Below are positions 1 through 64,000 of a stretch of 64,000 bases of DNA, piece after piece. The stretch's first letter is position 1; each line of letters starts with the position of its first letter. Under the pieces are notes generated by a model, which was not told where the DNA came from, did not search any database, and worked only from the letters and a program-made list of their open reading frames with translations. Source of the DNA: Cellulomonas xiejunii (GTDB lineage Bacteria; Actinomycetota; Actinomycetes; Actinomycetales; Cellulomonadaceae). The DNA is taken from positions 3,596,001 through 3,660,000 of the forward strand of contig NZ_CP101987.1 in assembly GCF_024508315.1 (NCBI RefSeq), in the 5' to 3' direction. A program made the translations under genes and the position numbers.

Positions 1-2
1 GG

Positions 3-311
3 CCGTTCTCGGGCGAGACGGGCGCCCGGACCGTGAGCGGCGCCGTCGAGGCCGCCGTCGTCGAGGACGGCGACGGCGTGTGGCTGGAGACGACGCTCCC
101 CGCCGACCTCACGGACGGCCATGTGGGCCTGGTCACGGCGGCCGACCTGCCCCGCGTCCGCTTCGCCGACGCCGACTTCGAGAATCCCGACGGCACCCCC
201 GTGGCCGCGGACGTCGACCTCCTGGGCGTGTGCAAGGCCTCGGGCATCATGTACCCGGCGGGCCCGCTCGCCGACCTGCCCCTCGGCAGGGCACGCACCA
301 GGCTGCGCTGA
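3..311 (+). CDS. C-terminal fragment of an unrecognised protein
   Basis: The reading frame is already open at the left edge and ends at TGA 309-311, so this is the last ~102 residues of a longer gene. A GTG lies at 33, but the frame and its codon bias continue upstream of it, so I do not take it as the start. The fragment is acidic and rich in Gly, Ala, Asp and Val, without membrane segments. It carries the phrase ENPDGTPVAADVDLLG and ends in a basic stretch. I do not recognise the family. The alternating hydrophobic pattern would suit the last strands of a beta-rich domain, but that is only an impression. Confidence 0.6.
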   Translation, partial: PFSGETGARTVSGAVEAAVVEDGDGVWLETTLPADLTDGHVGLVTAADLPRVRFADADFENPDGTPVAADVDLLGVCKASGIMYPAGPLADLPLGRARTRLR

Positions 312-329
312 CGCCACCTCCCCCACCCC

Positions 330-408
330 CGCCGAGCGCGGTACACACCGGTCGAGCGCGGCGCATACGAGTACCGCGCTCGGCGGCCGAGTACCGCGCT
401 CGGCGTGC
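330..408. repeat. Inverted and tandem repeat cluster between convergent genes
   Basis: A 15-base unit CGCCGAGCGCGGTAC at 330-344 recurs as its exact reverse complement at 371-385 and 391-405. A degenerate forward copy (GTCGAGCGCGGC) begins at 351. The two inverted copies sit in a 20-base tandem duplication (369-388 and 389-408). The cluster fills the gap between a rightward gene ending at 311 and a leftward gene ending at 431, so it can act as a bidirectional terminator. No T-tract is present. Confidence 0.7.
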
Positions 409-430
409 GGGGGGTGCGCGGGTCGGCGCG

Positions 431-1420
431 TCAGCGGACCCCGGCGAGGAAGTCCCGCACGGCGCTGAGATACGCGGTGCGGGGCTCCGCGCGGGAGAGC
501 GCGAGGTCGTGGACGCCGCCGTCGACCACCACCTCGCGCACGTCCGCACCGAGGCGGGGTACGAGCGCCGCGATCGTCGTGACGTCGAGCACCGTGTCGG
601 CCGTGTCGAGGTCCGCGCCGTCCACCACGTCGGCGCCCGAGCGTGCGGCCCGGGCGACGAGCACCGGCACCCGGATCCGCAGCCCGCGCGCGACGCGCGC
701 CTGCCCCGCCCGGACGGCCGCGAGCCAGCCCGCACGCGCGGGTACCCCCTGCGGGCGCTTGAGCGACGTGTCGAAGTCCCACCGCTCGGCCATCCGCCCG
801 GCGTACCACGACGGCCGGGAGGCCACGACCTGCATGGGACGCCGCCGTGCGAGGGCCCGCAGCGCGCCGTCCTCCAGCGGCCGCACCCACGAGCGCTCGG
901 ACGACAGGAACGGGCTGTCGAGCACCACCGCGTCCGCGCCCCGACGCGCTCGGTGCGCGTGCGCCCACAGCGCGGCGACCAGCCCGCCGGTGGAGTGCGC
1001 GTGCACGACGACCGGCAACCCCGGCCACGTCCGGCGCGCGACCGCGACCGCGCGGCTCAGGTCCGACGCCTGCTCGCGCAGGTCACCCTGGTAGTGGGGC
1101 AGGTCGCCGGGGCGCAGCGACCGGCCGGCGCGGCGCGCGTCCAGCGCGAGGAACGCCCACCCGGCGTCGACGAACGCGTCGGCCAGGTGCGTCGCGAAGA
1201 AGTAGTCGTTGTAGCCGTGCAGGTGCACCACGACGCCCCGCGGCGCCTCCGGGGCCCGGGGCGGCCGCACCAGGGTGAGCAGGGGTGCCGCACCACCGGC
1301 CGCGACGGCTCGCGCGGACGGCCCCCCGGGCGCCGGTACCCACCCCGGCAGCGTGCACGACTCGTACCCGGCCAGCAGCGTGTCGGGCGACCAGCCGCGC
1401 CGCGTGCCGGGTGACGTCAT
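431..1420 (-). CDS. Serine-type alpha/beta hydrolase (lysophospholipase-like)
   Basis: This 329-aa protein has an alpha/beta-hydrolase fold with a probable catalytic triad. The oxyanion-hole motif HLHGYND is at about residues 66-72. The nucleophile elbow AHSTGG places Ser143. A late acidic stretch lies around 264-275, and His304 is in GGVHDL. The family hydrolyses esters, often monoacylglycerols or lysolipids; the true substrate cannot be told. There is no signal peptide. The ATG overlaps the TGA of the upstream MFS gene as ATGA, so the two are translationally coupled and probably serve one function, such as uptake or export and then hydrolysis of a compound. The gene ends at the repeat cluster. 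Confidence 0.85.
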   Translation of the reverse strand: MTSPGTRRGWSPDTLLAGYESCTLPGWVPAPGGPSARAVAAGGAAPLLTLVRPPRAPEAPRGVVVHLHGYNDYFFATHLADAFVDAGWAFLALDARRAGRSLRPGDLPHYQGDLREQASDLSRAVAVARRTWPGLPVVVHAHSTGGLVAALWAHAHRARRGADAVVLDSPFLSSERSWVRPLEDGALRALARRRPMQVVASRPSWYAGRMAERWDFDTSLKRPQGVPARAGWLAAVRAGQARVARGLRIRVPVLVARAARSGADVVDGADLDTADTVLDVTTIAALVPRLGADVREVVVDGGVHDLALSRAEPRTAYLSAVRDFLAGVR

Positions 1421-2808
1421 GCGCCGTCCGCGAGCAGGTCGCGCCGTCCCTCGACGCCGCGGCCGCGCGGGTACCGCACCGGCAGGAAGAGCAGCAGGCC
1501 GAGCACCAGCACCGCGACGATCCCGAGGATCCCCCAGTACTGCGCGCCGCCCAGGCCGATCGCGATCGAGAACGCGGCGGGCGCCAGGAACGTCGCCGCG
1601 CGCCCGGTCGTGGCGTACAGGCCGAACAGCTCGGTCTCCCGGCCGGGGTCGGCCAGCCGTGCCAGCAGGCCGCGCGACGCGGACTGCGCGGGCCCGACGC
1701 ACGCCGCGAGCACCAGTCCGCCGACCCAGAAGGCCCGCGCCCCCGCGTCGTGCAGGAGGAAGACGGCCGTGCCGGCGATGACGAGCACCACGAGCGACCA
1801 CGTGACCAGCAGCCGCGGCCCGTACCGGTCGTCGAGCCAGCCCGCACCGATGGTCGCGGCACCGGCGACGACGTTCGCGGCGATGCCGAACATGATGACG
1901 TCGCTCGCGGAGAACCCGAACGACCCGGCCGCGATCACGCCGCCGAACGTGAACACGCCCGTGAGCCCGTCACGGAACACCGCGGACGCGACGAGGAAGC
2001 GCAGGGTCGCGCGGCGCTCGCGCCACAGCTCCGCGATGTGTCGGCCGACCGCGACGTACGCGCCCGCGAGGCCGACGCGGGTGGGCGCCGCACCGGCACG
2101 GCGGCGGTCCGGCACCATGACGAGCACGGGCACGGCGAAGAGGAGGAACCACGCGCCGGCCACCAGCATCGACACCCGGACGTCCATGCCGGCCTCGGAC
2201 GTGACGCCGAACCAGCCGACCTCGGGGTCGATGAACCCGAAGAAGAGGATGAGCAGGAGCACGATCCCGCCGACGTACCCGGCGCCCCACCCGATGCCGC
2301 TGATCCGCCCGATGGTCCGCGGCGTGCTGATCTGCAGCATCAGCGCGTTGTACGCGACCGACCCGATCTCGAAGGCGATCGTGCCGATGCCGAGCAGGAT
2401 CACGCCGAGCCGGACGGCGTCGGCCATGCCGCCCTCCTCGGGGCGGACGAACCACAGGGCCAGCACGCACAGCCCGACGATCCCGGACGTGGCCGCCAGG
2501 ATCGGGCGGCGACGCCCCCCGGCGTCGGCCAGGGCGCCCATCGCCGGCGCGGTCAGCGCGACGAGGATGCCCGCAGCCGCCAGTCCCCAGCCGAGCCACT
2601 GGCTGTGCAGGGCGGTGACCGCCACCGTGTCCTGGCCGGGTTCGGCGAACACGCTGCTCGTGAGGTACGTGGTGAAGACGAAGGTCGTGACGACCGCGTT
2701 GAACGCCGCCGACCCCCAGTCCCACGACGCCCACGCGGCGATCTGACGGCGGGCGGGTGCGGGCTCGACGACGGTGTCGGCGGGAACCTCGGCTGCGGGG
2801 TGACCCAT
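1417..2808 (-). CDS. MFS transporter, UMF1/Atg22-like
   Basis: This 463-aa protein has about twelve hydrophobic segments. It opens with the ASWDWGSAAFNAVVTTFVF block that marks the UMF1/Atg22-like branch of the major facilitator superfamily. The branch includes yeast vacuolar amino-acid effluxers; bacterial members are mostly uncharacterised, so substrate and direction are unknown. The start ATG at 2808 is chosen because a TACGCT hexamer lies six bases upstream (leaderless arrangement). The stop overlaps the start of the hydrolase gene by four bases (ATGA). The gene is divergent from the amidohydrolase at 2947. Confidence 0.85.
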   Translation of the reverse strand: MGHPAAEVPADTVVEPAPARRQIAAWASWDWGSAAFNAVVTTFVFTTYLTSSVFAEPGQDTVAVTALHSQWLGWGLAAAGILVALTAPAMGALADAGGRRRPILAATSGIVGLCVLALWFVRPEEGGMADAVRLGVILLGIGTIAFEIGSVAYNALMLQISTPRTIGRISGIGWGAGYVGGIVLLLILFFGFIDPEVGWFGVTSEAGMDVRVSMLVAGAWFLLFAVPVLVMVPDRRRAGAAPTRVGLAGAYVAVGRHIAELWRERRATLRFLVASAVFRDGLTGVFTFGGVIAAGSFGFSASDVIMFGIAANVVAGAATIGAGWLDDRYGPRLLVTWSLVVLVIAGTAVFLLHDAGARAFWVGGLVLAACVGPAQSASRGLLARLADPGRETELFGLYATTGRAATFLAPAAFSIAIGLGGAQYWGILGIVAVLVLGLLLFLPVRYPRGRGVEGRRDLLADGA

Positions 2809-2814
2809 GGCGGC

Positions 2815-2820
2815 AGCGTA
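2815..2820 (-). promoter_or_regulatory. Leaderless -10 hexamer of the UMF1 transporter
   Basis: TACGCT on the minus strand ends six bases before the ATG at 2808. It fits the TANNNT -10 consensus for a transcript starting at the start codon. No convincing -35 is visible. Confidence 0.6.
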
Positions 2821-2933
2821 GGCCCCCGCACGGGTGGAGCAGTGGCGTCCGGGTGAACGCCGCGCCGCCCTGCACGCCACGTGCCCGGCCCGGGCCGGTC
2901 GGCACCCCCTGGACGGCGCAGCCGGGCGGTCGC

Positions 2934-2939
2934 TACGGT
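2934..2939 (+). promoter_or_regulatory. Leaderless -10 hexamer of the amidohydrolase
   Basis: TACGGT ends seven bases before ATG 2947. There is no Shine-Dalgarno sequence, so the message probably starts at the A of the start codon. Confidence 0.6.
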
Positions 2940-2946
2940 CGCGCTC

Positions 2947-4164
2947 ATGCCGCCGGCCTCGAGCGCGCCCGCCCCCCGCGACCTGCTGCTGACGGGCGCG
3001 CGCGTGTGGTCGGCACCCGATGCCCCCGTCGGGGAGCCGGGTGTCCTGCTGGTGCGCGACGGGGTCGTGCGGCAGGTCGGTGGCGACGTCCCGCCCGACG
3101 CCGGCCTGCCCCACGTCGACGTGGGCGGCCGGGTCGTGACCGCCGGGTACACCAACAGCCACATCCACCTGAGCGAGCGGGTGTGGGCCCGCGCCCGCAC
3201 CGCACCGGCTGCCGCGCTGCAGGCCGAGATCGACGACATGCTGCTGAGCCGCGGGTTCACGACCGCGCTCGACCTCGGTTCGGACCCGCGGCACACGCTG
3301 CCCGTCGTCCAGCGCATCGCGTCCGGAGACCTGCGCGGACCGGAGATCCTCGTCACCGGGGCCACGCTCATGCCGCGGCGCGGACTGCCCTTCTACGTCC
3401 GGGAGACGATGCCGTGGTACGCGCGCCGCTGGATCCCGACGCCCGCGAGCGCCGCAGCCGCACGTCGCGCCGTCGCCGTGCGGCACCGCCGTGGCGTCGT
3501 CCTGACCAAGCTGTTCACCGGTTCGCTCGTCGAGCGGGACCGGGTCCTCGCGATGGACGTGGACATCGCTCGCGCTGCCGTCGAGGAGTCCCACCGCCGA
3601 GGCCTGCTGGTCCTGGCCCACCCGACCGATCGGGAGGGCACCGCCGTGGCGCTCCGTGCGGGCGTCGACGCGCTCGCGCACGTCCCCTCGGTGGCCGGCG
3701 GCACCGCCGACCTGCTGCGGGAGGCCGCGGACCGGGGGACCCGGCTGATCCCCACGCTGCACATGTTCGCCGCCATGGTCAGCCCGGAGGACGGCTTCAT
3801 GGAGCCGGTCCGCGACGGGCTGCGCGTGTTCCTCGCCGCGGGGGGCCGCGTCCTGTTCGGCACGGACGTCGGCTACCTCACCGACCGGGACGTCCGCCCG
3901 GAGCTCGAGGCGATGGCGGCCTGCGGCATGACGACGGCCGACGTGCTGCGCTCGCTGACCACCGAGCCGGCCGCGTTCCTCGACCGCCCGGACGCGGGCG
4001 AGGTGCGGCCCGGTGCGCGGGGCGACCTCACGGTGCTGACGCACACCGTCCCCGACCTGGCCGCAGGCGACCTGGCCGACGTCGACCTCGTCGTGCGCGC
4101 GGGACAGGTCGTCCACCAGGCTCCCGCGTTCTGCGACGAGCCCCCGGTCACCGGAGTCCGGTGA
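2947..4164 (+). CDS. Amidohydrolase-family metal-dependent hydrolase
   Basis: This 405-aa TIM-barrel enzyme has the classic amidohydrolase ligands. The N-terminal HxH is His72/His74 (NSHIHL). A candidate carbamylated Lys188 lies in LTKLF. Metal-binding histidines are His225 (LAHPTD) and His245 (LAHVPS). The catalytic Asp307 is in FGTDVG. The small beta-sandwich made from both ends (residues 10-60 and 350-395) resembles imidazolonepropionase-like and prolidase-like members, which cleave C-N bonds. The substrate is unknown. ATG 2947 is preferred because of the TACGGT hexamer just upstream. The stop codon lies inside a strong hairpin. Confidence 0.85.
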   Translation: MPPASSAPAPRDLLLTGARVWSAPDAPVGEPGVLLVRDGVVRQVGGDVPPDAGLPHVDVGGRVVTAGYTNSHIHLSERVWARARTAPAAALQAEIDDMLLSRGFTTALDLGSDPRHTLPVVQRIASGDLRGPEILVTGATLMPRRGLPFYVRETMPWYARRWIPTPASAAAARRAVAVRHRRGVVLTKLFTGSLVERDRVLAMDVDIARAAVEESHRRGLLVLAHPTDREGTAVALRAGVDALAHVPSVAGGTADLLREAADRGTRLIPTLHMFAAMVSPEDGFMEPVRDGLRVFLAAGGRVLFGTDVGYLTDRDVRPELEAMAACGMTTADVLRSLTTEPAAFLDRPDAGEVRPGARGDLTVLTHTVPDLAAGDLADVDLVVRAGQVVHQAPAFCDEPPVTGVR

Positions 4165-4169
4165 CCGGG
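4143..4169 (+). terminator. Hairpin terminator overlapping the amidohydrolase stop
   Basis: CCCGGTCACCGG (4143-4154) pairs perfectly with CCGGTGACCGGG (4158-4169) across a three-base loop. The stem contains the TGA at 4162-4164. There is no T-tract. It lies between the convergent amidohydrolase and tRNA-Ser genes, so it could stop transcription from either side. Confidence 0.65.
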
Positions 4170-4175
4170 CCCGCA

Positions 4176-4268
4176 TGGCGGAGGGCAAGGGATTCGAACC
4201 CTTGAGTACGGGGTCACCGCACCAACGGTTTTCAAGACCGTCGCTTTCGGCCGCTCAGCCAGCCCTCC
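4176..4268 (-). tRNA. tRNA-Ser (anticodon UGA)
   Basis: Reading the minus strand, acceptor arm GGAGGGC (4268-4262) pairs with GCCCTCC (4186-4180). A discriminator G and an encoded CCA (4178-4176) follow. The anticodon loop is CTTGAAA on an ACGGT/ACCGT stem (around 4226-4242), giving anticodon TGA, which decodes UCA/UCN serine codons. A long variable arm and a T-arm with GGTTCGAATCC are present, as expected of a class II tRNA of ~90 bases. Confidence 0.95.
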
Positions 4269-4343
4269 CGTGCCGACGGACGAGCCGGCGGCGGCGTCGA
4301 GTCTCCCACACGGGCGTGGCCGGGGACGATCGCTCCGTCCCCC

Positions 4344-5090
4344 TCACGCCCCCGCGACGAACTGCTCCCATGTCCCGCCGGTGCGCAGGGCGCCGGGACC
4401 GGCGAGGTTGACGCGCTCCCGGCACGCCCGCCCGACGGGCCCGGGCACCGGGACCCGGACGACCGGCACGTCCCGGCCGCGGGCCTGCAGCAGGGTGCGC
4501 AGGAGCTGCTCGGCGGAGAGCACCTGCGGCCCGACGACGTCCGGGACCCGCCCCTGCGGCGGCGCGAGCGCGACCTCGACGAGCCGGCGCGCCACCGCCG
4601 CGACCTCGACCGGCTCCGCCCACATGGCCCGGGGCGCGGGCACGACGGGCCAGGCCGCGAACCGCCCCAGCGTGCGGAGCACGAAGTCGTGGAACTGCGC
4701 CGGGCGCACCACGGTGAACGGGACGCCCGACCGCTGCACGGCGCGCTCGGCGGCAGCCTTGGCGCGGTAGTAGCCGACGGGCAGCCGGTCGGCGCCCGTG
4801 ACCGACACGAGGACGAGGTGCTCCACGCCTGCTCTCCGCGCCGCGGTGGCCACCTGCGCCGCCGCCCGGTCGTCGCCGCGGCCGCCGGCCATGTGGAGCA
4901 CGGTCGTGACCCCGGCCGTCGCGGTGTCGAGGCCGTCGCCCGTGACCGTGTCCCCCACGACGTACGCGGCCTGCGCGGTGTCCGTCCGGGCACGTCGGCT
5001 GAGGACCCGCGGACGCACCCCGGCGGCGTGCAGCAGCGGCAGCACGTGGCCGCCGAGGTTCCCGGTGCCGCCGGTGACGAGCATGGTCAT
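4344..5090 (-). CDS. NmrA/atypical SDR NAD(P)-binding protein
   Basis: This 248-aa protein opens with TGGTGNLGGHV (about residues 6-16), the Rossmann phosphate-binding loop of NmrA-like atypical short-chain dehydrogenases. GYYRAKAAAE in the middle matches the YxxxK region. Relatives include NmrA sensors and NADH-ubiquinone oxidoreductase 39-kDa-like proteins such as YtfG; many act as redox-responsive or quinone oxidoreductases. The start ATG at 5090 has GGGAGG four bases upstream. A second in-frame ATG lies two codons later. It is oriented towards tRNA-Ser. The exact substrate is unknown. Confidence 0.8.
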   Translation of the reverse strand: MTMLVTGGTGNLGGHVLPLLHAAGVRPRVLSRRARTDTAQAAYVVGDTVTGDGLDTATAGVTTVLHMAGGRGDDRAAAQVATAARRAGVEHLVLVSVTGADRLPVGYYRAKAAAERAVQRSGVPFTVVRPAQFHDFVLRTLGRFAAWPVVPAPRAMWAEPVEVAAVARRLVEVALAPPQGRVPDVVGPQVLSAEQLLRTLLQARGRDVPVVRVPVPGPVGRACRERVNLAGPGALRTGGTWEQFVAGA

Positions 5091-5225
5091 CGCGCCTCCC
5101 GGCAGGATGTGGTGGGCCGACCGCACGACCGACCGTACGCGAGGGCGCGCCGGGCCGGAAGCCGCCCAGGCGCCCGCGGACGCACGCCGGACGACGGACG
5201 ACGGCCGCCGCGACGCCCACGACCC

Positions 5226-5254
5226 TTGACACCGACAGCCCGACGGTCGACCTT
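5226..5254 (+). promoter_or_regulatory. Possible promoter of the methyltransferase gene
   Basis: A canonical -35 TTGACA is at 5226-5231. Seventeen bases later comes GACCTT (5249-5254), a poor -10. The predicted start would coincide with the GTG at 5261, giving a leaderless message. Confidence 0.35.
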
Positions 5255-5260
5255 GGGCGG

Positions 5261-5902
5261 GTGCCGGCCACCTGTCGCCACCCGGTCTTCGCGCGGGTCT
5301 ACGCCCGCGCGTCGCGGACGCTCGACGCCCAGGGCGTCGCCGCGCACCGGCGGCGCATCCTCGCGCGGCTGCAGGGCACGGTCGTCGAGGTGGGGGCCGG
5401 GGACGGCGCGAACTTCCCGCACTACCCCGCCGGCGTCACGTCGGTGCTGGCGGTCGAGCCGGAGCCCTACCTGCGGGGACGGGCCACGCGCCGGGCCGCG
5501 GACGCCGCCGTCCCCGTGCGGGTCGTCGATGCCGTCGCCGAGCGGCTCCCCCTCGCGGACTCGTCGGTGGACGTCGTGGTCGCCTCGCTCGTGCTGTGCT
5601 CGGTGCGCGACGTCCCCGCGGCGCTCGGCGAGGCCTTCCGGGTGCTGCGGCCGGGTGGCGAGCTGCGGTTCTACGAGCACGTGGCGGCACACACCCCGAC
5701 CCTGCGGCGCGTCCAGCGCGTCGTCGACGCGACCCTGTGGCCGTTCCTCAGCGGCGGCTGCCACACCGGGAGGGACACGGTGGGGGCGATCACGTCCGCG
5801 GGGTTCGTCGTCGACGACGTCGAGCGGTTCATGTTCCCACCGGGCCGCACGCAGCCGGCGTCCCCGCACGTGCTCGGCCGTGCCACGCGCCCGGCCGGGT
5901 GA
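5261..5902 (+). CDS. SAM-dependent class I methyltransferase
   Basis: This 213-aa protein has the usual class I motifs. Motif I is VVEVGAGDGANF (about 41-52), an acidic residue ends strand 2 (AVEPEPYL), the motif II/post-II region is VVVASLVLCSV, and VLRPGGELRFYEH is motif III. The layout resembles small METTL7/UbiE-like enzymes. The acceptor is unknown. GTG 5261 follows a TTGACA-like element. No neighbour suggests a pathway. The gene ends 15 bases before the convergent GH32 gene. Confidence 0.8.
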   Translation: MPATCRHPVFARVYARASRTLDAQGVAAHRRRILARLQGTVVEVGAGDGANFPHYPAGVTSVLAVEPEPYLRGRATRRAADAAVPVRVVDAVAERLPLADSSVDVVVASLVLCSVRDVPAALGEAFRVLRPGGELRFYEHVAAHTPTLRRVQRVVDATLWPFLSGGCHTGRDTVGAITSAGFVVDDVERFMFPPGRTQPASPHVLGRATRPAG

Positions 5903-5917
5903 GCCTGCCCGCCGGGC

Positions 5918-7195
5918 TCAGTCCGGCGGCACCCGCAGCACGTGCGCCGCGGCGTCCCCGGCCACCTCCACCCGCCAGCGCTGACCAGGCCGCCGGTACA
6001 CCCGACGCGTCGTGCTGCCGCGGTCCTGCTCGAACGCCTCCAGCAGCGAGCCGTCCACCAGCACCTCCGCGGGCCCGCCCGTCGACCACACGTCCACGAC
6101 CGCGCCGGCGTCGTCGACCAGCGACACCGCCAGCCCACCGGACGCGGCGACGCGCCACGCGGGCTCGTCCGTCACCAGCAGTCCCTGCTCGACGTCCAGC
6201 GCCGGGCCGCGCAGCCCGGCCAGCTCACGTGCCGGACGCATCACCGCCCGGCCGTCCGCCGTCAGCACAAGCTCCCGCGGGCACGTCAGCAGTCCCGCCC
6301 ATCCCGCGGCCGCGACCTCGTCCGCCGGGCGGGTGCCGTCGCGGGACTCCCAGGACCACCCCCACAGCAGCACCCGGCCGTCGTCGCAGACGTACGCCTG
6401 CGGCGCGTACAGGTCCGGGCCGTGGTCGAACGCGCCTGCCACCTCGGGGACGAACCGCGGCGCGGCGCCCGTGAGGTCGAGGCGACCCGTGTACGCCGTC
6501 ACGCCGAGCCGCTCCGGCCCGTCGCCGCGCTCGAACCACGACACGAGCAGCACCCACCGGTCGCCGACCTGCACCAGCTGTGGGCACTCCCACACGTGGC
6601 CGGGCGCTGCCAGGCCCGCGGGGACGTCCCGCGCCCGCAGCACCGTGCCCAGCAGCCGCCATTCGTCGAGGTCGTCGGCGTCGTACACCACGACCGCACC
6701 GCCCGCGGGCGTCCCGGCGCCCTGGACGGCCACGCGACGCCCGGCGAGGGTGAGCAGGAACGGGTCGCGCACGTCGACGACCCCGGGCAGGTCCGGGTGC
6801 GGGGCCGCGAGCCGGTCGGGCTGCTCCCAGCGACCGTCGGCGGCGCGGCGGGCGACGGCGACGCCCGCCGTACCCGTGTCGGAGGCGTCGCGCACCGCGC
6901 TGTAGACCAGGGCCACCTCACCCCCGTCCGGCACGGCCACCCCGCTCCACGCGCCGCCACCGTCCAGCGTGCCCGGTCGCGGCACCAGCGCGACCGGCTC
7001 GTGCTCCCAGCGCAGCAGGTCCACCGAGCTCGCGTGCCCCCAGTGGATCGAGCCCCACACCGTGTCGTCGGGGTTCCACTGGTACATCACGTGCCAGCGC
7101 CCGCCCCACCGGCCGATGCCGTTGGGGTCGTTCAGCCAGCCCCGCGGGGCGCGGACGTGCCACCGCGGCGCGTGCAGGTCGGGCGTCGCGGTCAT
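5918..7195 (-). CDS. Glycoside hydrolase family 32 (beta-fructosidase/sucrose hydrolase)
   Basis: This 425-aa enzyme should hydrolyse beta-fructosidic bonds such as those in sucrose or fructans. All three signature sites are present. The WLNDPNG block carries the nucleophile Asp23. The transition-state stabiliser lies in RDP at 143-145. The acid/base Glu203 is in WECP. The five-bladed propeller (about 1-300) is followed by a short beta-sandwich (about 320-425). There is no signal peptide, so it is likely intracellular. ATG 7195 begins four bases after the stop of the PIN-domain gene, so they may be cotranscribed. No fructose transporter or kinase adjoins it. Confidence 0.9.
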   Translation of the reverse strand: MTATPDLHAPRWHVRAPRGWLNDPNGIGRWGGRWHVMYQWNPDDTVWGSIHWGHASSVDLLRWEHEPVALVPRPGTLDGGGAWSGVAVPDGGEVALVYSAVRDASDTGTAGVAVARRAADGRWEQPDRLAAPHPDLPGVVDVRDPFLLTLAGRRVAVQGAGTPAGGAVVVYDADDLDEWRLLGTVLRARDVPAGLAAPGHVWECPQLVQVGDRWVLLVSWFERGDGPERLGVTAYTGRLDLTGAAPRFVPEVAGAFDHGPDLYAPQAYVCDDGRVLLWGWSWESRDGTRPADEVAAAGWAGLLTCPRELVLTADGRAVMRPARELAGLRGPALDVEQGLLVTDEPAWRVAASGGLAVSLVDDAGAVVDVWSTGGPAEVLVDGSLLEAFEQDRGSTTRRVYRRPGQRWRVEVAGDAAAHVLRVPPD

Positions 7196-7199
7196 GCGG

Positions 7200-7664
7200 T
7201 CAGCGCCACCACGTCGCGGGCCGCCCCGGGCTGACCACGGCGAGCCCGGCGTCCTCCGCGGCGCGGGCGGTCGGTGCGTCGTACGTCGCGATCGCCACCA
7301 CGTCCACGTGCGCGAGTGCCGCACCGACGTGCAGGGCGGCGAACGGTCCCAGACCGGGCGGCAGCAGGACGGCGCGGCGCAGCGCCTGGTCCGACAGGCG
7401 CATCACGGGAAGCCGTGTCAGGGCGTCGAGGACGACGAGGCTCGCGTCGGTCCCGAGCAGCCCGGCAGTGACGCGCGCCTCGAGCACCGAGACGCGCGAG
7501 ATGACGACGGCCGGCTCGTGCTCGGCCACCCACGCGGCCCACGGGCGGGCCTCAGGCGCGGCGGGCAGGTAGCGGCTCAGGGCCGAGCCGTCGACGTAGA
7601 CGTCCGCCGCGGGGTCGCGAGCCAGCAGGACCTCGGGACGGGGAACCCTGCGCGGCGCGGGCAC
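7200..7664 (-). CDS. PIN-domain protein (VapC-like), orphan
   Basis: The ~154-aa product starts its PIN fold with VYVDGSALSRYL, whose Asp is the first metal ligand. A Glu follows in SRVSVLEARV, and an Asp-rich end (AATYDAPTARAAEDAGL-like) closes the fold. This is the arrangement of PIN ribonucleases, most familiar as VapC toxins. I see no antitoxin gene next to it. GTG 7664 is preferred because AGGA lies about eight bases upstream; GTG 7691 is the alternative. It lies downstream of the conservon terminator and just upstream of the GH32 gene. RNase activity is inferred from the fold only. Confidence 0.7.
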   Translation of the reverse strand: MPAPRRVPRPEVLLARDPAADVYVDGSALSRYLPAAPEARPWAAWVAEHEPAVVISRVSVLEARVTAGLLGTDASLVVLDALTRLPVMRLSDQALRRAVLLPPGLGPFAALHVGAALAHVDVVAIATYDAPTARAAEDAGLAVVSPGRPATWWR

Positions 7665-7707
7665 GACACCGTCCTGACGCGCACGGGGCACCCGGTCGTG
7701 GACGCGC

Positions 7708-7740
7708 GAGCGGCCGGACCCCAGCGGGGTCCGGCCGCTC
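7708..7740 (-). terminator. Strong hairpin terminator after the conservon
   Basis: A 15-base perfect stem (7708-7722 with 7726-7740) closes on the three-base loop AGC, 17 bases beyond the stop of the GTPase gene. No T-tract follows, as is common in high-GC actinobacteria. Confidence 0.8.
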
Positions 7741-7756
7741 ACACGTGGTGCGGTGC

Positions 7757-8368
7757 TCACCGCTGACGCAGGCGCTCCATGGCGAGCTGCACGAGCGCGA
7801 TGAGCGCCTGCTTCGTCGCCGCCCGCGACCGCGCGTCGGTGTAGAGCACCGGCACGTGGGCGGGGATCGCGAGAGCCTCGCGGACGTCGTCGAGCTGGTG
7901 CTTGGCGATCCCGTCGAAGCAGTTGACGCCGACGACGAACGGGATGCCGCGCGACTCGAAGTAGTCGACGGCCGGGAAGCACTGGTCCAGGCGGTCGGTG
8001 TCGACGAGCACGACGGCACCGATGGCTCCGCGGACCAGGTCGTCCCACATGAAGAGGAAGCGGTCCTGGCCCGGGGTGCCGAACAGGTACAGCCACAGCG
8101 AGCCCGGCAGCGCGATGCGACCGAAGTCCATCGCGACCGTCGTGGTCGTCTTGCGGTCGGACACGCCGCCGGCGTCGTCGACGCCCACGGAGTGCTCGGT
8201 CATGGCTGCTTCGGTGTTGAGCGGCTCGATGTCGGAGATCGAGCCGATGAAGGTCGTCTTGCCGACGGCGAAGCCGCCTGCGACGACGATCTTGACGACG
8301 GTGGGTGCGACTGCGCCCGCGGTCCCGGCCGGAGCGGCGACGGCGGCGTCAGAGGGCGGAAATGCCAT
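7757..8368 (-). CDS. Conservon small GTPase (CvnD-like)
   Basis: This 203-aa Ras/MglA-like GTPase has Walker A GGFAVGKTT at residues 31-39, switch-I threonines at about 75-78, the G3 motif FGTPGQDRF at 96-104, and NCFD at 149-152 in place of NKxD. In Streptomyces such proteins (CvnD) act with CvnA-C as a G-protein-like membrane switch. ATG 8368 is chosen because the deep overlap with the DUF742 gene (20 bases) is typical of conservons. It is the last gene of the operon, closed by the hairpin at 7708. The effector is unknown. Confidence 0.9.
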   Translation of the reverse strand: MAFPPSDAAVAAPAGTAGAVAPTVVKIVVAGGFAVGKTTFIGSISDIEPLNTEAAMTEHSVGVDDAGGVSDRKTTTTVAMDFGRIALPGSLWLYLFGTPGQDRFLFMWDDLVRGAIGAVVLVDTDRLDQCFPAVDYFESRGIPFVVGVNCFDGIAKHQLDDVREALAIPAHVPVLYTDARSRAATKQALIALVQLAMERLRQR

Positions 8369-8726
8369 TGAGAACACTCTCCAGCACGCTCAGGGACAGG
8401 GCGGGGGACTCACCGGTGTTGACCTCGACCGGTTGCGAGGTGTGCACGCGCACAGAGTTGGCGTCGGTGAGATCGGACACAAGGATCCGGATCACACCGA
8501 GCGGCAGATGGAGGAGCGCCGACAGCTCGGCGACCGAGATGTACCCGGCCGACGCGTGCTGGATGATCGCGCGCTTCTCAGGCGTCAGGCCCGTGGTCGC
8601 CACGGCGCCCGGCATGACCTCGACCAGTGCCTCGAGAGGCAGGTCGGAGCGTGCCGAACGCACGCGACCACCGGTCACGGCATACGGCCGGACCGTTCGG
8701 GCCTCGTACTCGACGTGTTCGCTCAT
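8349..8726 (-). CDS. DUF742 protein of the conservon (CvnC-like)
   Basis: This 125-aa protein carries the DUF742 winged-helix-like fold: VRPYAVTGGR near residue 12, then EALV, GLTPEKRAII, SVAELSALLHLPLGVIRILV and a C-terminal LESVLNGI. DUF742 proteins are always found between a roadblock protein and a small GTPase in conservons and are thought to link sensor and GTPase. The gene overlaps the GTPase gene by 20 bases and starts 11 bases after the stop of the roadblock gene. Confidence 0.9.
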   Translation of the reverse strand: MSEHVEYEARTVRPYAVTGGRVRSARSDLPLEALVEVMPGAVATTGLTPEKRAIIQHASAGYISVAELSALLHLPLGVIRILVSDLTDANSVRVHTSQPVEVNTGESPALSLSVLESVLNGISAL

Positions 8727-8737
8727 CGCAGCGGTCC

Positions 8738-9187
8738 TCAGGCGACGGGTGCCCGGGTAGCACCGTCGACGGGCAGCTGGCCGCGCATCTCGGAGATGAG
8801 CTGCGGGGTCAGCGTGGCCTCGGTGCGGGACACGAGCATCGCCATCTCGTAGCCGATGAGGCCGACGTCGCACGTCGCCTCGGCCACGACCGCGAGGACG
8901 GAGCCGTTCGAGACGCTCATCAGGAAGAGGAACAGATGGTCCATCTCGATGATCGCCTGACGCACCTCCCCCGCACGGAGCTGGCGCGACGCGCCACGGG
9001 TGAGGCTCGACATGCCCGAGACGATGGCCGCGAGCTGGTCGCCGCTGGTGCGGTCCAGCTGCTCGGACATTGCCATGAGCAGGCCGTCGGCCGACACCAC
9101 GAGTGTGTGGCGAGTGCCGGGCACGGTCCGGACGAAGTTGTCCAGGAGCCAGCCGAAGTTGGCTGCCTCGGTGCTGAGCGCGGTCAC
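8738..9187 (-). CDS. Roadblock/LC7-domain protein of the conservon (CvnB-like)
   Basis: This 149-aa protein is a single roadblock/LC7 domain: FGWLLDNFVRTVPGTRHTLVVSADG, then RTSGDQLAAIVSGMSSL, a central hydrophobic strand and GYEMAMLV. In bacteria these domains bind small GTPases of the MglA/CvnD class as activators or scaffolds (MglB-like). The start GTG at 9187 has GGAGGA at the right distance. It lies 88 bases after the sensor kinase gene and 11 bases before the DUF742 gene, in the usual conservon order. Confidence 0.9.
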   Translation of the reverse strand: MTALSTEAANFGWLLDNFVRTVPGTRHTLVVSADGLLMAMSEQLDRTSGDQLAAIVSGMSSLTRGASRQLRAGEVRQAIIEMDHLFLFLMSVSNGSVLAVVAEATCDVGLIGYEMAMLVSRTEATLTPQLISEMRGQLPVDGATRAPVA

Positions 9188-9275
9188 ACTTCCTCCTTCA
9201 TGGTGCAGTCTGGGCCGACTGCGGGCGGGGTGTCCACGGTGACACACGGGCCACCGAGGTCTCGGGTTCGTAGGA

Positions 9276-12200
9276 TCACGAGTGGTCACCGTCCTGGGGG
9301 CCGTGCGCCGCGCGACGACCGCGCGACGTACCGGTCTGGAAGCTGGACAAGCGGGAACGCAGCTGATCGGCGTCTCGCTGGACGGGGCGCTCCTCCACGG
9401 GAGCCGGTGCGGCGGGAACCGCGCTCGGCACACGCTTGGCGAGTCGCTCCGAACCGCTCGCTCCGACGGCGCTGGGCCGGTACGCGGACAGCTGGCTGAG
9501 CTCCGAGAGAGCCTGCTCCTGGATGTCCGAGCGGAGAGCGAGCATGGCAGCCACCTCGTCGTCGAGCGTGCCGACGCGCGGGGCGGCGGACGGGGGGACG
9601 GCGGGGTGGGGAACCGTCGAGGCCGGCGCGGGCTGACGCCCCGCCCACTCCGGCGGCGACCACGAGGGCGCGGGACGCTCTTCGCGGACGATGGGGGTCG
9701 CGGCCGACTGCGGCGACGCGGGGGCCGACCACGTGGGCGCCTCCCAGCCACCGGCAGGCGCCGCCTGCTGCGGCGCGGGAGCGGCCTGCGGAGCGTGCGC
9801 CACCGGCTCGGCCCTGTCGGGACCCCATGCGGACGAGCGGACGGGCGCCGGTGCCACGAAGGGCGCGGGTGCCACCTCCACCACGTCGTCGTCCTTCTTG
9901 CGGCTGAAGAAGCTCCCCCAGCGACGCTTCGGCTTGTCGTCCTGCGACGACGCGACGAGATCCCCGAAGGCGGGACCCGCGGACGGCGTCGGCGCCACGG
10001 CCGGCTGCCAGGCCGGGGCCTGCGCGACGGGCGCGGGCGCCGCGGGCGCCGGTGCGGCCTGCCAGGCCGGGGCCTGCGCAGCGGGTGCGGGCTCGGCCGG
10101 CACGGCGTCGACGGGCGCGAACATCTCCGTCGGCTGGTCGGCGGCGGCGGACCGCACCCACGTGGGGGTGGACGGGCGCCACTGCTCGGGCGTGGGAGCC
10201 GGCTCGGCCACGGGCGCCTGCTGGTCCTGCCACGTCGGCGCCTGCCACCTGCTCGGCGCGGGCGCGGTGTCGACGGCGGGCTGCTGCGTGGCCGCGACGG
10301 GCGCCCAGGGAGCAGCGACCTCCTCCTCGGGCTCGGGCTCCTCCTCGACCTCCTCCAGGCGGTAGACCTCGACCGCGGGCTGCGCCTCGGCCGGGGCGGA
10401 CCATGCGGGCGCCGAGTCACGCGACGGCTCCGGCACCACGGGGAGCGCGCCGGTGTGCCAGGCGCGCGCCTCGTCGAGCGAGCGCTCGAAGGGGACGTAC
10501 GGGGCCGTGTACTGCAACGCCGGGCTGTCGCTGCTGCCGGCCCAGCCGGAGTAGCCGCTGTACGACGTGAACGTCGGCTCGGGCTCGGGCGCCGGCGCCG
10601 GCTGCTCCTCGACGGGCTGCTCGGGGGCGGCCTGCCAGGCTGCGGGCTCCTCGTGGCTCCAGACCTGCGTGTCGTCGCCGGGTGCGGCGACCTCCGCCGC
10701 GACCTCGGGCAGCGCCCACGGCGACTGCGGCTGCTCCCACGACGTGACCGGGACCCGCTGCTCCTCCCACGACGCCACCGGAGCCTGCTGCTCCTCCCAC
10801 GACGCGGCCGGGGTCTCCTGCTCCTCCCACGACGCCACCGGAGCCTGCTGCTCCTCCCACGACGCCACCGGAGCCTGCTGCTCCTCCCACGACGCCACCG
10901 GAGCCTGCTGCTCCTCCCACGACGCGGCCGGGGTCTCCTGCTCCTGCCACGGCGCGGCCGGGGTCTCCTGCTGTGCGTCCTCGACGGGCGCGTCCTGCGT
11001 CCACGGTGCGGCGTCGGCGGCAGGTGCCCGCCAGGCGTCCTCGGACTGGATCGGCGCCCACGGCTCGCCGTCCGTGCGCGGAGCCGTCCAGGAGTCCGTG
11101 TCCGGGGCGCTCCACTGCTCGACGGGGTTCTCGGCCGCGTCGTCGGACGGGGCCGGCGCGGCGCCGCGGCTCGGGAGCCCGCTGCTCAGGTCCTGCCACG
11201 ACGGGACCTGCGAGTAGCCGCCGGAGGCCGCGGACGCGTCCGTGCTCTCCGGTGCGAGCGAGGGCACGACGAACCCGTTCTGGCTCGGCGCCGGGTCGGG
11301 CACGTCCTTGCCGCTGCGGAAACCGGAGAACAGACCGGCACGGGCCGCCGGGTCGGCGGGGGGAGCGACCGGGGTGACCTCGTCCTGCTGCGGGTCGCTG
11401 GCCCAGGCCGACGTCGCCGCGCGGGACCTGGTCGGCAGGCCCGCCACCAGCGGCGTGGCTGCGACCGCAGGAGCCCACTCGCCCGTGTCGACCGACAGCT
11501 CGGGCGACAGCCGGGTGTCCGGTGCGACCGGCAGGACGATGTTGTCCTCGTCGAACGTCTTGCGGGACCGCGTCGGCAGACCCGAGGGGGCGCTGAGCAT
11601 CGGCACGGGGATCGAGTCGTCCTCGGTGGCCGAGCCGGCCGCCGCCGCGGGTGCCGCACCGGTGTCGTCGCCACGGCGACGCCTCGGCAGGCCGAGGGAC
11701 GTCTCGCCGTCGGTGAGCTCGGCGAGGTCGACGGCGCGCACCTCGGGGATCTCGATCTCCGGGAGGCGGGCGGACTGGCTCTGGGCCGGCGCGCCGGGCG
11801 GCAGGGAGCCGTAGGAGTTGACCTCGTTGGCCGAGAACAGCGTGCTGGGGAACTGCACGAACACCTCGGTCCCCGTGCCACCGACGCGCTTGCGGAGAGT
11901 CACCTCGGCGCCGAGGCGCTGGGCGAGGCGGCCGACCACGAAGAGGCCGAGGCGCTGGGCGCCCAGCGCGTCACCGGCGGAGACCGACGCGATCTTGTAG
12001 TTGGCGGCCGCGATCTCCGCGTCCGTCATGCCCAGGCCCTGGTCGGCGACGCGGACGACCACCGAGGCGCCGGACACGCCCGTGCTCACGATGACCGGCG
12101 TCTCCGGCTCGGAGAAGACCGTCGCGTTCTCGAGGATCTCGGCGATCAGGTGAGCGGCCGACAGGGCGTTGAACCCGAGCATGTGCGGGTCGACCTGCAG

Positions 12201-13685
12201 GTCCAGCTGGACGCGGTCGTACTGCTCGATCTCGGACGAGGCGGTGCGGATGACGTCCGACAGCGGCATCGCGTCACGCAGGCGACGGCCGGAGTCGATG
12301 CCGGCGAGCACGAGGAGCGACTCGGCGTTGCGGCGCATCCGGGTCGCGAGGTGGTCGAGGCGGAAGAGGTTGGCCAGGGTCCCCGGGTCCTCCTCGGCAC
12401 GTTCGAGGGAGTCGATGAAGGACAGCTGCCGGTTGAGCAGGACCTGGTCGCGTCGGGCGACGTTGACGAACATCTCCGCGATCGAGCCGCGCAGCGCGGC
12501 CTGCTCCTGGGCGACCTGCACGGTCGTGGCGTTGACCGCGTTGAACGCCTGCGCCAGGCGCCCGATCTCGTCCTGGGAGCGCACGGGGATCGGAGCGAGC
12601 GTGATCTCCGGGCCCTCGCCGGGCGTCGAGACCTGCTCGACGAGGCGGGGCAGCTGCTCACGGACGTCGCCGGCGGCGCTGGTGAGGCGACGCAGCGGGA
12701 CGACGATCGAGCGGGAGACGGCGAGCGCGAAGGAGAAGGAGACGATCAGGGCGAGGAGCGCGAGGGCGACCGTGAGGAGCGCACGGTCACGCGCCTGGCT
12801 CACACCGTTCGCGGCGACCTCGTCGGCCCCTTCGAGCACGCCGGAGTTCACCGTGCCGAGCATCGTCATCTGATTGGTCGTCTGCTCGGTCCACGCGGCC
12901 AGGTCGACCGAGGAGATCGCCTCCAGGGAGCCCTGGGTGAACTGGGCACGCATCGACAGCAGCGGCGGCGTCGGGTCACCCGTGCTGACGATGAGGCCAT
13001 CGACGCCGAGCGCCGCCACCGTGAGGCGGGCACGCTCGCGCGCGAGCTCGGTCTCCGTCACCCGGTTCTGGAAGCTGCGGGCCAACGCGTTGCTGTCGGC
13101 GGTGACGCCCTTGAGCTCGATGCCGGTGATGTACTCGTTGACGAGCGCGTCGCTCAGCCGGGCGAGCTCACGGTTCGCGGTGACGTACTCGGCGAGGTCG
13201 CGGTCGCGCAGCGAGTTGGCCACACCCTCCATCACACGGATCTGCCCGCTGAGGATGTCCTGGAACCCGTTGCGCAGGACGACGCGCTGGCCGCTGGCGT
13301 CGACACGCTCTCGCAGCTGGGGCAGCGCGGTGCCGTACGCGTTCTGCTGCTGCCGGAAGTCCCGGACCACACCCTCGGGGAACTCCGCGAGGTCGATCTC
13401 GCCGGTGACCTTCCGCGCGTCCGCCAGCGCGCTGTCCGTCACCTGGCGGGCGGCCTTGACCTGCTCCTCCGACGCCCCCGTCAGGGACAGGATCCGCTCC
13501 TGTTGGAACGCCGCCGTGAGCGGGCTCAGCGCGTCGAGCGTGCGCACCACGGTCTGGGTGGCCCTCGCGTACCGAAGGTCCTGGATCGCGCCGTACGAGA
13601 TGTACGTACCAGCCACGAGCAGGACGATCATGGGCACGGCGAGGACCGCCAGGACTTTGGCACGGATGCCGAGCCGTCGCAGCAT
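9276..13685 (-). CDS. Conservon sensor histidine kinase with long repetitive tail (CvnA-like)
   Basis: This 1469-aa protein is unusually long for the family. TM1 spans about 10-30, followed by an extracellular NIT-type helical sensor (about 35-300) and TM2 (about 303-326). HAMP is at about 327-385, a dimerisation-like helix at about 400-460, and the HATPase domain at about 480-615 (N-box EILENAT at 516-522, G1 DQGLGM at 548-553). No clear phospho-accepting His motif is seen, as in other CvnA proteins. Residues ~620-1469 form a Pro/Ala/Trp/Glu/Gln-rich, probably disordered tail with ten-residue repeats (~902-982), closed by a short predicted helix (DEVAAMLALRSDIQEQALSELSQL). ATG 13685 has AAGGAT upstream. 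Confidence 0.9.
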   Translation of the reverse strand: MLRRLGIRAKVLAVLAVPMIVLLVAGTYISYGAIQDLRYARATQTVVRTLDALSPLTAAFQQERILSLTGASEEQVKAARQVTDSALADARKVTGEIDLAEFPEGVVRDFRQQQNAYGTALPQLRERVDASGQRVVLRNGFQDILSGQIRVMEGVANSLRDRDLAEYVTANRELARLSDALVNEYITGIELKGVTADSNALARSFQNRVTETELARERARLTVAALGVDGLIVSTGDPTPPLLSMRAQFTQGSLEAISSVDLAAWTEQTTNQMTMLGTVNSGVLEGADEVAANGVSQARDRALLTVALALLALIVSFSFALAVSRSIVVPLRRLTSAAGDVREQLPRLVEQVSTPGEGPEITLAPIPVRSQDEIGRLAQAFNAVNATTVQVAQEQAALRGSIAEMFVNVARRDQVLLNRQLSFIDSLERAEEDPGTLANLFRLDHLATRMRRNAESLLVLAGIDSGRRLRDAMPLSDVIRTASSEIEQYDRVQLDLQVDPHMLGFNALSAAHLIAEILENATVFSEPETPVIVSTGVSGASVVVRVADQGLGMTDAEIAAANYKIASVSAGDALGAQRLGLFVVGRLAQRLGAEVTLRKRVGGTGTEVFVQFPSTLFSANEVNSYGSLPPGAPAQSQSARLPEIEIPEVRAVDLAELTDGETSLGLPRRRRGDDTGAAPAAAAGSATEDDSIPVPMLSAPSGLPTRSRKTFDEDNIVLPVAPDTRLSPELSVDTGEWAPAVAATPLVAGLPTRSRAATSAWASDPQQDEVTPVAPPADPAARAGLFSGFRSGKDVPDPAPSQNGFVVPSLAPESTDASAASGGYSQVPSWQDLSSGLPSRGAAPAPSDDAAENPVEQWSAPDTDSWTAPRTDGEPWAPIQSEDAWRAPAADAAPWTQDAPVEDAQQETPAAPWQEQETPAASWEEQQAPVASWEEQQAPVASWEEQQAPVASWEEQETPAASWEEQQAPVASWEEQRVPVTSWEQPQSPWALPEVAAEVAAPGDDTQVWSHEEPAAWQAAPEQPVEEQPAPAPEPEPTFTSYSGYSGWAGSSDSPALQYTAPYVPFERSLDEARAWHTGALPVVPEPSRDSAPAWSAPAEAQPAVEVYRLEEVEEEPEPEEEVAAPWAPVAATQQPAVDTAPAPSRWQAPTWQDQQAPVAEPAPTPEQWRPSTPTWVRSAAADQPTEMFAPVDAVPAEPAPAAQAPAWQAAPAPAAPAPVAQAPAWQPAVAPTPSAGPAFGDLVASSQDDKPKRRWGSFFSRKKDDDVVEVAPAPFVAPAPVRSSAWGPDRAEPVAHAPQAAPAPQQAAPAGGWEAPTWSAPASPQSAATPIVREERPAPSWSPPEWAGRQPAPASTVPHPAVPPSAAPRVGTLDDEVAAMLALRSDIQEQALSELSQLSAYRPSAVGASGSERLAKRVPSAVPAAPAPVEERPVQRDADQLRSRLSSFQTGTSRGRRAAHGPQDGDHS
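10741..10980 (-). repeat. Eight-unit 30-bp tandem repeat inside the sensor kinase
   Basis: Eight consecutive 30-base units occur in frame, five of them nearly identical, each encoding a ten-residue block of the SWEEQQAPVA or SWEEQETPAA type. Two main variants alternate (GACGCCACCGGAGCCTGCTG and GACGCGGCCGGGGTCTCCTG starts on the plus strand). The array is coding, not CRISPR: there are no spacers. Confidence 0.9.
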
Positions 13686-13925
13686 GTCGATCCTTTCCCT
13701 TCGCCCGACGTCGGACGCTCGCGCGATACCGCGTGCGTCCGTCGTGCAGCCACCGCAGGTGACTGCCGTCTGCGCTTCATCGGTACCTGGACACCGGACC
13801 ATTAGCCCGCCGCCCGAGTTTGCCATGGACCTCACCCGTCCCGATACGCCACATAGGGCGCAGATCGGCAGCCGACCGGCCGGGCGGCTCGGCGCGCCTG
13901 CGTGCCTTCACCCCGCGGGCGCGCC

Positions 13926-13931
13926 TAGCGT
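13926..13931 (+). promoter_or_regulatory. Leaderless -10 hexamer of the quinone oxidoreductase
   Basis: TAGCGT ends seven bases before the GTG at 13939. It decides between two in-frame GTG codons (13930 and 13939). Confidence 0.6.
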
Positions 13932-13938
13932 GCACCCC

Positions 13939-14952
13939 GTGCGTGCCGTCGTCGTCACCTCGCCCGGCGGTCCCGGTGCGCTCCGGGTCGAGGACGTGCC
14001 CGACCCGACCCCCGGCCCCGGCCAGGTGCTCGTCGACGTGGCCGCCGCCGGTGTGAACCGCGCTGACCTGCTGCAACGTGCCGGCCACTACCCGCCGCCG
14101 CCCGGCGCGCCCGCGTGGCCCGGCCTGGAGGCCTCCGGGGTCGTCCTGGCTGTGGGCCCGTCAGCGGCCGCACAGGGCGGGGGCGATCCCGCGCTGCAGG
14201 GCACGCCGGTGCTGCGCGTCGGCGACCGCGTCGCAGCGCTGCTGACGGGCGGAGGTTACGCCGAACGAGTGATCGCGGAGGCCTCGCTGACGCTCCCGAT
14301 CCCCCCAGAGGGTGACATCCAGGACGCCGCGGCACTCCCCGAGGCCCTCGCGACCGTCTGGTCGAACCTGCGCGCGGCAGCCCTCGGGCCCGGCCAGACG
14401 CTCCTGGTGCACGGCGGGTCGGGCGGCGTCGGGTCGGTCGCGGTGCAGCTCGCGCACGCGCTCGGCCACCGCGTCCTCGCCACCGCCGGCGGTGCGGAGC
14501 GCTGCGCGCGCGTGCGGGAGCTCGGGGCGGACGTCGTCGTCGACCACCGGGCGCAGGACGTGACCGCGGCCGTGCTCGACGCGACCGAGGGGCGTGGCGT
14601 CGACGTCGTCCTGGACGTGCTGGGCGGGCGCGCGCTGGGCGCCAACGTGCGGCTGCTGGCCGAGGGCGGTCGGCTCGTCGTCATCGGGCTGCAGCAGGGG
14701 CGGCGCGGCGAGCTCGACCTGCCGGCGCTCATGGCCCGTCGTGGCTCGGTGATCGCGACGACCCTGCGGGACCGTCCGGCCGAGCAGAAGGCGGCGATCA
14801 TGGCCGACGTGCGGGCCCACGTGTGGCCGCTGGTGCTCGACGGCCGGGTGCGTCCGGTCGTCCACGCGCGCGTCCCGCTGGCGCAGGCACCGCGCGCGCA
14901 CGAGATGCTCGAGTCCGGCGAGGTGTTCGGCAAGGTCCTGCTGCTGCCCTGA
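13939..14952 (+). CDS. Zinc-independent NAD(P)H:quinone oxidoreductase (MDR family)
   Basis: This 337-aa medium-chain reductase has the quinone-reductase profile: an N-terminal GroES-like domain with AAGVNRADLLQRAGHYPPPPG, the glycine-rich dinucleotide loop HGGSGGVGS at about 158-166, and no structural-zinc cysteine cluster. It resembles PIG3/QOR enzymes, which reduce quinones with NADPH and protect against redox cycling. GTG 13939 is supported by the leaderless TAGCGT box. It is divergent from the sensor kinase across ~250 bases in which I see no further gene. The true substrate is uncertain. Confidence 0.85.
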   Translation: MRAVVVTSPGGPGALRVEDVPDPTPGPGQVLVDVAAAGVNRADLLQRAGHYPPPPGAPAWPGLEASGVVLAVGPSAAAQGGGDPALQGTPVLRVGDRVAALLTGGGYAERVIAEASLTLPIPPEGDIQDAAALPEALATVWSNLRAAALGPGQTLLVHGGSGGVGSVAVQLAHALGHRVLATAGGAERCARVRELGADVVVDHRAQDVTAAVLDATEGRGVDVVLDVLGGRALGANVRLLAEGGRLVVIGLQQGRRGELDLPALMARRGSVIATTLRDRPAEQKAAIMADVRAHVWPLVLDGRVRPVVHARVPLAQAPRAHEMLESGEVFGKVLLLP

Positions 14953-14969
14953 CCCCGCGGGCGCCGCCG

Positions 14970-16202
14970 TCAGCCGAGCAGGCCGGCCGCGAGCGCCGGT
15001 GCCAGGGCAGGGGTGGGCGGGAGCCGCGGGACGAGCGTGGCCTGCACCGCGTGGTAGATGTCCGCCTTGCCGGCCCACACGGTCCGCGAGACGCGGTTGT
15101 CGGGACCGAGCTCGTGCCACCACGACCCGCCGACCCGGTCCAGGACATGCTCGGCGACGTAGTCCCACCACGTCGCGTAGAGGTCGTCGTAGCGCGCGTC
15201 GCCCGTCACGGCGTGCAGCACGGCGGCCGCGGCGACCGCCTCGGCGGCGACCCAGTGCATGCGTTCGCGGACGACCGGACGCCCCTGCCAGTCGACCGTG
15301 TAGACGAACCCGGGGGCCCCGTCGACGGCCCAGCCGTCACGTGCCGAGCCGTCGAACAGCGCGACGGCGTCGTCGAGGAGCCACACGGGCGTCACGTCGC
15401 CGCGGGCCAGGAGGGCGGCACGCGTGTGCAGCGTGAGGCGAGCCCACTCGAACCCGTGGCCCACGGTGGCGCCGTACGGCCGGAAGGGGTGCGCCGGGGT
15501 GTCCGCGTTGTACTCGAGGTCAGCCCGCCAGGACGCGTCGAAGTGCTCGGGGATGCGCCAGGAGCTGCCGCGCGCGAGGTCGTGCACCACCCGCCCGACC
15601 ATCCGCAGGGCGCGGTCGAGCCACCGGCGGTCCCCGGTGACGTCGGCCGCCGCGAGGTAGGCCTCGACCGTGTGCATGGCGGCGTTGACGCCGCGGTAGG
15701 GGTCGAGGTGCGTGAAGGTGCGGTCCCACTCCTCGACGACCATGCCCGCGCGCTCGTCCCAGAACCAGCGCTCCTGGGCCGCGAGCGCCTCGTCGAGCAG
15801 CGTGCGGGCCCCGGCACGCCCGGCCGCCGTCGCGCTCGCCGCCGCCAGCACGACGAACGCGTGCGGGTACGCCGCCTTGGTGGTGTCGCGTGGCGTCCCG
15901 TCGACCTCGACCTCGGCGAACCAGCCGCCGTGCTCGTCGTCGTGGAGCAGGCCGGTGAGCGCGGCGAGCCCGTGGTCGACGAGCGCGGCCGAGCCCGGCC
16001 TGCCCGCGAGGTGCGCGAGCGCGTACACGTGCGTCATGCGGCACGTGATCCACAGCTCGACGGGGCCGGGCAGCGGACGCCCCGCGTCGTCGAGCCGGGC
16101 GAACCCCCCGCTCGCGAGCCGGGACGCGCGCCCGAACTCCCACAGCCGGTCCGTCTCCGCCTCGAGCCAGCGACCGTGCGCCGGGGTGCTGAGCCACGCC
16201 AT
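14970..16202 (-). CDS. AGE-family sugar isomerase/epimerase (mannose-isomerase-like)
   Basis: This 410-aa protein has the (alpha/alpha)6-barrel signature of the N-acylglucosamine 2-epimerase family: TCRMTHVYALAH with Arg54 near the active site, GVNAAMHTVEAYLAA, GHGFEWARL and AGKADIYHAVQA, the last three giving catalytic histidines. Relatives include D-mannose isomerase, cellobiose 2-epimerase and sulfoquinovose isomerase YihS; the RMTHVYALA block favours a monosaccharide isomerase interconverting mannose and fructose. The ATG at 16202 has TAGGGT six bases upstream. It may feed sugars to pgm or glycolysis, which is inference. Confidence 0.85.
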   Translation of the reverse strand: MAWLSTPAHGRWLEAETDRLWEFGRASRLASGGFARLDDAGRPLPGPVELWITCRMTHVYALAHLAGRPGSAALVDHGLAALTGLLHDDEHGGWFAEVEVDGTPRDTTKAAYPHAFVVLAAASATAAGRAGARTLLDEALAAQERWFWDERAGMVVEEWDRTFTHLDPYRGVNAAMHTVEAYLAAADVTGDRRWLDRALRMVGRVVHDLARGSSWRIPEHFDASWRADLEYNADTPAHPFRPYGATVGHGFEWARLTLHTRAALLARGDVTPVWLLDDAVALFDGSARDGWAVDGAPGFVYTVDWQGRPVVRERMHWVAAEAVAAAAVLHAVTGDARYDDLYATWWDYVAEHVLDRVGGSWWHELGPDNRVSRTVWAGKADIYHAVQATLVPRLPPTPALAPALAAGLLG

Positions 16203-16208
16203 CGGGCC

Positions 16209-16214
16209 ACCCTA
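16209..16214 (-). promoter_or_regulatory. Leaderless -10 hexamer of the AGE-family gene
   Basis: TAGGGT on the minus strand, six bases before ATG 16202. Confidence 0.6.
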
Positions 16215-16271
16215 GCCAGCGGTGGCACCGCGAGCGCTGCGCGTCGGGGCGGTCTGGACGATGATGGCCAG

Positions 16272-16889
16272 GTGGACCACGACGAGCAGCGCGACGAGCA
16301 CACGACGCACGGCGCCCCGGCGGGCGCCGCTCCCGGCGACGCGGCGCGGGGGCCGCGCGTCGTCGTCGTCCCACCCGACCTGCCGGGCGGTGACGCGCAG
16401 TCCGGTGACGCGCAGCCCGACCGCGACGAGAACCTGGCCGGCATGGTCGAGCAGCCGGCCAAGGTCATGCGGATCGGCACGATGATCAAGCAGCTGCTCG
16501 ACGAGGTCCGTTCGGCGCCCCTCGACGACGCCGCCCGCGCGCGCCTCGCGGAGATCCACGAGCGGTCCCTGCACGAGCTCGAGGAGGGCCTGTCCCCCGA
16601 GCTGCTGGCCGAGCTGCACCGCATCACCCTGCCGTTCACCGAGGACCAGGCGCCGTCGGACGCCGAGCTGCGGATCGCGCAGGCACAGCTGGTGGGCTGG
16701 CTCGAAGGGCTGTTCCACGGCATCCAGACCGCGCTCGTCGCGCAGCAGATGGCTGCGCAGGCCCAGCTCACGCAGATGCGCCGCGCGCTGCCGCCGGGGC
16801 ACGTGGCCGGTCCCGGCCGCGTGGGCGTGCCGGTGGCCGCGGACCACGGGCCGGACGACCTGCGCCCGTCGACGGGGCAGTACCTCTAG
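16272..16889 (+). CDS. bpa: Bacterial proteasome activator Bpa/PafE
   Basis: The ~205-aa protein matches the ATP-independent proteasome activator that forms dodecameric rings on the 20S proteasome and feeds it unfolded proteins. Diagnostic parts are AGMVEQPAKVMRIGTMIKQL (the start of the four-helix core, about residue 57), RARLAEIHERSL, ELRIAQAQLVGWLEGLFHGI and the C-terminal GQYL, which docks into proteasome pockets. The N-terminal ~55 residues are disordered. The GTG at 16272 is uncertain; a GATGAT hexamer six bases upstream would suit leaderless initiation. No proteasome or Pup genes are in the window. Confidence 0.9.
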   Translation: MDHDEQRDEHTTHGAPAGAAPGDAARGPRVVVVPPDLPGGDAQSGDAQPDRDENLAGMVEQPAKVMRIGTMIKQLLDEVRSAPLDDAARARLAEIHERSLHELEEGLSPELLAELHRITLPFTEDQAPSDAELRIAQAQLVGWLEGLFHGIQTALVAQQMAAQAQLTQMRRALPPGHVAGPGRVGVPVAADHGPDDLRPSTGQYL

Positions 16890-16899
16890 CTCGACACCT

Positions 16900-17769
16900 C
16901 TAGCTCGACGCCGGCGGCGGGGCCGGGGCGTCGCCCTCGTCGCCGCGCGCCGTCAGGGCGATCGCCCCGGACACCAGCACGATCCCGACGAGCTCGAGGC
17001 CGTGCGGCCACTGCCGCAGGAGCACGGCACCGACGACGGCCGCGGTGGCGGGCAGCAGCGCGAGCAGGATCGCGAACGTCGCGGTGCTGACGCGCCGCAT
17101 CACGACCTGCTCCATCACGTACGGGACCAGCGACGAGCACACCGCGATCGCCACGACGACGAGCGCGAGCCGCGCGTCGTGCAGCACCGGGCCCGCGCCA
17201 CCCACGAGCAGCGGAGCCAGGACCACGGCTCCCGCGGCCATCGCGACGGCCAGGCCCGAGGCCGCCGGCGCGCCGGAGCGCGCGACCCGCCGGCCCAGCA
17301 CGATGTACGCGCCCCAGCACGCTGCGGCCGCCCCGATCGCGACGAGCCCCGTGACGGCGTCGGGGCCGGTGTCGAGGCTGACACCGGCGAGGAGCACGAC
17401 GCCCAGGGCCGCGATCCCGATCGCGACGCGGTCGCGCCACCCGGACCCGGTGACGGCGGCGACCACGACGGGGCCCAGGAACTCCAGCGCCACCGCGGTC
17501 CCCAGTGGCAGGTGCTCGATCGCGATGTAGAAGGTGACGTTCATGGTCGCGAGCACGACACCGAACAGCACGGTGACGCGCAGCCGCCGCGGCTCCCACA
17601 GGTCGCGCACCCGCCACGGCCTGCGCCAGGCGAGCAGGAGCACCGCCGCCACCGCGACACGCAGCCACGCGACCGTCCCCGCCGGCAGGACCGCGAACAG
17701 CCCGACCGCGAGCGCCGCCCCGACGTACTGCGTCAGGCCCGACAGGACGAAGAGCAGCGGAGCGGGCAC
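16900..17769 (-). CDS. EamA/DMT-superfamily permease (RhtA-like exporter)
   Basis: This 289-aa protein has ten hydrophobic segments in two EamA repeats. The motif MNVTFYIAIEHLPLGTAVALEFLGP is characteristic of the RhtA/YbiF group, which exports threonine, homoserine and other metabolites. The second repeat shows the matching STATFAILLALLPATAAVVG. The start GTG 17769 is set by TAGCCT six bases upstream. It is convergent with bpa, with only ten bases between their stops. The substrate is inferred from the family only. Confidence 0.85.
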   Translation of the reverse strand: MPAPLLFVLSGLTQYVGAALAVGLFAVLPAGTVAWLRVAVAAVLLLAWRRPWRVRDLWEPRRLRVTVLFGVVLATMNVTFYIAIEHLPLGTAVALEFLGPVVVAAVTGSGWRDRVAIGIAALGVVLLAGVSLDTGPDAVTGLVAIGAAAACWGAYIVLGRRVARSGAPAASGLAVAMAAGAVVLAPLLVGGAGPVLHDARLALVVVAIAVCSSLVPYVMEQVVMRRVSTATFAILLALLPATAAVVGAVLLRQWPHGLELVGIVLVSGAIALTARGDEGDAPAPPPASS

Positions 17770-17775
17770 CGCGTC

Positions 17776-17781
17776 AGGCTA
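17776..17781 (-). promoter_or_regulatory. Leaderless -10 hexamer of the EamA gene
   Basis: TAGCCT on the minus strand ends six bases before GTG 17769. Confidence 0.6.
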
Positions 17782-17856
17782 CGACCACGCCCGTCCCACC
17801 CTGTCGTGACAGGTCGATCCGGCACCGCACAGCGCACCCCCAGCGCACCCCCCCGA

Positions 17857-17900
17857 CGCGCGAGAGGCCGATCCGGACGGACCGGATCGACCTCGCGCGC
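17857..17900 (-). terminator. Hairpin terminator of the sugar ABC operon
   Basis: GCGCGAGAGGCCGATCCG (17859-17876) pairs with CGGATCGACCTCGCGCGC (17883-17900), with one bulged base and one G-T pair and a six-base loop. It begins 11 bases past the stop of the last permease gene. A related block, CAGGTCGATCCGG, recurs at 17810-17822. Confidence 0.7.
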
Positions 17901-17911
17901 GGAGGTGTGGG

Positions 17912-18838
17912 TCAGCCCTTGACGGACCCCGCGAGCAGACCGCGGACGAAGTAGCGCTGCAGCGCCAGGAACACCGCCGCGGGCACGATGATCGAGACGA
18001 ACGCGCCCGCCGACAGCAGGAACCACTGCGACCCGCGCGTGCCGGTCAGGTTGAACAGCGCGACCGTCATGGGTGCGACCTGGTTGGACGACCCGGCGAA
18101 CGTCAGGGCGACCAGCAGGTCGTTCCACACCCACAGGAACTGGTAGATGCCGAACGCGGCGAGGGCGGGCTTGAGCAGCGGCAGCATGAGGCGGAAGAAG
18201 ACGGTCACGTGCGCGGCCCCGTCGACGCGCGCCGCCTCGACGAGCTCGCCCGGGATCTCGCGCATGAAGTTGTGCAGCAGGAAGACGGCCAGCGGCAGCC
18301 CGAACATGGTGTGCGAGATCCACACCGCCCAGAACGTGCCGGCCACCCCGATGTCGGCGTAGATCGTCAGCAACGGGATGAGCGTGACCTGGATGGGCAC
18401 GACCTGCAGCGCGAACACCGCGACGAACAGCGCGTCACGGCCCCGGAACTGCATCCACGCGAACGAGTACGCCGCGAGCGTCGCCAGGAAGATCGGCAGC
18501 ACGACCGACGGGATCGTGATGACGACCGAGTTGATGATGAACGGCAGCAGCGACTGCGAGGAGTCGGTGGCCAGCACCACCTCGTAGTTCTCGAGCGTGA
18601 AGTTCGGGTTGGTCAGGACCGTCCACCAGCCGGTGGAGTTGATGTCGGCCGCGGGCCGGAACGACGTGACCAGCAGGCCGAAGGTGGGGATCGTCCACAC
18701 CGTCGCGAGCACGATCGCCGCGACCGTGGCCCACGGGGACGTCAGGCGCCGCTTCGTCGCGCGCAGCGTCGAGGTGACGTCGCCCGTGCCGTTCGCGGGC
18801 GGCAGGACGACCTGGATGGGGGGCGGTGTCGTGGTCAT
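17912..18838 (-). CDS. Sugar ABC transporter permease (MalG-type)
   Basis: This 308-aa inner-membrane permease has six predicted membrane segments and the cytoplasmic EAA loop ELVEAARVDGAAHVTVFFRLMLPLLKP, which docks the ATPase. It is the second, MalG-like half of a CUT1 carbohydrate importer. The N-terminus carries a ~35-residue cytoplasmic extension. Its ATG overlaps the stop of the preceding permease gene as ATGA. The gene ends the operon, just before a hairpin. Confidence 0.92.
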   Translation of the reverse strand: MTTTPPPIQVVLPPANGTGDVTSTLRATKRRLTSPWATVAAIVLATVWTIPTFGLLVTSFRPAADINSTGWWTVLTNPNFTLENYEVVLATDSSQSLLPFIINSVVITIPSVVLPIFLATLAAYSFAWMQFRGRDALFVAVFALQVVPIQVTLIPLLTIYADIGVAGTFWAVWISHTMFGLPLAVFLLHNFMREIPGELVEAARVDGAAHVTVFFRLMLPLLKPALAAFGIYQFLWVWNDLLVALTFAGSSNQVAPMTVALFNLTGTRGSQWFLLSAGAFVSIIVPAAVFLALQRYFVRGLLAGSVKG

Positions 18839-19812
18839 CGTGCCTCCGCCTGTCGCAGCTGCCGGACGTTGTAGACGATGATCGGGATCACCAGGACGAA
18901 CAGCAGGACCGCGAGCGCGGCACCCAGCCCCTGGTTCCCCGCCGTGAAGCTCTGCGTGTAGAACTCGTTGGCCACGACGCTGGTCCCGTACAGCCCGCCG
19001 GTCATGGTGCGCACGATGTCGAACACCTTGAGGCAGCCGATCGCGATCGTCGTGAGCACGACGACGAGCGTCGGGCGGATGGCCGGGACGGTGACGTACC
19101 GGAACAGCTGGGTGGACGACACGCCGTCGAGCGTCGCAGCCTCCGTGATCTCCATCGGGATGGCCTTGATGGCCGCGGACAGGATCGTCATCGCGAAGCC
19201 GGCCTGGATCCAGATCATCACGACGATGAGGAACAGGTTGTTCCACGGCTGGTTGAGCAGGAACTGCTGGGGTTGCAGCCCCAGCCACACCAGGAGCTGG
19301 TTCAGCAGCCCGATCTGCTCGGGGTTCACCCGGACGTCCGGGTCGTAGAACCGGTACTCGTAGACGAACTTCCAGATGATCGACGCGCCGACGAACGAGA
19401 TCGCCATCGGCAGGAAGATCAGCGCCTTGGCGACCGCCTCGCCGCGGGCACCGTTCACCCAGATCGCGTACAGCAGCCCGACGATCGTCGCGACGAACGG
19501 CGTGACCAGCACCCACAGCACGGTGTTGCGCAGGACGACCAGCTGGTCGGGTGAGCTGAAGATGGCCGTGTAGTTCGCGATGCCGATGAACGACGAGCCG
19601 GCTGCGTCGAACAGCGAGCGCACGACGGTGCGGCCCGCGGGGTAGAGCAGACCGACGATGAGCAGCAGCACCGTCGGGCCGACGAAGAACCAGGCGACGC
19701 GGCGGGCACCGCGCCGCTCGAGCAACGAGACGACGAACAGGATCAGACCGATCACGACGGCGAACGCCGCCAGCGCCAGCACCATCGCGACGAGCTTGTC
19801 CGCGACGTTCAT
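18835..19812 (-). CDS. Sugar ABC transporter permease (MalF-type)
   Basis: This 325-aa permease has about seven to eight membrane segments. The EAA loop is EITEAATLDGVSSTQLFRYVTVPAIRPTL, the ATPase contact of CUT1 importers. It pairs with the downstream MalG-type permease, whose start overlaps its stop. ATG 19812 lies 113 bases after the binding-protein gene, with a strong hairpin between them. No cognate ATPase gene is present; in actinobacteria a shared ATPase such as MsiK commonly energises these systems, which is known for the group and inferred here. Confidence 0.92.
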   Translation of the reverse strand: MNVADKLVAMVLALAAFAVVIGLILFVVSLLERRGARRVAWFFVGPTVLLLIVGLLYPAGRTVVRSLFDAAGSSFIGIANYTAIFSSPDQLVVLRNTVLWVLVTPFVATIVGLLYAIWVNGARGEAVAKALIFLPMAISFVGASIIWKFVYEYRFYDPDVRVNPEQIGLLNQLLVWLGLQPQQFLLNQPWNNLFLIVVMIWIQAGFAMTILSAAIKAIPMEITEAATLDGVSSTQLFRYVTVPAIRPTLVVVLTTIAIGCLKVFDIVRTMTGGLYGTSVVANEFYTQSFTAGNQGLGAALAVLLFVLVIPIIVYNVRQLRQAEAR

Positions 19813-19865
19813 CGCACCTCCCGGGCACCTACGCGGGTCAGGACGGGCAGAACGGGAGCAGCACC

Positions 19866-19916
19866 GACCGGATCGCCGTGCCGCGCCCGTGGCGGGTGCG
19901 GCACGGCGATCCGGTC
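19866..19916 (-). terminator. Intercistronic hairpin between binding protein and permeases
   Basis: A perfect 19-base stem (19866-19884 with 19898-19916) closes on a 13-base loop. It lies ten bases past the binding-protein stop and inside the operon. Such hairpins usually act as a partial terminator or 3' stabiliser, giving more binding protein than permease. Confidence 0.75.
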
Positions 19917-19925
19917 AGGCGGCTG

Positions 19926-21302
19926 TCACGGCCAGGCGGCCTCGATCTTGCTGAGCGTCTCCTCCGTGGACTGGCCCGTGATCCACGCGGTCGACTCGCG
20001 CCAGAACGCGCCCGTGCCGACGGCGGCGGGCATCTGGTCGGAGCCGTCGAACCGGAACTCGGACGCCGGGTCCAGCAGGATCTCGGCCGAGAGCAGGTCG
20101 ATCGGGTTCACCAGGTTGTCGGTGTCCAGGCCGCTGTTCGCGGTGATCCAGCCACCGCCGGTCTCCTCGGACGACGCCGCCGCCTTGAGGTTGGCCCACG
20201 TGTCCGTCGACCAGAACTCGAGCAGCGCCTGCACCTCGGGACGGTCCGCGAAGGAGACGACGAACTCACCGGCGCCGAGCACCGGCTTGGTCGAGGTGTC
20301 CTCCGACGGCAGGTAGAAGGCGAAGACGTCACCGTCCTCCGCCACGTCGGTGCCCTCGGGGAAGTTCGCGGCGTAGAACGAGGCCATGCGGTGCAGCGAG
20401 CACTGCCCGTTGACGATCGGCAGGCCGGCGTCCTGGAACGCGGTCGTCGCGATGGTCGACACGTCCCCGATGCCGCCGTTCACGAAGTCCGGGTTCTTCA
20501 GGTACTCGCCCACGGCGTCGAGCGCCTGGGTCGGGACCTCGGAGTTGAACGGGATCTCGTGCGCCACCCACTGGTCGTACACCTCGGGCCCGCCCACGCG
20601 GAGCACGAAGTCCTCGACCCAGTCGGTCAGCGGCCAGCCGGTCGCCTCGCCCGACGCGATGCCCGCGCACCACGGCTTGTTGTTGCCGTCGGCCGCGATC
20701 TGCTCGGTGAGGGCCATGAGGTCGTCCAGCGTCTCGGGGACCTCGTACCCGTTCTCCTCGAACTGCGCCGGCGAGTACCAGACCAGCGACTTGACGCTCG
20801 CACCCGACGGCGCGGCGTAGAACGTGCCGTCGACCGTCCCCAGGTCCTTCCACGCGTCGCCGAAGAACTCGTCGACGTTCGCCGCCACGCCCTCGGGGGC
20901 GGGCTGGACCGTGCCCGTCGCCACGAGCTGGGCCAGCAGGCCCGGCTGCGGGACGATGGCGATGTCCGGCGTGTTGCCGGCCTGCGCGCGCACGAGGATC
21001 TGCTGCTCGAACTGCTTGTCGGCCTGGTAGTCGACCGTGGCGCCCGTGCACTCCTCGAAGGGCTCGAACGAGGTCATGTACGGCGTGTCCTCCGGCGCCA
21101 CGATCCCCGCGTAGATGGTGATCGTCTTGCCCTCGAGGTCGCCGTACTGCTCGAAGTCGGCGCAGTCGACCTCGACCTCGTCGACCGTGGCGTCCGCGGT
21201 GCCTCCCGGTGTCTCGCCGTCGCCCGTGGTGCAGGCCGTCAGCGCGAGCGCTGCCACGGCCCCGGCCGCCAGCACGCCAGCGCTCTTGCGCATGTGCCTC
21301 AT
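19926..21302 (-). CDS. Sugar ABC transporter substrate-binding lipoprotein
   Basis: This 458-aa family-1 extracellular solute-binding protein begins with a lipoprotein signal peptide ending at LTAC, so Cys24 would be lipid-modified and the protein anchored outside the membrane. The body shows the two-lobed binding-protein pattern, with ITIYAGIVAPEDTPYM near the start and aromatic-rich stretches in the second lobe. It has repeated Asp/Glu-Trp motifs fitting oligosaccharide binding; the sugar is unknown. ATG 21302 follows GGGGGATCG; the ATG three codons later is an alternative. First gene of the operon. Confidence 0.9.
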   Translation of the reverse strand: MRHMRKSAGVLAAGAVAALALTACTTGDGETPGGTADATVDEVEVDCADFEQYGDLEGKTITIYAGIVAPEDTPYMTSFEPFEECTGATVDYQADKQFEQQILVRAQAGNTPDIAIVPQPGLLAQLVATGTVQPAPEGVAANVDEFFGDAWKDLGTVDGTFYAAPSGASVKSLVWYSPAQFEENGYEVPETLDDLMALTEQIAADGNNKPWCAGIASGEATGWPLTDWVEDFVLRVGGPEVYDQWVAHEIPFNSEVPTQALDAVGEYLKNPDFVNGGIGDVSTIATTAFQDAGLPIVNGQCSLHRMASFYAANFPEGTDVAEDGDVFAFYLPSEDTSTKPVLGAGEFVVSFADRPEVQALLEFWSTDTWANLKAAASSEETGGGWITANSGLDTDNLVNPIDLLSAEILLDPASEFRFDGSDQMPAAVGTGAFWRESTAWITGQSTEETLSKIEAAWP

Positions 21303-21346
21303 CGATCCCCCAACGTCTTCGTCTCGGATACCGGCAAACCTGACCC

Positions 21347-21367
21347 AACGCCGTCCCGGACGGCGTT
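21347..21367. promoter_or_regulatory. Perfect 21-base palindrome upstream of the ABC operon
   Basis: AACGCCGTCC and GGACGGCGTT flank a single central C, 45-65 bases before the binding-protein ATG. A TTGCAA -35-like hexamer overlaps its edge on the minus strand. An adjacent pair of 11-base direct repeats (GTGACCGAATC, GTGACCGGATC) lies further upstream. It is a candidate repressor operator, for instance for a LacI-type regulator encoded elsewhere. Confidence 0.5.
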
Positions 21368-21445
21368 GCAAGCCCAATCACCGGACGATCCGGTCACGAT
21401 TCGGTCACGCGCCCAACGTCGGGCGGGCGGGACGTTTGCCGCGCC

Positions 21446-22243
21446 CTACCGCAGCACGCGGCGCAGCACCTCGACCACGCCGTCGTCCTCGATCGCGCCC
21501 GTGACCTCGTCGGCGGCCGCACGCACGACGTCCGTGGCGTGCCCCATCGCCACCCCGCAGGCCGCCCAGCGGAGCATCTCGACGTCGTTCTCCCCGTCGC
21601 CCACCGCGAGCGTCTCGTACGGCTCGACGCCCACGTCGCGGCGCACCTCCTCCAGCGCGGACGCCTTGGAGACGCCGCCGGGGGTCAGGTCCAGCCACGC
21701 GCTCCAGCCGACGGCGTACGAGACCTCGTGCAGCCCGACGCGCTCGACGATCTCGTGGAACTCCTCGGGCGTGCTCTGCGGCGCCCGGATCACGACACGG
21801 GTCGCCGGTGCGGACGTGAGCTCGTCGAACGGGACGACCGTCACCCGGCCGGACATCTCCCCCGGCGGGAAGTGCGCCGACACGAGGAAGCCCACGCCCA
21901 GGTCCTCGACCGCGAACAGCGCGTCCGGGATCTCCATGGCGATCGCCCGCAGCGCAGGACCGGCGTCGAACGTCACGGACCGCGCGACGGCCCACCCGCC
22001 CTCGACCTCGGGGTCCAGCCGCGCCGTCACCGCACCGTTGGAGCACACGGCCCAGCCGTGCGTCAGGCCCAGGTCGTGCGCCACGACGACGGCCGAGTGC
22101 ACCGACCGACCGGTGGCCAGCACGACGTGGACACCCGCGTCGACGAGTGCCGTCACCGCGGTGCGCACGTCGGTGCTGATGACGCCGTCGTACGACATCA
22201 GCGTGCCGTCGACGTCCAGGGCGACGAGCCGCGTGCGGCTCAC
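21446..22243 (-). CDS. HAD-family Cof-type phosphatase
   Basis: This 265-aa HAD hydrolase has the four motifs: DVDGTL (nucleophile and acid Asp at about 10 and 12), the ATGRS Thr/Ser region, a Lys in GGVSKASAL, and GDGENDVEM with metal-binding aspartates. The large C2-type cap between motifs II and III marks Cof/YidA-like phosphatases acting on sugar phosphates or flavin-type cofactors. GTG 22243 overlaps the serS stop as GTGA, so it is translationally coupled to serS. The pairing is more likely genomic than functional. Confidence 0.88.
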
Positions 22244-23520
22244 CGGACCGGCTCCAGCACCTCGAGCCCGCCCAGGTAGGGCCGCAGGCCCTCCGGGACG
22301 CGCACGGAGCCGTCGGCCTGCTGGTGGTTCTCCAGCAGCGCGACGATCCAGCGCGTCGTGGCGAGCGTGCCGTTGAGGGTGGCGACGGTCCGCATCCCGT
22401 CGGCGGTGCGCTCACGCACCCCGAGGCGACGGGCCTGGAACGTCGTGCAGTTGGAGGTCGACGTGAGCTCCAGCCAGCGCTCCTGGCTGGGCAGCCACGC
22501 CTCGCAGTCGAACTTGCGCGCGGCGCTCGACCCCAGGTCACCCGCAGCGGTGTCGATGACGCGGTACGGCAGCTCGGCCAGCGCGAGCATCTCCTTCTCC
22601 CACGCCAGGATCCGCCGGTGCTCGTCGTACGCGTCCTCGGGCCGCGTCCAGACGAAGGCCTCGACCTTGTGGAACTGGTGGACGCGGATGATGCCGCGGG
22701 TGTCCTTGCCGTACGACCCCGCCTCGCGCCGGTAGCAGGCGCTCCAGCCCGCGTACCGCAGCGGGCCGTCCGACAGGTCGAGGATCTCCCCCGAGTGGTA
22801 CCCGGCGAGCGCGACCTCGCTGGTCCCGACGAGGTACAGGTCGTCCGCCTCGAGCCGGTAGATCTCGTCGGCGTGCGCGCCCAGGAACCCGGTGCCTGCC
22901 ATGATCTCCGGCTTCACGAGCGTCGGGGTGATCGTCGGCGTGAAGCCGTTGCGCAGCGCGAGGTCCATCGCGGCGTTGAGGAGCGCGAGCTCGAGGCGCG
23001 CGCCGATGCCCGTGAGGAAGTAGAACCGTGCGCCGGAGACCTTGGCGCCGCGCGGGGTGTCGATCGCGCGCAGGCCCTCGCCCAGCTCCAGGTGGTCCTT
23101 GACGACGAAGTCCGACCCGTACTCGGCCGCGAGGTCGCGGGGGGTGCCGACGTGCTCGAGCACCACGTAGTCGTCCTCGCCGCCGCTGGGGACGCCGTCC
23201 TCGATGACGTTGCCGATGCGGCGCGACAGCTCGGTGGCACGGGCCTCGGCCTGCTCGGCGTCGCCCTGCAGGGCCTTGACGCGTGCGGCGAGCTCCTTGG
23301 TGTGCGCCAGCAGCGCCTGCTTCTCGTCCCCGGACGCCTGAGCGACCTGCTTGCCGAGGGCCTTCTGCTCGGCGCGCAGCGTCTCGTACTCCGTCAGCGC
23401 GGAGCGCCGCAGCGCGTCGGCGTCGAGCACCTCGTCGACGAGGTGGGGGTCCTCGCCGCGCGCCACCTGGCTGGCACGGACGACGTCGGGTTCCTGGCGC
23501 AGGAGCTGCAGATCGATCAC
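22240..23520 (-). CDS. serS: Seryl-tRNA synthetase
   Basis: This 426-aa class II synthetase charges tRNA-Ser with serine, including the tRNA at 4176-4268. The N-terminal coiled-coil arm that grips the long variable arm is at about 30-105. Motif 2 lies in [18 protein letters not shown], and motif 3 in [20 protein letters not shown] with its Arg. The length matches bacterial SerRS. GTG 23520 is preferred because TAGGCT lies seven bases upstream. A coupled HAD gene follows. Confidence 0.97.
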
Positions 23521-23527
23521 CCCCCCG

Positions 23528-23533
23528 AGCCTA
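23528..23533 (-). promoter_or_regulatory. Leaderless -10 hexamer of serS
   Basis: TAGGCT on the minus strand ends seven bases before GTG 23520. Confidence 0.6.
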
Positions 23534-23625
23534 CCGACCCGGCCCAGCGCATTCCCCCGACGTCGCCGTGGCCACCGCCGAGCACCGAGTGCCCCGCCCG
23601 ACCTGCGCGAGGGGCTGCTCCCCCG

Positions 23626-23631
23626 TAGATT
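23626..23631 (+). promoter_or_regulatory. Leaderless -10 hexamer of the lipid kinase gene
   Basis: TAGATT ends seven bases before ATG 23639. It forms a divergent leaderless pair with serS. Confidence 0.6.
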
Positions 23632-23638
23632 GCGCCGC

Positions 23639-24778
23639 ATGTCATGGGTCGAGTGGGTCGCGGTGGTCGCCGGTGCGCTGGCGCTCGTCGCCGTCGGGCT
23701 GGGCCTGTGGGTCTGGCGTCAGCAGCGCAGGCTCGGCGCACGCCTCGCGGGGCCCGCACCCGCGCCGCCGGCGGACACGGGCCGACCCGCCGGCCAGCTC
23801 GTGGCCTTCGTCGCCAACCCGTCCAAGCCCGACGTCGTCGAGCTGCGCGCGGCCGTCCGCAAGGCCGCCTCCGAGCAGTACCTGCCGGAGCCGATGTGGC
23901 TCGAGACGACCGTCGAGGACCCGGGTGTCGGCCAGGCGCGGTCGGCCGTGGAGTCCGGGGCCGACCTGGTGGTCGCCGTCGGCGGTGACGGCACCGTGCG
24001 CGCGGTCGCCGAGGCGCTCGCCGGGACGGGCGTGCCGATGGGCCTCATGCCGCTGGGGACGGGCAACCTCCTGGCCCGCAACCTCGACGTGCCGATCAGC
24101 GACCCGCTCGCGGCGCTCCAGCTCGCGCTCGACGGCACCGACAAGCCCATCGACGTCGGCTGGCTGCGCGTCGAGCGGTGGGAGTCGCAGATGGACGACG
24201 ACATCGCCGAGGCCGCCGACGACCTGCCGGACGACACCGACAAGCCGCGCGACCACATCTTCCTCGTCATCGCCGGCCTCGGGTTCGACGCCGCGATGGT
24301 GGCCGACACGGACGACGGCCTCAAGGCCAAGGTGGGCTGGATCGCGTACTTCATGGCCGGCGTGCGTCACCTGCACGGCCGACGCCTGCGGGTCCGCCTG
24401 ACGCTGGACGACAAGCCCGTCCAGCAGCTGCGTGCCCGCAGCCTGCTCGTCGGCAACTGCGGCAAGCTGCCCGGCGGCATCACGCTGCTGCCCGACGCCG
24501 TCCTCGACGACGGCGTGCTCGACATCGCCTCGATCGACACGCGCGGCGGGATCGCGGGCTGGGCGCAGCTGTTCGGCGAGGTCGTGCTGCAGGGCGTCGG
24601 CGTCCGCAACGAGGCCCCCGGCAAGATCGGACGCATCGACCACACGCGCGCCCGCTCGGCACGCATCGAGGTGGCCGGCGGCGAGCACGTGCAGGTCGAC
24701 GGCGACATCGTGGGTCGCGCGAGCGTGATCACGGCCCGCGTGGACCCCGGCGCGCTGGTCGTGCGCGTCGCGCGCTGA
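23639..24778 (+). CDS. Diacylglycerol-kinase-family lipid kinase
   Basis: This 379-aa protein starts with one membrane segment (about 7-27) and then a DAGK catalytic domain. The nucleotide loop GGDGT is at 115-119, and [11 protein letters not shown] is at about 138-147. An acidic insert at about 180-200 precedes the C-terminal beta-sandwich, which holds [19 protein letters not shown] and ends with [10 protein letters not shown]. Relatives phosphorylate diacylglycerol (DgkB) or related lipids; in actinobacteria many carry this extra N-terminal anchor. The exact lipid is unknown. Confidence 0.88.
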
Positions 24779-24832
24779 CCCGGCGCCCCGGACCTGCCCG
24801 TCCTGGGCTGCGCCCCGGGTCCTCGGCCCGCG

Positions 24833-25786
24833 TCAGGCCGGGTCGCCGCCGCGCAGCCGGTCGAGCCACGCCCGCGCCTCGACGAAGTCCTGGTCCGACG
24901 TCCCCACGTGGACCAGCGGCGCGACCGCGTCGGCCCGCGGGTACGACCCGAGGAACCGCACGTACGGGCACCGGCGGTGCAAGCCCATGAGCACCTCACC
25001 CACGCGCTCGTCGGTGACGTGCCCCTCGGCGTCGATGGAGAACGAGTAGCGGCCCAGCGCGTCGCCGATGGGACGCGACTCGATGCGGGAGAGGTTCACG
25101 CCCCGCACCGCGAACTGCTCGAGCATCGCGAGCAGCGCCCCGGCCTCGTTGTCCGGCAGGTGCACGACGAGCGTCGTCTTGTCGGCGCCCGTCGCGGCGG
25201 GCACCGGCCCCGGCGGGCCGACGACGACGAACCGCGTCAGCGCCGACGGGTTGTCCGCGACCCGCTCGGCCAGCGGCTCGAGCCCGTAGGTCGCCACGGC
25301 CGCGGGCGGGACGAGCGCGGCGTCGAACGCGAGCGCCCGCACCGCCGCCGGGTCGCCCGACGCCTCCGCGAGCAGAGCGGCAGGTGCGGTGTTGCTCGTC
25401 GCCGGGACGTGCACGACGTCCGGCAGGTGCGCCGCGAGCCAGCGGCGGCACTGCACCCACGCGTGCGGGTGCGCCGCGATCCGCCGGACGTCCGCGAGGC
25501 CCACACCGGCAGGGGCGACGAGCGTGAACTGCACCGGCACGAGGACCTCGCCGACGATGACCAGCGGTGACCCCGCCGCCAGCGAGTCGAGCGTCGCGGT
25601 CACCCCGCCCTCGACGGTCGACTCGATCGCGACGACCGCACGGTCGGCCGCGCCCGCCCGGACGGCCGCGATCGCGGAACCCACGTCCGTCTGCGGCAGG
25701 TACACGGCCTCGTCGGGCGCCGCGACCTGACGCAGCGCCGCCTCCGTGAACGTGCCCGCAGGCCCCAGGTACGCGTAGCGCAGCAC
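24833..25786 (-). CDS. pheA: Prephenate dehydratase
   Basis: This 317-aa enzyme converts prephenate to phenylpyruvate in phenylalanine synthesis. The catalytic PDT domain (about 1-185) begins YLGPAGTFTEAAL and includes the TRF motif in ALTRFVVVG. A C-terminal ACT domain (about 200-280) contains NLSRIESRP, the phenylalanine-binding feedback site. There is no chorismate mutase domain, as is usual in actinobacteria. GTG 25786 has GGGAGGG about nine bases upstream. It is divergent from the membrane-protein gene at 25924. Confidence 0.95.
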   Translation of the reverse strand: MLRYAYLGPAGTFTEAALRQVAAPDEAVYLPQTDVGSAIAAVRAGAADRAVVAIESTVEGGVTATLDSLAAGSPLVIVGEVLVPVQFTLVAPAGVGLADVRRIAAHPHAWVQCRRWLAAHLPDVVHVPATSNTAPAALLAEASGDPAAVRALAFDAALVPPAAVATYGLEPLAERVADNPSALTRFVVVGPPGPVPAATGADKTTLVVHLPDNEAGALLAMLEQFAVRGVNLSRIESRPIGDALGRYSFSIDAEGHVTDERVGEVLMGLHRRCPYVRFLGSYPRADAVAPLVHVGTSDQDFVEARAWLDRLRGGDPA

Positions 25787-25911
25787 GGCGATCGACCCTC
25801 CCACCCGCGGGCGCGACGGCCCGTCGTCTCCTGCCCCGCGCGGCACCCGGACAGGTCCAGGGACGCGGTGCGACCGCGCGCGCGGCTCCGCCGAGCCTAG
25901 TCGGCGCCCTC

Positions 25912-25917
25912 TACCCT
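25912..25917 (+). promoter_or_regulatory. Leaderless -10 hexamer of the 787-aa membrane protein gene
   Basis: TACCCT ends six bases before GTG 25924. There is no Shine-Dalgarno sequence. Confidence 0.6.
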
Positions 25918-25923
25918 GGGTGG

Positions 25924-28287
25924 GTGCCCCGGTCCCTGCGCGCGCTCGCCGCTGCCCTGCTCGCCGCTCTCGCGGTCCTGCTGGGGACGCCGGCGCAGGC
26001 ACTCGACCCCGCCGTCCCCGAGCCCGTCCCCGGACCCGTGGTGCTCATCGGCGTCACGGGCCTGCGGTGGGACGACGTCGGCTCGCTCACGACGCCCGCG
26101 CTGTGGGGGCTGTCGCGCGAGGGCTCGGTGGGCGCCGTCGCCACCCGCTCCGTGCGCGCGCGGAACTGCCCCGCCGACGGGTGGCTCGCCGTCTCCGCCG
26201 GCAACCGTGCCGCCGACCTCCTCGCGGACGACAACAAGTGCCGCCTGCTGCGCGACCCGGGCGAGTCGGGCGAGGTCCCCGGCTGGGACGACTACCTCGC
26301 GGCGGCGCGGTCCGAGTCGTACGGCGCACGGCCCGGCATGCTGGGCGACCTGCTGGCGCGCACCGGCACCACCGTGACCGGCATCGGACCGGGCGCCGCC
26401 GTCGCGCTCGCGGGGTCCGACGGCGTACCCGTCGGCGAGCACCTGCGCGTCCCCTCCGAGCAGCGCGGGCTCGCGCAGGCCGTGCGTGCCGCCGCCGAGA
26501 GCTCCGAGCTCCTCGTGGTGGACGCCGGCGTGATCCGCGACCCCGGTCACGCGACCGTCCCCCGCCTGCCGTCCACGACGCCGACCAACGTCCCCGACCC
26601 CGACGACGCACCCCCCGGCCTGGGAGGGGCCGACGACGACCTGCCCGGCTCCGCGGCCATCGTCGAGCCGACCCGCGCGCAGCAGGCGGTCAACGTCGAC
26701 GCCCGCATCGACGCGGTGCTGGAAGGCCTGGCACGTCGCGACGCCACGGTCCTCGTCGTCTCGCTGGCCGACTCCGGCCGCTCCGCCCTGCAGGTCGCGG
26801 TCGCCACCGGCCCGCGACCGCTCGGACCGCAGTTCGCCGAGAGCCTGCTGACCTCCGGGTCGACGCGGCAGCCGGGCGTCGTCCAGGTCACCGACGTCAC
26901 CCCGACGCTGCTGTCGCTGCTGCTGCTCGAGGACGAGGCACCCGCGCTGCCCGGCGCGCAGATCGTGCCGGTCCCCGGGCCTGCGACGGGCGGCGCGCGC
27001 GTCGCCCTGCTGCGCGACGTGCAGCGGGAGGCGAGCGCGATCGGGCTGGTCTTCGGCTCGTTCTCGGCACGGCTCGTCCTCGCGCAGGCCGCGCTGTTCG
27101 TCGCCGCGGCCATCATCCTGGTCGCGCGCGGCCGCGCCGACCGCGCCCCCCTGCGTCCCGCGCTGCGCGTCCTGAAGATCTCGGCGCTCGCGCTGGCGTC
27201 CGCGCCCGTGGCGTCGTTCCTCACCGGCCTCGTGCCGTGGTGGCGCGCGGACCGCCAGGTCGCCGCGTTCTGGGCCGTGCTCCTCGCCTGGATCGCCGTC
27301 ATCACCGGCGCGGCGATCGCGGGTCCGTGGCGCCGCCACGTGCTCGGGCCGGCAGGCGTCGTCGCGGGCGTCACGGTCCTCACCCTGGCCCTCGACGCCG
27401 TGACCGGCTCGACCCTCGTCATCGACTCCCCCATGGGTGCCCACCGGATCCTCGCCGCCCGGTTCTACGGCATGAGCAACCAGGCGTTCGCGCTGATCAC
27501 GGCCGGGGGCGTGCTGCTCGCCGTCGTGGTCGCCGACACGTTGCTGCGCGCGGGACGGCGTCGGCTCGCCGTCGCGTCGGTCGTCGCCATCGGCGTCGCG
27601 CTCGTCGTGGTCGACGGGGCGCCCGCGTGGGGTGCGGACTTCGGCGGTCCGCCCGCGATCATCCTGGCGTTCGCCATGCTCGCGGTCGCCGTCAGCGGAC
27701 GGCGGGTGTCGTGGCGGCTCGTGCTCGTCGTCGGAGCCGTCGGCGTGGCCGTCGTCCTGGGGTTCGCCCTGCTCGACTGGATGCGTCCCGCCGCGGACCG
27801 CACGCACCTCGGCCGTTTCCTCGACACCGTCCTCGACGGCGGCCTGTGGGACGTCGTGTGGCGCAAGCTCTCGGTGAACCTGCGCGTGCTGACGTCGTGG
27901 CGCTACCTGGTCCTCGCGATCGGCGGCGTCGCGTTGACGTGGCTCGTGCTCGCGGGGCCGCGCGCGCACCGCGGCGGGCTGCTCGGTGCGGGTTCACCGC
28001 TCGCCGGCCTGCAGCGCGAGGTCCCGCTGCTGCGGCCCGCCGTCGCTGCGACGGGCGCCGCGCTCGCGGTCGGCTTCCTCATGAACGACTCGGGGATCGT
28101 CGTCCCGGCCACCGGCATCGCACTCGCCGTGCCGTGCCTGGTCGCCGCGTCCGCGCAGTGGCGGCTGGGCGCGCGCGCCGACGACGCGGGTGGGGGCGCG
28201 CCCGACGCCGACGGTCCCCCCGAGGGCGGCCCCGGCACGGACGTCAGCGACCGGGGCGCTGCTCCGTCGACGTCATCGTCTGCCTGA
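25924..28287 (+). CDS. Membrane protein with extracytoplasmic alkaline-phosphatase-like domain
   Basis: This 787-aa protein has a signal peptide (about 1-26, cut near TPAQA). The extracytoplasmic part (about 35-335) begins VVLIGVTGLRWDDV and ends VVQVTDVTPTLLSLL, phrases typical of the alkaline-phosphatase/sulfatase superfamily. About ten membrane segments follow (about 370-755), then a disordered acidic tail. A complete set of metal ligands is not obvious, so the domain may be degenerate. Function is unknown; the glycosyltransferase and lipid kinase nearby hint at the envelope. The 3' end overlaps the convergent glycosyltransferase gene by 44 bases. Confidence 0.75.
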   Translation: MPRSLRALAAALLAALAVLLGTPAQALDPAVPEPVPGPVVLIGVTGLRWDDVGSLTTPALWGLSREGSVGAVATRSVRARNCPADGWLAVSAGNRAADLLADDNKCRLLRDPGESGEVPGWDDYLAAARSESYGARPGMLGDLLARTGTTVTGIGPGAAVALAGSDGVPVGEHLRVPSEQRGLAQAVRAAAESSELLVVDAGVIRDPGHATVPRLPSTTPTNVPDPDDAPPGLGGADDDLPGSAAIVEPTRAQQAVNVDARIDAVLEGLARRDATVLVVSLADSGRSALQVAVATGPRPLGPQFAESLLTSGSTRQPGVVQVTDVTPTLLSLLLLEDEAPALPGAQIVPVPGPATGGARVALLRDVQREASAIGLVFGSFSARLVLAQAALFVAAAIILVARGRADRAPLRPALRVLKISALALASAPVASFLTGLVPWWRADRQVAAFWAVLLAWIAVITGAAIAGPWRRHVLGPAGVVAGVTVLTLALDAVTGSTLVIDSPMGAHRILAARFYGMSNQAFALITAGGVLLAVVVADTLLRAGRRRLAVASVVAIGVALVVVDGAPAWGADFGGPPAIILAFAMLAVAVSGRRVSWRLVLVVGAVGVAVVLGFALLDWMRPAADRTHLGRFLDTVLDGGLWDVVWRKLSVNLRVLTSWRYLVLAIGGVALTWLVLAGPRAHRGGLLGAGSPLAGLQREVPLLRPAVAATGAALAVGFLMNDSGIVVPATGIALAVPCLVAASAQWRLGARADDAGGGAPDADGPPEGGPGTDVSDRGAAPSTSSSA

Positions 28288-29116
28288 CGCTCGAGGCTGC
28301 GGCACGCGCGCGACGCGCGTTCACCGCGAGCTGCACGTCGCGGTACTGCGCGGCCCGGTGCAGCTGGCCCTTGAGGTCCGTGCCCGACGGCCGGTGCCGC
28401 AGCTCGCACGGCACCTCCAGGACCCGGAACCCCAGACGCAGCAGGTCGATCGTCATGCCCGCCTCGACGCCCCAGCCGCGGGCCAGGGGCGTCGCGGCCT
28501 CGAACGCCTCCCGCGTGAGGCAGCGCATGCCGGACAGCGGCTGCGTGGGCGTCCACCCCGTCAACGACGCGATCGCGCGACGCGCGGCACCGACGACGAT
28601 GCCCCGCCCACCGGCGCCCGGCTGGGGCGGCAGCAGGGCGATCGTCAGGTCCGCGATGCCGTCCATGACGGGCGGCACGAGCGGCGCGGTGTTGACGGCC
28701 GTGTCGGCCAGGTCGCCGTCGATGAACAGCAGGTGGCGCGGCGGCCGGTCCGGTGCGTCGCGCATCGCGACGACGGCGGCACCCGTCTCCATCGCCGCGG
28801 CCTTGCCACGGTTGTGCGAGTGCCGGACGACGACGGCGCCCGCCTCGCGTGCGACGTGCTGCGTGCTGTCCTCCGACCCGTCGTCGACGACGAGCACGAG
28901 GTCCACGTGCGGGATGGCGCGCGCCGAGCGCACGGTGGCGGCGATCCGGCGGGACTCGTCCTTGGCCGGGATGATCACCGCGACGCGCTGACGCTGCTTG
29001 TGGCTACGGGCCGCGCGCTCGGCACGGTCGTCCGTCGCGACCGACGCGCTCGAGGTGCCTGCGTCCAGGGTGGCGTCCGCCACCTGCTCGACGGCCTCGC
29101 TCCCCGTGCGTGTCAC
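28244..29116 (-). CDS. Family 2 glycosyltransferase
   Basis: This 290-aa GT-A enzyme shows VAVIIPAKDESRRI at about 45-58, VDDGSEDST for nucleotide-sugar binding, and the metal-binding FIDGD (DxD type). NRGKAAAME and PLSGMRCLTREAFE follow. The architecture resembles dolichol-phosphate-mannose-synthase-like and glucosyl-phosphoglycerate-synthase-like enzymes; it lacks membrane segments. I choose GTG 29116 because TAGGGT sits seven bases upstream; GTG 29125 would overlap the hexamer. The acceptor is unknown. Its last 44 bases are antisense to the membrane-protein gene. Confidence 0.82.
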   Translation of the reverse strand: MTRTGSEAVEQVADATLDAGTSSASVATDDRAERAARSHKQRQRVAVIIPAKDESRRIAATVRSARAIPHVDLVLVVDDGSEDSTQHVAREAGAVVVRHSHNRGKAAAMETGAAVVAMRDAPDRPPRHLLFIDGDLADTAVNTAPLVPPVMDGIADLTIALLPPQPGAGGRGIVVGAARRAIASLTGWTPTQPLSGMRCLTREAFEAATPLARGWGVEAGMTIDLLRLGFRVLEVPCELRHRPSGTDLKGQLHRAAQYRDVQLAVNARRARAAASSVRQTMTSTEQRPGR

Positions 29117-29123
29117 AGTGCCC

Positions 29124-29129
29124 ACCCTA
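29124..29129 (-). promoter_or_regulatory. Leaderless -10 hexamer of the glycosyltransferase
   Basis: TAGGGT on the minus strand ends seven bases before GTG 29116. Confidence 0.55.
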
Positions 29130-29327
29130 CCGACCGTCCGGGGCGGATCGCTTCACGACCGCACGCCGCGCGGCGCGTCCGCCGACGGGCAGCACCGGGA
29201 GAAGTCCCTGCTCAAACCGCCGCATCCAGGTACGCGCCTTCGGTACGTTTCCCCCGCAGTCGCTGCGAAGGACCGGAGCGCGACATCATCACGAGCACCA
29301 GGCGGCAGAGACCTTCGTGCCGGTGCC

Positions 29328-29507
29328 TTGCTGCTGCGGTTGGCGAGCCTGGCGCTGGTCGTCGCGGCGTTCGTCATCGGCGCGCTCGCGTGGGCCACGC
29401 TGTCGAACGTGGTGGAGGACGCCGGCCGCACGGGCCGCAGTGAGACGGATGTCACACGTCCCGTCGGGGCGCTGGGCGCACCGACGGTCGGGGGGTCCGG
29501 CGACTAG
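29328..29507 (+). CDS. Small single-span membrane protein, start uncertain
   Basis: An open frame with strong third-position G/C encodes one hydrophobic helix (ALVVAAFVIGALAWATL) followed by a polar tail ending PTVGGSGD. No ATG or GTG is available near its beginning; TTG 29328 is the first plausible start, giving 59 aa. Upstream lie a TACGTT hexamer (29244-29249) and AAGGA (about 29266), so a transcript is likely. Its TAG shares the palindrome CTAG with the convergent DUF5926 stop. Function unknown. Confidence 0.45.
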   Translation: MLLRLASLALVVAAFVIGALAWATLSNVVEDAGRTGRSETDVTRPVGALGAPTVGGSGD

Positions 29508-30328
29508 CGCAGCGTGACCTGCCGCGCCACGAGACCGGCGCGGGCGCGCCGGGCGTTCGCGTCGAGGGGCGTCTCGTCGGCCATCGCGGCCTCGAAGCGC
29601 GGGACGAAGTCGGCGAGGGCCTTCTCGATGTCGTCGGCCTCGGTGCCGCGCGCCAGCTCCCACACGGGCACGACGATGCCCGCGGCACGGAAGTAGCCGA
29701 TGAACTTGGCGTCGTCGAAGCCGGACTCGCGCTTCGCGTGCAGGCGCGCCAGGCCGTCGAGGACGACCTGCTCGTCGGCCGGCTGCGCCCAGCGCAGGTA
29801 CTCACGGGCACCCATGCGGCACCAGTACGCGGCCTCGGCCGCGGCCAGGCGACGCGTGTCGATGATGCCGGCGTCGGCCTCCTCGAGTGCGGCCTGCAGG
29901 TCGGGGGTGACGTCGGTGCTCGGGTCGAGCCAGTAGGCGAAGCTCTCCTGGACCGTCACGTCGAACGGCACGGCCAGGTCGAGGACGTCCTGCAGGCGCG
30001 GACCCGGCGTGGGCAGGCCGATGGTCTCGATCGCGGTGCCCGGCTCGGCGTCCAGCGCGAGCAGCAGCGCGGTGGCGACGTCGCGGCTCGCGTCGCCGGA
30101 GCTGGTGCCGGTCTGCAGCGCGACGAGCACGACGCCGTCGGTGCGGTGCAGCGCCGCCCAGCTGTTCGGCAGCACGGTGGTGACGACGACGTCGCGTGCG
30201 CCGTGCTCGGCGGTGGTGCGGGCGGTCGCGGTCGCCGCGGGCACCAGCTCGCGCAGCGCGACCCAGTCGGGCTCACCGGGGAGCCCCTCGAACGGGCGCA
30301 GCACGAAGTCGGGCGTGTTCTTGGCCAT
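29504..30328 (-). CDS. DUF5926 family protein
   Basis: This 274-aa soluble protein matches the actinobacterial DUF5926 family, recognisable by [28 protein letters not shown] at the N-terminus and [27 protein letters not shown] near the C-terminus. No catalytic motif is evident and no function has been established. Some homologues carry a longer basic N-terminal leader, which is missing here. ATG 30328 follows TAGGGT by six bases. It is divergent from pgm. Confidence 0.82.
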
Positions 30329-30334
30329 GCGTGC

Positions 30335-30340
30335 ACCCTA
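30335..30340 (-). promoter_or_regulatory. Leaderless -10 hexamer of the DUF5926 gene
   Basis: TAGGGT on the minus strand ends six bases before ATG 30328. Confidence 0.6.
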
Positions 30341-30405
30341 CCGACCCGCGAGACGTCCGGCCGAGCACGTGCGCCGCGGGGGTCGACTGCGGGAGGATCA
30401 CCCGT

Positions 30406-32091
<1,686 letters not shown>

Positions 32092-32102
32092 CCCATCCCC
32101 TC

Positions 32103-32305
32103 GTGAGAGCGCAATCCAGCCACCCACCCCAGTGGTGAGAGCGCAATCCAGCCACCCCCAGCGGTGAGAGTGCAATCCAGTCACTATCACGGCCACGGAG
32201 TAGGTGACTGGATTGCACTCTCACGACCCCGGGGGGTGGGGTGCGGACTGGATTGCACTCTCACGACCCCGGGGAGGTGGGGTGCGGACTGGATTGCACT
32301 CTCAC
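32103..32305. repeat. Cluster of six 17-bp repeats, three per orientation
   Basis: GTGAGAGYGCAATCCAG occurs on the plus strand at 32103-32119, 32135-32151 and 32164-32180. Its reverse complement occurs at 32208-32224, 32248-32264 and 32289-32305. The central pair extends to a perfect 21-base inverted repeat (32164-32184 with 32204-32224) with a 19-base loop. Inverted copies five and six lie in a 41-base tandem unit with G-rich linkers. The cluster fills the space between pgm and the MFS gene at 32387. There is no ORF with supporting codon bias, and no cas gene or spacer pattern. Confidence 0.9.
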
Positions 32306-32386
32306 GACCCCGGGGGGGTGGGTGGGGGCGGTGCCGGGTGCGCACCGGGGGCGGACGATGTCCGTCGCGGATGCGACAGTGGAGCC

Positions 32387-33733
32387 ATGCTCCAGCCCTA
32401 CCGGGACGTCCTCGCACGCCCTGGCGCACTCGCTTTCTCGGCCACCGGCCTGGTCGCCCGGTTGCCCATGTCGATGGTCGGCATCGGCATCGTCCTCATG
32501 GTCTCGGCGCTGTACGACTCGTACGGACTGGCCGGGCGCGTGTCCGCGGCCGTCGTGATCGCCCAGGCCGTCGGCGCGCCCCAGCTCGCGCGGCTCGTCG
32601 ACCGGCACGGCCAGGCGCGGGTGATGCGTCCCGCGATCGTCGTGTCCGCCGTGAGCCTGGTCGCCCTCGTCGTCGCCGCGTCGCTGCGGGGCCCGACCGT
32701 CTGGCTCTACATCACCGCGATGCTCGTCGGGGCGACCATCGGCTCGTTCGGGTCGCTCGTGCGCGCGCGGTGGAACCACGCGCTCGGCGACGACCCCCGA
32801 CGCGTGCACACCGCGTACTCGTTGGAGTCCGCGGCCGACGAGCTCGTGTTCGTCGTCGGTCCCGTCGCCGCGACGGTGCTGGCCACGAGCGTGTCACCCG
32901 TCGCCGGGCTGATCGTGCCGGTCGTCGCGATGGTCGTCGGAGGGCTCGCGTTCCTCTCCCTGCGCGACACCGAGCCGCCCACGGCGCCCGCGGACGAGCC
33001 GCGCCCGCGGGGCAGCGTCCTGCGCCGGCCCGCGATGGTCGCCATCGTCCTGGTCTTCGTCGCCATCGGGGCGATCTTCGGGGCCACCGACGTCGCGACC
33101 GTCGCGTTCGCCGAGGAGTCGGGACGCAAGGAGCTCGCCGGGGTGATCCTCGCGGTCTTCGCGCTCGGGTCGCTCATCTCCGGGCTGCTCTACGGCGCGC
33201 GGCACTGGGTCTCGCCGCTGCACCGCCGGTTCGCGATCGGCGTCGTCGCGCTCGCCCTGGGGGTCTGCGTCTTCTTCCTCGCGCAGTCCCTGTGGGTGCT
33301 TGCCGCGGCGATGTTCGTCGTCGGGTTCGCGATCGCGCCGTCCATCATCAACGGCAACGCGCTCGTCGCCGAGGTCGTGCCGCCCGGCCGGCTCACCGAG
33401 GGCCTCACCTGGGTCGGGACCGGCCTGAGCATCGGCGTCGCCGCCGGGTCGTCCGTCGCGGGCAGCCGCATCGACGCCGCCGGGTCGCACGCGGGGTTCC
33501 TCGTCGTGGTCGTGTCCGGTGCCGCCGCGATGGTCGCGACGCTCGCCGCGCTGCCCGCGCTGCGCAGCCACGCGACTCGACGGGCTGACGCGCCCGCCAC
33601 GTCGCAGGCCGCGGCCCGTGACGCCCGCTCGCTCGAGGACGAGCCGCCCAGCGCCACCGCGGGCGCCGCCGTCGCGGCGTGCGAGCTCGCGACCGACCGC
33701 ACCACCGGCTCCCGCGGCGAGAGCTCCGGCTGA
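32387..33733 (+). CDS. MFS transporter
   Basis: This 448-aa protein has twelve predicted membrane helices (about 15-395) and a hydrophilic ~50-residue C-terminal tail. The first loop shows RLVDRHGQARVM, a variant of MFS motif A. Sequence features fit the MFS_1 drug or sugar efflux type, but no substrate can be assigned. ATG 32387 has GGAG five bases upstream; a GACAGT hexamer six bases before the ATG could alternatively give a leaderless message. Its stop is 22 bases from the convergent second MFS gene. Confidence 0.8.
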   Translation: MLQPYRDVLARPGALAFSATGLVARLPMSMVGIGIVLMVSALYDSYGLAGRVSAAVVIAQAVGAPQLARLVDRHGQARVMRPAIVVSAVSLVALVVAASLRGPTVWLYITAMLVGATIGSFGSLVRARWNHALGDDPRRVHTAYSLESAADELVFVVGPVAATVLATSVSPVAGLIVPVVAMVVGGLAFLSLRDTEPPTAPADEPRPRGSVLRRPAMVAIVLVFVAIGAIFGATDVATVAFAEESGRKELAGVILAVFALGSLISGLLYGARHWVSPLHRRFAIGVVALALGVCVFFLAQSLWVLAAAMFVVGFAIAPSIINGNALVAEVVPPGRLTEGLTWVGTGLSIGVAAGSSVAGSRIDAAGSHAGFLVVVVSGAAAMVATLAALPALRSHATRRADAPATSQAAARDARSLEDEPPSATAGAAVAACELATDRTTGSRGESSG

Positions 33734-33755
33734 CGCCGCGGAACGACGTGGCACC

Positions 33756-35039
33756 TCAGGGCGTCGGGTCCCGCGCGTCGTAGTCCCAGAACGTGCGCTG
33801 CGCGCGGACGAGCACCCACAGCAGGACGACGCACGTCACGCCGCCGATCACCGCGGCCCCGCCCTCGCCCACGCGCGTCGACAGCGCACCGAGCACCAGC
33901 TCGCCCAGGCGCGGTCCGCCCGCGACGACGACGACGAACACGCCCTGCAGGCGCCCGCGCATGTGGTCGGGGGTCGCGGTCTGCAGGATGGTCTGCCGGA
34001 ACACCGAGGACACCGCGTCCGACGCGCCGGCCAGGGCGAGCGTCACCACCGCGAGCGCCAGCGCGACGGGCAGCACGCCGTCGGGCGTCGTGCGCCCGGC
34101 CGTGACGAGGACGGTTCCGAAGGCGACGATCGACAGGCCCCACGCGGTGATGGCGCCGGCGATGACGCGTCCCTGCCAGCGCACGCGCGCCAGACCGCCG
34201 GAGAACAGGCCCGCGAGGATGCCGCCGGCGGCGATCGCCGCGGTCAGCACGCCCGTGGTCGTCTCGCCCCCGCCGAGGTAGAGCACGCCCACGGCGGGGA
34301 ACAGGACGCGCGGCATGGCGGTCACCATCGCGACGACGTCCACGAGGAACGTCATCCGCACGTTGGGCTGCGTGCCGAGGTAGCGCAGGCCGTCGACGAC
34401 GGACCCCACGCCGAGGCGTCGGCGGCGGTCGTCGGACCGCTCGGGAGGGACGGGCGGGAGCTGCAGCAGCGCCGCGAGCGCGAACGTGAACAGCACGGCG
34501 TCCACGGCGTACGCCCACACGTACCCGATGCCCGCGACGAGGGCGGCCCCGGTCAGCGGGCCCACCGTCAGCGCGACGTTCCAGCCCATCGTCTGCAGCG
34601 CGTTGGCCGCGGGCATGAGACGTGGCTCGAGCAGCCGCGGGATGATCGCCGACCGCGCGGGCGAGTTCACGGCGCCCGCCGCCGACTGCACGGCGACCAG
34701 CCCGTACAGCACGCCGACGTGCTCGTTGCCGACCGCGGCCTGCGCGACGAGCGCCAGCACGGCCACCCAGGACACGACGGACGCGACGACGGCGACCGTC
34801 CGACGGTCGTAGTGGTCGACGAGCGCGCCGCCGTACAGGCCGAACACGATCAGCGGGACGAGCGCGCAGATGCCGAGCACGCCGACGGCCAGCGTGGACG
34901 CGGTCAGCGCGTAGACCTGCAGCCCCACCGCGACGACGGTCAGCTGCGACCCCAGGTTCGCGACCGACAGGCCCAGCCACAGGCGGCGGAACGCGGGGCT
35001 GACCCGCACCGGGGTCAGGTCGACGAGCAGCGAACGCAC
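33756..35039 (-). CDS. MFS exporter, EntS-like
   Basis: This 427-aa transporter has twelve helices and the pattern of the MFS_3/EntS group (siderophore and drug exporters): FRRLWLGLSVANLGSQLTVVAVGLQVYALT at the start, GGALVDHYDRRTV as motif A, and GAVNSPARSAIIPRLL after helix 4. No siderophore genes are in the window, so the substrate is open. GTG 35039 is supported by TAGGGT six bases upstream. It is 91 bases downstream of gluconokinase. Confidence 0.83.
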   Translation of the reverse strand: MRSLLVDLTPVRVSPAFRRLWLGLSVANLGSQLTVVAVGLQVYALTASTLAVGVLGICALVPLIVFGLYGGALVDHYDRRTVAVVASVVSWVAVLALVAQAAVGNEHVGVLYGLVAVQSAAGAVNSPARSAIIPRLLEPRLMPAANALQTMGWNVALTVGPLTGAALVAGIGYVWAYAVDAVLFTFALAALLQLPPVPPERSDDRRRRLGVGSVVDGLRYLGTQPNVRMTFLVDVVAMVTAMPRVLFPAVGVLYLGGGETTTGVLTAAIAAGGILAGLFSGGLARVRWQGRVIAGAITAWGLSIVAFGTVLVTAGRTTPDGVLPVALALAVVTLALAGASDAVSSVFRQTILQTATPDHMRGRLQGVFVVVVAGGPRLGELVLGALSTRVGEGGAAVIGGVTCVVLLWVLVRAQRTFWDYDARDPTP

Positions 35040-35045
35040 CGCAGC

Positions 35046-35051
35046 ACCCTA
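35046..35051 (-). promoter_or_regulatory. Leaderless -10 hexamer of the EntS-like exporter
   Basis: TAGGGT on the minus strand ends six bases before GTG 35039. Confidence 0.6.
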
Positions 35052-35130
35052 CGTTGCTCCAGGCAACCGCCCTGAGGCGGGAACAGTCTCCAGACCGGGG
35101 CCGGTCGGGGCCGTCAGCCGGTCGGGGCCG

Positions 35131-35631
35131 TCAGCCGAGCGCGGTCACCGCGTCCGCGACGACACGGTCGGCCGGCCCTGCCACGTGGACGACCACGCCG
35201 TCCTCGTCCGGACCGAGGGGCTCGAGCGTCGCGAGCTGCGACTCCAGCAGGCTCGGGGGCATCCAGTGACCGCTGCGGAGCGCAACCCGCTCGCGCAGGG
35301 CGTCGGCGGGCACGTCGAGCAGCACGAAGCGCACGCGGCCGTGCGCCTGGCTCAGCACGTCGCGGTAGGCGCGACGAAGCGCGGAGCACGCGACCACCGT
35401 GGAGGTGCCGGCCGCCGCGTGGGCGCTCATGGCGTCGCGCACGGTCTGCAGCCAGGGCCACCGGTCGTCGTCGTCCAGCGGGGTCCCGGCGGTCATCTTG
35501 GCCACGTTGACGTCCGGGTGCAGGTCGTCACCCTCGAGGAACGGGCGGGCGAGCTGCTCGGCCACCGCCTGACCCACGGTCGACTTGCCGGTACCGGACA
35601 CACCCATGACCACCACGTGCTCGACGTCCAC
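35131..35631 (-). CDS. gntK: Gluconokinase
   Basis: This 166-aa kinase phosphorylates gluconate to 6-phosphogluconate, feeding the pentose phosphate pathway. The P-loop GVSGTGKST is at about 10-18, EGDDLHP at about 33-39 binds substrate, ACSALRRAYRD is in the middle, and SGHWMPPSLLESQLATLE is the lid and C-terminal signature. Length is typical. GTG 35631 is the likely start. A 17-base tandem duplication (35103-35136) covers the stop codon. No gluconate permease adjoins it. Confidence 0.92.
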   Translation of the reverse strand: MDVEHVVVMGVSGTGKSTVGQAVAEQLARPFLEGDDLHPDVNVAKMTAGTPLDDDDRWPWLQTVRDAMSAHAAAGTSTVVACSALRRAYRDVLSQAHGRVRFVLLDVPADALRERVALRSGHWMPPSLLESQLATLEPLGPDEDGVVVHVAGPADRVVADAVTALG

Positions 35632-35727
35632 GCGCCTACCCTGCCACGCCCGCACCCCGGGCCGAGCCCGCACCCCGAGCCGACCGGGCCCGGGCGCGTA
35701 GGCGCCGGGTCCCGGTCGGCGGGTGCC

Positions 35728-36072
35728 TCAGGCGTGCCGCGTCTCGGGGTTGGCGTCGTCGGCGTCGACCAGCGGGCCGTCGGTCGGCTCCCACGACGAC
35801 GTGTCGAACGACCGCTCGCCGTCCGACTCGTCCGACGAGCCGGAGAACCTCGACTTCGCGGTCGACACCGCCTTGTCCTTCAGTGCGCCGCCCTGCGTCT
35901 TGGCGAACTCTGTCGCCGCGTGCTCGGCGTCGTGGACGTAGCCCTGGAGGCGGGGGTCGTTCCACGTGTCCGACGCCCAGGTCTTGATCTTCTCGAACTG
36001 CTGACGGCCGGCACGGGTACCCATCAGGTAGCCGACCCCGGCGCCGAGCACGAACGTGAGCTTGCCCTTCAT
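35728..36072 (-). CDS. YtxH-like small membrane-anchored protein
   Basis: This 114-aa protein begins with a short glycine-rich hydrophobic segment (TFVLGAGVGYLMGTRAG, about 5-21), the YtxH signature. An amphipathic helical middle (FEKIKTWASDTWND, then TEFAKTQGGALKDKAV) and an acidic tail follow. YtxH proteins are linked to general or envelope stress in Bacillus but have no biochemical function assigned. ATG 36072 has GGAGG upstream. Confidence 0.78.
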   Translation of the reverse strand: MKGKLTFVLGAGVGYLMGTRAGRQQFEKIKTWASDTWNDPRLQGYVHDAEHAATEFAKTQGGALKDKAVSTAKSRFSGSSDESDGERSFDTSSWEPTDGPLVDADDANPETRHA

Positions 36073-36141
36073 GGGTGTCCTCCTTCGCACCGGCCGCTGC
36101 GGACCGGTGGTCGTGTGGTCGTACGAGGGCGGGCGGGCGGA

Positions 36142-36170
36142 CCGGTGGGCGACGAGTCGTCGCCCACCGG
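36142..36170. repeat. Perfect 29-base palindrome between divergent genes
   Basis: CCGGTGGGCGACGA (36142-36155) and TCGTCGCCCACCGG (36157-36170) flank a single G. It lies 70 bases before the YtxH-like start and 160 bases before the permease start, so it may be an operator or a 5'-leader hairpin. No regulator is encoded beside it. Confidence 0.7.
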
Positions 36171-36329
36171 GCCACGTCGCCGGAGGCACCGAGCGTAGGG
36201 CCGCGGCGGCCCGCCCGCGCGGTGAGCGCCGTGGTCGTCGACGCCGCCGGGCTCGACGCGCGGCTTCCGCGCGGCGGCGCGAGACTGACGAGCAGACCGG
36301 CCGTCCGGCCGGCTGACCCGGAGGCTGCC

Positions 36330-37721
36330 ATGGTCGCCACCTCGCCCGCCCGGACCCCGGCGCTCAAGCGCTCGGTCGGCCGCCGGATGCTGCTGGTCTT
36401 CGTCATCGGCGACATCCTCGGCGCCGGTATCTACGCCCTCACCGGCAAGGTCGCCGGACAGGTCGGCGGGGCCATCTGGATCCCGTTCGTGCTCGCGTTC
36501 GGGCTCGCGGCCCTGACAGCCACCGCGTACGCCGAGCTCGTCGGCCGCTACCCTCGCGCGGCCGGGGCCGCGGTGTACGCGCAGCGCGCGTTCGGGCGGC
36601 CGTTCGTGACGTTCCTCGTGGCGTTCGCCGTGCTCATGAGTGGCATCACGAGCGCCAGCGCGGCGGCGCGGGCCTTCGGCGGCGACTACCTGGCCGAGCT
36701 CGTCACCGTCCCGACGCTCGTCGCCGCATGGGTGTTCGTGCTGGTCATCGCGGTCGTCAACGCCGTCGGCGTCTCGGAGTCCGTCCGCGTGAACCTCGTC
36801 CTCACCGCGATCGAGGTCACGGGGCTCGCGGTGATCCTCGTCATCGGCGCCCGCGCGTTCCTGTCCGGCGAGGGCGACCCGGGCCGGGCCATGACGCTCA
36901 GCAGCGACGGGCCGGTGTGGATGGCCGTGCTGGGCGGCACCGCCCTGGCCTTCTACGCGCTGCTCGGCTTCGAGGACTCCGTCAACCTGGCGGAGGAGTG
37001 CCAGCACCCGCGCAGCGACTTCCCGCGCGCGCTGTTCGGCGGGATCCTCGTCGCCGGCGTGGTCTACCTCGCGGTCGCGTTCACGACGTCGATGCTCGTC
37101 GACACCGCGACGCTCGCCGAGTCCACCGGGCCGCTGCTGGAGGTGGTGCGGGTCGCGGGCCTGGTGTTCCCACCGTGGCTGTTCGCGATCATCGCGCTCG
37201 TCGCGGTGTCGAACACCGCGCTCATCAACATGATCATGGCGTCCCGCGTGGTCTACGGGATGTCACGCGAGGGCATCGTGCCGGGGTGGCTGGGCCGTGT
37301 GGACCGGCGCCGCCGGACACCGTGGGTCGCGATCGCCTTCACGACCGTCATCTCGCTCACCCTCGTCAGCACGGGCGACCTGTCGGGCCTGGCGGACACC
37401 ACCGTGCTGCTCCTGCTGCTCGTCTTCGCCGTGGTCAACGTCTCGGTGCTCGTGCTGCGGCGACGACCCGAGGACCGCGACGCCCGGATCGACGGCGACG
37501 GGCCGCGCGGCTTCCGGGCCCCCACGTGGGCGCCCGTCCTGGGGGCGATCGTCTCGCTCGTCCTCGCGTCCCCGCTGACGGGACGCTCGATCGACGTGTA
37601 CGCGCGCGCCGGGCTGCTGCTCGGCATCGGCGTCGTGCTGTACGTCGTCAACCGGCTGTTCGTCAGGCCCGCCCGGCAGGCGGAGGCGGTCGACGCCTCC
37701 GCCACGACCGACACGCCCTGA
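36330..37721 (+). CDS. APC-superfamily amino acid permease
   Basis: This 463-aa permease has twelve helices. Helix 1 has the APC substrate motif GDILGAGIYALTG (about 26-38), and GFEDSVNLAEECQHPRSDFPRALF is at about 223-246 in the helix 6-7 loop. The sequence resembles YcaM/CAT-like amino acid/polyamine transporters; substrate unknown. ATG 36330 follows GGAGG. The antiporter gene starts 25 bases after its stop, so the two are probably one transcript. Confidence 0.87.
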   Translation: MVATSPARTPALKRSVGRRMLLVFVIGDILGAGIYALTGKVAGQVGGAIWIPFVLAFGLAALTATAYAELVGRYPRAAGAAVYAQRAFGRPFVTFLVAFAVLMSGITSASAAARAFGGDYLAELVTVPTLVAAWVFVLVIAVVNAVGVSESVRVNLVLTAIEVTGLAVILVIGARAFLSGEGDPGRAMTLSSDGPVWMAVLGGTALAFYALLGFEDSVNLAEECQHPRSDFPRALFGGILVAGVVYLAVAFTTSMLVDTATLAESTGPLLEVVRVAGLVFPPWLFAIIALVAVSNTALINMIMASRVVYGMSREGIVPGWLGRVDRRRRTPWVAIAFTTVISLTLVSTGDLSGLADTTVLLLLLVFAVVNVSVLVLRRRPEDRDARIDGDGPRGFRAPTWAPVLGAIVSLVLASPLTGRSIDVYARAGLLLGIGVVLYVVNRLFVRPARQAEAVDASATTDTP

Positions 37722-37746
37722 GCAGGGCCCTGCCGTGAGGTGACGC

Positions 37747-39477
37747 ATGGACGACCCGGTCGCGCTCGCCGTCCTCGCCGTCCTGGTGATCGTGGCCGTG
37801 ACGTCGTTCGCCCCCCGCGTCGGGGTCGCCGCGCCGCTGCTGCTCGTACTCATCGGGATGGGTGTGAGCCTGCTGCCGTTCGTGCCGGCGATCGAGGTCG
37901 AGCCCGAGCTGATCCTCGCCGTCGTGCTGCCGCCCCTGCTGTACTCGTCGGCCACCAACATTCCGACCATGGACTTCCGGCGGGACTTCCGGACGATCTC
38001 CGCGTTCTCCGTCGTGCTGGTGGTGGTCTCCGCAGTCGTCGTCGGGTTCGTCCTGGACCGGCTCGTGCCGGGGATGGGTCTGGCCACCGGCATCGCGGTC
38101 GGCGCCGTCGTCAGCCCCACCGACGCGGTCGCGACGTCGGTCGTCCGCAAGGCCGGCGTCTCACCGCGCATCGTCACCGTCCTGGAGGGCGAGTCGCTGC
38201 TCAACGACGCGTCCGCGCTGGTGCTGCTGCGCTCCGCCATCGTCGCGACGGCCGGGACCGTGTCGCTGTGGGGCGTCGCCGCGGACTTCGTGTACGCCGC
38301 GGTCGTGGCGGTCGTCGTCGGGTACGTCGTGGGACGCCTGCACGTCTGGGCCCGCGGTCACCTGAGCCAGACGACGTCGAACGTCGCGCTGTCGTTCGTC
38401 GTGCCGTTCGTGGCGTTCCTGCCTGCGGAGCACCTGGGCGCCTCGGGGCTCGTCGCGGCGGTCACCGCGGGACTGGTCACCGGGCGTGCCGCGCCGCGGG
38501 CGCTGCGGGCCCGGGACCGTGTCACCGAGCACGCGGTGTGGCGCACGATCGAGCTGCTGCTCGAGGGTGCGGTGTTCCTCGTCATGGGCCTCGAGGTGTT
38601 CGCCCTGGTGGAGGACGTGGAGCAGGTGCACGGCAGCGTGTGGACGGCCCTCGGGCTCGGCGCGGTCACCGCGACGCTCGTCGTCGCGCTGCGGTCCGTG
38701 TTCGTCGCGTGGTCCGTGTGGGAGCTGTCGCGTCGGGCCGACCGCAACCCGCAGGTGCGGGACTGGCTGACGCACGCCCAGGCGCGCCTCGACGCGGGCG
38801 AGCCGGTCGCACCGCCGCCCGGCAGGGTGCGCGGCCGCCGCGGCCGCACCCCCGCGCAGGGCGCCGAGGCCCGCAGGCGCGTGCGCCGGCGCATCGCCGA
38901 CATCGACTACCTGACGGCCGAGCGGTTCGGGCCGCGTGAGGGGGTCGTCCTGGTCTGGGCAGGCATGCGTGGCGTCGTGACGCTGGCGGCGGCACAGTCC
39001 CTGCCGTCCGACACACCGCAGAGGTCGCTGCTGGTCCTGGTGGCGTTCGTCGTCGCGGCCGGCACGCTGCTCGTCCAAGGCGCCACGCTGCCGTGGGTCG
39101 TGCGGCGCCTGGACCTGACGGGCCGCGAGGAGGACGACCGCGAGGCACTCGCCGCGCTGCACGCCGAGCTGCGCCGGGCCGCCGTCGAACGCCTCGACGA
39201 CCCGCGCCTGCGGCAGGCCGACGGCACGCCCTACCCGCCGTCCGCGATCGAGCAGGTCCGCGATCGCATGATCGCCCTCGACGCCGCGGCCGAGGAGGAC
39301 GCCGAGCTGGCCGCGCGGGACCGGGCCACCGACCTGCGGCTGCAAGGGCTCGTCCTGCAGGCGCAGCGGGCCGAGCTGCTGCACCAGCGCGAGCTCGGCA
39401 CGTACCCGTCGGCGGCGCTGCGACGTGCGCTGGCGGAGCTCGACGCCGTGCAGATCGGGCTCGAGCTGCGGTCGTGA
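37747..39477 (+). CDS. Na+/H+ antiporter (CPA1 family)
   Basis: This 576-aa antiporter has an N-terminal membrane domain of about twelve helices (1-440), including PTDAVATSVVRKAG and GESLLNDASALVLL. The aspartates in those two blocks are the cation-binding site of CPA1 NhaP/NHE proteins. A basic cytoplasmic insert (about 330-385) and a C-terminal helical domain (about 450-576) probably regulate activity by pH or ligand. The length is close to bacterial NhaP/YjcE proteins. Likely roles are pH and sodium homeostasis. Confidence 0.9.
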   Translation: MDDPVALAVLAVLVIVAVTSFAPRVGVAAPLLLVLIGMGVSLLPFVPAIEVEPELILAVVLPPLLYSSATNIPTMDFRRDFRTISAFSVVLVVVSAVVVGFVLDRLVPGMGLATGIAVGAVVSPTDAVATSVVRKAGVSPRIVTVLEGESLLNDASALVLLRSAIVATAGTVSLWGVAADFVYAAVVAVVVGYVVGRLHVWARGHLSQTTSNVALSFVVPFVAFLPAEHLGASGLVAAVTAGLVTGRAAPRALRARDRVTEHAVWRTIELLLEGAVFLVMGLEVFALVEDVEQVHGSVWTALGLGAVTATLVVALRSVFVAWSVWELSRRADRNPQVRDWLTHAQARLDAGEPVAPPPGRVRGRRGRTPAQGAEARRRVRRRIADIDYLTAERFGPREGVVLVWAGMRGVVTLAAAQSLPSDTPQRSLLVLVAFVVAAGTLLVQGATLPWVVRRLDLTGREEDDREALAALHAELRRAAVERLDDPRLRQADGTPYPPSAIEQVRDRMIALDAAAEEDAELAARDRATDLRLQGLVLQAQRAELLHQRELGTYPSAALRRALAELDAVQIGLELRS

Positions 39478-39492
39478 CCCTGACCGGCCCGG

Positions 39493-39816
39493 TCAGGTGC
39501 CCGGCCGCGGCAGGTCGGCGAACCAGGTCCGCGCGGCCTGCTCGGCACCGTGCAGCAGCTCCACCACCGCCGCCTGCGCGGCCGGGTCCACGTGCAGCAG
39601 TCCGGCGACGACACCGGCGGCGGCGGACGTCGTCAGGAGCGCGAGCGCCATGTCCCGGACGACGTGCCCGCGGCGGACCGTGCCGTGCCGTGCCGCGGAC
39701 GCGGCGCCGCCCGAGCGGGTGTGCTGCGGTGGGCGCACCCACTCGGGGTCACGCGCGTGGTGCGCGGTCGCACGCCGGGGACGACCCTGTCCGCGGCGAT
39801 CGACGATGGTCGCCAT
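39493..39816 (-). CDS. Hypothetical protein
   Basis: The 107-aa product is unrecognised. The first ~50 residues are basic and low-complexity; the last ~55 contain one hydrophobic stretch (MALALLTTSAAAGVVAGLLHV) and an amphipathic helix (AVVELLHGAEQAARTWF). ATG 39816 has TAGTTT exactly six bases upstream, matching the leaderless pattern of neighbouring genes and arguing that it is real. It is convergent with the antiporter. Confidence 0.5.
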   Translation of the reverse strand: MATIVDRRGQGRPRRATAHHARDPEWVRPPQHTRSGGAASAARHGTVRRGHVVRDMALALLTTSAAAGVVAGLLHVDPAAQAAVVELLHGAEQAARTWFADLPRPGT

Positions 39817-39822
39817 CTGCGC

Positions 39823-39828
39823 AAACTA
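39823..39828 (-). promoter_or_regulatory. Leaderless -10 hexamer of the hypothetical gene
   Basis: TAGTTT on the minus strand ends six bases before ATG 39816. Confidence 0.5.
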
Positions 39829-39923
39829 GACATCTCGCCCACCGGAGCGCACCCCCTGACGGCGATTCGGCCACAGACTCACCTGGACGAGTGACCTGAT
39901 CGAGCCCGTCCGCCGGGGCGGCG

Positions 39924-42287
<2,364 letters not shown>

Positions 42288-42318
42288 CAGTCCTCCAGGG
42301 CGGGAGCGGGCGCTGCCC

Positions 42319-42324
42319 AGCGTA
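42319..42324 (-). promoter_or_regulatory. Likely -10 of the UvrA2 gene
   Basis: TACGCT on the minus strand, 31 bases upstream of ATG 42287. This gives a short leader that contains the Shine-Dalgarno sequence. Confidence 0.4.
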
Positions 42325-42457
42325 GGACCGGCCTCCGACGCCCGGCTTCCTCGTTCCTGACCGGCTGCGCACCCGGCTCCTGCGCGCCGCCTCGCCTCGC
42401 CGCCCGCCCTGGTGCGTGGCACGCTCCTGGACGGACGCCCCGGCGTGAGGAGAGCAC

Positions 42458-44569
42458 GTGCACGGACCGACGGACGACACGATCGACGAGCAGGGGCCCC
42501 TCGACACGCACGCAGCACGCCTGTCCCTGCTCGACTCGGCGGCGCAGGCGGCCGGGCTCGGCACCTTCCGGTGGGACCTGGCCACGGGCTCCCTGCAGTG
42601 GGACGCGACCCTGCTGGAGGCCTTCGGCTACGACGAGGAGTCGTTCAGCGGCACGATCGGGGCCTTCGACGCCCGGCTGCACCCCGGGGACGTCGCGTCG
42701 GTGTCCGCCGCGCTCGAGTCCGCCATCTCCGCGTGCGGCGTGTACCAGGCCGAGTTCCGCGTGCTGCAGCCCGACGGCACGGTGCGCTGGCTCGCGGCGC
42801 GCGGGCGGGCGCTGGCGGGGCCGTCCGGGCAGGCGGCCCACCTCATCGGCGTCACGACCGACACCACGGTGCTGCGGGAGCGGGACCTGCAGGTCCAGCA
42901 GATCCTCGAGGACATGTCGACCGGCTACTTCTGGCTCGACGCGGACTGGCGGTTCGGGTACGTCAACGCGGAGGCCGAGCTCATCCTGGCGAGCACCCGC
43001 GCGGACCTGCTGGGCGGTGTGATCTGGGACCTGTTCCCCGCCGCGGTCGGCACCCCGTTCGAGGAGCACTACCGCGGTGCCGCGCGCACCGGGGAGCCGC
43101 GGGTGTTCGACGCCTACTACCCCGCCCCGCTCGACGCCTGGTACGAGGTCCGGGCCGACCCCGAACGCGGCGGCGTCGCCGTGTACTTCACCGACGTCAC
43201 CGAGCGGCACCGGGCTCTCGAGCATGCGGAGCGGGGACGCGCGCGCTCGGACCTCCTCGCGCGGGTCGCCGGTGTGCTGGCCGACGCCGTCGAGCCGGTC
43301 CAGGCACTGGACGCCGTCCTGCCGCACCTGGTCCCGGAGGTCGCCGACTTCGCCATCGCGAGTCTCCTGGAGGAGGGGCCGGGTCCGTGGCGCAGCCGCC
43401 TGCACGACGTGGCCGCCCGGCACGCGGACCCGGACCAGCAGCCGGTGCTGGACGAGTACCGGGCCCTGCGCGTGCCGGCGCTGTCCCGCACGTCCCTGGT
43501 CGCCGAGGTGCTCACGACGTCGCACCCCGCGATGCGCTATGGCGCGCCGTCGCTGGAGGACATCGTGCACCCCGGCCCGGTGCGCGACCTGCTGGGCCGG
43601 CTGGCACCCGAGACGCTCATGGTCCTGCCGCTGCGCGGGCGGGGGCACACCCGCGGCGTCGTCACGCTGGCACGCGGCGCCGACCGCGAGGGCTTCACGG
43701 ACGACGACGTGACCGCGCTGCGCGACGTGACGGCCCAGATGGGTCTCGCGCTCGACAACGCCCACCTGCACACCGCCCGGCGCGACCTCGCCGAGGAGCT
43801 GCAGCGCAGCCTGCTCACCGAGCTGCCGGAGCCGGACCACCTCCAGCTCGTGGCGCGCTACGTGCCCGCGTCGACCGGCACGCAGATCGGCGGTGACTGG
43901 TACGACGCGTTCCTGCTGCGTGACGGCTGCACGTGCCTGGTGATCGGGGACGTCACGGGCCACGACCTGCAGGCCGCGGTGAAGATGGCGCAGATCCGCA
44001 ACGTCCTGCGCGGTGGTGCGCACGCCGTCGTGCAGCCGCCCGCGGCGATCCTGTCGGCCTTCGACTGGGCGGCGCAGGACCTGGCGATCGGGGGGTTCAG
44101 CACGGCGGTCCTCGCGCGACTCGAGCAGCCCCCGGAGCTGGTCGCGCAGGGCAGCCGCGTCCTGCGGTGGTCGAACGCGGGCCACCTGCCGCCGCTGCTG
44201 GTGCAGCCCGACGGCCGCGCGGAGCTGCTGCGCCGCCCGAGCGACCTGCTGCTGGGCCTGCGCAAGCACACCGAGCGGCACGACCACACCGTGGTCGTCG
44301 AGCCCGGCGCGACGATCCTGCTGTACACGGACGGCCTCGTCGAGCGTCGTGGCGAGCGCCTCCACGTCAGCCTGGAGCGGCTGCGCACGTGCTGCGAGCG
44401 CCTGGCGAACCTGCCGCTGGAGGAGTTCTGCGACGCGGTGGTGGCCGAGCTCGCGCCGTCGCACGACGACGACGTGGCGATGCTGGCCGTGCGTGCCTTC
44501 CCGCAGGACGAGCCGCGTCCGCCCGAGGCCGGCCCCGAGCACCTGCCCGGGGAGCAGCCGGAGTGGTGA
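42458..44569 (+). CDS. PAS-PAS-GAF-PP2C (SpoIIE/RsbU-type) phosphatase
   Basis: This 703-aa regulator has two PAS domains (about 35-130 and 145-255), a GAF domain (about 265-440) and a C-terminal PP2C/SpoIIE phosphatase domain (about 455-690). Metal-binding aspartates lie in GGDWYDAF, VIGDVTGHD, LYTDGLVE and HDDDVAM. Such proteins dephosphorylate anti-anti-sigma factors in response to ligands or redox. No kinase, antagonist or sigma gene lies nearby, so the partner is elsewhere. GTG 42458 has GAGGAGA upstream. Confidence 0.88.
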   Translation: MHGPTDDTIDEQGPLDTHAARLSLLDSAAQAAGLGTFRWDLATGSLQWDATLLEAFGYDEESFSGTIGAFDARLHPGDVASVSAALESAISACGVYQAEFRVLQPDGTVRWLAARGRALAGPSGQAAHLIGVTTDTTVLRERDLQVQQILEDMSTGYFWLDADWRFGYVNAEAELILASTRADLLGGVIWDLFPAAVGTPFEEHYRGAARTGEPRVFDAYYPAPLDAWYEVRADPERGGVAVYFTDVTERHRALEHAERGRARSDLLARVAGVLADAVEPVQALDAVLPHLVPEVADFAIASLLEEGPGPWRSRLHDVAARHADPDQQPVLDEYRALRVPALSRTSLVAEVLTTSHPAMRYGAPSLEDIVHPGPVRDLLGRLAPETLMVLPLRGRGHTRGVVTLARGADREGFTDDDVTALRDVTAQMGLALDNAHLHTARRDLAEELQRSLLTELPEPDHLQLVARYVPASTGTQIGGDWYDAFLLRDGCTCLVIGDVTGHDLQAAVKMAQIRNVLRGGAHAVVQPPAAILSAFDWAAQDLAIGGFSTAVLARLEQPPELVAQGSRVLRWSNAGHLPPLLVQPDGRAELLRRPSDLLLGLRKHTERHDHTVVVEPGATILLYTDGLVERRGERLHVSLERLRTCCERLANLPLEEFCDAVVAELAPSHDDDVAMLAVRAFPQDEPRPPEAGPEHLPGEQPEW

Positions 44570-44590
44570 CCCGCGCCCGCGGCGCGTTGG

Positions 44591-44619
44591 TTGACGGTGC
44601 AAGTAATTCCCCGTAGCCT
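44591..44619 (+). promoter_or_regulatory. Promoter of the catechol-dioxygenase-like gene
   Basis: TTGACG (44591-44596) and TAGCCT (44614-44619) are separated by 17 bases. This is the best sigma-70-type promoter in the window. The A/T content here is well above the surroundings. Confidence 0.7.
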
Positions 44620-44622
44620 GTG

Positions 44623-44636
44623 GTTGTCACGACAAC
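44623..44636. promoter_or_regulatory. Palindromic operator over the transcription start
   Basis: GTTGTCACGACAAC is a perfect inverted repeat around two central bases, extended by TGTG/TACA flanks. It begins four bases after the -10, over the expected start site, so a bound protein would block transcription. The form fits a MarR-family repressor, the class that controls similar dioxygenases elsewhere. Confidence 0.65.
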
Positions 44637-44655
44637 TACAGGTCCGGAGACGACG

Positions 44656-45582
44656 ATGACCACGCCGACCGCACGCCCCACCGACGAGGCCGTCCTCGCC
44701 CCCACCACCTCGATGGACGCCGTCACGCTGCACGTCGGCGACCTCGAGGGGATGTCGACCTACTACGCGAACGCCATCGCGCTCGAGCCGCTCGAGGAGC
44801 GCGCACGCGGCCGTCAGGTCCACCGCGTGCTCGGCCGCGGCACCACGCCCATGCTGCGCCTCGTCCACACCCCCGACCTGCCGGCGGTCGACCCCCGTCA
44901 GGCCGGCCTGTTCCACACCGCGTTCCTCTTCGACGACGCCGCGAGCCTGTCCGCGACCGTCTACCGCGCCGCGCAGGACCCGCGCAGCCGGTTCGTCGGG
45001 TCGAGCGACCACCTCGTCTCCGAGGCGTTCTACTTCACCGACCCCGAGGGCAACGGCATCGAGCTGTACACCGACCGGGACCGCGACCTGTGGCTGCATC
45101 GCGACGGCAACGTCGTCATGGCCACCGAGCACCTCGACCCGAACGCGTACCTGCGCGAGCACCTGTCGCAGGAGGCCGTCGACGCCGGGCCCGCGCTCGC
45201 CGGGCGGGTCGGCCACGTGCACCTGCAGGTCGGTGACATCGCGGCGGCGGAGTCGTTCTACCTCGACGCCCTGGGCTTCGAGGCCACCGTGCGCGGCTAC
45301 CCCGGTGCGCTGTTCGCGTCGGCGGGCGGCTACCACCACCACGTCGCGATGAACACGTGGAACAGCAAGGGCGCGGGCCCGCGCGCCTCGACGCTCGGCC
45401 TCGGGGACGTCGCGGTGACGGTCCCGGGACGCGAGGACCTCGACGCGCTCGCGGCCCGCCTGCGTACGCGCGGCCTGGCCTTCGCCGACGACGGCCGCGC
45501 GATCACGCTGCGCGACCCGTGGGACACCCAGGTCACGGTCTCGGTGCCGGGCACGACCACGGCGGACCTGCTCGCCCGCTGA
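44656..45582 (+). CDS. Two-domain VOC protein, catechol 2,3-dioxygenase-like
   Basis: This 308-aa protein has two vicinal-oxygen-chelate modules. The first has MDAVTLHVGD, LFHTAFLF and GNGIELYTDR; the second has VGHVHLQVGD and YHHHVAMNTW. The spacing matches CatE/MhqE-like ring-cleavage dioxygenases involved in hydroquinone or catechol detoxification. Metal ligands are probably the His of VHLQV, the His of HHHV and a late acidic residue, but the last is not certain. ATG 44656 sits 30 bases after the expected transcription start, behind an AGGTCCGGAGACG leader. Confidence 0.88.
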   Translation: MTTPTARPTDEAVLAPTTSMDAVTLHVGDLEGMSTYYANAIALEPLEERARGRQVHRVLGRGTTPMLRLVHTPDLPAVDPRQAGLFHTAFLFDDAASLSATVYRAAQDPRSRFVGSSDHLVSEAFYFTDPEGNGIELYTDRDRDLWLHRDGNVVMATEHLDPNAYLREHLSQEAVDAGPALAGRVGHVHLQVGDIAAAESFYLDALGFEATVRGYPGALFASAGGYHHHVAMNTWNSKGAGPRASTLGLGDVAVTVPGREDLDALAARLRTRGLAFADDGRAITLRDPWDTQVTVSVPGTTTADLLAR

Positions 45583-45626
45583 CGCCCGCGCCGGACCCGC
45601 GCCGGGCCCGCGTCAGTGCCGCTTCG

Positions 45627-46148
45627 TCACAGCCGCTTCTCCAGCAGGAGGACGTCGAGCCACGTGCCGGCGAGCGGGCCGTGCGCCATGAGCCCCAGCC
45701 GCTCGCGCGTGCCGACGACCCGGAAGCCGGCGGCCGCGTGCAGCGCCAGGCTCGCGGCGTTCTGCGGGAAGACGCCGCCCTGCACCGTCCAGATGCCGCC
45801 GTCGCGTGCGGAGGCGAGCAACCGCTCGAGCAAGGCGCGCCCGACACCACGGCCGCGGGCGGCGGGCGCGACGTAGACGGAGTGCTCCACGACCCCCGCG
45901 TAGACGCGGCGGCGCGACACCGGCGAGACGGCGACCCATCCGACGACGTCGCCGTCGTCCAGCGCGACGAAGCGGTGCTCGGGCAGGTGCCCGGCGTCGA
46001 ACTCGTCCCAGGTCGGCGGCTGCGGCTCGAACGTCGCGAGGCCGGTGGCGATGCCCGCGGCGAGGACGTCCAGGACCGCGGACGCGTGCGCGGGGCGCAT
46101 CGGGGCGACGGAGAGCGTCGACGTCACCGGGTGCGGGTCGGGTGGCAT
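45627..46148 (-). CDS. GNAT acetyltransferase, phosphinothricin-acetyltransferase-like
   Basis: This 173-aa GNAT protein has the acetyl-CoA loop RGRGVGRALLERLL (about 98-111), preceded by YAGVVEHSVYVAP, which is typical of the PAT/Pat-like subgroup that acetylates phosphinothricin, methionine sulfoximine or related amino groups. GIWTVQGGVFPQNAASLALH follows. The substrate is unknown. ATG 46148 is used; a CATCAT hexamer six bases upstream could give a leaderless message. It lies 20 bases downstream of the tetR gene and may be cotranscribed with it. Confidence 0.83.
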   Translation of the reverse strand: MPPDPHPVTSTLSVAPMRPAHASAVLDVLAAGIATGLATFEPQPPTWDEFDAGHLPEHRFVALDDGDVVGWVAVSPVSRRRVYAGVVEHSVYVAPAARGRGVGRALLERLLASARDGGIWTVQGGVFPQNAASLALHAAAGFRVVGTRERLGLMAHGPLAGTWLDVLLLEKRL

Positions 46149-46168
46149 GGACCCATGATGCGCGGCCC

Positions 46169-46780
46169 TCAGCGGCTGCGGACCAGGTCCTCCACGGCGT
46201 CGCGCAGCGTCGCCCGGGCGGCGTCGGCGTCGTCGAGGTAGCCCGCGACCATGGCCCCGTCGCGCAGCGCCGTCCAGCGGCGCCCGCCCTCCTGCGGGTC
46301 GGGGTGGCCGCCGACGCGCAGGGCGCGCGTGGCCGCGTCCTGGAGCCAGTCCCGGTGCGCGCGCACGACGCGCCGCACAGGGCTGCCGGGGTCGGGGAAC
46401 TCCGCGGCGGCGTTGATGAACGGGCAGCCGCGGAAGCCGGGCCGGCACAGCTCGTCGGCGACGCGCAGCGTCATGCCCGTGAGCCACCGCGCCGCCGCGG
46501 CGGGGTCCTGCGGCACGTCGCCGACGGCCTCGCGCACGGCACGGTCGGTCGCGTCGAGGTACGCGACGACCAGCGCCTCCTTGCCGGGGAAGTGCCGGTA
46601 GAAGGTCGCGCGCGTGACGCCGGCCTCGGCGATGACGCGGTCGACGCCGACGGCCCGGACGCCGTCGGCGTAGAAGAGCTCGGACGCGGTGCGCAGCAGC
46701 CGCGCGCGGGCGGCGGACGGCCCGCGCGCCCCGACGGGGTCCGGCGTCGCACCGGTGCCCCGACCGTCTGCGGTTGACAT
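46169..46780 (-). CDS. TetR-family repressor, divergent from ohr
   Basis: This 203-aa regulator has an N-terminal helix-turn-helix (about 28-70, GVRAVGVDRVIAEAGVTRATFYRHFPGKEALV) and a ligand domain containing two cysteines (LCRPGFRGCPFINAAAEF). The RGCPF motif is common in TetR proteins of the LmrA/YxaF-like group. ATG 46780 has GGGAGG upstream. It is divergent from ohr, with a palindrome between them, so it most likely represses ohr and itself. The two Cys could sense oxidants, which is inference. Confidence 0.85.
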   Translation of the reverse strand: MSTADGRGTGATPDPVGARGPSAARARLLRTASELFYADGVRAVGVDRVIAEAGVTRATFYRHFPGKEALVVAYLDATDRAVREAVGDVPQDPAAAARWLTGMTLRVADELCRPGFRGCPFINAAAEFPDPGSPVRRVVRAHRDWLQDAATRALRVGGHPDPQEGGRRWTALRDGAMVAGYLDDADAARATLRDAVEDLVRSR

Positions 46781-46812
46781 CCCGGCCTCCCGGAGGTGAG
46801 GTGGAGCGGTAA

Positions 46813-46830
46813 AGAGAACGAACGTTCTGT
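46813..46830. promoter_or_regulatory. TetR operator between tetR and ohr
   Basis: AGAACGAACGTTCT (46815-46828) is a perfect inverted repeat of AGAACG with a two-base centre; the outer bases nearly extend it. It lies 17 bases upstream of the ohr ATG and 34 bases from the tetR ATG, covering both promoters. Confidence 0.75.
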
Positions 46831-46845
46831 CTAGGAGGCTATCCC

Positions 46846-47268
46846 ATGCCCGCTCTGTACACCGCCGTCGCCACCGCCACGGGCGAGGGCCGCGAGGGCC
46901 ACACCCGCAGCTCCGACGGGCTCGTCGACGTCGACCTCGCCGTCCCGCGCGAGATGGGCGGCCCCGGCGGCGCCACCAACCCCGAGCAGCTGTTCGCCGC
47001 CGGGTACGCCGCCTGCTTCCACAGCGCGCTGAAGTCCGTGGCCCGGCGCGACACGGTGACCTTCACCGACTCCGCGGTCACCGCCGAGGTCGACATCGGC
47101 CCCACGGACGGCGGTGGCTTCGGGCTCGAGATCACGCTGCGCGTCGAGCTCGGCGGCGTCGACCAGGCGACGGCCGAGCGCCTCGTCGAGGCCGCGCACC
47201 AGGTGTGCCCGTACTCGAACGCGACGCGCGGGAACGTGCCCGTCACGCTGGAGACGGTGACCGCCTGA
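46846..47268 (+). CDS. ohr: Organic hydroperoxide resistance protein Ohr
   Basis: This 140-aa OsmC-superfamily peroxidase reduces organic hydroperoxides. The two redox cysteines are Cys57 (AACFHSALK) and Cys121 (HQVCPYSNATRGN). Supporting residues are Arg21 and Glu48 (NPEQLF), matching Ohr rather than OsmC. ATG 46846 has GGAGG. Ohr is usually controlled by the MarR-type OhrR, but here a TetR gene with an intervening palindrome takes that place. Confidence 0.95.
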   Translation: MPALYTAVATATGEGREGHTRSSDGLVDVDLAVPREMGGPGGATNPEQLFAAGYAACFHSALKSVARRDTVTFTDSAVTAEVDIGPTDGGGFGLEITLRVELGGVDQATAERLVEAAHQVCPYSNATRGNVPVTLETVTA

Positions 47269-47299
47269 CGCACCCGGCAGCCGCCGGACGGCCCGCCGC

Positions 47300-47818
47300 T
47301 CAGCGCGCGTGACCGCCCGGCGGGTCGACCGTCGTGCACGCCGCGCACAGCCCCGACAGCGCGACGTGCGTCGGCTCGACCGTGAACCCGTCGCGCTCCA
47401 GCACCGTGCGGGCGACGTCGTCGAGGAGGTCGCCCGGCAGGTCCTGGACCGCACCGCACCGGCGGCACTCGGCGTGCAGGTGCTCGCGCCCCCCGTGCGC
47501 CAGGTGGTACGCCGTGCCGGTGCGCCGCACGTGCACGTGCTGGACGACCCCGAGGTCCGCGAGCGCGTCGAGCGTCCGGTAGACCGTGGCGCGGTGCACC
47601 CCCGCGTCGAGGGCCGCCACCCGGCCGACGATCTCCTCCGCGCCGAGGTGCTCGCCGTGGCACGCCAGGACCGTCAGCACCGCGCGCCGCGCGCGCGTCA
47701 TGCGCTCGCCGCGCGCCCGCAGGAGCGCCCCGACGCGCTCGATCGTGGTCGCCGGGTCCACGGCCACCGCGCCTGCGACCCCGTCCCCTGCCGGCCGCCG
47801 GACGACCTCGCTCGTCAT
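47300..47818 (-). CDS. Fur-family metalloregulator (Nur/Zur/Fur type)
   Basis: This 172-aa repressor has the winged helix (about 40-110: LGAEEIVGRVAALDAGVHRATVYRTLDALADLG), the HGGREHLHAECRRCG metal region, and two CxxC pairs (CRRC, CAAC) for structural zinc. A ~35-residue extension precedes the usual N-terminus. Divergence from a NiCoT permease suggests it is a nickel-responsive Nur, but Zur or Fur cannot be ruled out by sequence. ATG 47818 has GGGAGGGGCGG upstream. Confidence 0.85.
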   Translation of the reverse strand: MTSEVVRRPAGDGVAGAVAVDPATTIERVGALLRARGERMTRARRAVLTVLACHGEHLGAEEIVGRVAALDAGVHRATVYRTLDALADLGVVQHVHVRRTGTAYHLAHGGREHLHAECRRCGAVQDLPGDLLDDVARTVLERDGFTVEPTHVALSGLCAACTTVDPPGGHAR

Positions 47819-47871
47819 CGCCCCCGCCCCTCCCGACGACGGACGCCCGCCCGTCCGGTTCACGGTGGTCC

Positions 47872-47877
47872 ACTCTA
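47872..47877 (-). promoter_or_regulatory. Likely -10 of the fur-family gene
   Basis: TAGAGT on the minus strand, giving a leader of about 50 bases that contains the Shine-Dalgarno sequence. Confidence 0.4.
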
Positions 47878-47933
47878 GGACGGGCGGTCTGCCCGGTGTC
47901 ACCCGTTCTGGTGCAGTCACGACCGTGTCGCAG

Positions 47934-47939
47934 TAGCGT
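47934..47939 (+). promoter_or_regulatory. Likely -10 of the nickel/cobalt permease
   Basis: TAGCGT lies 57 bases before ATG 47996. The leader ends with GGGGGGAGC, a good Shine-Dalgarno sequence. Confidence 0.4.
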
Positions 47940-47995
47940 GGCAGACGGCGCACGCACGCGATGCCGTCGGGCGCCACGCATCCGGGGGGAGCGCC

Positions 47996-49129
47996 ATGAC
48001 AGCGACGTCGGGCACGCGCACAGGGACCGTCCGCGGCCGGGGCCGCCTGACCAGGGGCGAGTGGGCGTCGATCTCCGTGATGGGGGCGGTCGTGCTCGCG
48101 CTCACGGTCGTCGGCTGGGGCGTGCTCGTCCTGGTCGTCGCGCCCGCGCACTACCAGGTCGACTCGACGACGGTCTTCGGCGTCGGGCTGGGGCTGACCG
48201 CCTACACCCTCGGCATGCGGCACGCCTTCGACGCCGACCACATCGCCGCGATCGACAACACCACGCGCAAGCTCATGGCCGACGGGCAGCGGCCCGTGTC
48301 CGTCGGGTTCTGGTTCTCGCTCGGGCACTCGAGCATCGTGTTCCTGCTGTGCATCCTGCTGGCGTTCGGCGTGCGCGCGCTGGCCGGGCAGGTCGAGGAC
48401 GAGTCGTCGACGCTGCAGCAGACCACCGGGATGATCGGCATCTCGGTGTCCGCGGTGTTCCTGCTCGTCATCGGCGTCGTCAACCTCGTCGTGCTCCGCC
48501 AGATCCTGCGGGTGTTCCGCGACATGCGCGGCGGCGCGTACGACGAGGCGACGCTCGAGCAGCACCTGGCCAACCGCGGCCTGATGAACCGCATCCTGTC
48601 CGGCGCGACCAAGGCCGTCCGCAAGCCGTGGCACATGTACCCCGTGGGCCTGCTCTTCGGCCTGGGGTTCGACACCGCCACCGAGGTCTCGCTGCTCGTG
48701 CTCGCGGGCGGCGCCGCGGCGTTCGAGCTGCCCTGGTACGCGATCCTCACACTGCCCGTGCTGTTCGCCGCGGGGATGACCCTGCTCGACTCGATCGACG
48801 GCTGCTTCATGAACTTCGCCTACGGGTGGGCGTTCTCGCAGCCCGTGCGCAAGGTCTACTACAACCTCACCGTCACGGGGCTGTCGGTCGCCGTCGCGCT
48901 GCTCATCGGGGGCATCGAGGTGATGTCCGTCCTCACCGAGAAGCTGGGCCTGGAGTCCGGTCCCGTCGCGTGGGTCGGTGGTCTCGACCTCGGCTACGTG
49001 GGCTTCCTCGTGGTCGGGCTGTTCGTCGGGACGTGGGCCGTCTCGCTCGCGGTGTGGCGCTTCGGGCGCGTCGAGGAGCGCTGGACCGCGCACCTGCGAC
49101 CCGCACCCGCGACCACCGAGCGCGACTGA
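47996..49129 (+). CDS. NiCoT-family nickel/cobalt permease
   Basis: This 377-aa transporter has about eight membrane helices. The diagnostic helix-2 motif GMRHAFDADHIAAIDN (HxxxxDH) is at about 78-93, LGFDTATE at about 220-227, and GMTLLDSIDGCFMNFAY follows. NiCoT proteins import Ni2+ and/or Co2+ with high affinity; metal choice cannot be read reliably from the sequence. The Fur-family regulator is divergent. No urease or hydrogenase genes are in the window. It is convergent with kdpE. Confidence 0.93.
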   Translation: MTATSGTRTGTVRGRGRLTRGEWASISVMGAVVLALTVVGWGVLVLVVAPAHYQVDSTTVFGVGLGLTAYTLGMRHAFDADHIAAIDNTTRKLMADGQRPVSVGFWFSLGHSSIVFLLCILLAFGVRALAGQVEDESSTLQQTTGMIGISVSAVFLLVIGVVNLVVLRQILRVFRDMRGGAYDEATLEQHLANRGLMNRILSGATKAVRKPWHMYPVGLLFGLGFDTATEVSLLVLAGGAAAFELPWYAILTLPVLFAAGMTLLDSIDGCFMNFAYGWAFSQPVRKVYYNLTVTGLSVAVALLIGGIEVMSVLTEKLGLESGPVAWVGGLDLGYVGFLVVGLFVGTWAVSLAVWRFGRVEERWTAHLRPAPATTERD

Positions 49130-49138
49130 GGCACCGCG

Positions 49139-49840
49139 TCACCCCGCCGTGCCGACCGCACCGTCGGGCTCGAAGCGGTAGCCCATCCCCGCCTCCGTCA
49201 GCAGGTGGCGGGGGTGCGCCGGCACGGGCTCGAGCTTCTTGCGCAGCTGCGCGACGTACAGCCGCAGGTAGCCGGTGTCCGTGACGTGCTGCGAACCCCA
49301 AATCTCGGTCAGCAGGGTCTGGCGCGTCACGAGCCGGCCGGGGTTGCGCACCAGCCGCTCGAGCACCTGCCACTCGGTCGGGGTCAGGCGCACGTGCGCA
49401 CCGTCGCGCAGCACGGTCCGGGCCGACAGGTCGACGGTCACGTCACCGAACCGCACGACGGGCGCGGCGGTGCTGTCCTCGTGCGTCGCCCGCCGGGTGA
49501 GCGCGCGGATGCGTGCCAGGACCTCCTCGATCGAGAACGGCTTGGTCACGTAGTCGTCGGCGCCGGCGTCGAGCGCCTCGACCTTGTCCGCCGCGCCCGT
49601 GCGTCCCGACACGACGAGGATCGGCGCCTCGGACCAGCCCCGCACGGCGTGGATGACGTCGACGCCGTCGAGGCCGGGCATGCCGAGGTCGAGCATGAGG
49701 ACGTCGGGCCGGTGGTCGATCGCCGCCGTGATGGCCTGCGGGCCCGACGTGGCGGTCACGACGTCGTACCCCTGCACCGCGAGCGTGATCCGCAGCGCCC
49801 GCAGGATCTGCGGGTCGTCGTCCGCGACGAGGATCCTCAT
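49139..49840 (-). CDS. kdpE: Response regulator KdpE
   Basis: This 233-aa OmpR/PhoB-type regulator has a receiver domain (Asp8, Asp9, phospho-acceptor Asp51 and Lys100 in VTKPFS) and a winged-helix DNA-binding domain (about 130-225, with LTPTEWQVLERLVRNPG). It should activate the kdp operon when phosphorylated by KdpD. ATG 49840 overlaps the kdpD stop as ATGA. It is the last gene of the operon. Confidence 0.95.
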   Translation of the reverse strand: MRILVADDDPQILRALRITLAVQGYDVVTATSGPQAITAAIDHRPDVLMLDLGMPGLDGVDVIHAVRGWSEAPILVVSGRTGAADKVEALDAGADDYVTKPFSIEEVLARIRALTRRATHEDSTAAPVVRFGDVTVDLSARTVLRDGAHVRLTPTEWQVLERLVRNPGRLVTRQTLLTEIWGSQHVTDTGYLRLYVAQLRKKLEPVPAHPRHLLTEAGMGYRFEPDGAVGTAG

Positions 49841-52383
49841 GCCGCCCCCTCCGTGCCGTCCGTGCCGTCCGTGCCGTCCGTCCCGTCCGTGCCGTCCGCC
49901 GCGACCGCGGGCAGCGCCACCACCATCGTCAGGCCGCCACCCGGCGTGTCCTCGGGGGTGAGCGTGCCGCCCATGCCGGTGACGAACCCCTTGGACAGCG
50001 CGAGCCCAAGCCCCAGGCCGGTCGAGTTGTCGGTGTCCCCGAGCCGCTGGAACGGCACGAACACGTCGTCGCGCCGCTCGCGCGGGATGCCGGGACCGTG
50101 GTCGACGACGCGGATCTGCACGGTGCCGGCGAACGCGCTGGTCGCGACGTGCACCCGCGTGCCGGGTGGCGCGTGGCGCGTCGCGTTGGCGAGCAGGTTC
50201 ACCACGACGCGTTGCAGCAGCACGGGGTCCCCGACGACGGGCGGCACGTCGAGGTCGAGGTCGAGCCCGACCTCGTCCGGGCCGAGGCCCAGCTCGTCGA
50301 GCGCCACCAGGACGACGTCGGCGGTGTCGACGTGCGCCCGCGCGAACGCGAGCACGCCCGCGTCGAGCCGGCTGACGTCGAGGAGGTCCGTCATGAGGGT
50401 CGCCAGGGCGCGCAGGCTCTCGTCGGCGGTGTCGAGCAGCTCGGCGTGGTCGGCGGCGCTGAGCCGTGCGCCGCCCGTGCGCAGACCGCCGACCGCCGCC
50501 GTCGCGGCGCTCAGCGGGCGGCGCAGGTCGTGGCTGAGGGCCGAGAGCAGCGCGCTGCGCACGCGGTCGGACTCGGTGAGGTGGTCGACCTCGCTGGCCG
50601 CCGACGCGAGGTCGCTGTGCTCGAGCGCCGCGCGCAGCTGCACCGCGATGACGTTGAGCAGCCGCCGCTCGGAGGCCGCCAGCGGCGGGCCGTACAGCTC
50701 GAGCGCCGCGCGCTCGTCGACGGTCACGGTCGTGGACGGGTCGCCCGACGGGACCTCGCCGTCCGACGCGAGCACCGTGCCGGCCGGGCCGGCGCCCACG
50801 ACGAGGCGCGCCGCCGTCATGCCGAACGCCTCGCGGGCACGGCCGACGAGTGCCGCGACGGCGTCCTGCCCGCGCAGCACGCTGCCGGCGACCGTGGCCA
50901 GCAGCTCGGACTCTGCGGCGGCGCGGTGCGCGGCCTGCGTGGTCCGGGCGGCGCGGTCCACCACGACGCTGACGAGCACGGCGATGACGACGTACAGGAC
51001 GAGCGTCATCAGCTGCACCGGGTCCGCCACGGTGACGGTCCGGTACGGCTCGACGAAGAAGAAGTCGATGGTCAGGCCCGACAGCACCGCGGCGTACACC
51101 GCGGGCCACGCACCGCCGACGAGCGCGACCAGCACGACGAGCAGCTGGTAGGCCAGCACGTCGGTGCTCGCGGTGCCCTCGCCGCGCGTCGCGACGAGCA
51201 GCCAGGTCAGCAGCGGCCCGCCGACGACCGCGAGCGCGAACCCGGCCACGCGGCGCCGTAGCGTCAGCGCACCGCCGATGCGCGGCAGCGTCGGCCGCGC
51301 GCCGGCGGCGGCGTGGTTGACGACGTGCACGTCGATCTTGCCCGCCTCGCGGGTCACGGTGGCGCCGATGCCCGGGCCGCTGAGCGCGGTGGCGAGCCAG
51401 CCGCGGCGGGACACGCCGATGACGAGCTGCGTCGCGTCCACCGCGGTGGCGAACTCGACGAGCGCGCGCGGCACGTCGTCGCCGACGACCTGGTGGTACG
51501 TGCCGCCCAGCTGCTCGACGAGCGCCCGCTGGTGCGCGAGCGCGCCGGGCGCCGCACCGCGCAGGCCGTCCTGGCGCGTCACGTGCACGGCCAGCAGCTG
51601 CCCGCCCGCCGAGCGCGCGGCGATGCGCGCACCGCGCCGGATCAGCGTCTCCCCCTCCGGGCCGCCCGTGAGCGTGACGACGACCCGCTCGCGCGCCTCC
51701 CACGGGCTGTCGATGCCGTGCTCGGTGCGGTACAGGCGCAGCGCGGCGTCGACCTCGTCGGCCAGCCACAGCAGCGCGAGCTCGCGCAGCGCCGTGAGGT
51801 TGCCGAGGCGGAAGTAGTTCGACAGGGCGGCGTCGACGCGCTCGGCCGGGTACACGTACCCGCCGGCGAGCCGGTCGCGCAGCGCCTGCGGCGCGAGGTC
51901 GACCACCTCGACCTGGTCGGCGGCCCGCAGCACGGCGTCGGGGACCGTCTCGCGCTGGACGACGCCGGTGATCTTCTCCACGACGTCGTTGAGGGACTCG
52001 ATGTGCTGGATGTTCACCGTCGAGAGCACGTCGATCCCGGCGTCGAGCAGCGCGTCGACGTCCTGCCAGCGCTTGGTGCGTGCCAGGCCGGGGGCGTTGG
52101 TGTGCGCGAGCTCGTCGACCAGTGCGACGTCCGGGCGGCGGGCCAGCACGGCGTCGACGTCGAGCTCGGTGAGCTCGACCTCCCGGTGCCGGACCGTGCG
52201 GCGCGGCACCACCTCCAGGCCCTCGACCATCGCGGCCGTGTGGGCGCGGCCGTGGGTCTCCACGACCGCGACCACGACGTCACGCCCCTCGTCACGCAGG
52301 CGGCGGCCCTCCTCGAGCATCGCGTAGGTCTTGCCCACGCCCGGTGCCGCACCGAGGAGGACGCGGAGCCGCCCACGCGCCAT
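49837..52383 (-). CDS. kdpD: Sensor histidine kinase KdpD
   Basis: This 848-aa K+-sensing kinase has a KdpD N-terminal domain with Walker A GAAPGVGKT (11-19) and DELAHTN, a USP-like domain (about 230-350), four membrane helices (about 375-475), a GAF-like segment (about 490-610), HisKA with the His in SALSHDLRRPL, and HATPase (about 720-830). The protein ends in a DGT repeat tail (five copies) encoded by a 9-bp microsatellite. ATG 52383 is two bases from the kdpC stop. Confidence 0.95.
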   Translation of the reverse strand: MARGRLRVLLGAAPGVGKTYAMLEEGRRLRDEGRDVVVAVVETHGRAHTAAMVEGLEVVPRRTVRHREVELTELDVDAVLARRPDVALVDELAHTNAPGLARTKRWQDVDALLDAGIDVLSTVNIQHIESLNDVVEKITGVVQRETVPDAVLRAADQVEVVDLAPQALRDRLAGGYVYPAERVDAALSNYFRLGNLTALRELALLWLADEVDAALRLYRTEHGIDSPWEARERVVVTLTGGPEGETLIRRGARIAARSAGGQLLAVHVTRQDGLRGAAPGALAHQRALVEQLGGTYHQVVGDDVPRALVEFATAVDATQLVIGVSRRGWLATALSGPGIGATVTREAGKIDVHVVNHAAAGARPTLPRIGGALTLRRRVAGFALAVVGGPLLTWLLVATRGEGTASTDVLAYQLLVVLVALVGGAWPAVYAAVLSGLTIDFFFVEPYRTVTVADPVQLMTLVLYVVIAVLVSVVVDRAARTTQAAHRAAAESELLATVAGSVLRGQDAVAALVGRAREAFGMTAARLVVGAGPAGTVLASDGEVPSGDPSTTVTVDERAALELYGPPLAASERRLLNVIAVQLRAALEHSDLASAASEVDHLTESDRVRSALLSALSHDLRRPLSAATAAVGGLRTGGARLSAADHAELLDTADESLRALATLMTDLLDVSRLDAGVLAFARAHVDTADVVLVALDELGLGPDEVGLDLDLDVPPVVGDPVLLQRVVVNLLANATRHAPPGTRVHVATSAFAGTVQIRVVDHGPGIPRERRDDVFVPFQRLGDTDNSTGLGLGLALSKGFVTGMGGTLTPEDTPGGGLTMVVALPAVAADGTDGTDGTDGTDGTEGAA
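49851..49899 (-). repeat. 9-bp microsatellite at the 3' end of kdpD
   Basis: About five units of GTGCCGTCC (plus strand) occur in tandem, one with a single substitution. They encode the repeated Asp-Gly-Thr just before the kdpD stop. Unit loss or gain stays in frame. Confidence 0.8.
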
Positions 52384-52385
52384 GC

Positions 52386-53000
52386 TCAGCCCTCCCGGTC
52401 GTCGAGGGCGAGGTTGAGCCGCAGCACGTTCACGGTCGGCTCGCCCACGAACCCCAGGCCGCGTCCCCCAGTGTGCCGCGCCACGAGGTCGGCGACGTCC
52501 CGCTCCGACATCCCGCGTGCGGCGGCGACGCGCGGCACCTGCAGCGCCGCGTACGCGGGGCTGACGTGCGGGTCCAGGCCGGACGCGGACGCGGTGACGG
52601 CGTCGGCGGGCACGTCGGCCGGATCGACCCCCTCCAGGGCCGCGACCTGCGCGCGCCGGTCCTCGATCGCGGCGACCAGGTCCGGGTTCTCCGGCCCCAG
52701 GTTGGAGCCGGACGACGCCCCCGCGTCGTACCCGTCGCCCGCGGCCGAGGGCCGGGACTGGAAGTACCGGGCCAGCGGCTCGCCGTCCGCGTCGGTGAAC
52801 GACTGCCCGATCAGCGCGGACCCGACGACGGTGCCGTCGGGGCCGGTGAGGAGCGAGCCGCGCGCCTGCGCGGGGGCGACCAGCTGCGCGACGCCCGTGA
52901 CGACGGCGGTGTAGCCGACGCCGAGCAGCAGGGTGAGGACGACCATGGCGCGGACGGCGACGCCCAGGGTGCGGGCGGCGGTGCGGGTGGCGAGGGGCAT
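52386..53000 (-). CDS. kdpC: K+-transporting ATPase subunit C
   Basis: This 204-aa subunit stabilises the KdpFABC complex. It has one N-terminal membrane helix (about 12-32), then the conserved GSALIGQSF, YFQSRPSAAGDGYDAGASSGSNLGP, DAVTASASGLDPHVSPAYA and GEPTVNVLRLNLAL. ATG 53000 has GAGGAGA upstream, 34 bases after kdpB. Confidence 0.95.
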   Translation of the reverse strand: MPLATRTAARTLGVAVRAMVVLTLLLGVGYTAVVTGVAQLVAPAQARGSLLTGPDGTVVGSALIGQSFTDADGEPLARYFQSRPSAAGDGYDAGASSGSNLGPENPDLVAAIEDRRAQVAALEGVDPADVPADAVTASASGLDPHVSPAYAALQVPRVAAARGMSERDVADLVARHTGGRGLGFVGEPTVNVLRLNLALDDREG

Positions 53001-53034
53001 GCGGGTTCTCCTCGTGCGGGACGGGACGGGGGCG

Positions 53035-55191
53035 TCAGTAGCCGGGCAGGAGGCGGACGACGAGGTCGATGAGCCAGATGCCGACGAACGGCACGACGAC
53101 GCCGCCGAGCCCGTAGACCAGGAGGTTGCGCCCGAGGACGGCGGAGGCGTCGAGAGGCCGGTACCGCACGCCGCGCAGCGCGAGCGGGATGAGCGCGACG
53201 ATGACGAGCGCGTTGAACACGACCGCGGACAGCACCGCGGACGACGGCGAGTGCAGGCCCATGACGTTCAGCACCGCGAGCCCCGGGAACACGCCCATGA
53301 ACATCGCGGGGATGATCGCGAAGTACTTGGCGACGTCGTTGGCGATCGAGAACGTCGTCAGCGCGCCGCGCGTGATGAGCAGCTGCTTGCCGATCCGCAC
53401 GACGTCGATGAGCTTGGTCGGGTCCGAGTCGAGGTCGACCATGTTGCCGGCCTCCTTCGCGGCCGACGTGCCGGTGTTCATCGCCATCCCGACGTCGGCC
53501 TGCGCGAGCGCCGGGGCGTCGTTGGTGCCGTCGCCCGTCATTGCGACGAGGTGGCCCCCGGCCTGCTCGCGACGGATCAGCGCGAGCTTGTCCTCCGGCG
53601 TCGCCTCGGCCAGGACGTCGTCGACGCCCGCCTCGGCCGCGATGGCGTGGGCGGTCACGGGGTTGTCGCCCGTGACCATGACCGTGCGGATGCCCATGGC
53701 GCGCAGCTCGGCGAACCGCTGGGCGAGCCCTTCCTTGACGACGTCCTTGAGGTGCACGACGCCGAGCACGCGGCCCGCGCGGCCGGGTCCCGCGACCGCG
53801 ACGACCAGCGGCGTGCCGCCGGACCGTGCGACGTGCTCGACGGCGGCGTCCAGCTCGGCCCGGACGTCGGGCGCCACGGGCGTCCCCTCCGTCTCGAGCC
53901 ACGCGACGACCGCCGAACCGGCCCCCTTGCGGATCCGCGTGCCGTCGGGCTCGTCGAGCCCGGACATGCGGGTCTGCGCGGTGAACGGCACGACCTCCCC
54001 GGGCACGACCGTGCCCACGTCGGCGCCGCTGCGGCGCGCCAGGTCGACGACCGACGTGCCCTCGGGCGTCGGGTCGGCCAGCGACGCGAGCGCCGCGGCC
54101 CGCACGAGCTCCGCCTGCGGGACGTCGCCCAGCGCGACGAACGACACCGCCTGCCGGTTGCCGTAGGTGATCGTGCCGGTCTTGTCGAGCAGCAGCGTCG
54201 TCACGTCGCCCGCGGCCTCGACGGCCCGCCCGGACATGGCGAGCACGTTGTGCTGCACCAGCCGGTCCATGCCGGCGATGCCGATGGCGGACAGCAGCGC
54301 GCCGATCGTCGTCGGGATCAGGCAGACCAGCAGCGCGACGAGGACGGCGACGCTCACGGGCTCCGCCGCGTACGACGCGATCGGGTTCAGCGTGAGCGCG
54401 ACGACGACGAACACGACCGACAGCGCCGCCAGCAGGATCGACAGCGCGATCTCGTTGGGGGTCTTCTGCCGGCTCGCCCCCTCCACCAGCGCGATCATCC
54501 GGTCGACGAACGTCTCCCCCGGCTTCGAGGTGATGCGCACGACGACCCGGTCGGACAGCACGCGCGTCCCGCCCGTGACGGCCGAGCGGTCACCCCCGGA
54601 CTCGCGGATGACCGGCGCGGACTCCCCGGTGATCGCCGACTCGTCGACCGACGCGATGCCGTGGACGATCTCTCCGTCCCCGGGCACGAGCTCCCCCGCG
54701 CTGATGACGACGACGTCACCGAGCCGCAGGTCCGCCGACGACACCTCGACCAGCGGAGCACGGGTCGCGCCCGGGTCGCCGGCCTCGTCGTAGGCCGCGA
54801 CCTTGTGGGCCGCCGTCGCCGTGCGGGTGCGTCGCAGGGAGTCCGCCTGCGCCTTGCCGCGCCCCTCGGCGACGGACTCCGCGAGGTTCGCGAACAGGGC
54901 CGTGACCCACAGGACCGCCGCGATGACGCCGGTGAACGACGCGGGCACGGTGGTGCCGCCCGACTCGGCGGGCCCGCCGAGGAAGGGCTCCGCGACGGCC
55001 AGCACGGTGGTGAGCGCCGCACCGACCCAGACCACGAACATCACGGGGTTGCGCCACATGTGCCGCGGGTCGAGCTTGCGGACCGCACCGGGCAGCGCGT
55101 CGCGGACCTGCGCCCACGTGAAGGCGCCGGCGGGGGTGGGCGCCGGGGCGGGCGCGGGAGGGGCGTCGGTGCGTTCGAGCGTGGTGGACAT
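53035..55191 (-). CDS. kdpB: K+-transporting P-type ATPase subunit B
   Basis: This 718-aa P-type ATPase is the energising subunit. It shows the actuator TGES (in ITGESAPVI), the phosphorylation motif DKTGTITYG, the N-domain KGAG motif and [11 protein letters not shown] in the hinge. The first ~30 residues are Pro/Ala-rich. ATG 55191 overlaps the kdpA stop by one base (TGATG). It uses ATP to drive K+ through KdpA. Confidence 0.96.
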
Positions 55192-56864
55192 CAGATCAGC
55201 CCTTCCGCCAGGGGACCCAGCGCGAGAACGGGGAAGTACGTGAGTGCGGTGAGGACGACGACCACGCCGGCGAGCAGCCCGACGAACTGCGGGCGGTGGG
55301 TGGGCAGGGTGCCGACGGTCGAGGGGACCGCGCCCTGCGCGGCCAGGGACCCGGCCAGCGCCAGGACCAGGACCATGGGCACGAAGCGGCCGAGCAGGAT
55401 CGCCACGCCGAGGGCCGTGTTGAGCCACGGCGTGTTCGCGGTGAGGCCGGCGAACGCCGAGCCGTTGTTGTTCGCGGCCGACGTGAACGCGTACAGCACC
55501 TCGGACAGGCCGTGCACGCCGGGGTTCCAGATGGACGTCCCCTCGACGCTGTCCCGCAGCGCCGGCACCCCGAAGCTCAGGGCCGTGCCCGCGAGCACGA
55601 GGGTCGGCGTCACGAGGATGTACAGGCTCGCGAGCTTGATCTCGCGCGGGCCGATCTTCTTGCCCAGGTACTCCGGAGTGCGGCCCACCAGCAGGCCGGC
55701 GACGAAGACCGCCACGACGGCCAGCACGAGCATCCCGTACAGGCCGGACCCGACACCGCCGGGCGCGACCTCGCCGAGCATCATGTTGAGCATCGGCAGC
55801 ATGCCGCCGAGCGCCGTGTACGAGTCGTGCATCGAGTTCACCGCGCCCGTCGAGGTGCCCATGCTCGTCGTCGCGAACAGCGCCGACCAGACGATCCCGA
55901 AGCGCGCCTCCTTGCCCTCGGTCGCGGCGCCCGCGAGCGCCGGGGCGGCACCGCCGGCGGCGGACTCCAGCGCGACGAGCGCGAGGAACGACGCCGAGAA
56001 CAGCCCCGCCATGACCCCGGTGATCGCGTACCCCTGCCGGTGGTCGCCGACCATGCGGCCGAAGGTGCGCGGCAGGCTGAACGGGATGACGAGCATGAGG
56101 ACGATCTCGAGCAGGTTGGTCCACTGCGTGGGGTTCTCGAAGGGGTGCGCCGAGTTGGCGTTGTAGAACCCGCCGCCGTTGGTGCCGAGCAGCTTGATCG
56201 CCTCCTGCGAGGCGACGGGCCCGCCGGGGACCGGCTGCGTCCCGCCGGCCAGCGTGGTCACGTCGGTGAAGCCGGCGAGGTTCTGCACGACCCCGCCGAT
56301 CACCAGCAGCACGGCCGCGAGCAGCGCGGCGGGCAGCAGGATGCGCAGGCAGCCGCGCAGCAGGTCGACCCAGAAGTTGCCGATCGTCGCCGAGCGGCGC
56401 GCCGCGAACCCGCGCACGAGTGCGACGGCGACGGCCATGCCGACGGCTGCGGACACGAAGTTCTGCACCACCAGACCGGCGGCCTGCACGGTGTGCCCGA
56501 GCGTGAGCTCCGGGGAGTACGACTGCCAGTTGGTGTTGCCGACGAAGGACGCGGCGGTGTTGAACGCCAGGTGCTCCGACGGCGCCCCGAGGCCCAGCGA
56601 CAGCGGCAGCCACTGCTGCGTGCGCTGCAGCGCGTAGACGAGGACCAGGCCGACGAACGAGACGGCCAGCACGCTGCGCAGGTAGACGGGCCACGTCTGC
56701 TGCGAGCGCGGGTCGACGCCCAGCACGCGGTAGACGGCACGCTCGACGCGCCAGTCCGTGCCGGTGGTGTAGACGTGCGCCATGTAGTCACCGAGCGGGC
56801 GGTACGCGGCCGCGAGGAGCAGCAGGACCGCGCCGAGGGTGAGGACGGCCAGCAGCCCGGTCAT
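55191..56864 (-). CDS. kdpA: K+-transporting ATPase subunit A (K+ channel-like)
   Basis: This 557-aa subunit carries the K+ selectivity filter. All four pore loops are visible: [40 protein letters not shown] and [12 protein letters not shown]. Ten membrane helices are expected. ATG 56864 overlaps the kdpF stop by one base (TGATG). Confidence 0.96.
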
Positions 56865-56953
56865 CAGAAGCGCTCCGGTCGGAGGAGCGCGACGAGCAGG
56901 TAGACGACCGCGGCGACGCCGAGCCCCGCGGCGAGCAGCTCGAGGACGATCAC
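56864..56953 (-). CDS. kdpF: KdpF small membrane subunit
   Basis: This 29-aa peptide has one membrane helix ([20 protein letters not shown]) and ends ALLRPERF, the KdpF signature. KdpF stabilises the KdpABC complex. GTG 56953 overlaps the stop of the preceding 27-codon ORF as GTGA, and its own stop overlaps kdpA. Confidence 0.9.
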
Positions 56954-57033
56954 AGCCGCTCGACCGCCTTGCCGAGGCAGGCGGTCAGCCCGAGCACGGC
57001 GGCCGCGACGAGCAGGTAGACGATGTCGAGCAC
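56950..57033 (-). CDS. 27-aa single-helix membrane peptide leading the kdp operon
   Basis: A GTG at 57033, with GGAG six bases upstream, opens a 27-codon frame: [16 protein letters not shown], then [11 protein letters not shown]. It has one hydrophobic helix and a basic C-terminal end. Its TGA overlaps the kdpF start (GTGA), as in the following junctions, so it looks translated and coupled. From memory, comparable small ORFs with a terminal ERL-type end precede kdpF in other bacteria, but no function is known to me. Confidence 0.65.
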
Positions 57034-57170
57034 GCGGGTCTCCACGGTCCGGAGGACGGCCCCCGTCGTGGCGGGCGCCGGGCACCCGTCAGGGGCGCCG
57101 GCGACGATGCAACACCCGCGTCGGGCGCCGGGCGCCCGTCCTCACGGAACCCATACGGCCTGCCGCCGGG

Positions 57171-57190
57171 CTCTGACGACTCCCTGACGC
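57171..57190 (-). promoter_or_regulatory. Possible KdpE direct repeats upstream of the kdp operon
   Basis: CTCTGACGAC and TCCCTGACGC are adjacent, putting TGACG at 57174 and 57185 (period 11). OmpR-type regulators such as KdpE usually bind tandem direct repeats. They lie about 140 bases before the first kdp ORF; a CGTATGG stretch at ~57157 could be the -10. Confidence 0.3.
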
Positions 57191-57218
57191 CGGGACGTGG
57201 CTTCTGGCCCCCAGGGCG

Positions 57219-58196
57219 TCAGACGGGCTCGGGCGCCGCCTTCGCCAGCCGCCGCGCCAGCACCGCCGTCACGACGATCTGCAGCTGGTGGAACGCGATC
57301 ACCGGCAGCGCGACGCTCGCCGCCACCGCGGGCGCGAACAGCACGGCCGCCATCGGCAGCCCGGTCGCTGCCGACTTCTTCGACCCGCACATGAGCAGCG
57401 CGATGCGGTCGCCACGGTCCAGGCCGAGCGCCGCGCCACCGAACCAGGTGGCCGCGAGCATCACGGCCAGCACGACCGCGCACACCACCAGCAGCACCAG
57501 CAGCGCCGTCACCGTCAGGTCGTCCCACGCGCCGGCGGTCTGCGCCTCGCTGACGGACGTGAACACCACCAGCAGGATCGTCGCGCGGTCCGTCACCTTC
57601 AGCAGGCCCCCGTGCCGGCGCAGCCACGCCCCGATCCACGGCTGCACCAGCTGCCCCACGACGAACGGCAGCAGCAGCTGCAGCAGGATCCCGCTCACCG
57701 CACCGCCGTCGAGCCCCGCACCGGTTGCGCCGAGCAGCACCGCCACCAGCAGCGGGGTGAGCAGGACGCCCAGGACGTTGGAGATCGTCGCGCCGGTGAT
57801 GGCCCCCGCGATGTTGCCGCGGGCGATCGACGTCATCACCACGGACGACTGGACGGTCGACGGCAGCACCGACAGGTAGAGGAGCCCGCGGCGCAGGTCC
57901 GGGTCGAGCACCGCGTCCGGCAGCAGCTGCACCGCGAGGCCGAGCAGCGGGAACAGCACGTACGTCGCCGCCAGCATCGACCCCTGCAGGCGGAACCGCT
58001 TGAGGCCGTCGAGCACCTCACCGGTCGGCATCCGCGCGCCGTACAGGAAGAACAGCAGGACGATCGCGCCCGTCCGCACGGTGTCCAGACCCGCGCCGAC
58101 CCCGTCGGGGACGGGCACGAGCAGCGCCAGGACGAGGACACCGAGGATCATCGCTGTGAGCGGGTCGAGCCACCGCAGCCAGGTGGGGGTCCTCAT
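57219..58196 (-). CDS. Bile acid:sodium symporter family transporter (YfeH/SBF-like)
   Basis: This 325-aa membrane protein has about ten helices and belongs to the SBF-like (YfeH/P7) branch of the BASS superfamily: LYGARMPTGEVLDGLKRFRLQGSM early, SVLPSTVQSSVVMTSIARGN in helix 4, and CGSKKSAATGLPMAAVLF near the end. Branch members include human SLC10A7, linked to calcium handling; bacterial substrates are undefined. ATG 58196 is the only good start; no strong Shine-Dalgarno sequence is seen. It is divergent from the exonuclease gene. Confidence 0.85.
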   Translation of the reverse strand: MRTPTWLRWLDPLTAMILGVLVLALLVPVPDGVGAGLDTVRTGAIVLLFFLYGARMPTGEVLDGLKRFRLQGSMLAATYVLFPLLGLAVQLLPDAVLDPDLRRGLLYLSVLPSTVQSSVVMTSIARGNIAGAITGATISNVLGVLLTPLLVAVLLGATGAGLDGGAVSGILLQLLLPFVVGQLVQPWIGAWLRRHGGLLKVTDRATILLVVFTSVSEAQTAGAWDDLTVTALLVLLVVCAVVLAVMLAATWFGGAALGLDRGDRIALLMCGSKKSAATGLPMAAVLFAPAVAASVALPVIAFHQLQIVVTAVLARRLAKAAPEPV

Positions 58197-58402
58197 GCGG
58201 AGCGACGGGCGCGGAGGCGGGGGCGGAGGCTCACCGGCACATCCTCGCGCACGCGCACACGTCCGCGGCGCCCTGTCGCGCTACCGCCGGTCGATGAGCG
58301 GGCACGCACCACCGCACGCCGGGCCGCCCTGATCCTCGTGCTGCTGCTGGCGCGGCTGGGCGTCCGCAGGCTGCTGGCGTCCACCTGACGAGATGCGTCC
58401 GT

Positions 58403-58462
58403 CGCGAGACCGGGCTCGGGTCGCGCACGGGCACCCGTGCGCCACCTGAGCCCGGTCTCGCG
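58403..58462. repeat. Nested inverted repeat
   Basis: CGCGAGACCGGGCTC (58403-58417) pairs with GAGCCCGGTCTCGCG (58448-58462). Inside, GCGCACGG (58423-58430) pairs with CCGTGCGC (58435-58442) around a GCAC loop. It lies between divergent promoters, so it is not a simple terminator of either neighbour. Confidence 0.8.
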
Positions 58463-58508
58463 GCGCGGGTGTCCCGGGTCGTGGACGCGGAGCACTCCGT
58501 CGACGGCC

Positions 58509-58514
58509 TAACCT
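58509..58514 (+). promoter_or_regulatory. Likely -10 of the exonuclease gene
   Basis: TAACCT matches TANNNT and would give a leader of about 45 bases with GAGAAAGGA as a candidate ribosome-binding region. Confidence 0.5.
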
Positions 58515-58563
58515 GGGGCGCACCCGAGAAAGGACCCGGGCGGCACCGGCCGCCCGACCCCCC

Positions 58564-59622
58564 ATGACGAAGACCCTGCTGGCCGTCGACGGCAACTCCC
58601 TGCTCCACCGCTCGTTCCACGCGCTGGCCGGCTCGCAGCTGCGCACCCGCGACGGGCAGGCCACGTGGGCGGTCAAGGGTGCGCTCTCCCAGATCCTCGG
58701 GGCGGTCGACCGGGTCGCCGCCGACGCCGTCGTCATCGGGTTCGACGACGCCGCCGGGAACGTCCGCAAGGTCGCGCACCCGCACTACAAGGCGCACCGC
58801 ACCGAGAAGCCCGCCGACCTGGTCACCCAGCTCTCGCTCGCGGTGGACGTGTTCTGGTCCGCGGGCCTGCACGTCGTCATCCCGGACGGGCTGGAGGCCG
58901 ACGACGTCCTGGCCTCGGCCGCCTCCGCCGCGACGGCGGCCGGCTGGCACACCGTGGTCTGCACGTCCGACCGGGACGCGTTCGCCCTGGTGGACGAGAC
59001 GACGTCGGTGCTGCGGATCATCAACGGGGGCGTCGAGGCCTCCCCCGTGCTGACGCCGGAACGGCTGCGCATCCTGCTCGGCATCGACCCCGGGCAGTAC
59101 CGCCAGTACGCGGCCATGCGCGGGGACGCGTCGGACAACCTGACAGGCATCCGCGGCATCGGTGAGAAGACGGGGGTCGCCCTGCTCAACGCCTTCGGGT
59201 CCGTGGAGGCCGCGTTCGCGGACGTCGACACCAACGGCGGCGCGCGCGTCGCCGAGGTGCTGGGCAAGGCCTGCGTGAAGAAGCTCGCGGACCCCGACGG
59301 GCGGGCGGCGTTCTGGGAGAACGTCGAGCTCATGACGATGCGCACGGACCTCGACCTCGAGATGGACCTCGCCGCAGGCACGGGACCCGGGGTGCTGCCG
59401 CTGGACGCGCAGGCGCTGCACGAGGCGCTGGCCCGGGTCGAGTTCCACTCCCTGCAGTGGCTGGCGGCGCGCGTGCTGGCCGGCGCCACGCAGGACGCGG
59501 CCGCCGACGCACCCGGCGCGGTCGTCGCGCGGGCACCGGAACCCGCACGGGCGCCCGTCGCGGTGACCGCTGCCGCGGTGGACGGCGAGGACGAGGCCGA
59601 GGCCGACCTCACGCTGTTCTGA
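58564..59622 (+). CDS. 5'-3' exonuclease/FEN-like nuclease
   Basis: This 352-aa protein matches the 5'-nuclease domain found at the N-terminus of DNA polymerase I, here free-standing. Acidic metal sites are in VDGNSLLHRS, FDDAAGNVRK, GLEADDVLAS and TSDRDAF. The helix-hairpin-helix region RGDASDNLTGIRGIGEKTG is at about 181-199. A ~60-residue Ala/Pro/Asp-rich tail follows the domain. A role in removing RNA primers or flaps is inferred. Confidence 0.88.
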   Translation: MTKTLLAVDGNSLLHRSFHALAGSQLRTRDGQATWAVKGALSQILGAVDRVAADAVVIGFDDAAGNVRKVAHPHYKAHRTEKPADLVTQLSLAVDVFWSAGLHVVIPDGLEADDVLASAASAATAAGWHTVVCTSDRDAFALVDETTSVLRIINGGVEASPVLTPERLRILLGIDPGQYRQYAAMRGDASDNLTGIRGIGEKTGVALLNAFGSVEAAFADVDTNGGARVAEVLGKACVKKLADPDGRAAFWENVELMTMRTDLDLEMDLAAGTGPGVLPLDAQALHEALARVEFHSLQWLAARVLAGATQDAAADAPGAVVARAPEPARAPVAVTAAAVDGEDEAEADLTLF

Positions 59623-59635
59623 CGCCGCGGGCGCG

Positions 59636-60010
59636 TCAGGAGTCCCGCGGCGGCAGCTGCTGCACCGCCCACCGGTTGCCGTCAGGGTCGGCGAACCCCG
59701 TGAACCGTCCCCACGGCAGGTCCTGCACGGCGGGCGCGTCGACCCCGTGCGCCACGAGGAACGCGTGCGCGGCGTCCGCGTCGTCGACGACGACCTGCAG
59801 CCCCTGGACCGACCCGGGCGCGGCATCCGTGAGGCCCTGACCGACCGCGATCGAGCAGGCCGACCCCGGGGCCGTGAGCTGCACGAACCGCAGGTCCTCG
59901 CTGACGCGCTGGTCGTGGTCGACCACGAACCCGAGCTGCTCCGCGTAGAACGCCTTCGCCCGGTCCACGTCGCTCACCGGGAGGATCACCAGCTCCAGCC
60001 TGAAATCCAT
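59636..60010 (-). CDS. VOC/glyoxalase-family protein
   Basis: This 124-aa single VOC module starts LELVILPVSDVDRAKAFYAEQLGF and ends GFADPDGNRWAVQQLP. Relatives include glyoxalase- and bleomycin-resistance-type proteins, many of unknown function. No intact metal-binding set is clear. ATG 60010 follows CAGGGGGTCGGCG. It is convergent with the exonuclease gene, 13 bases between stops. Confidence 0.8.
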   Translation of the reverse strand: MDFRLELVILPVSDVDRAKAFYAEQLGFVVDHDQRVSEDLRFVQLTAPGSACSIAVGQGLTDAAPGSVQGLQVVVDDADAAHAFLVAHGVDAPAVQDLPWGRFTGFADPDGNRWAVQQLPPRDS

Positions 60011-60200
60011 CGCCGACCCCCTGCCATCGTGCCGTCGGACCGGCGCCGACGGCGGTACCGCCATCGTCCCCCCGGCCACTGACACGGCCACCCGGTATGC
60101 ACGTGCGCACCGGCGCCCCACGCGGCATCATGGCGCGCTCGGACTCCGCCCTCACCGGCGCGGCCACGTGTCCACACTCCCAGCCGATCGGACGTGCCCC

Positions 60201-60968
60201 GTGACCCTGCCCGACCACGCCCCCATCGAGGCTCCCCGGACCCCCCGCACCGTCGTCGTCTCCGGCGCCGGGACGGGCATGGGCCGCGCCGTCGCCGAAC
60301 GCTTCCTCGCCGCCGGTGCGACGGTCGTCGCCCTCGGGCGGCGTGCCGAGCCGCTCGACCGGCTGCGCGACGACCACCCGGCATCCGAGGTCCAGGTCGT
60401 GCCGGCGGACCTCACGGACCCCGACGCGGTGCTGCGCGTCGTCGACGCCCTCGACGGCCGCCCGGTCGACGTGCTCGTCAACAACGCCGGCGGTGTCGGC
60501 AGCGCCCCGGAACCCGGCCTGCACGGCCTGCTGGAGAGCTACCGACGGACCGTCGACCAGAACCTGCTCTCGGCGATGCTGCTCACCGAGGCGCTGTGGC
60601 CGTCCCTCGCGCGGCCCGGCGGGCGCGTGGTCACGATCAGCTCGATCGCTGCGCAGCGCGGCGGCGGCGGCGCGTACGGCGCGGCCAAGGCCGGCCTCGT
60701 CGCGTGGGGCGCGGAGCTCGCCGCCCGCGGCGGACCGGACGGCATCACCGTCAACACCGTCTCCCCCGGGTATGTCCAGGACACGGAGTTCTTCAGCACC
60801 GAGGGCCGGTCGCGGCGCCACGACGCGCTGGTCGCCCAGACGCTGCTCGGTCGTGCCGGGACACCGTCGGACGTCGCGGGTGCGGTGCACTACCTCGCGT
60901 CCGAGGACGCGGGCTGGATCACGGGGCAGGTGCTGAGCGTGAACGGCGGGGCCGTGCTGGGACGCTGA
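60201..60968 (+). CDS. Short-chain dehydrogenase/reductase
   Basis: This ~255-aa classical SDR has VVVSGAGTGMGRAVAE (cofactor loop), NNAGG, a Ser in ISSIAAQ, and the catalytic YGAAK. The C-terminal SEDAGWITGQVLSVNGG is typical. It is probably NADP(H)-dependent, given the Arg-rich segment GRRAEPLDRL after strand 2. The substrate is unknown. The start is uncertain: GTG 60201 or GTG 60168, neither with a clear Shine-Dalgarno sequence. Confidence 0.83.
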   Translation: MTLPDHAPIEAPRTPRTVVVSGAGTGMGRAVAERFLAAGATVVALGRRAEPLDRLRDDHPASEVQVVPADLTDPDAVLRVVDALDGRPVDVLVNNAGGVGSAPEPGLHGLLESYRRTVDQNLLSAMLLTEALWPSLARPGGRVVTISSIAAQRGGGGAYGAAKAGLVAWGAELAARGGPDGITVNTVSPGYVQDTEFFSTEGRSRRHDALVAQTLLGRAGTPSDVAGAVHYLASEDAGWITGQVLSVNGGAVLGR

Positions 60969-61024
60969 CGGCAACCCTGCGGCGCCCATCGCCCTGGATC
61001 GCGACGGAGGGTGCAGGATGCAGC

Positions 61025-61960
61025 ATGAAGACTCTCACCCTGCCGGGGACCGACATCGTCGCCCCCAACGTCGTGCTCGGGCTCATGCGGATCGCCGAGA
61101 AGTCGGACGACGAGATCTGTGAGCTCGTGCGCACCGCCCGCGACGCGGGCATCGACTTCGTCGACCACGCCGACGTGTACGGCCGCGAGATGCACGAGTG
61201 CGAGCGCCGGTTCGCCGACGCCATGGCGCTCACGCCCTCGCAGCGCGACGAGATCACGATCCAGACCAAGTGCGGGATCGTGCGCGAGGGGCCGTACTTC
61301 GACTTCTCGTACGAGCACATCACGGCGTCGGTCGAGGCCTCGCTGCAGGCCCTGCGGACCGACCACGTGGACGTCCTGCTGCTGCACCGCCCGGACGCGC
61401 TCGTCGAGCCGGACGAGGTGGCGCGGGCGTTCGACGAGCTCGAGGCCGCGGGCAAGGTGCGGGCGTTCGGCGTCTCCAACCACACGCCGCGGCAGATCGA
61501 GCTGCTCCAGCGGTCGGTGCGCCAGCCGCTCGTCGCCAACCAGGTGCAGCTGTCGATCACGCACGCCGCGCTGGTCGCCCAGGGCGTCGCCGGGAACATG
61601 GTGGCCGAGGACCAGTCCGTCACGCGGGACGGCGGCGGGCTGCTCGACTACTGCCGCCTGAACGACATCACCGTGCAGGCCTGGTCGCCGTTCCAGGCCG
61701 GGTTCTTCACGGGCACGTTCCTCGGCTCCCCCGAGTACCCCGAGCTCAACGCCGTGATCGACCGGCTCGCCGCGCAGTACGACGTCCCGCCGATCGCCAT
61801 CGCGACCGCCTGGATCACGCGCCACCCCGCGCGGATGCAGGTCGTCCTCGGCACGACGACCCCGGAGCGGGTCGCCGGGGCGGCGCTGGGGTCGGACCTG
61901 CCGCTCACGCGGGCGCAGTGGTACGACCTGTTCCGCGCAGCGGGGCACATCGTCCCCTGA
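61025..61960 (+). CDS. Aldo/keto reductase (YdhF-like)
   Basis: This 311-aa TIM-barrel reductase has the catalytic Asp and Tyr in DFVDHADVYG, the Lys in TIQTKCGI, and the His in LLLHRPD. GVSNHTPRQIELL and the NADPH-binding C-terminal segment (LGTTTPERVAGA) follow. The sequence fits the YdhF/AKR11-12-type group. The substrate is unknown. It lies 56 bases after the SDR gene and may share its transcript. A terminator follows. Confidence 0.88.
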   Translation: MKTLTLPGTDIVAPNVVLGLMRIAEKSDDEICELVRTARDAGIDFVDHADVYGREMHECERRFADAMALTPSQRDEITIQTKCGIVREGPYFDFSYEHITASVEASLQALRTDHVDVLLLHRPDALVEPDEVARAFDELEAAGKVRAFGVSNHTPRQIELLQRSVRQPLVANQVQLSITHAALVAQGVAGNMVAEDQSVTRDGGGLLDYCRLNDITVQAWSPFQAGFFTGTFLGSPEYPELNAVIDRLAAQYDVPPIAIATAWITRHPARMQVVLGTTTPERVAGAALGSDLPLTRAQWYDLFRAAGHIVP

Positions 61961-61973
61961 CGCCTCACCGCCC

Positions 61974-62019
61974 CACGCCCGAGCCCGGGCGGCCCTCGTG
62001 CCGTCCGGGCTCGGGCGTG
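61974..62019 (+). terminator. Hairpin terminator after the aldo/keto reductase gene
   Basis: CACGCCCGAGCCCGGGCGG (61974-61992) pairs with CCGTCCGGGCTCGGGCGTG (62001-62019) around an eight-base loop, with one G-T pair. It begins 14 bases after the stop. Confidence 0.78.
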
Positions 62020-62053
62020 TCCGCGCCCCGTCGCGGGCGGGACGCCCCGTCGG

Positions 62054-62059
62054 TACCGT
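62054..62059 (+). promoter_or_regulatory. Leaderless -10 hexamer of the VOC gene
   Basis: TACCGT ends six bases before GTG 62066. Confidence 0.55.
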
Positions 62060-62065
62060 CGCCCC

Positions 62066-62449
62066 GTGGCCGGGATCGTGTGGTGGGAGGTCGTGACCGC
62101 GGAGCCCGAGCTCTTCCAGCGGTTCCACGCGGCGCTGTCCGGGTGGACGTTCGCCCCCGCCTTCGCGGACACCGAGCTCGGGGCCGACTACTGGATCGTG
62201 CAGCAGGACGGGCGGGGCGTGGGCGGTCTCCAGCGGGGCGCGTCGTCCGACGGGCCGCCCCGGGCCGGGACGCGGGTCTACCTGGGCGTCGACGACCTCG
62301 AGGCGACGCTCGCGCGCGTGGCCGCGCTCGGTGGCCGGGTGGAGCGCACGCGGACCGAGCTCGGTGGGGACGACCGGTGGTTCGGGACGTTCCTGGACCC
62401 GACGGGCGTCTCGTTCGGGCTCTGGACGCAGCACCCGGCACGCGGCTGA
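62066..62449 (+). CDS. VOC-family protein
   Basis: This 127-aa single VOC module begins IVWWEVVTAEPELFQRFHAALSGWTF and ends FLDPTGVSFGLWTQH. It is the type of VOC protein annotated as a glyoxalase-like or 27-kDa-antigen-like (CFP30B) half module. No function is assigned. GTG 62066 is supported by the leaderless TACCGT box. It is convergent with the TetR gene, ten bases away. Confidence 0.78.
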   Translation: MAGIVWWEVVTAEPELFQRFHAALSGWTFAPAFADTELGADYWIVQQDGRGVGGLQRGASSDGPPRAGTRVYLGVDDLEATLARVAALGGRVERTRTELGGDDRWFGTFLDPTGVSFGLWTQHPARG

Positions 62450-62458
62450 CGGGACGTC

Positions 62459-63127
62459 CTAGCCCGCACCGCCCCGCGTGAAGTGGTCGACCAGCCCGGA
62501 CCGCACCTGCTCGTAGAGCGAGCGGACCGGAACCGTCTCGCCGCGCTCGGCGCGGCGCGCCCACTCGTCGTACGCCAGGCGCACGGCGGTGCCGATGGCG
62601 GTGACGACCGTGCGGGCCCGCAGCTCGTCCGGATGGTCGCCGGCGTGCAGCACGATCGTGGTGAGGTCCTGCACCTGCTCGGCGTCGCGGGCGAGGACAC
62701 AGGCGAGCAGGTCCGGGTCATGGAGGACGAGCCGACGCACCCGCAGCACGCGGGCGTGGCTCTCGGGCGGCTCGGCGTCGAAGGCGTCGATGTGCGCCAG
62801 GTAGGCCTGCTCGATCGCGCGGACGACCGTCGACCCCCGCTGGCCGACGGCACGCACGCTCTCCACGAGCCGCTCCATCGAGTCGTCGTCGACGAACAAC
62901 GCGTTCTCCTTCGTCCCCGCGTGGCGGTAGAAGGTGCGTGGGGCGATGCCGGCGGCCTCCGCGATGGCCTCGACGGCGGTGGCGTGGACCCCGTGACGCT
63001 CGAAGAGGTCGAGCGCGGCGTCGGCGATGGCGCGACGGGTCTCGCGACGGCGGTGCTCGCGCAGGCCACAGTCGGCGTCGAGCACGCCGGCGTCGCCGTC
63101 GTGCTGCCGGTCGTCCGCGTCGGGCAT
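62459..63127 (-). CDS. TetR-family regulator, divergent from an efflux pump
   Basis: This 222-aa repressor has a helix-turn-helix (about 30-75: AIADAALDLFERHGVHATAVEAIAEAAGIAPRTFYRHAGTKENAL) and a C-terminal ligand domain. ATG 63127 has GGGAGGAT upstream; a longer reading to GTG 63178 would cross the operator. Divergence from a DHA2 efflux gene, with a palindrome between them, makes it the likely local repressor, induced by a pump substrate. Confidence 0.85.
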   Translation of the reverse strand: MPDADDRQHDGDAGVLDADCGLREHRRRETRRAIADAALDLFERHGVHATAVEAIAEAAGIAPRTFYRHAGTKENALFVDDDSMERLVESVRAVGQRGSTVVRAIEQAYLAHIDAFDAEPPESHARVLRVRRLVLHDPDLLACVLARDAEQVQDLTTIVLHAGDHPDELRARTVVTAIGTAVRLAYDEWARRAERGETVPVRSLYEQVRSGLVDHFTRGGAG

Positions 63128-63158
63128 CCGCCCATCCTCCCACCCGCGCGGGCGGATG

Positions 63159-63179
63159 TGGCAGTCACTGCCATACACT
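63159..63179. promoter_or_regulatory. TetR operator and -10 of the efflux gene
   Basis: TGGCAGTCACTGCCA (63159-63173) is a perfect inverted repeat with a three-base centre. It is followed at once by TACACT (63174-63179), a good -10 for the rightward gene, so a bound repressor would cover the promoter. Confidence 0.7.
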
Positions 63180-63246
63180 CGTCGGCCGGACGTCCGCGGT
63201 TCCCAGGAACGCCGTCCGCGCCCCCACCCGCTGACAGAGAGACCTC

Positions 63247-64000
63247 ATGACGCTCGAGCACGACCTCCGGCCCGTCCCGCCCGCAACCCCGCACGGGACG
63301 ACCGCACCCGGCGCCCGCCCCGTGATCGCGCTGCTCGTGGCCTCCGCGTTCGTCGTCATCCTCAACGAGACGATCATGGGCGTCGCCCTGCCCCGGCTCA
63401 TGGTCGACCTCGACGTCACCGCCGCGACCGCGCAGTGGCTGACCACCGGCTTCCTGCTGACCATGTCGATCGTCATCCCGTGCACCGGCTACCTGCTGGC
63501 CCGGTTCCCGCTGCGGGGACTGTTCTTCACGGCGATGTCGCTGTTCGCCACCGGGACCCTGGTGGCCGCGCTCGCCCCGGGCTTCGAGGTGCTGCTCGCC
63601 GGACGCGTCGTCCAGGCGTCCGGCACCGCGATCATGCTGCCCCTGCTGTTCACCACGGTGCTCAACGTCGTCCCGGCCAGCCACCGCGGCCGGATGATGG
63701 GCGTCATCTCCATCGTCATCGCCGTCGCCCCGGCGATCGGCCCGACGGTGGCCGGCGCGATCCTGTCCGCGCTCGACTGGCGCTGGATGTTCTGGCTCGT
63801 GCTGCCCATCGCGCTGCTCGCCATCGCGCTCGGCGCCGTGTGGGTGCGCAACGTCACCGAGACGTCGCCGGCGACGTTCGACCCGCTCTCCGCGCTGCTC
63901 GCCGCGGCCGGGTTCGGCGGACTCATCTACGGCCTCAGCCTCGTCGGGGAGTCGACCTCGGGGCACGCACCCGTGGCGCCCGGGATCCCGGTCGCGGTCG
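63247..64000 (+). CDS. DHA2-type MFS multidrug exporter, N-terminal part
   Basis: The first 251 codons of a longer gene run off the right edge without a stop. Six or more helices are visible. Helix 1 has LNETIMGVALPRLMVDL; TAQWLTTGFLLTMSIVIP follows. Helix 5 carries the antiporter motif C (VISIVIAVAPAIGPTVAGAI), typical of EmrB/QacA 14-helix drug exporters. An N-terminal ~25-residue polar tail precedes helix 1. ATG 63247 is preceded by AGAGAGACCTC, a weak ribosome site. The divergent TetR probably controls it. Confidence 0.88.
   Translation, partial: MTLEHDLRPVPPATPHGTTAPGARPVIALLVASAFVVILNETIMGVALPRLMVDLDVTAATAQWLTTGFLLTMSIVIPCTGYLLARFPLRGLFFTAMSLFATGTLVAALAPGFEVLLAGRVVQASGTAIMLPLLFTTVLNVVPASHRGRMMGVISIVIAVAPAIGPTVAGAILSALDWRWMFWLVLPIALLAIALGAVWVRNVTETSPATFDPLSALLAAAGFGGLIYGLSLVGESTSGHAPVAPGIPVAV

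What the first reader, a model, noticed from the sequence alone, without database searches (positions are those of the whole stretch)
56950..57033. Unannotated 27-codon membrane ORF heading the kdp operon
It has a ribosome-binding site, a single hydrophobic helix and a GTGA overlap with kdpF. The junctions small ORF/kdpF (4 bases), kdpF/kdpA (1 base) and kdpA/kdpB (1 base) form one translational chain, which is hard to explain unless the ORF is translated. It may be a second small subunit or a translation-entry element for the operon.
Basis: partly seen in the sequence, partly recalled or inferred. Interest (0 to 1): 0.55.

Follow-up and report, generated by a model that had tools for sequence, protein, structure and literature searches.

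The report
Conserved unannotated peptide before kdpF
The first gene of this bacterium's potassium-pump operon is a 27-residue membrane peptide that annotation misses; it recurs at the same spot in the kdp operons of most actinobacteria examined and of some proteobacteria and Deinococcus, but not in the few E. coli-type operons examined, so the pump may often have a fifth part that the textbook E. coli version lacks.

Summary
In detail: a 27-codon ORF (56950-57033, minus; GTG start, GGAG 6 bases before it) overlaps kdpF by GTGA; kdpF/kdpA and kdpA/kdpB share one base. It is far more than chance. A 27-position profile finds it before kdpA in 171 of 200 kdp loci: Actinomycetota, Alpha- and Betaproteobacteria, Deinococcus; reverse-strand and shuffled controls give nothing below E=1e-3. 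In the genus (Cellulomonas) 55 of 81 genomes have it beside kdpA; none of 22 KdpA-negative genomes does. Helix changes stay hydrophobic (98.6%, 58.7% expected). It lies downstream of a conserved candidate KdpE box. No Pfam, NCBIfam or PDB relative, no demonstrable homology to KdpF. Three enterobacterial operons lack it. Best reading: a translated single-helix accessory component of the Kdp pump, distinct from KdpF. A pure translation-entry role is less likely, since residues are constrained along the helix and kdpF has its own Shine-Dalgarno, but coupling to kdpF is widely kept. Partner and function are inferred. Precedent: two small ORFs open the C. acetobutylicum kdp operon.

The parts
56950..57033 (-). 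small ORF (27 codons): conserved single-helix membrane peptide, first gene of the kdp operon
   Evidence: family found in 171 of 200 kdp loci
57040..57043 (-). Shine-Dalgarno GGAG of the small ORF, spacer 6
56864..56953 (-). kdpF (29 codons), GTGA overlap with the small ORF
   Evidence: PF09604 E 1.9e-6
56963..56970 (-). AAGGCGGT, likely Shine-Dalgarno of kdpF inside the small ORF
   Evidence: duplex energy -7.4 in the window
55191..56864 (-). kdpA
   Evidence: PF03814 E 2.8e-225
53035..55191 (-). kdpB, one-base overlap with kdpA
   Evidence: named by sequence and position, not by a family search
52386..53000 (-). kdpC
   Evidence: named by position and sequence, not by a family search
49837..52383 (-). 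kdpD
   Evidence: PF02702 match at this place of the genome
57140..57157 (-). candidate KdpE box CGTATGGGTTCCGTGAGG (11-base direct repeat), 106 bases before the small ORF
   Evidence: strict pattern in 29 of 55 genus loci against 0 of 120 control windows; binding not shown
57171..57189 (-). second possible box CGTCAGGGAGTCGTCAGAG
   Evidence: sequence and alignment of relatives; not tested statistically

Best explanation
The ORF is a real gene for a single-span membrane peptide (N-terminus out, C-terminus in by the positive-inside rule) that belongs to the Kdp K+ pump as a second small accessory component beside KdpF. Under K+ limitation KdpE starts transcription upstream of it; it is translated first from its own GGAG/GTG, and its last codons carry the Shine-Dalgarno and start of kdpF, so both small proteins are made together just before KdpA and KdpB insert. 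Most likely it packs against the membrane part of KdpA/KdpB (or KdpC) and stabilises or tunes the complex, as KdpF does in E. coli. Shown here: conservation, coding constraint, linkage to kdpA, position downstream of a conserved candidate KdpE box. Inferred: translation in vivo, topology, KdpE control, the physical partner, the stabilising role.
For: Profile hits in 171 of 200 kdp loci, controls empty below 1e-3. A profile trained only on 9 non-actinobacterial peptides recovers 70 of 162 held-out loci at E<0.01 and the window's own at 0.0096; one trained on the genus recovers 104 of 115 outside it. Genus: KdpA in 59 of 81 genomes, peptide in 55 of 81, all KdpA-positive, best hit within about 225 bases before kdpA in all 55 (Fisher 4e-16, not corrected for relatedness). 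Of the 4 KdpA-positive misses two (G026, G045) do have the peptide and two are cut by contig ends. Actinomycetota sample: 25 of 296 genomes at E<=1e-3, all among the 51 with KdpA and all beside it. Five genomes with KdpD but no KdpA (G103, G117, G197, G238, G325) have no peptide. pN/pS 0.54 (0.41-0.70) in frame against 1.07 and 1.65 in the other frames; 0.56 (0.39-0.76) for codons 2-20, which leave out the kdpF Shine-Dalgarno, and 98.6% of helix changes stay hydrophobic against 58.7% expected. GC by codon position 0.80/0.41/0.95 in the genus. No positive residue in positions 1-5 and 1.9 on average in 21-27 of 128 distinct peptides. In M. smegmatis the mapped kdp start site lies 120 bases before kdpF (PMC5401905, section 21 read); in the 11 mycobacterial or tree-neighbouring loci the peptide starts 74-82 bases before kdpF, so it would fit in that leader.
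Against: No ribosome profiling, proteomic or pull-down evidence was found or could be run. The solved E. coli complex works with KdpF as its only small subunit (PDB matches to KdpF only). The profile misses 29 of 200 loci, among them E. coli, Proteus, Klebsiella, Halobacterium, Lactiplantibacillus, Sphingobium and Acinetobacter records and three in the window's own order or class (L094-L096). In the window's own clade (6 distinct sequences) pN/pS is 1.34 (0.72-2.80), so purifying selection is not seen there, and the near-invariant Phe14 is Leu in the window, though 102 of 102 pairwise helix changes stay hydrophobic (pairs not independent). The Streptomyces-trained profile misses the window (E 4.0), and the non-actinobacterial one also hits a kdpF ORF (L188, 0.0025). 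The kdpF Shine-Dalgarno may explain part of the C-terminal conservation. Two genus genomes and one phylum genome have an extra weak hit (4.9e-4, 0.0078, 0.0016) in long frames away from kdpA.
Confidence: 0.6

Rival explanations
1. Translation-entry (leader) element: the act of translating the ORF delivers ribosomes to kdpF and opens structure; the peptide itself is dispensable.
For: 4-base overlap with kdpF in 156 of 169 placed loci, and 8 of the other 13 have gaps of only 1-13 bases, still short enough for reinitiation. In Streptomyces boncukensis (gap 112) and Nonomuraea candida (gap 88) an extra ORF overlaps the peptide's stop and the kdpF start by 4 bases each, so the chain is kept. Reinitiation at actinobacterial leader ORFs is an argued general mechanism (PMC4833913, passages seen; no mention of kdp there).
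Against: kdpF has its own strong Shine-Dalgarno. Constraint along the helix, far from the junction: Asp3, Phe14, hydrophobic retention. In a Salmonella plasmid record a peptide-like ORF stands after kdpF, but it is only weakly supported (0.0058).
Confidence: 0.18
2. Regulatory membrane peptide acting on the sensor KdpD (or another membrane protein) rather than on the pump.
For: Mycobacterial KdpF is reported to interact with KdpD (PMC3618439, section heading and passage seen), so kdp small peptides can touch the sensor. 24 of the 25 peptide-bearing genomes of the phylum sample have a strong KdpD match.
Against: Five KdpD-positive, KdpA-negative genomes have no peptide (three of them are 84-90% complete). 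It is present in Deinococcus radiodurans, whose two-component genes are called unique in organisation (abstract of PMC5716572); what that means for KdpD was not examined.
Confidence: 0.14
3. A diverged duplicate of KdpF that doubles or replaces it.
For: Same size, same single-helix plan, adjacent, same inferred topology. Weak cross-hits: the KdpF profile scores one peptide (L203) at 0.0065 and the non-actinobacterial peptide profile one kdpF ORF at 0.0025.
Against: Profile-profile comparison finds no relation (probability 1.6%); Pfam and NCBIfam KdpF models do not hit the window peptide; the conserved residues differ (Asp3, Phe14, Arg/Lys26 against the Pro-Glu near the end of KdpF); 169 of the 171 loci with the peptide also have KdpF.
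Confidence: 0.06
4. Chance ORF in GC-rich DNA.
For: Short ORF; the window's own clade shows no purifying pN/pS.
Against: Cross-phylum profile recovery, empty controls, linkage to kdpA, hydrophobicity retention.
Confidence: 0.02

Closest known systems
KdpF (PF09604 / TIGR02115), small subunit of KdpFABC
   Same: 27-30 residues, one membrane helix, in the same operon, likely the same kind of role
   Different: No demonstrable sequence relation, different conserved residues, a separate gene: 169 of 171 loci with the peptide also have KdpF; not seen in the three enterobacterial records examined (L205, L210, L211)
The two small ORFs before kdpA in Clostridium acetobutylicum (kdpZ and kdpY in the order kdpZYABCXDE)
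   Same: Two small ORFs before kdpA in place of one; I recall that they were described in 1997 as putative hydrophobic peptides
   Different: Sequences not examined; the original paper is not held, only the gene order was seen, in a passage of PMC5401905. Whether kdpZ is this family is untested
RefSeq protein named 'potassium ABC transporter ATPase' (WP_191287747.1, Mycetohabitans rhizoxinica)
   Same: It is a member: profile E 1e-8, 4-base overlap with kdpF
   Different: The name does not fit a 34-residue single-helix peptide; Pfam and NCBIfam have no model for it
Small single-helix accessory proteins such as CydX and AcrZ
   Same: Tiny membrane proteins that belong to or modulate larger membrane complexes (starts of abstracts seen)
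   Different: Different complexes; no sequence relation tested

Membership tests
KdpF (PF09604/TIGR02115) | match to the KdpF profile | tested here: not met
   No PF09604 or TIGR02115 hit for the small ORF, while the neighbouring kdpF passes the PF09604 cut-off; hhalign probability 1.6%
KdpF (PF09604/TIGR02115) | gene directly before kdpA | tested here: not met
   kdpF itself holds that place; the small ORF lies before kdpF in all 169 loci with both profile hits
KdpF (PF09604/TIGR02115) | part of the purified Kdp complex | not testable with these tools
   needs copurification; the PDB sequence search finds KdpF but nothing like the peptide
Kdp-linked small membrane peptide (family described here) | profile match, about 27 residues, one helix, Asp3, Phe14, Arg/Lys26 | tested here: met
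   window E 1e-8 (the window was in the seed), 0.0096 with a profile that had not seen it or its phylum; Asp3 and Arg26 present, Phe14 is Leu in the window
Kdp-linked small membrane peptide (family described here) | occurs beside kdpA | tested here: met
   best hit beside kdpA in 55 of 55 genus genomes (E<=0.01) and 25 of 25 phylum genomes (E<=1e-3). Exceptions among weak hits: extra hits in G072 (4.9e-4), G020 (0.0078), G268 (0.0016), and 3 KdpA-negative genomes at 0.006-0.009, about what 296 searches at 0.01 would give by chance
Leader peptide acting by coupling | stop-start overlap with the next gene | tested here: met
   GTGA here, gap -4 in 156 of 169
Leader peptide acting by coupling | downstream gene depends on it (weak own ribosome site) | tested here: inconclusive
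   kdpF has a strong Shine-Dalgarno, which speaks against dependence; dependence itself needs experiment
C. acetobutylicum kdpZ/kdpY small ORFs | sequence similarity | not tested
   sequence not reached; paper not held

The most novel reading that the evidence does not exclude
The ancestral bacterial Kdp pump had five kinds of component, with two single-helix small subunits; the E. coli line lost one of them, so the solved E. coli Kdp structures show a reduced form, and the missing subunit tunes assembly or activity in most other bacteria.
Probability: 0.42. Interest if true: 0.8.

Novelty: new variant of a known kind. Interest (0 to 1): 0.6.

Why it matters
Kdp is a model P-type/channel hybrid pump whose solved structures matched here are of the E. 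coli type. If a fifth component is usual elsewhere, Kdp preparations from other bacteria cloned as kdpFABC would be incomplete, and the M. smegmatis kdp leader described as untranslated would hold a gene. It also gives a missing family model for annotation: in 10 annotated plasmid records with the ORF it is absent from 8, over-extended in one and misnamed in one.

Tried and rejected
Structured-RNA leader: no Rfam match at E<=1 for 56700-57400. KdpF duplicate: not demonstrable. Second copy elsewhere in the genome: one place only, in a single-peptide search. KdpD presence as a discriminator among KdpA-positive genomes: of no use, KdpD is nearly always there. A second KdpA search of plasmids, meant to reach clostridia, listed none in its 60 rows. 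A search meant for another phylum returned Actinomycetota again; its 8 loci (L195-L202) and L191-L194 were dropped as duplicates or near-duplicates before the counts. L060 was dropped because KdpA's N-terminus is missing. L214-L219 came later and are not in the 200: L214 has the peptide, L219 something like it, L215-L218 do not. The 200 loci are not an even sample: 57 are from the same genus, 80 are the best matches of one scan, and two pairs are the same genome (L008/L114, L022/L116). By origin the profile hits 56 of 57 genus, 25 of 42 phylum-sample, 79 of 80 genome contigs and 11 of 21 plasmid loci. Peptide-like ORFs in L034, L035, L092, L093, L099, L107, L109 and L206 were not counted as hits. 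No structure prediction was run.

Literature: nine searches. Most lists were capped (for example 20 of 195), so I can only say that no listed title or abstract start, and none of the passages I opened (PMC8552747, PMC5401905, PMC4833913, PMC8079986, PMC7798474, PMC11364881, PMC3618439, PMC5716572, PMC6488665, PMC10117811, PMC11133741), describes the peptide; of these I read one whole section (PMC5401905 section 21), otherwise found passages only. The library lacks most subscription journals.

Re-reading, the gaps are short (1-13) or bridged by an extra ORF, so that argument is withdrawn; odds moved from 0.62 to 0.60 (best), 0.15 to 0.18 (leader), 0.15 to 0.14 (KdpD) and 0.45 to 0.42 (novel case).

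Full report
What is there. On the minus strand of the window the kdp operon runs small ORF (56950-57033), kdpF (56864-56953), kdpA (55191-56864), kdpB (53035-55191), kdpC (52386-53000), kdpD (49837-52383), then kdpE. The small ORF has 27 codons, a GTG start, GGAG 6 bases before it, and ends in GTGA, which is also the start of kdpF. kdpF/kdpA and kdpA/kdpB share one base each. The genome belongs to Cellulomonas: two of the same-genus loci are identical over their length to named C. denverensis and C. hominis contigs.

Is it a gene? I gathered 201 kdp loci (genus, phylum sample, one genome-contig scan, plasmid records), placed KdpA in 200 and searched the ORFs upstream with an iterated 27-position profile. 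It hits 171 of 200 at E<1e-3, one ORF per locus; the best hit on the reverse strand is 1.6. Dinucleotide shuffles (10 per region of 200 bases or more, 9260 ORFs) give none below 1e-3, best 0.0058. To avoid circularity I trained on one group and tested on the rest: genus only, 104 of 115 recovered at E<0.01; Streptomyces only, 121 of 148 (it misses the window, E 4.0); nine non-actinobacterial peptides only, 70 of 162, window 0.0096. Side hits at E<0.01 in these runs were L099 (twice), L109 and the kdpF ORF of L188. Length is exactly 27 in 140 of 171 and the 4-base overlap recurs in 156 of 169.

Selection. Over the genus pN/pS is 0.54 (0.41-0.70) in frame and 1.07 and 1.65 in the other two; kdpF is more constrained (0.28-0.43 in the sets tried). 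Because a kdpF Shine-Dalgarno lies in codons 22-25, I repeated it for codons 2-20: 0.56 (0.39-0.76) in the genus and 0.64 (0.45-0.86) over all. Helix changes stay hydrophobic in 98.6% of 1369 pairwise cases, 58.7% expected from the code (pairs not independent). Against this, the window's own clade gives 1.34 (0.72-2.80) from 6 distinct sequences, and Streptomyces 0.63 (0.36-1.09): around the window the exact residues are free while hydrophobicity is kept (102 of 102 pairwise changes).

Linkage. In 81 genomes of the genus, 59 have KdpA and 55 have the peptide at E<=0.01, all inside the 59 and all with the best hit just before kdpA. The four misses are two contig-end cases (G002, G004) and two that do have it (L065 = G026, L214 = G045). 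In 296 Actinomycetota genomes, 51 have KdpA; the peptide reaches E<=1e-3 in 25, all KdpA-positive and beside kdpA, and three more at 0.006-0.009 are KdpA-negative, about chance. Weak extra hits away from kdpA exist in G072 (4.9e-4), G020 (0.0078) and G268 (0.0016), in long open frames. Five genomes with KdpD and no KdpA lack it. It follows the pump, not the sensor.

Reach. Profile members occur in Azospirillum, Rhizobium, Sinorhizobium, Roseomonas, Komagataeibacter, Paracoccus, Mycetohabitans, Caballeronia and Deinococcus plasmid records. Probable but not profile-supported ORFs with the same plan stand before kdpF in Phocaeicola and Listeria records and between kdpF and kdpA in a Salmonella plasmid record (the last reaches 0.0058 with the genus-trained profile). 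Profile misses include E. coli, Proteus, Klebsiella, Halobacterium, Lactiplantibacillus, Sphingobium and Acinetobacter records and 17 of 42 phylum-sample loci. On a quick KdpA tree of 129 rows the E. coli and Proteus rows are sister to the peptide-bearing Burkholderiaceae (support 96), while Deinococcus sits on the far side of the midpoint root, so loss in the E. coli line is the simpler reading. Absence is scattered: the 11 rows labelled 'none' need 5 changes (at least 3 forced), no fewer than shuffled labels (several long branches, quick method).

Coupling. Overlap is nearly universal; of the 13 exceptions among 169, two overlap by more, one by one base, eight have gaps of 1-13 bases, and two have gaps of 112 and 88 bases in which an extra ORF overlaps the peptide's stop and the kdpF start by 4 bases each. 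So the loci do not show a clearly uncoupled member, and a coupling role is compatible with them. What speaks for the peptide itself is the constraint along the helix and the strong Shine-Dalgarno of kdpF (156 overlapping starts, median -8.0; 171 peptide starts, -6.6; 342 control stretches, -2.4).

Position in the transcript. An 11-base direct repeat of the form CGTnnnG-n4-CGTnnnG lies upstream of the peptide in 38 of 55 genus loci and 52 of 115 others, against 0 of 120 and 3 of 440 control windows inside kdpA; in the window at 57140-57157, 106 bases before the start. I drew the pattern from the window's relatives and the M. smegmatis site, so the closest relatives are not independent. The mapped KdpE site of M. 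smegmatis (CCGTAAAGAAACCATCAAGGCC, PMC5401905, passages seen) has the same plan; matches with 3-4 mismatches lie upstream of the peptide in four of 16 loci tried (L043, L048, L144, L145), 6-10 in the rest, against 7 or more in 18 control windows. That the box binds KdpE here is inference. In M. smegmatis the mapped start site under K+ limitation is 120 bases before kdpF (section 21 read); in the 11 mycobacterial or tree-neighbouring loci the peptide starts 74-82 bases before kdpF, so the 'long 5'-UTR' would carry it. The M. smegmatis sequence itself was not examined. A Caulobacter paper likewise infers a leader of about 100 bases before kdpF (PMC8552747, passage seen), also not examined.

Identity. 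No Pfam or NCBIfam family, no PDB relative, no demonstrable relation to KdpF, one copy in the genome. Of the 10 plasmid records with a profile member and annotation in that stretch, 2 annotate it: as an over-extended 65-residue hypothetical (L101) and as 'potassium ABC transporter ATPase' (L110) (the PLSDB gene table is incomplete). A Streptomyces review lists four kdp pump genes (PMC10117811, passages seen).

How it most likely works. Asp3, Phe14 and a basic residue at 26 (90%, 93% and 95% of 128 distinct 27-residue peptides) describe a single helix with its C-terminus inside. With its strict tie to kdpA, co-translation with kdpF and constraint along the helix, the best-supported role is a second small accessory component of the pump. 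The leader-ORF, KdpD-regulator and KdpF-duplicate rivals are set out with their tests. Precedent: kdpZYABCXDE of C. acetobutylicum (gene order seen in a passage of PMC5401905; that Z and Y are hydrophobic peptides is recalled). The finding is therefore a widespread family without a model in the libraries searched, in a known system, with its function still to be shown.

Noticed in passing
L105 1281-1438 (Deinococcus radiodurans pMP1): The D. radiodurans kdp operon, annotated in PLSDB without any small subunit, holds both the new peptide and an unannotated kdpF between kdpB and kdpA.
   Followed up: partly
L109 1096-1423 (Salmonella enterica plasmid pSA20083039.1): Plasmid-borne kdp with the order kdpF, peptide-like ORF, kdpA, kdpC, kdpB; neither small ORF is annotated.
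   Followed up: partly
L138 and L139, between the peptide and kdpF: In Streptomyces boncukensis and Nonomuraea candida a low-complexity ORF of about 30-40 codons sits between the peptide and kdpF, overlapping both by 4 bases, so the translational chain is kept across an insertion.
   Followed up: partly
window 57072-57140: Two near-identical GC-rich repeats (CGGGCGCCGGGC[AG]CCCGTC, 57072-57090 and 57122-57140) lie between the small ORF and the candidate KdpE box.
   Followed up: no
L030, L037, L042, L045, L118, L137: In some species the peptide carries a polar C-terminal tail of about 19-37 residues while the helix and the 4-base overlap with kdpF are kept.
   Followed up: no
L014, L020, L025, L028, L030 against L001: The genus holds two distant kinds of KdpA (about 60-65% identical), each with its own form of the peptide, suggesting exchange of whole operons.
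   Followed up: no
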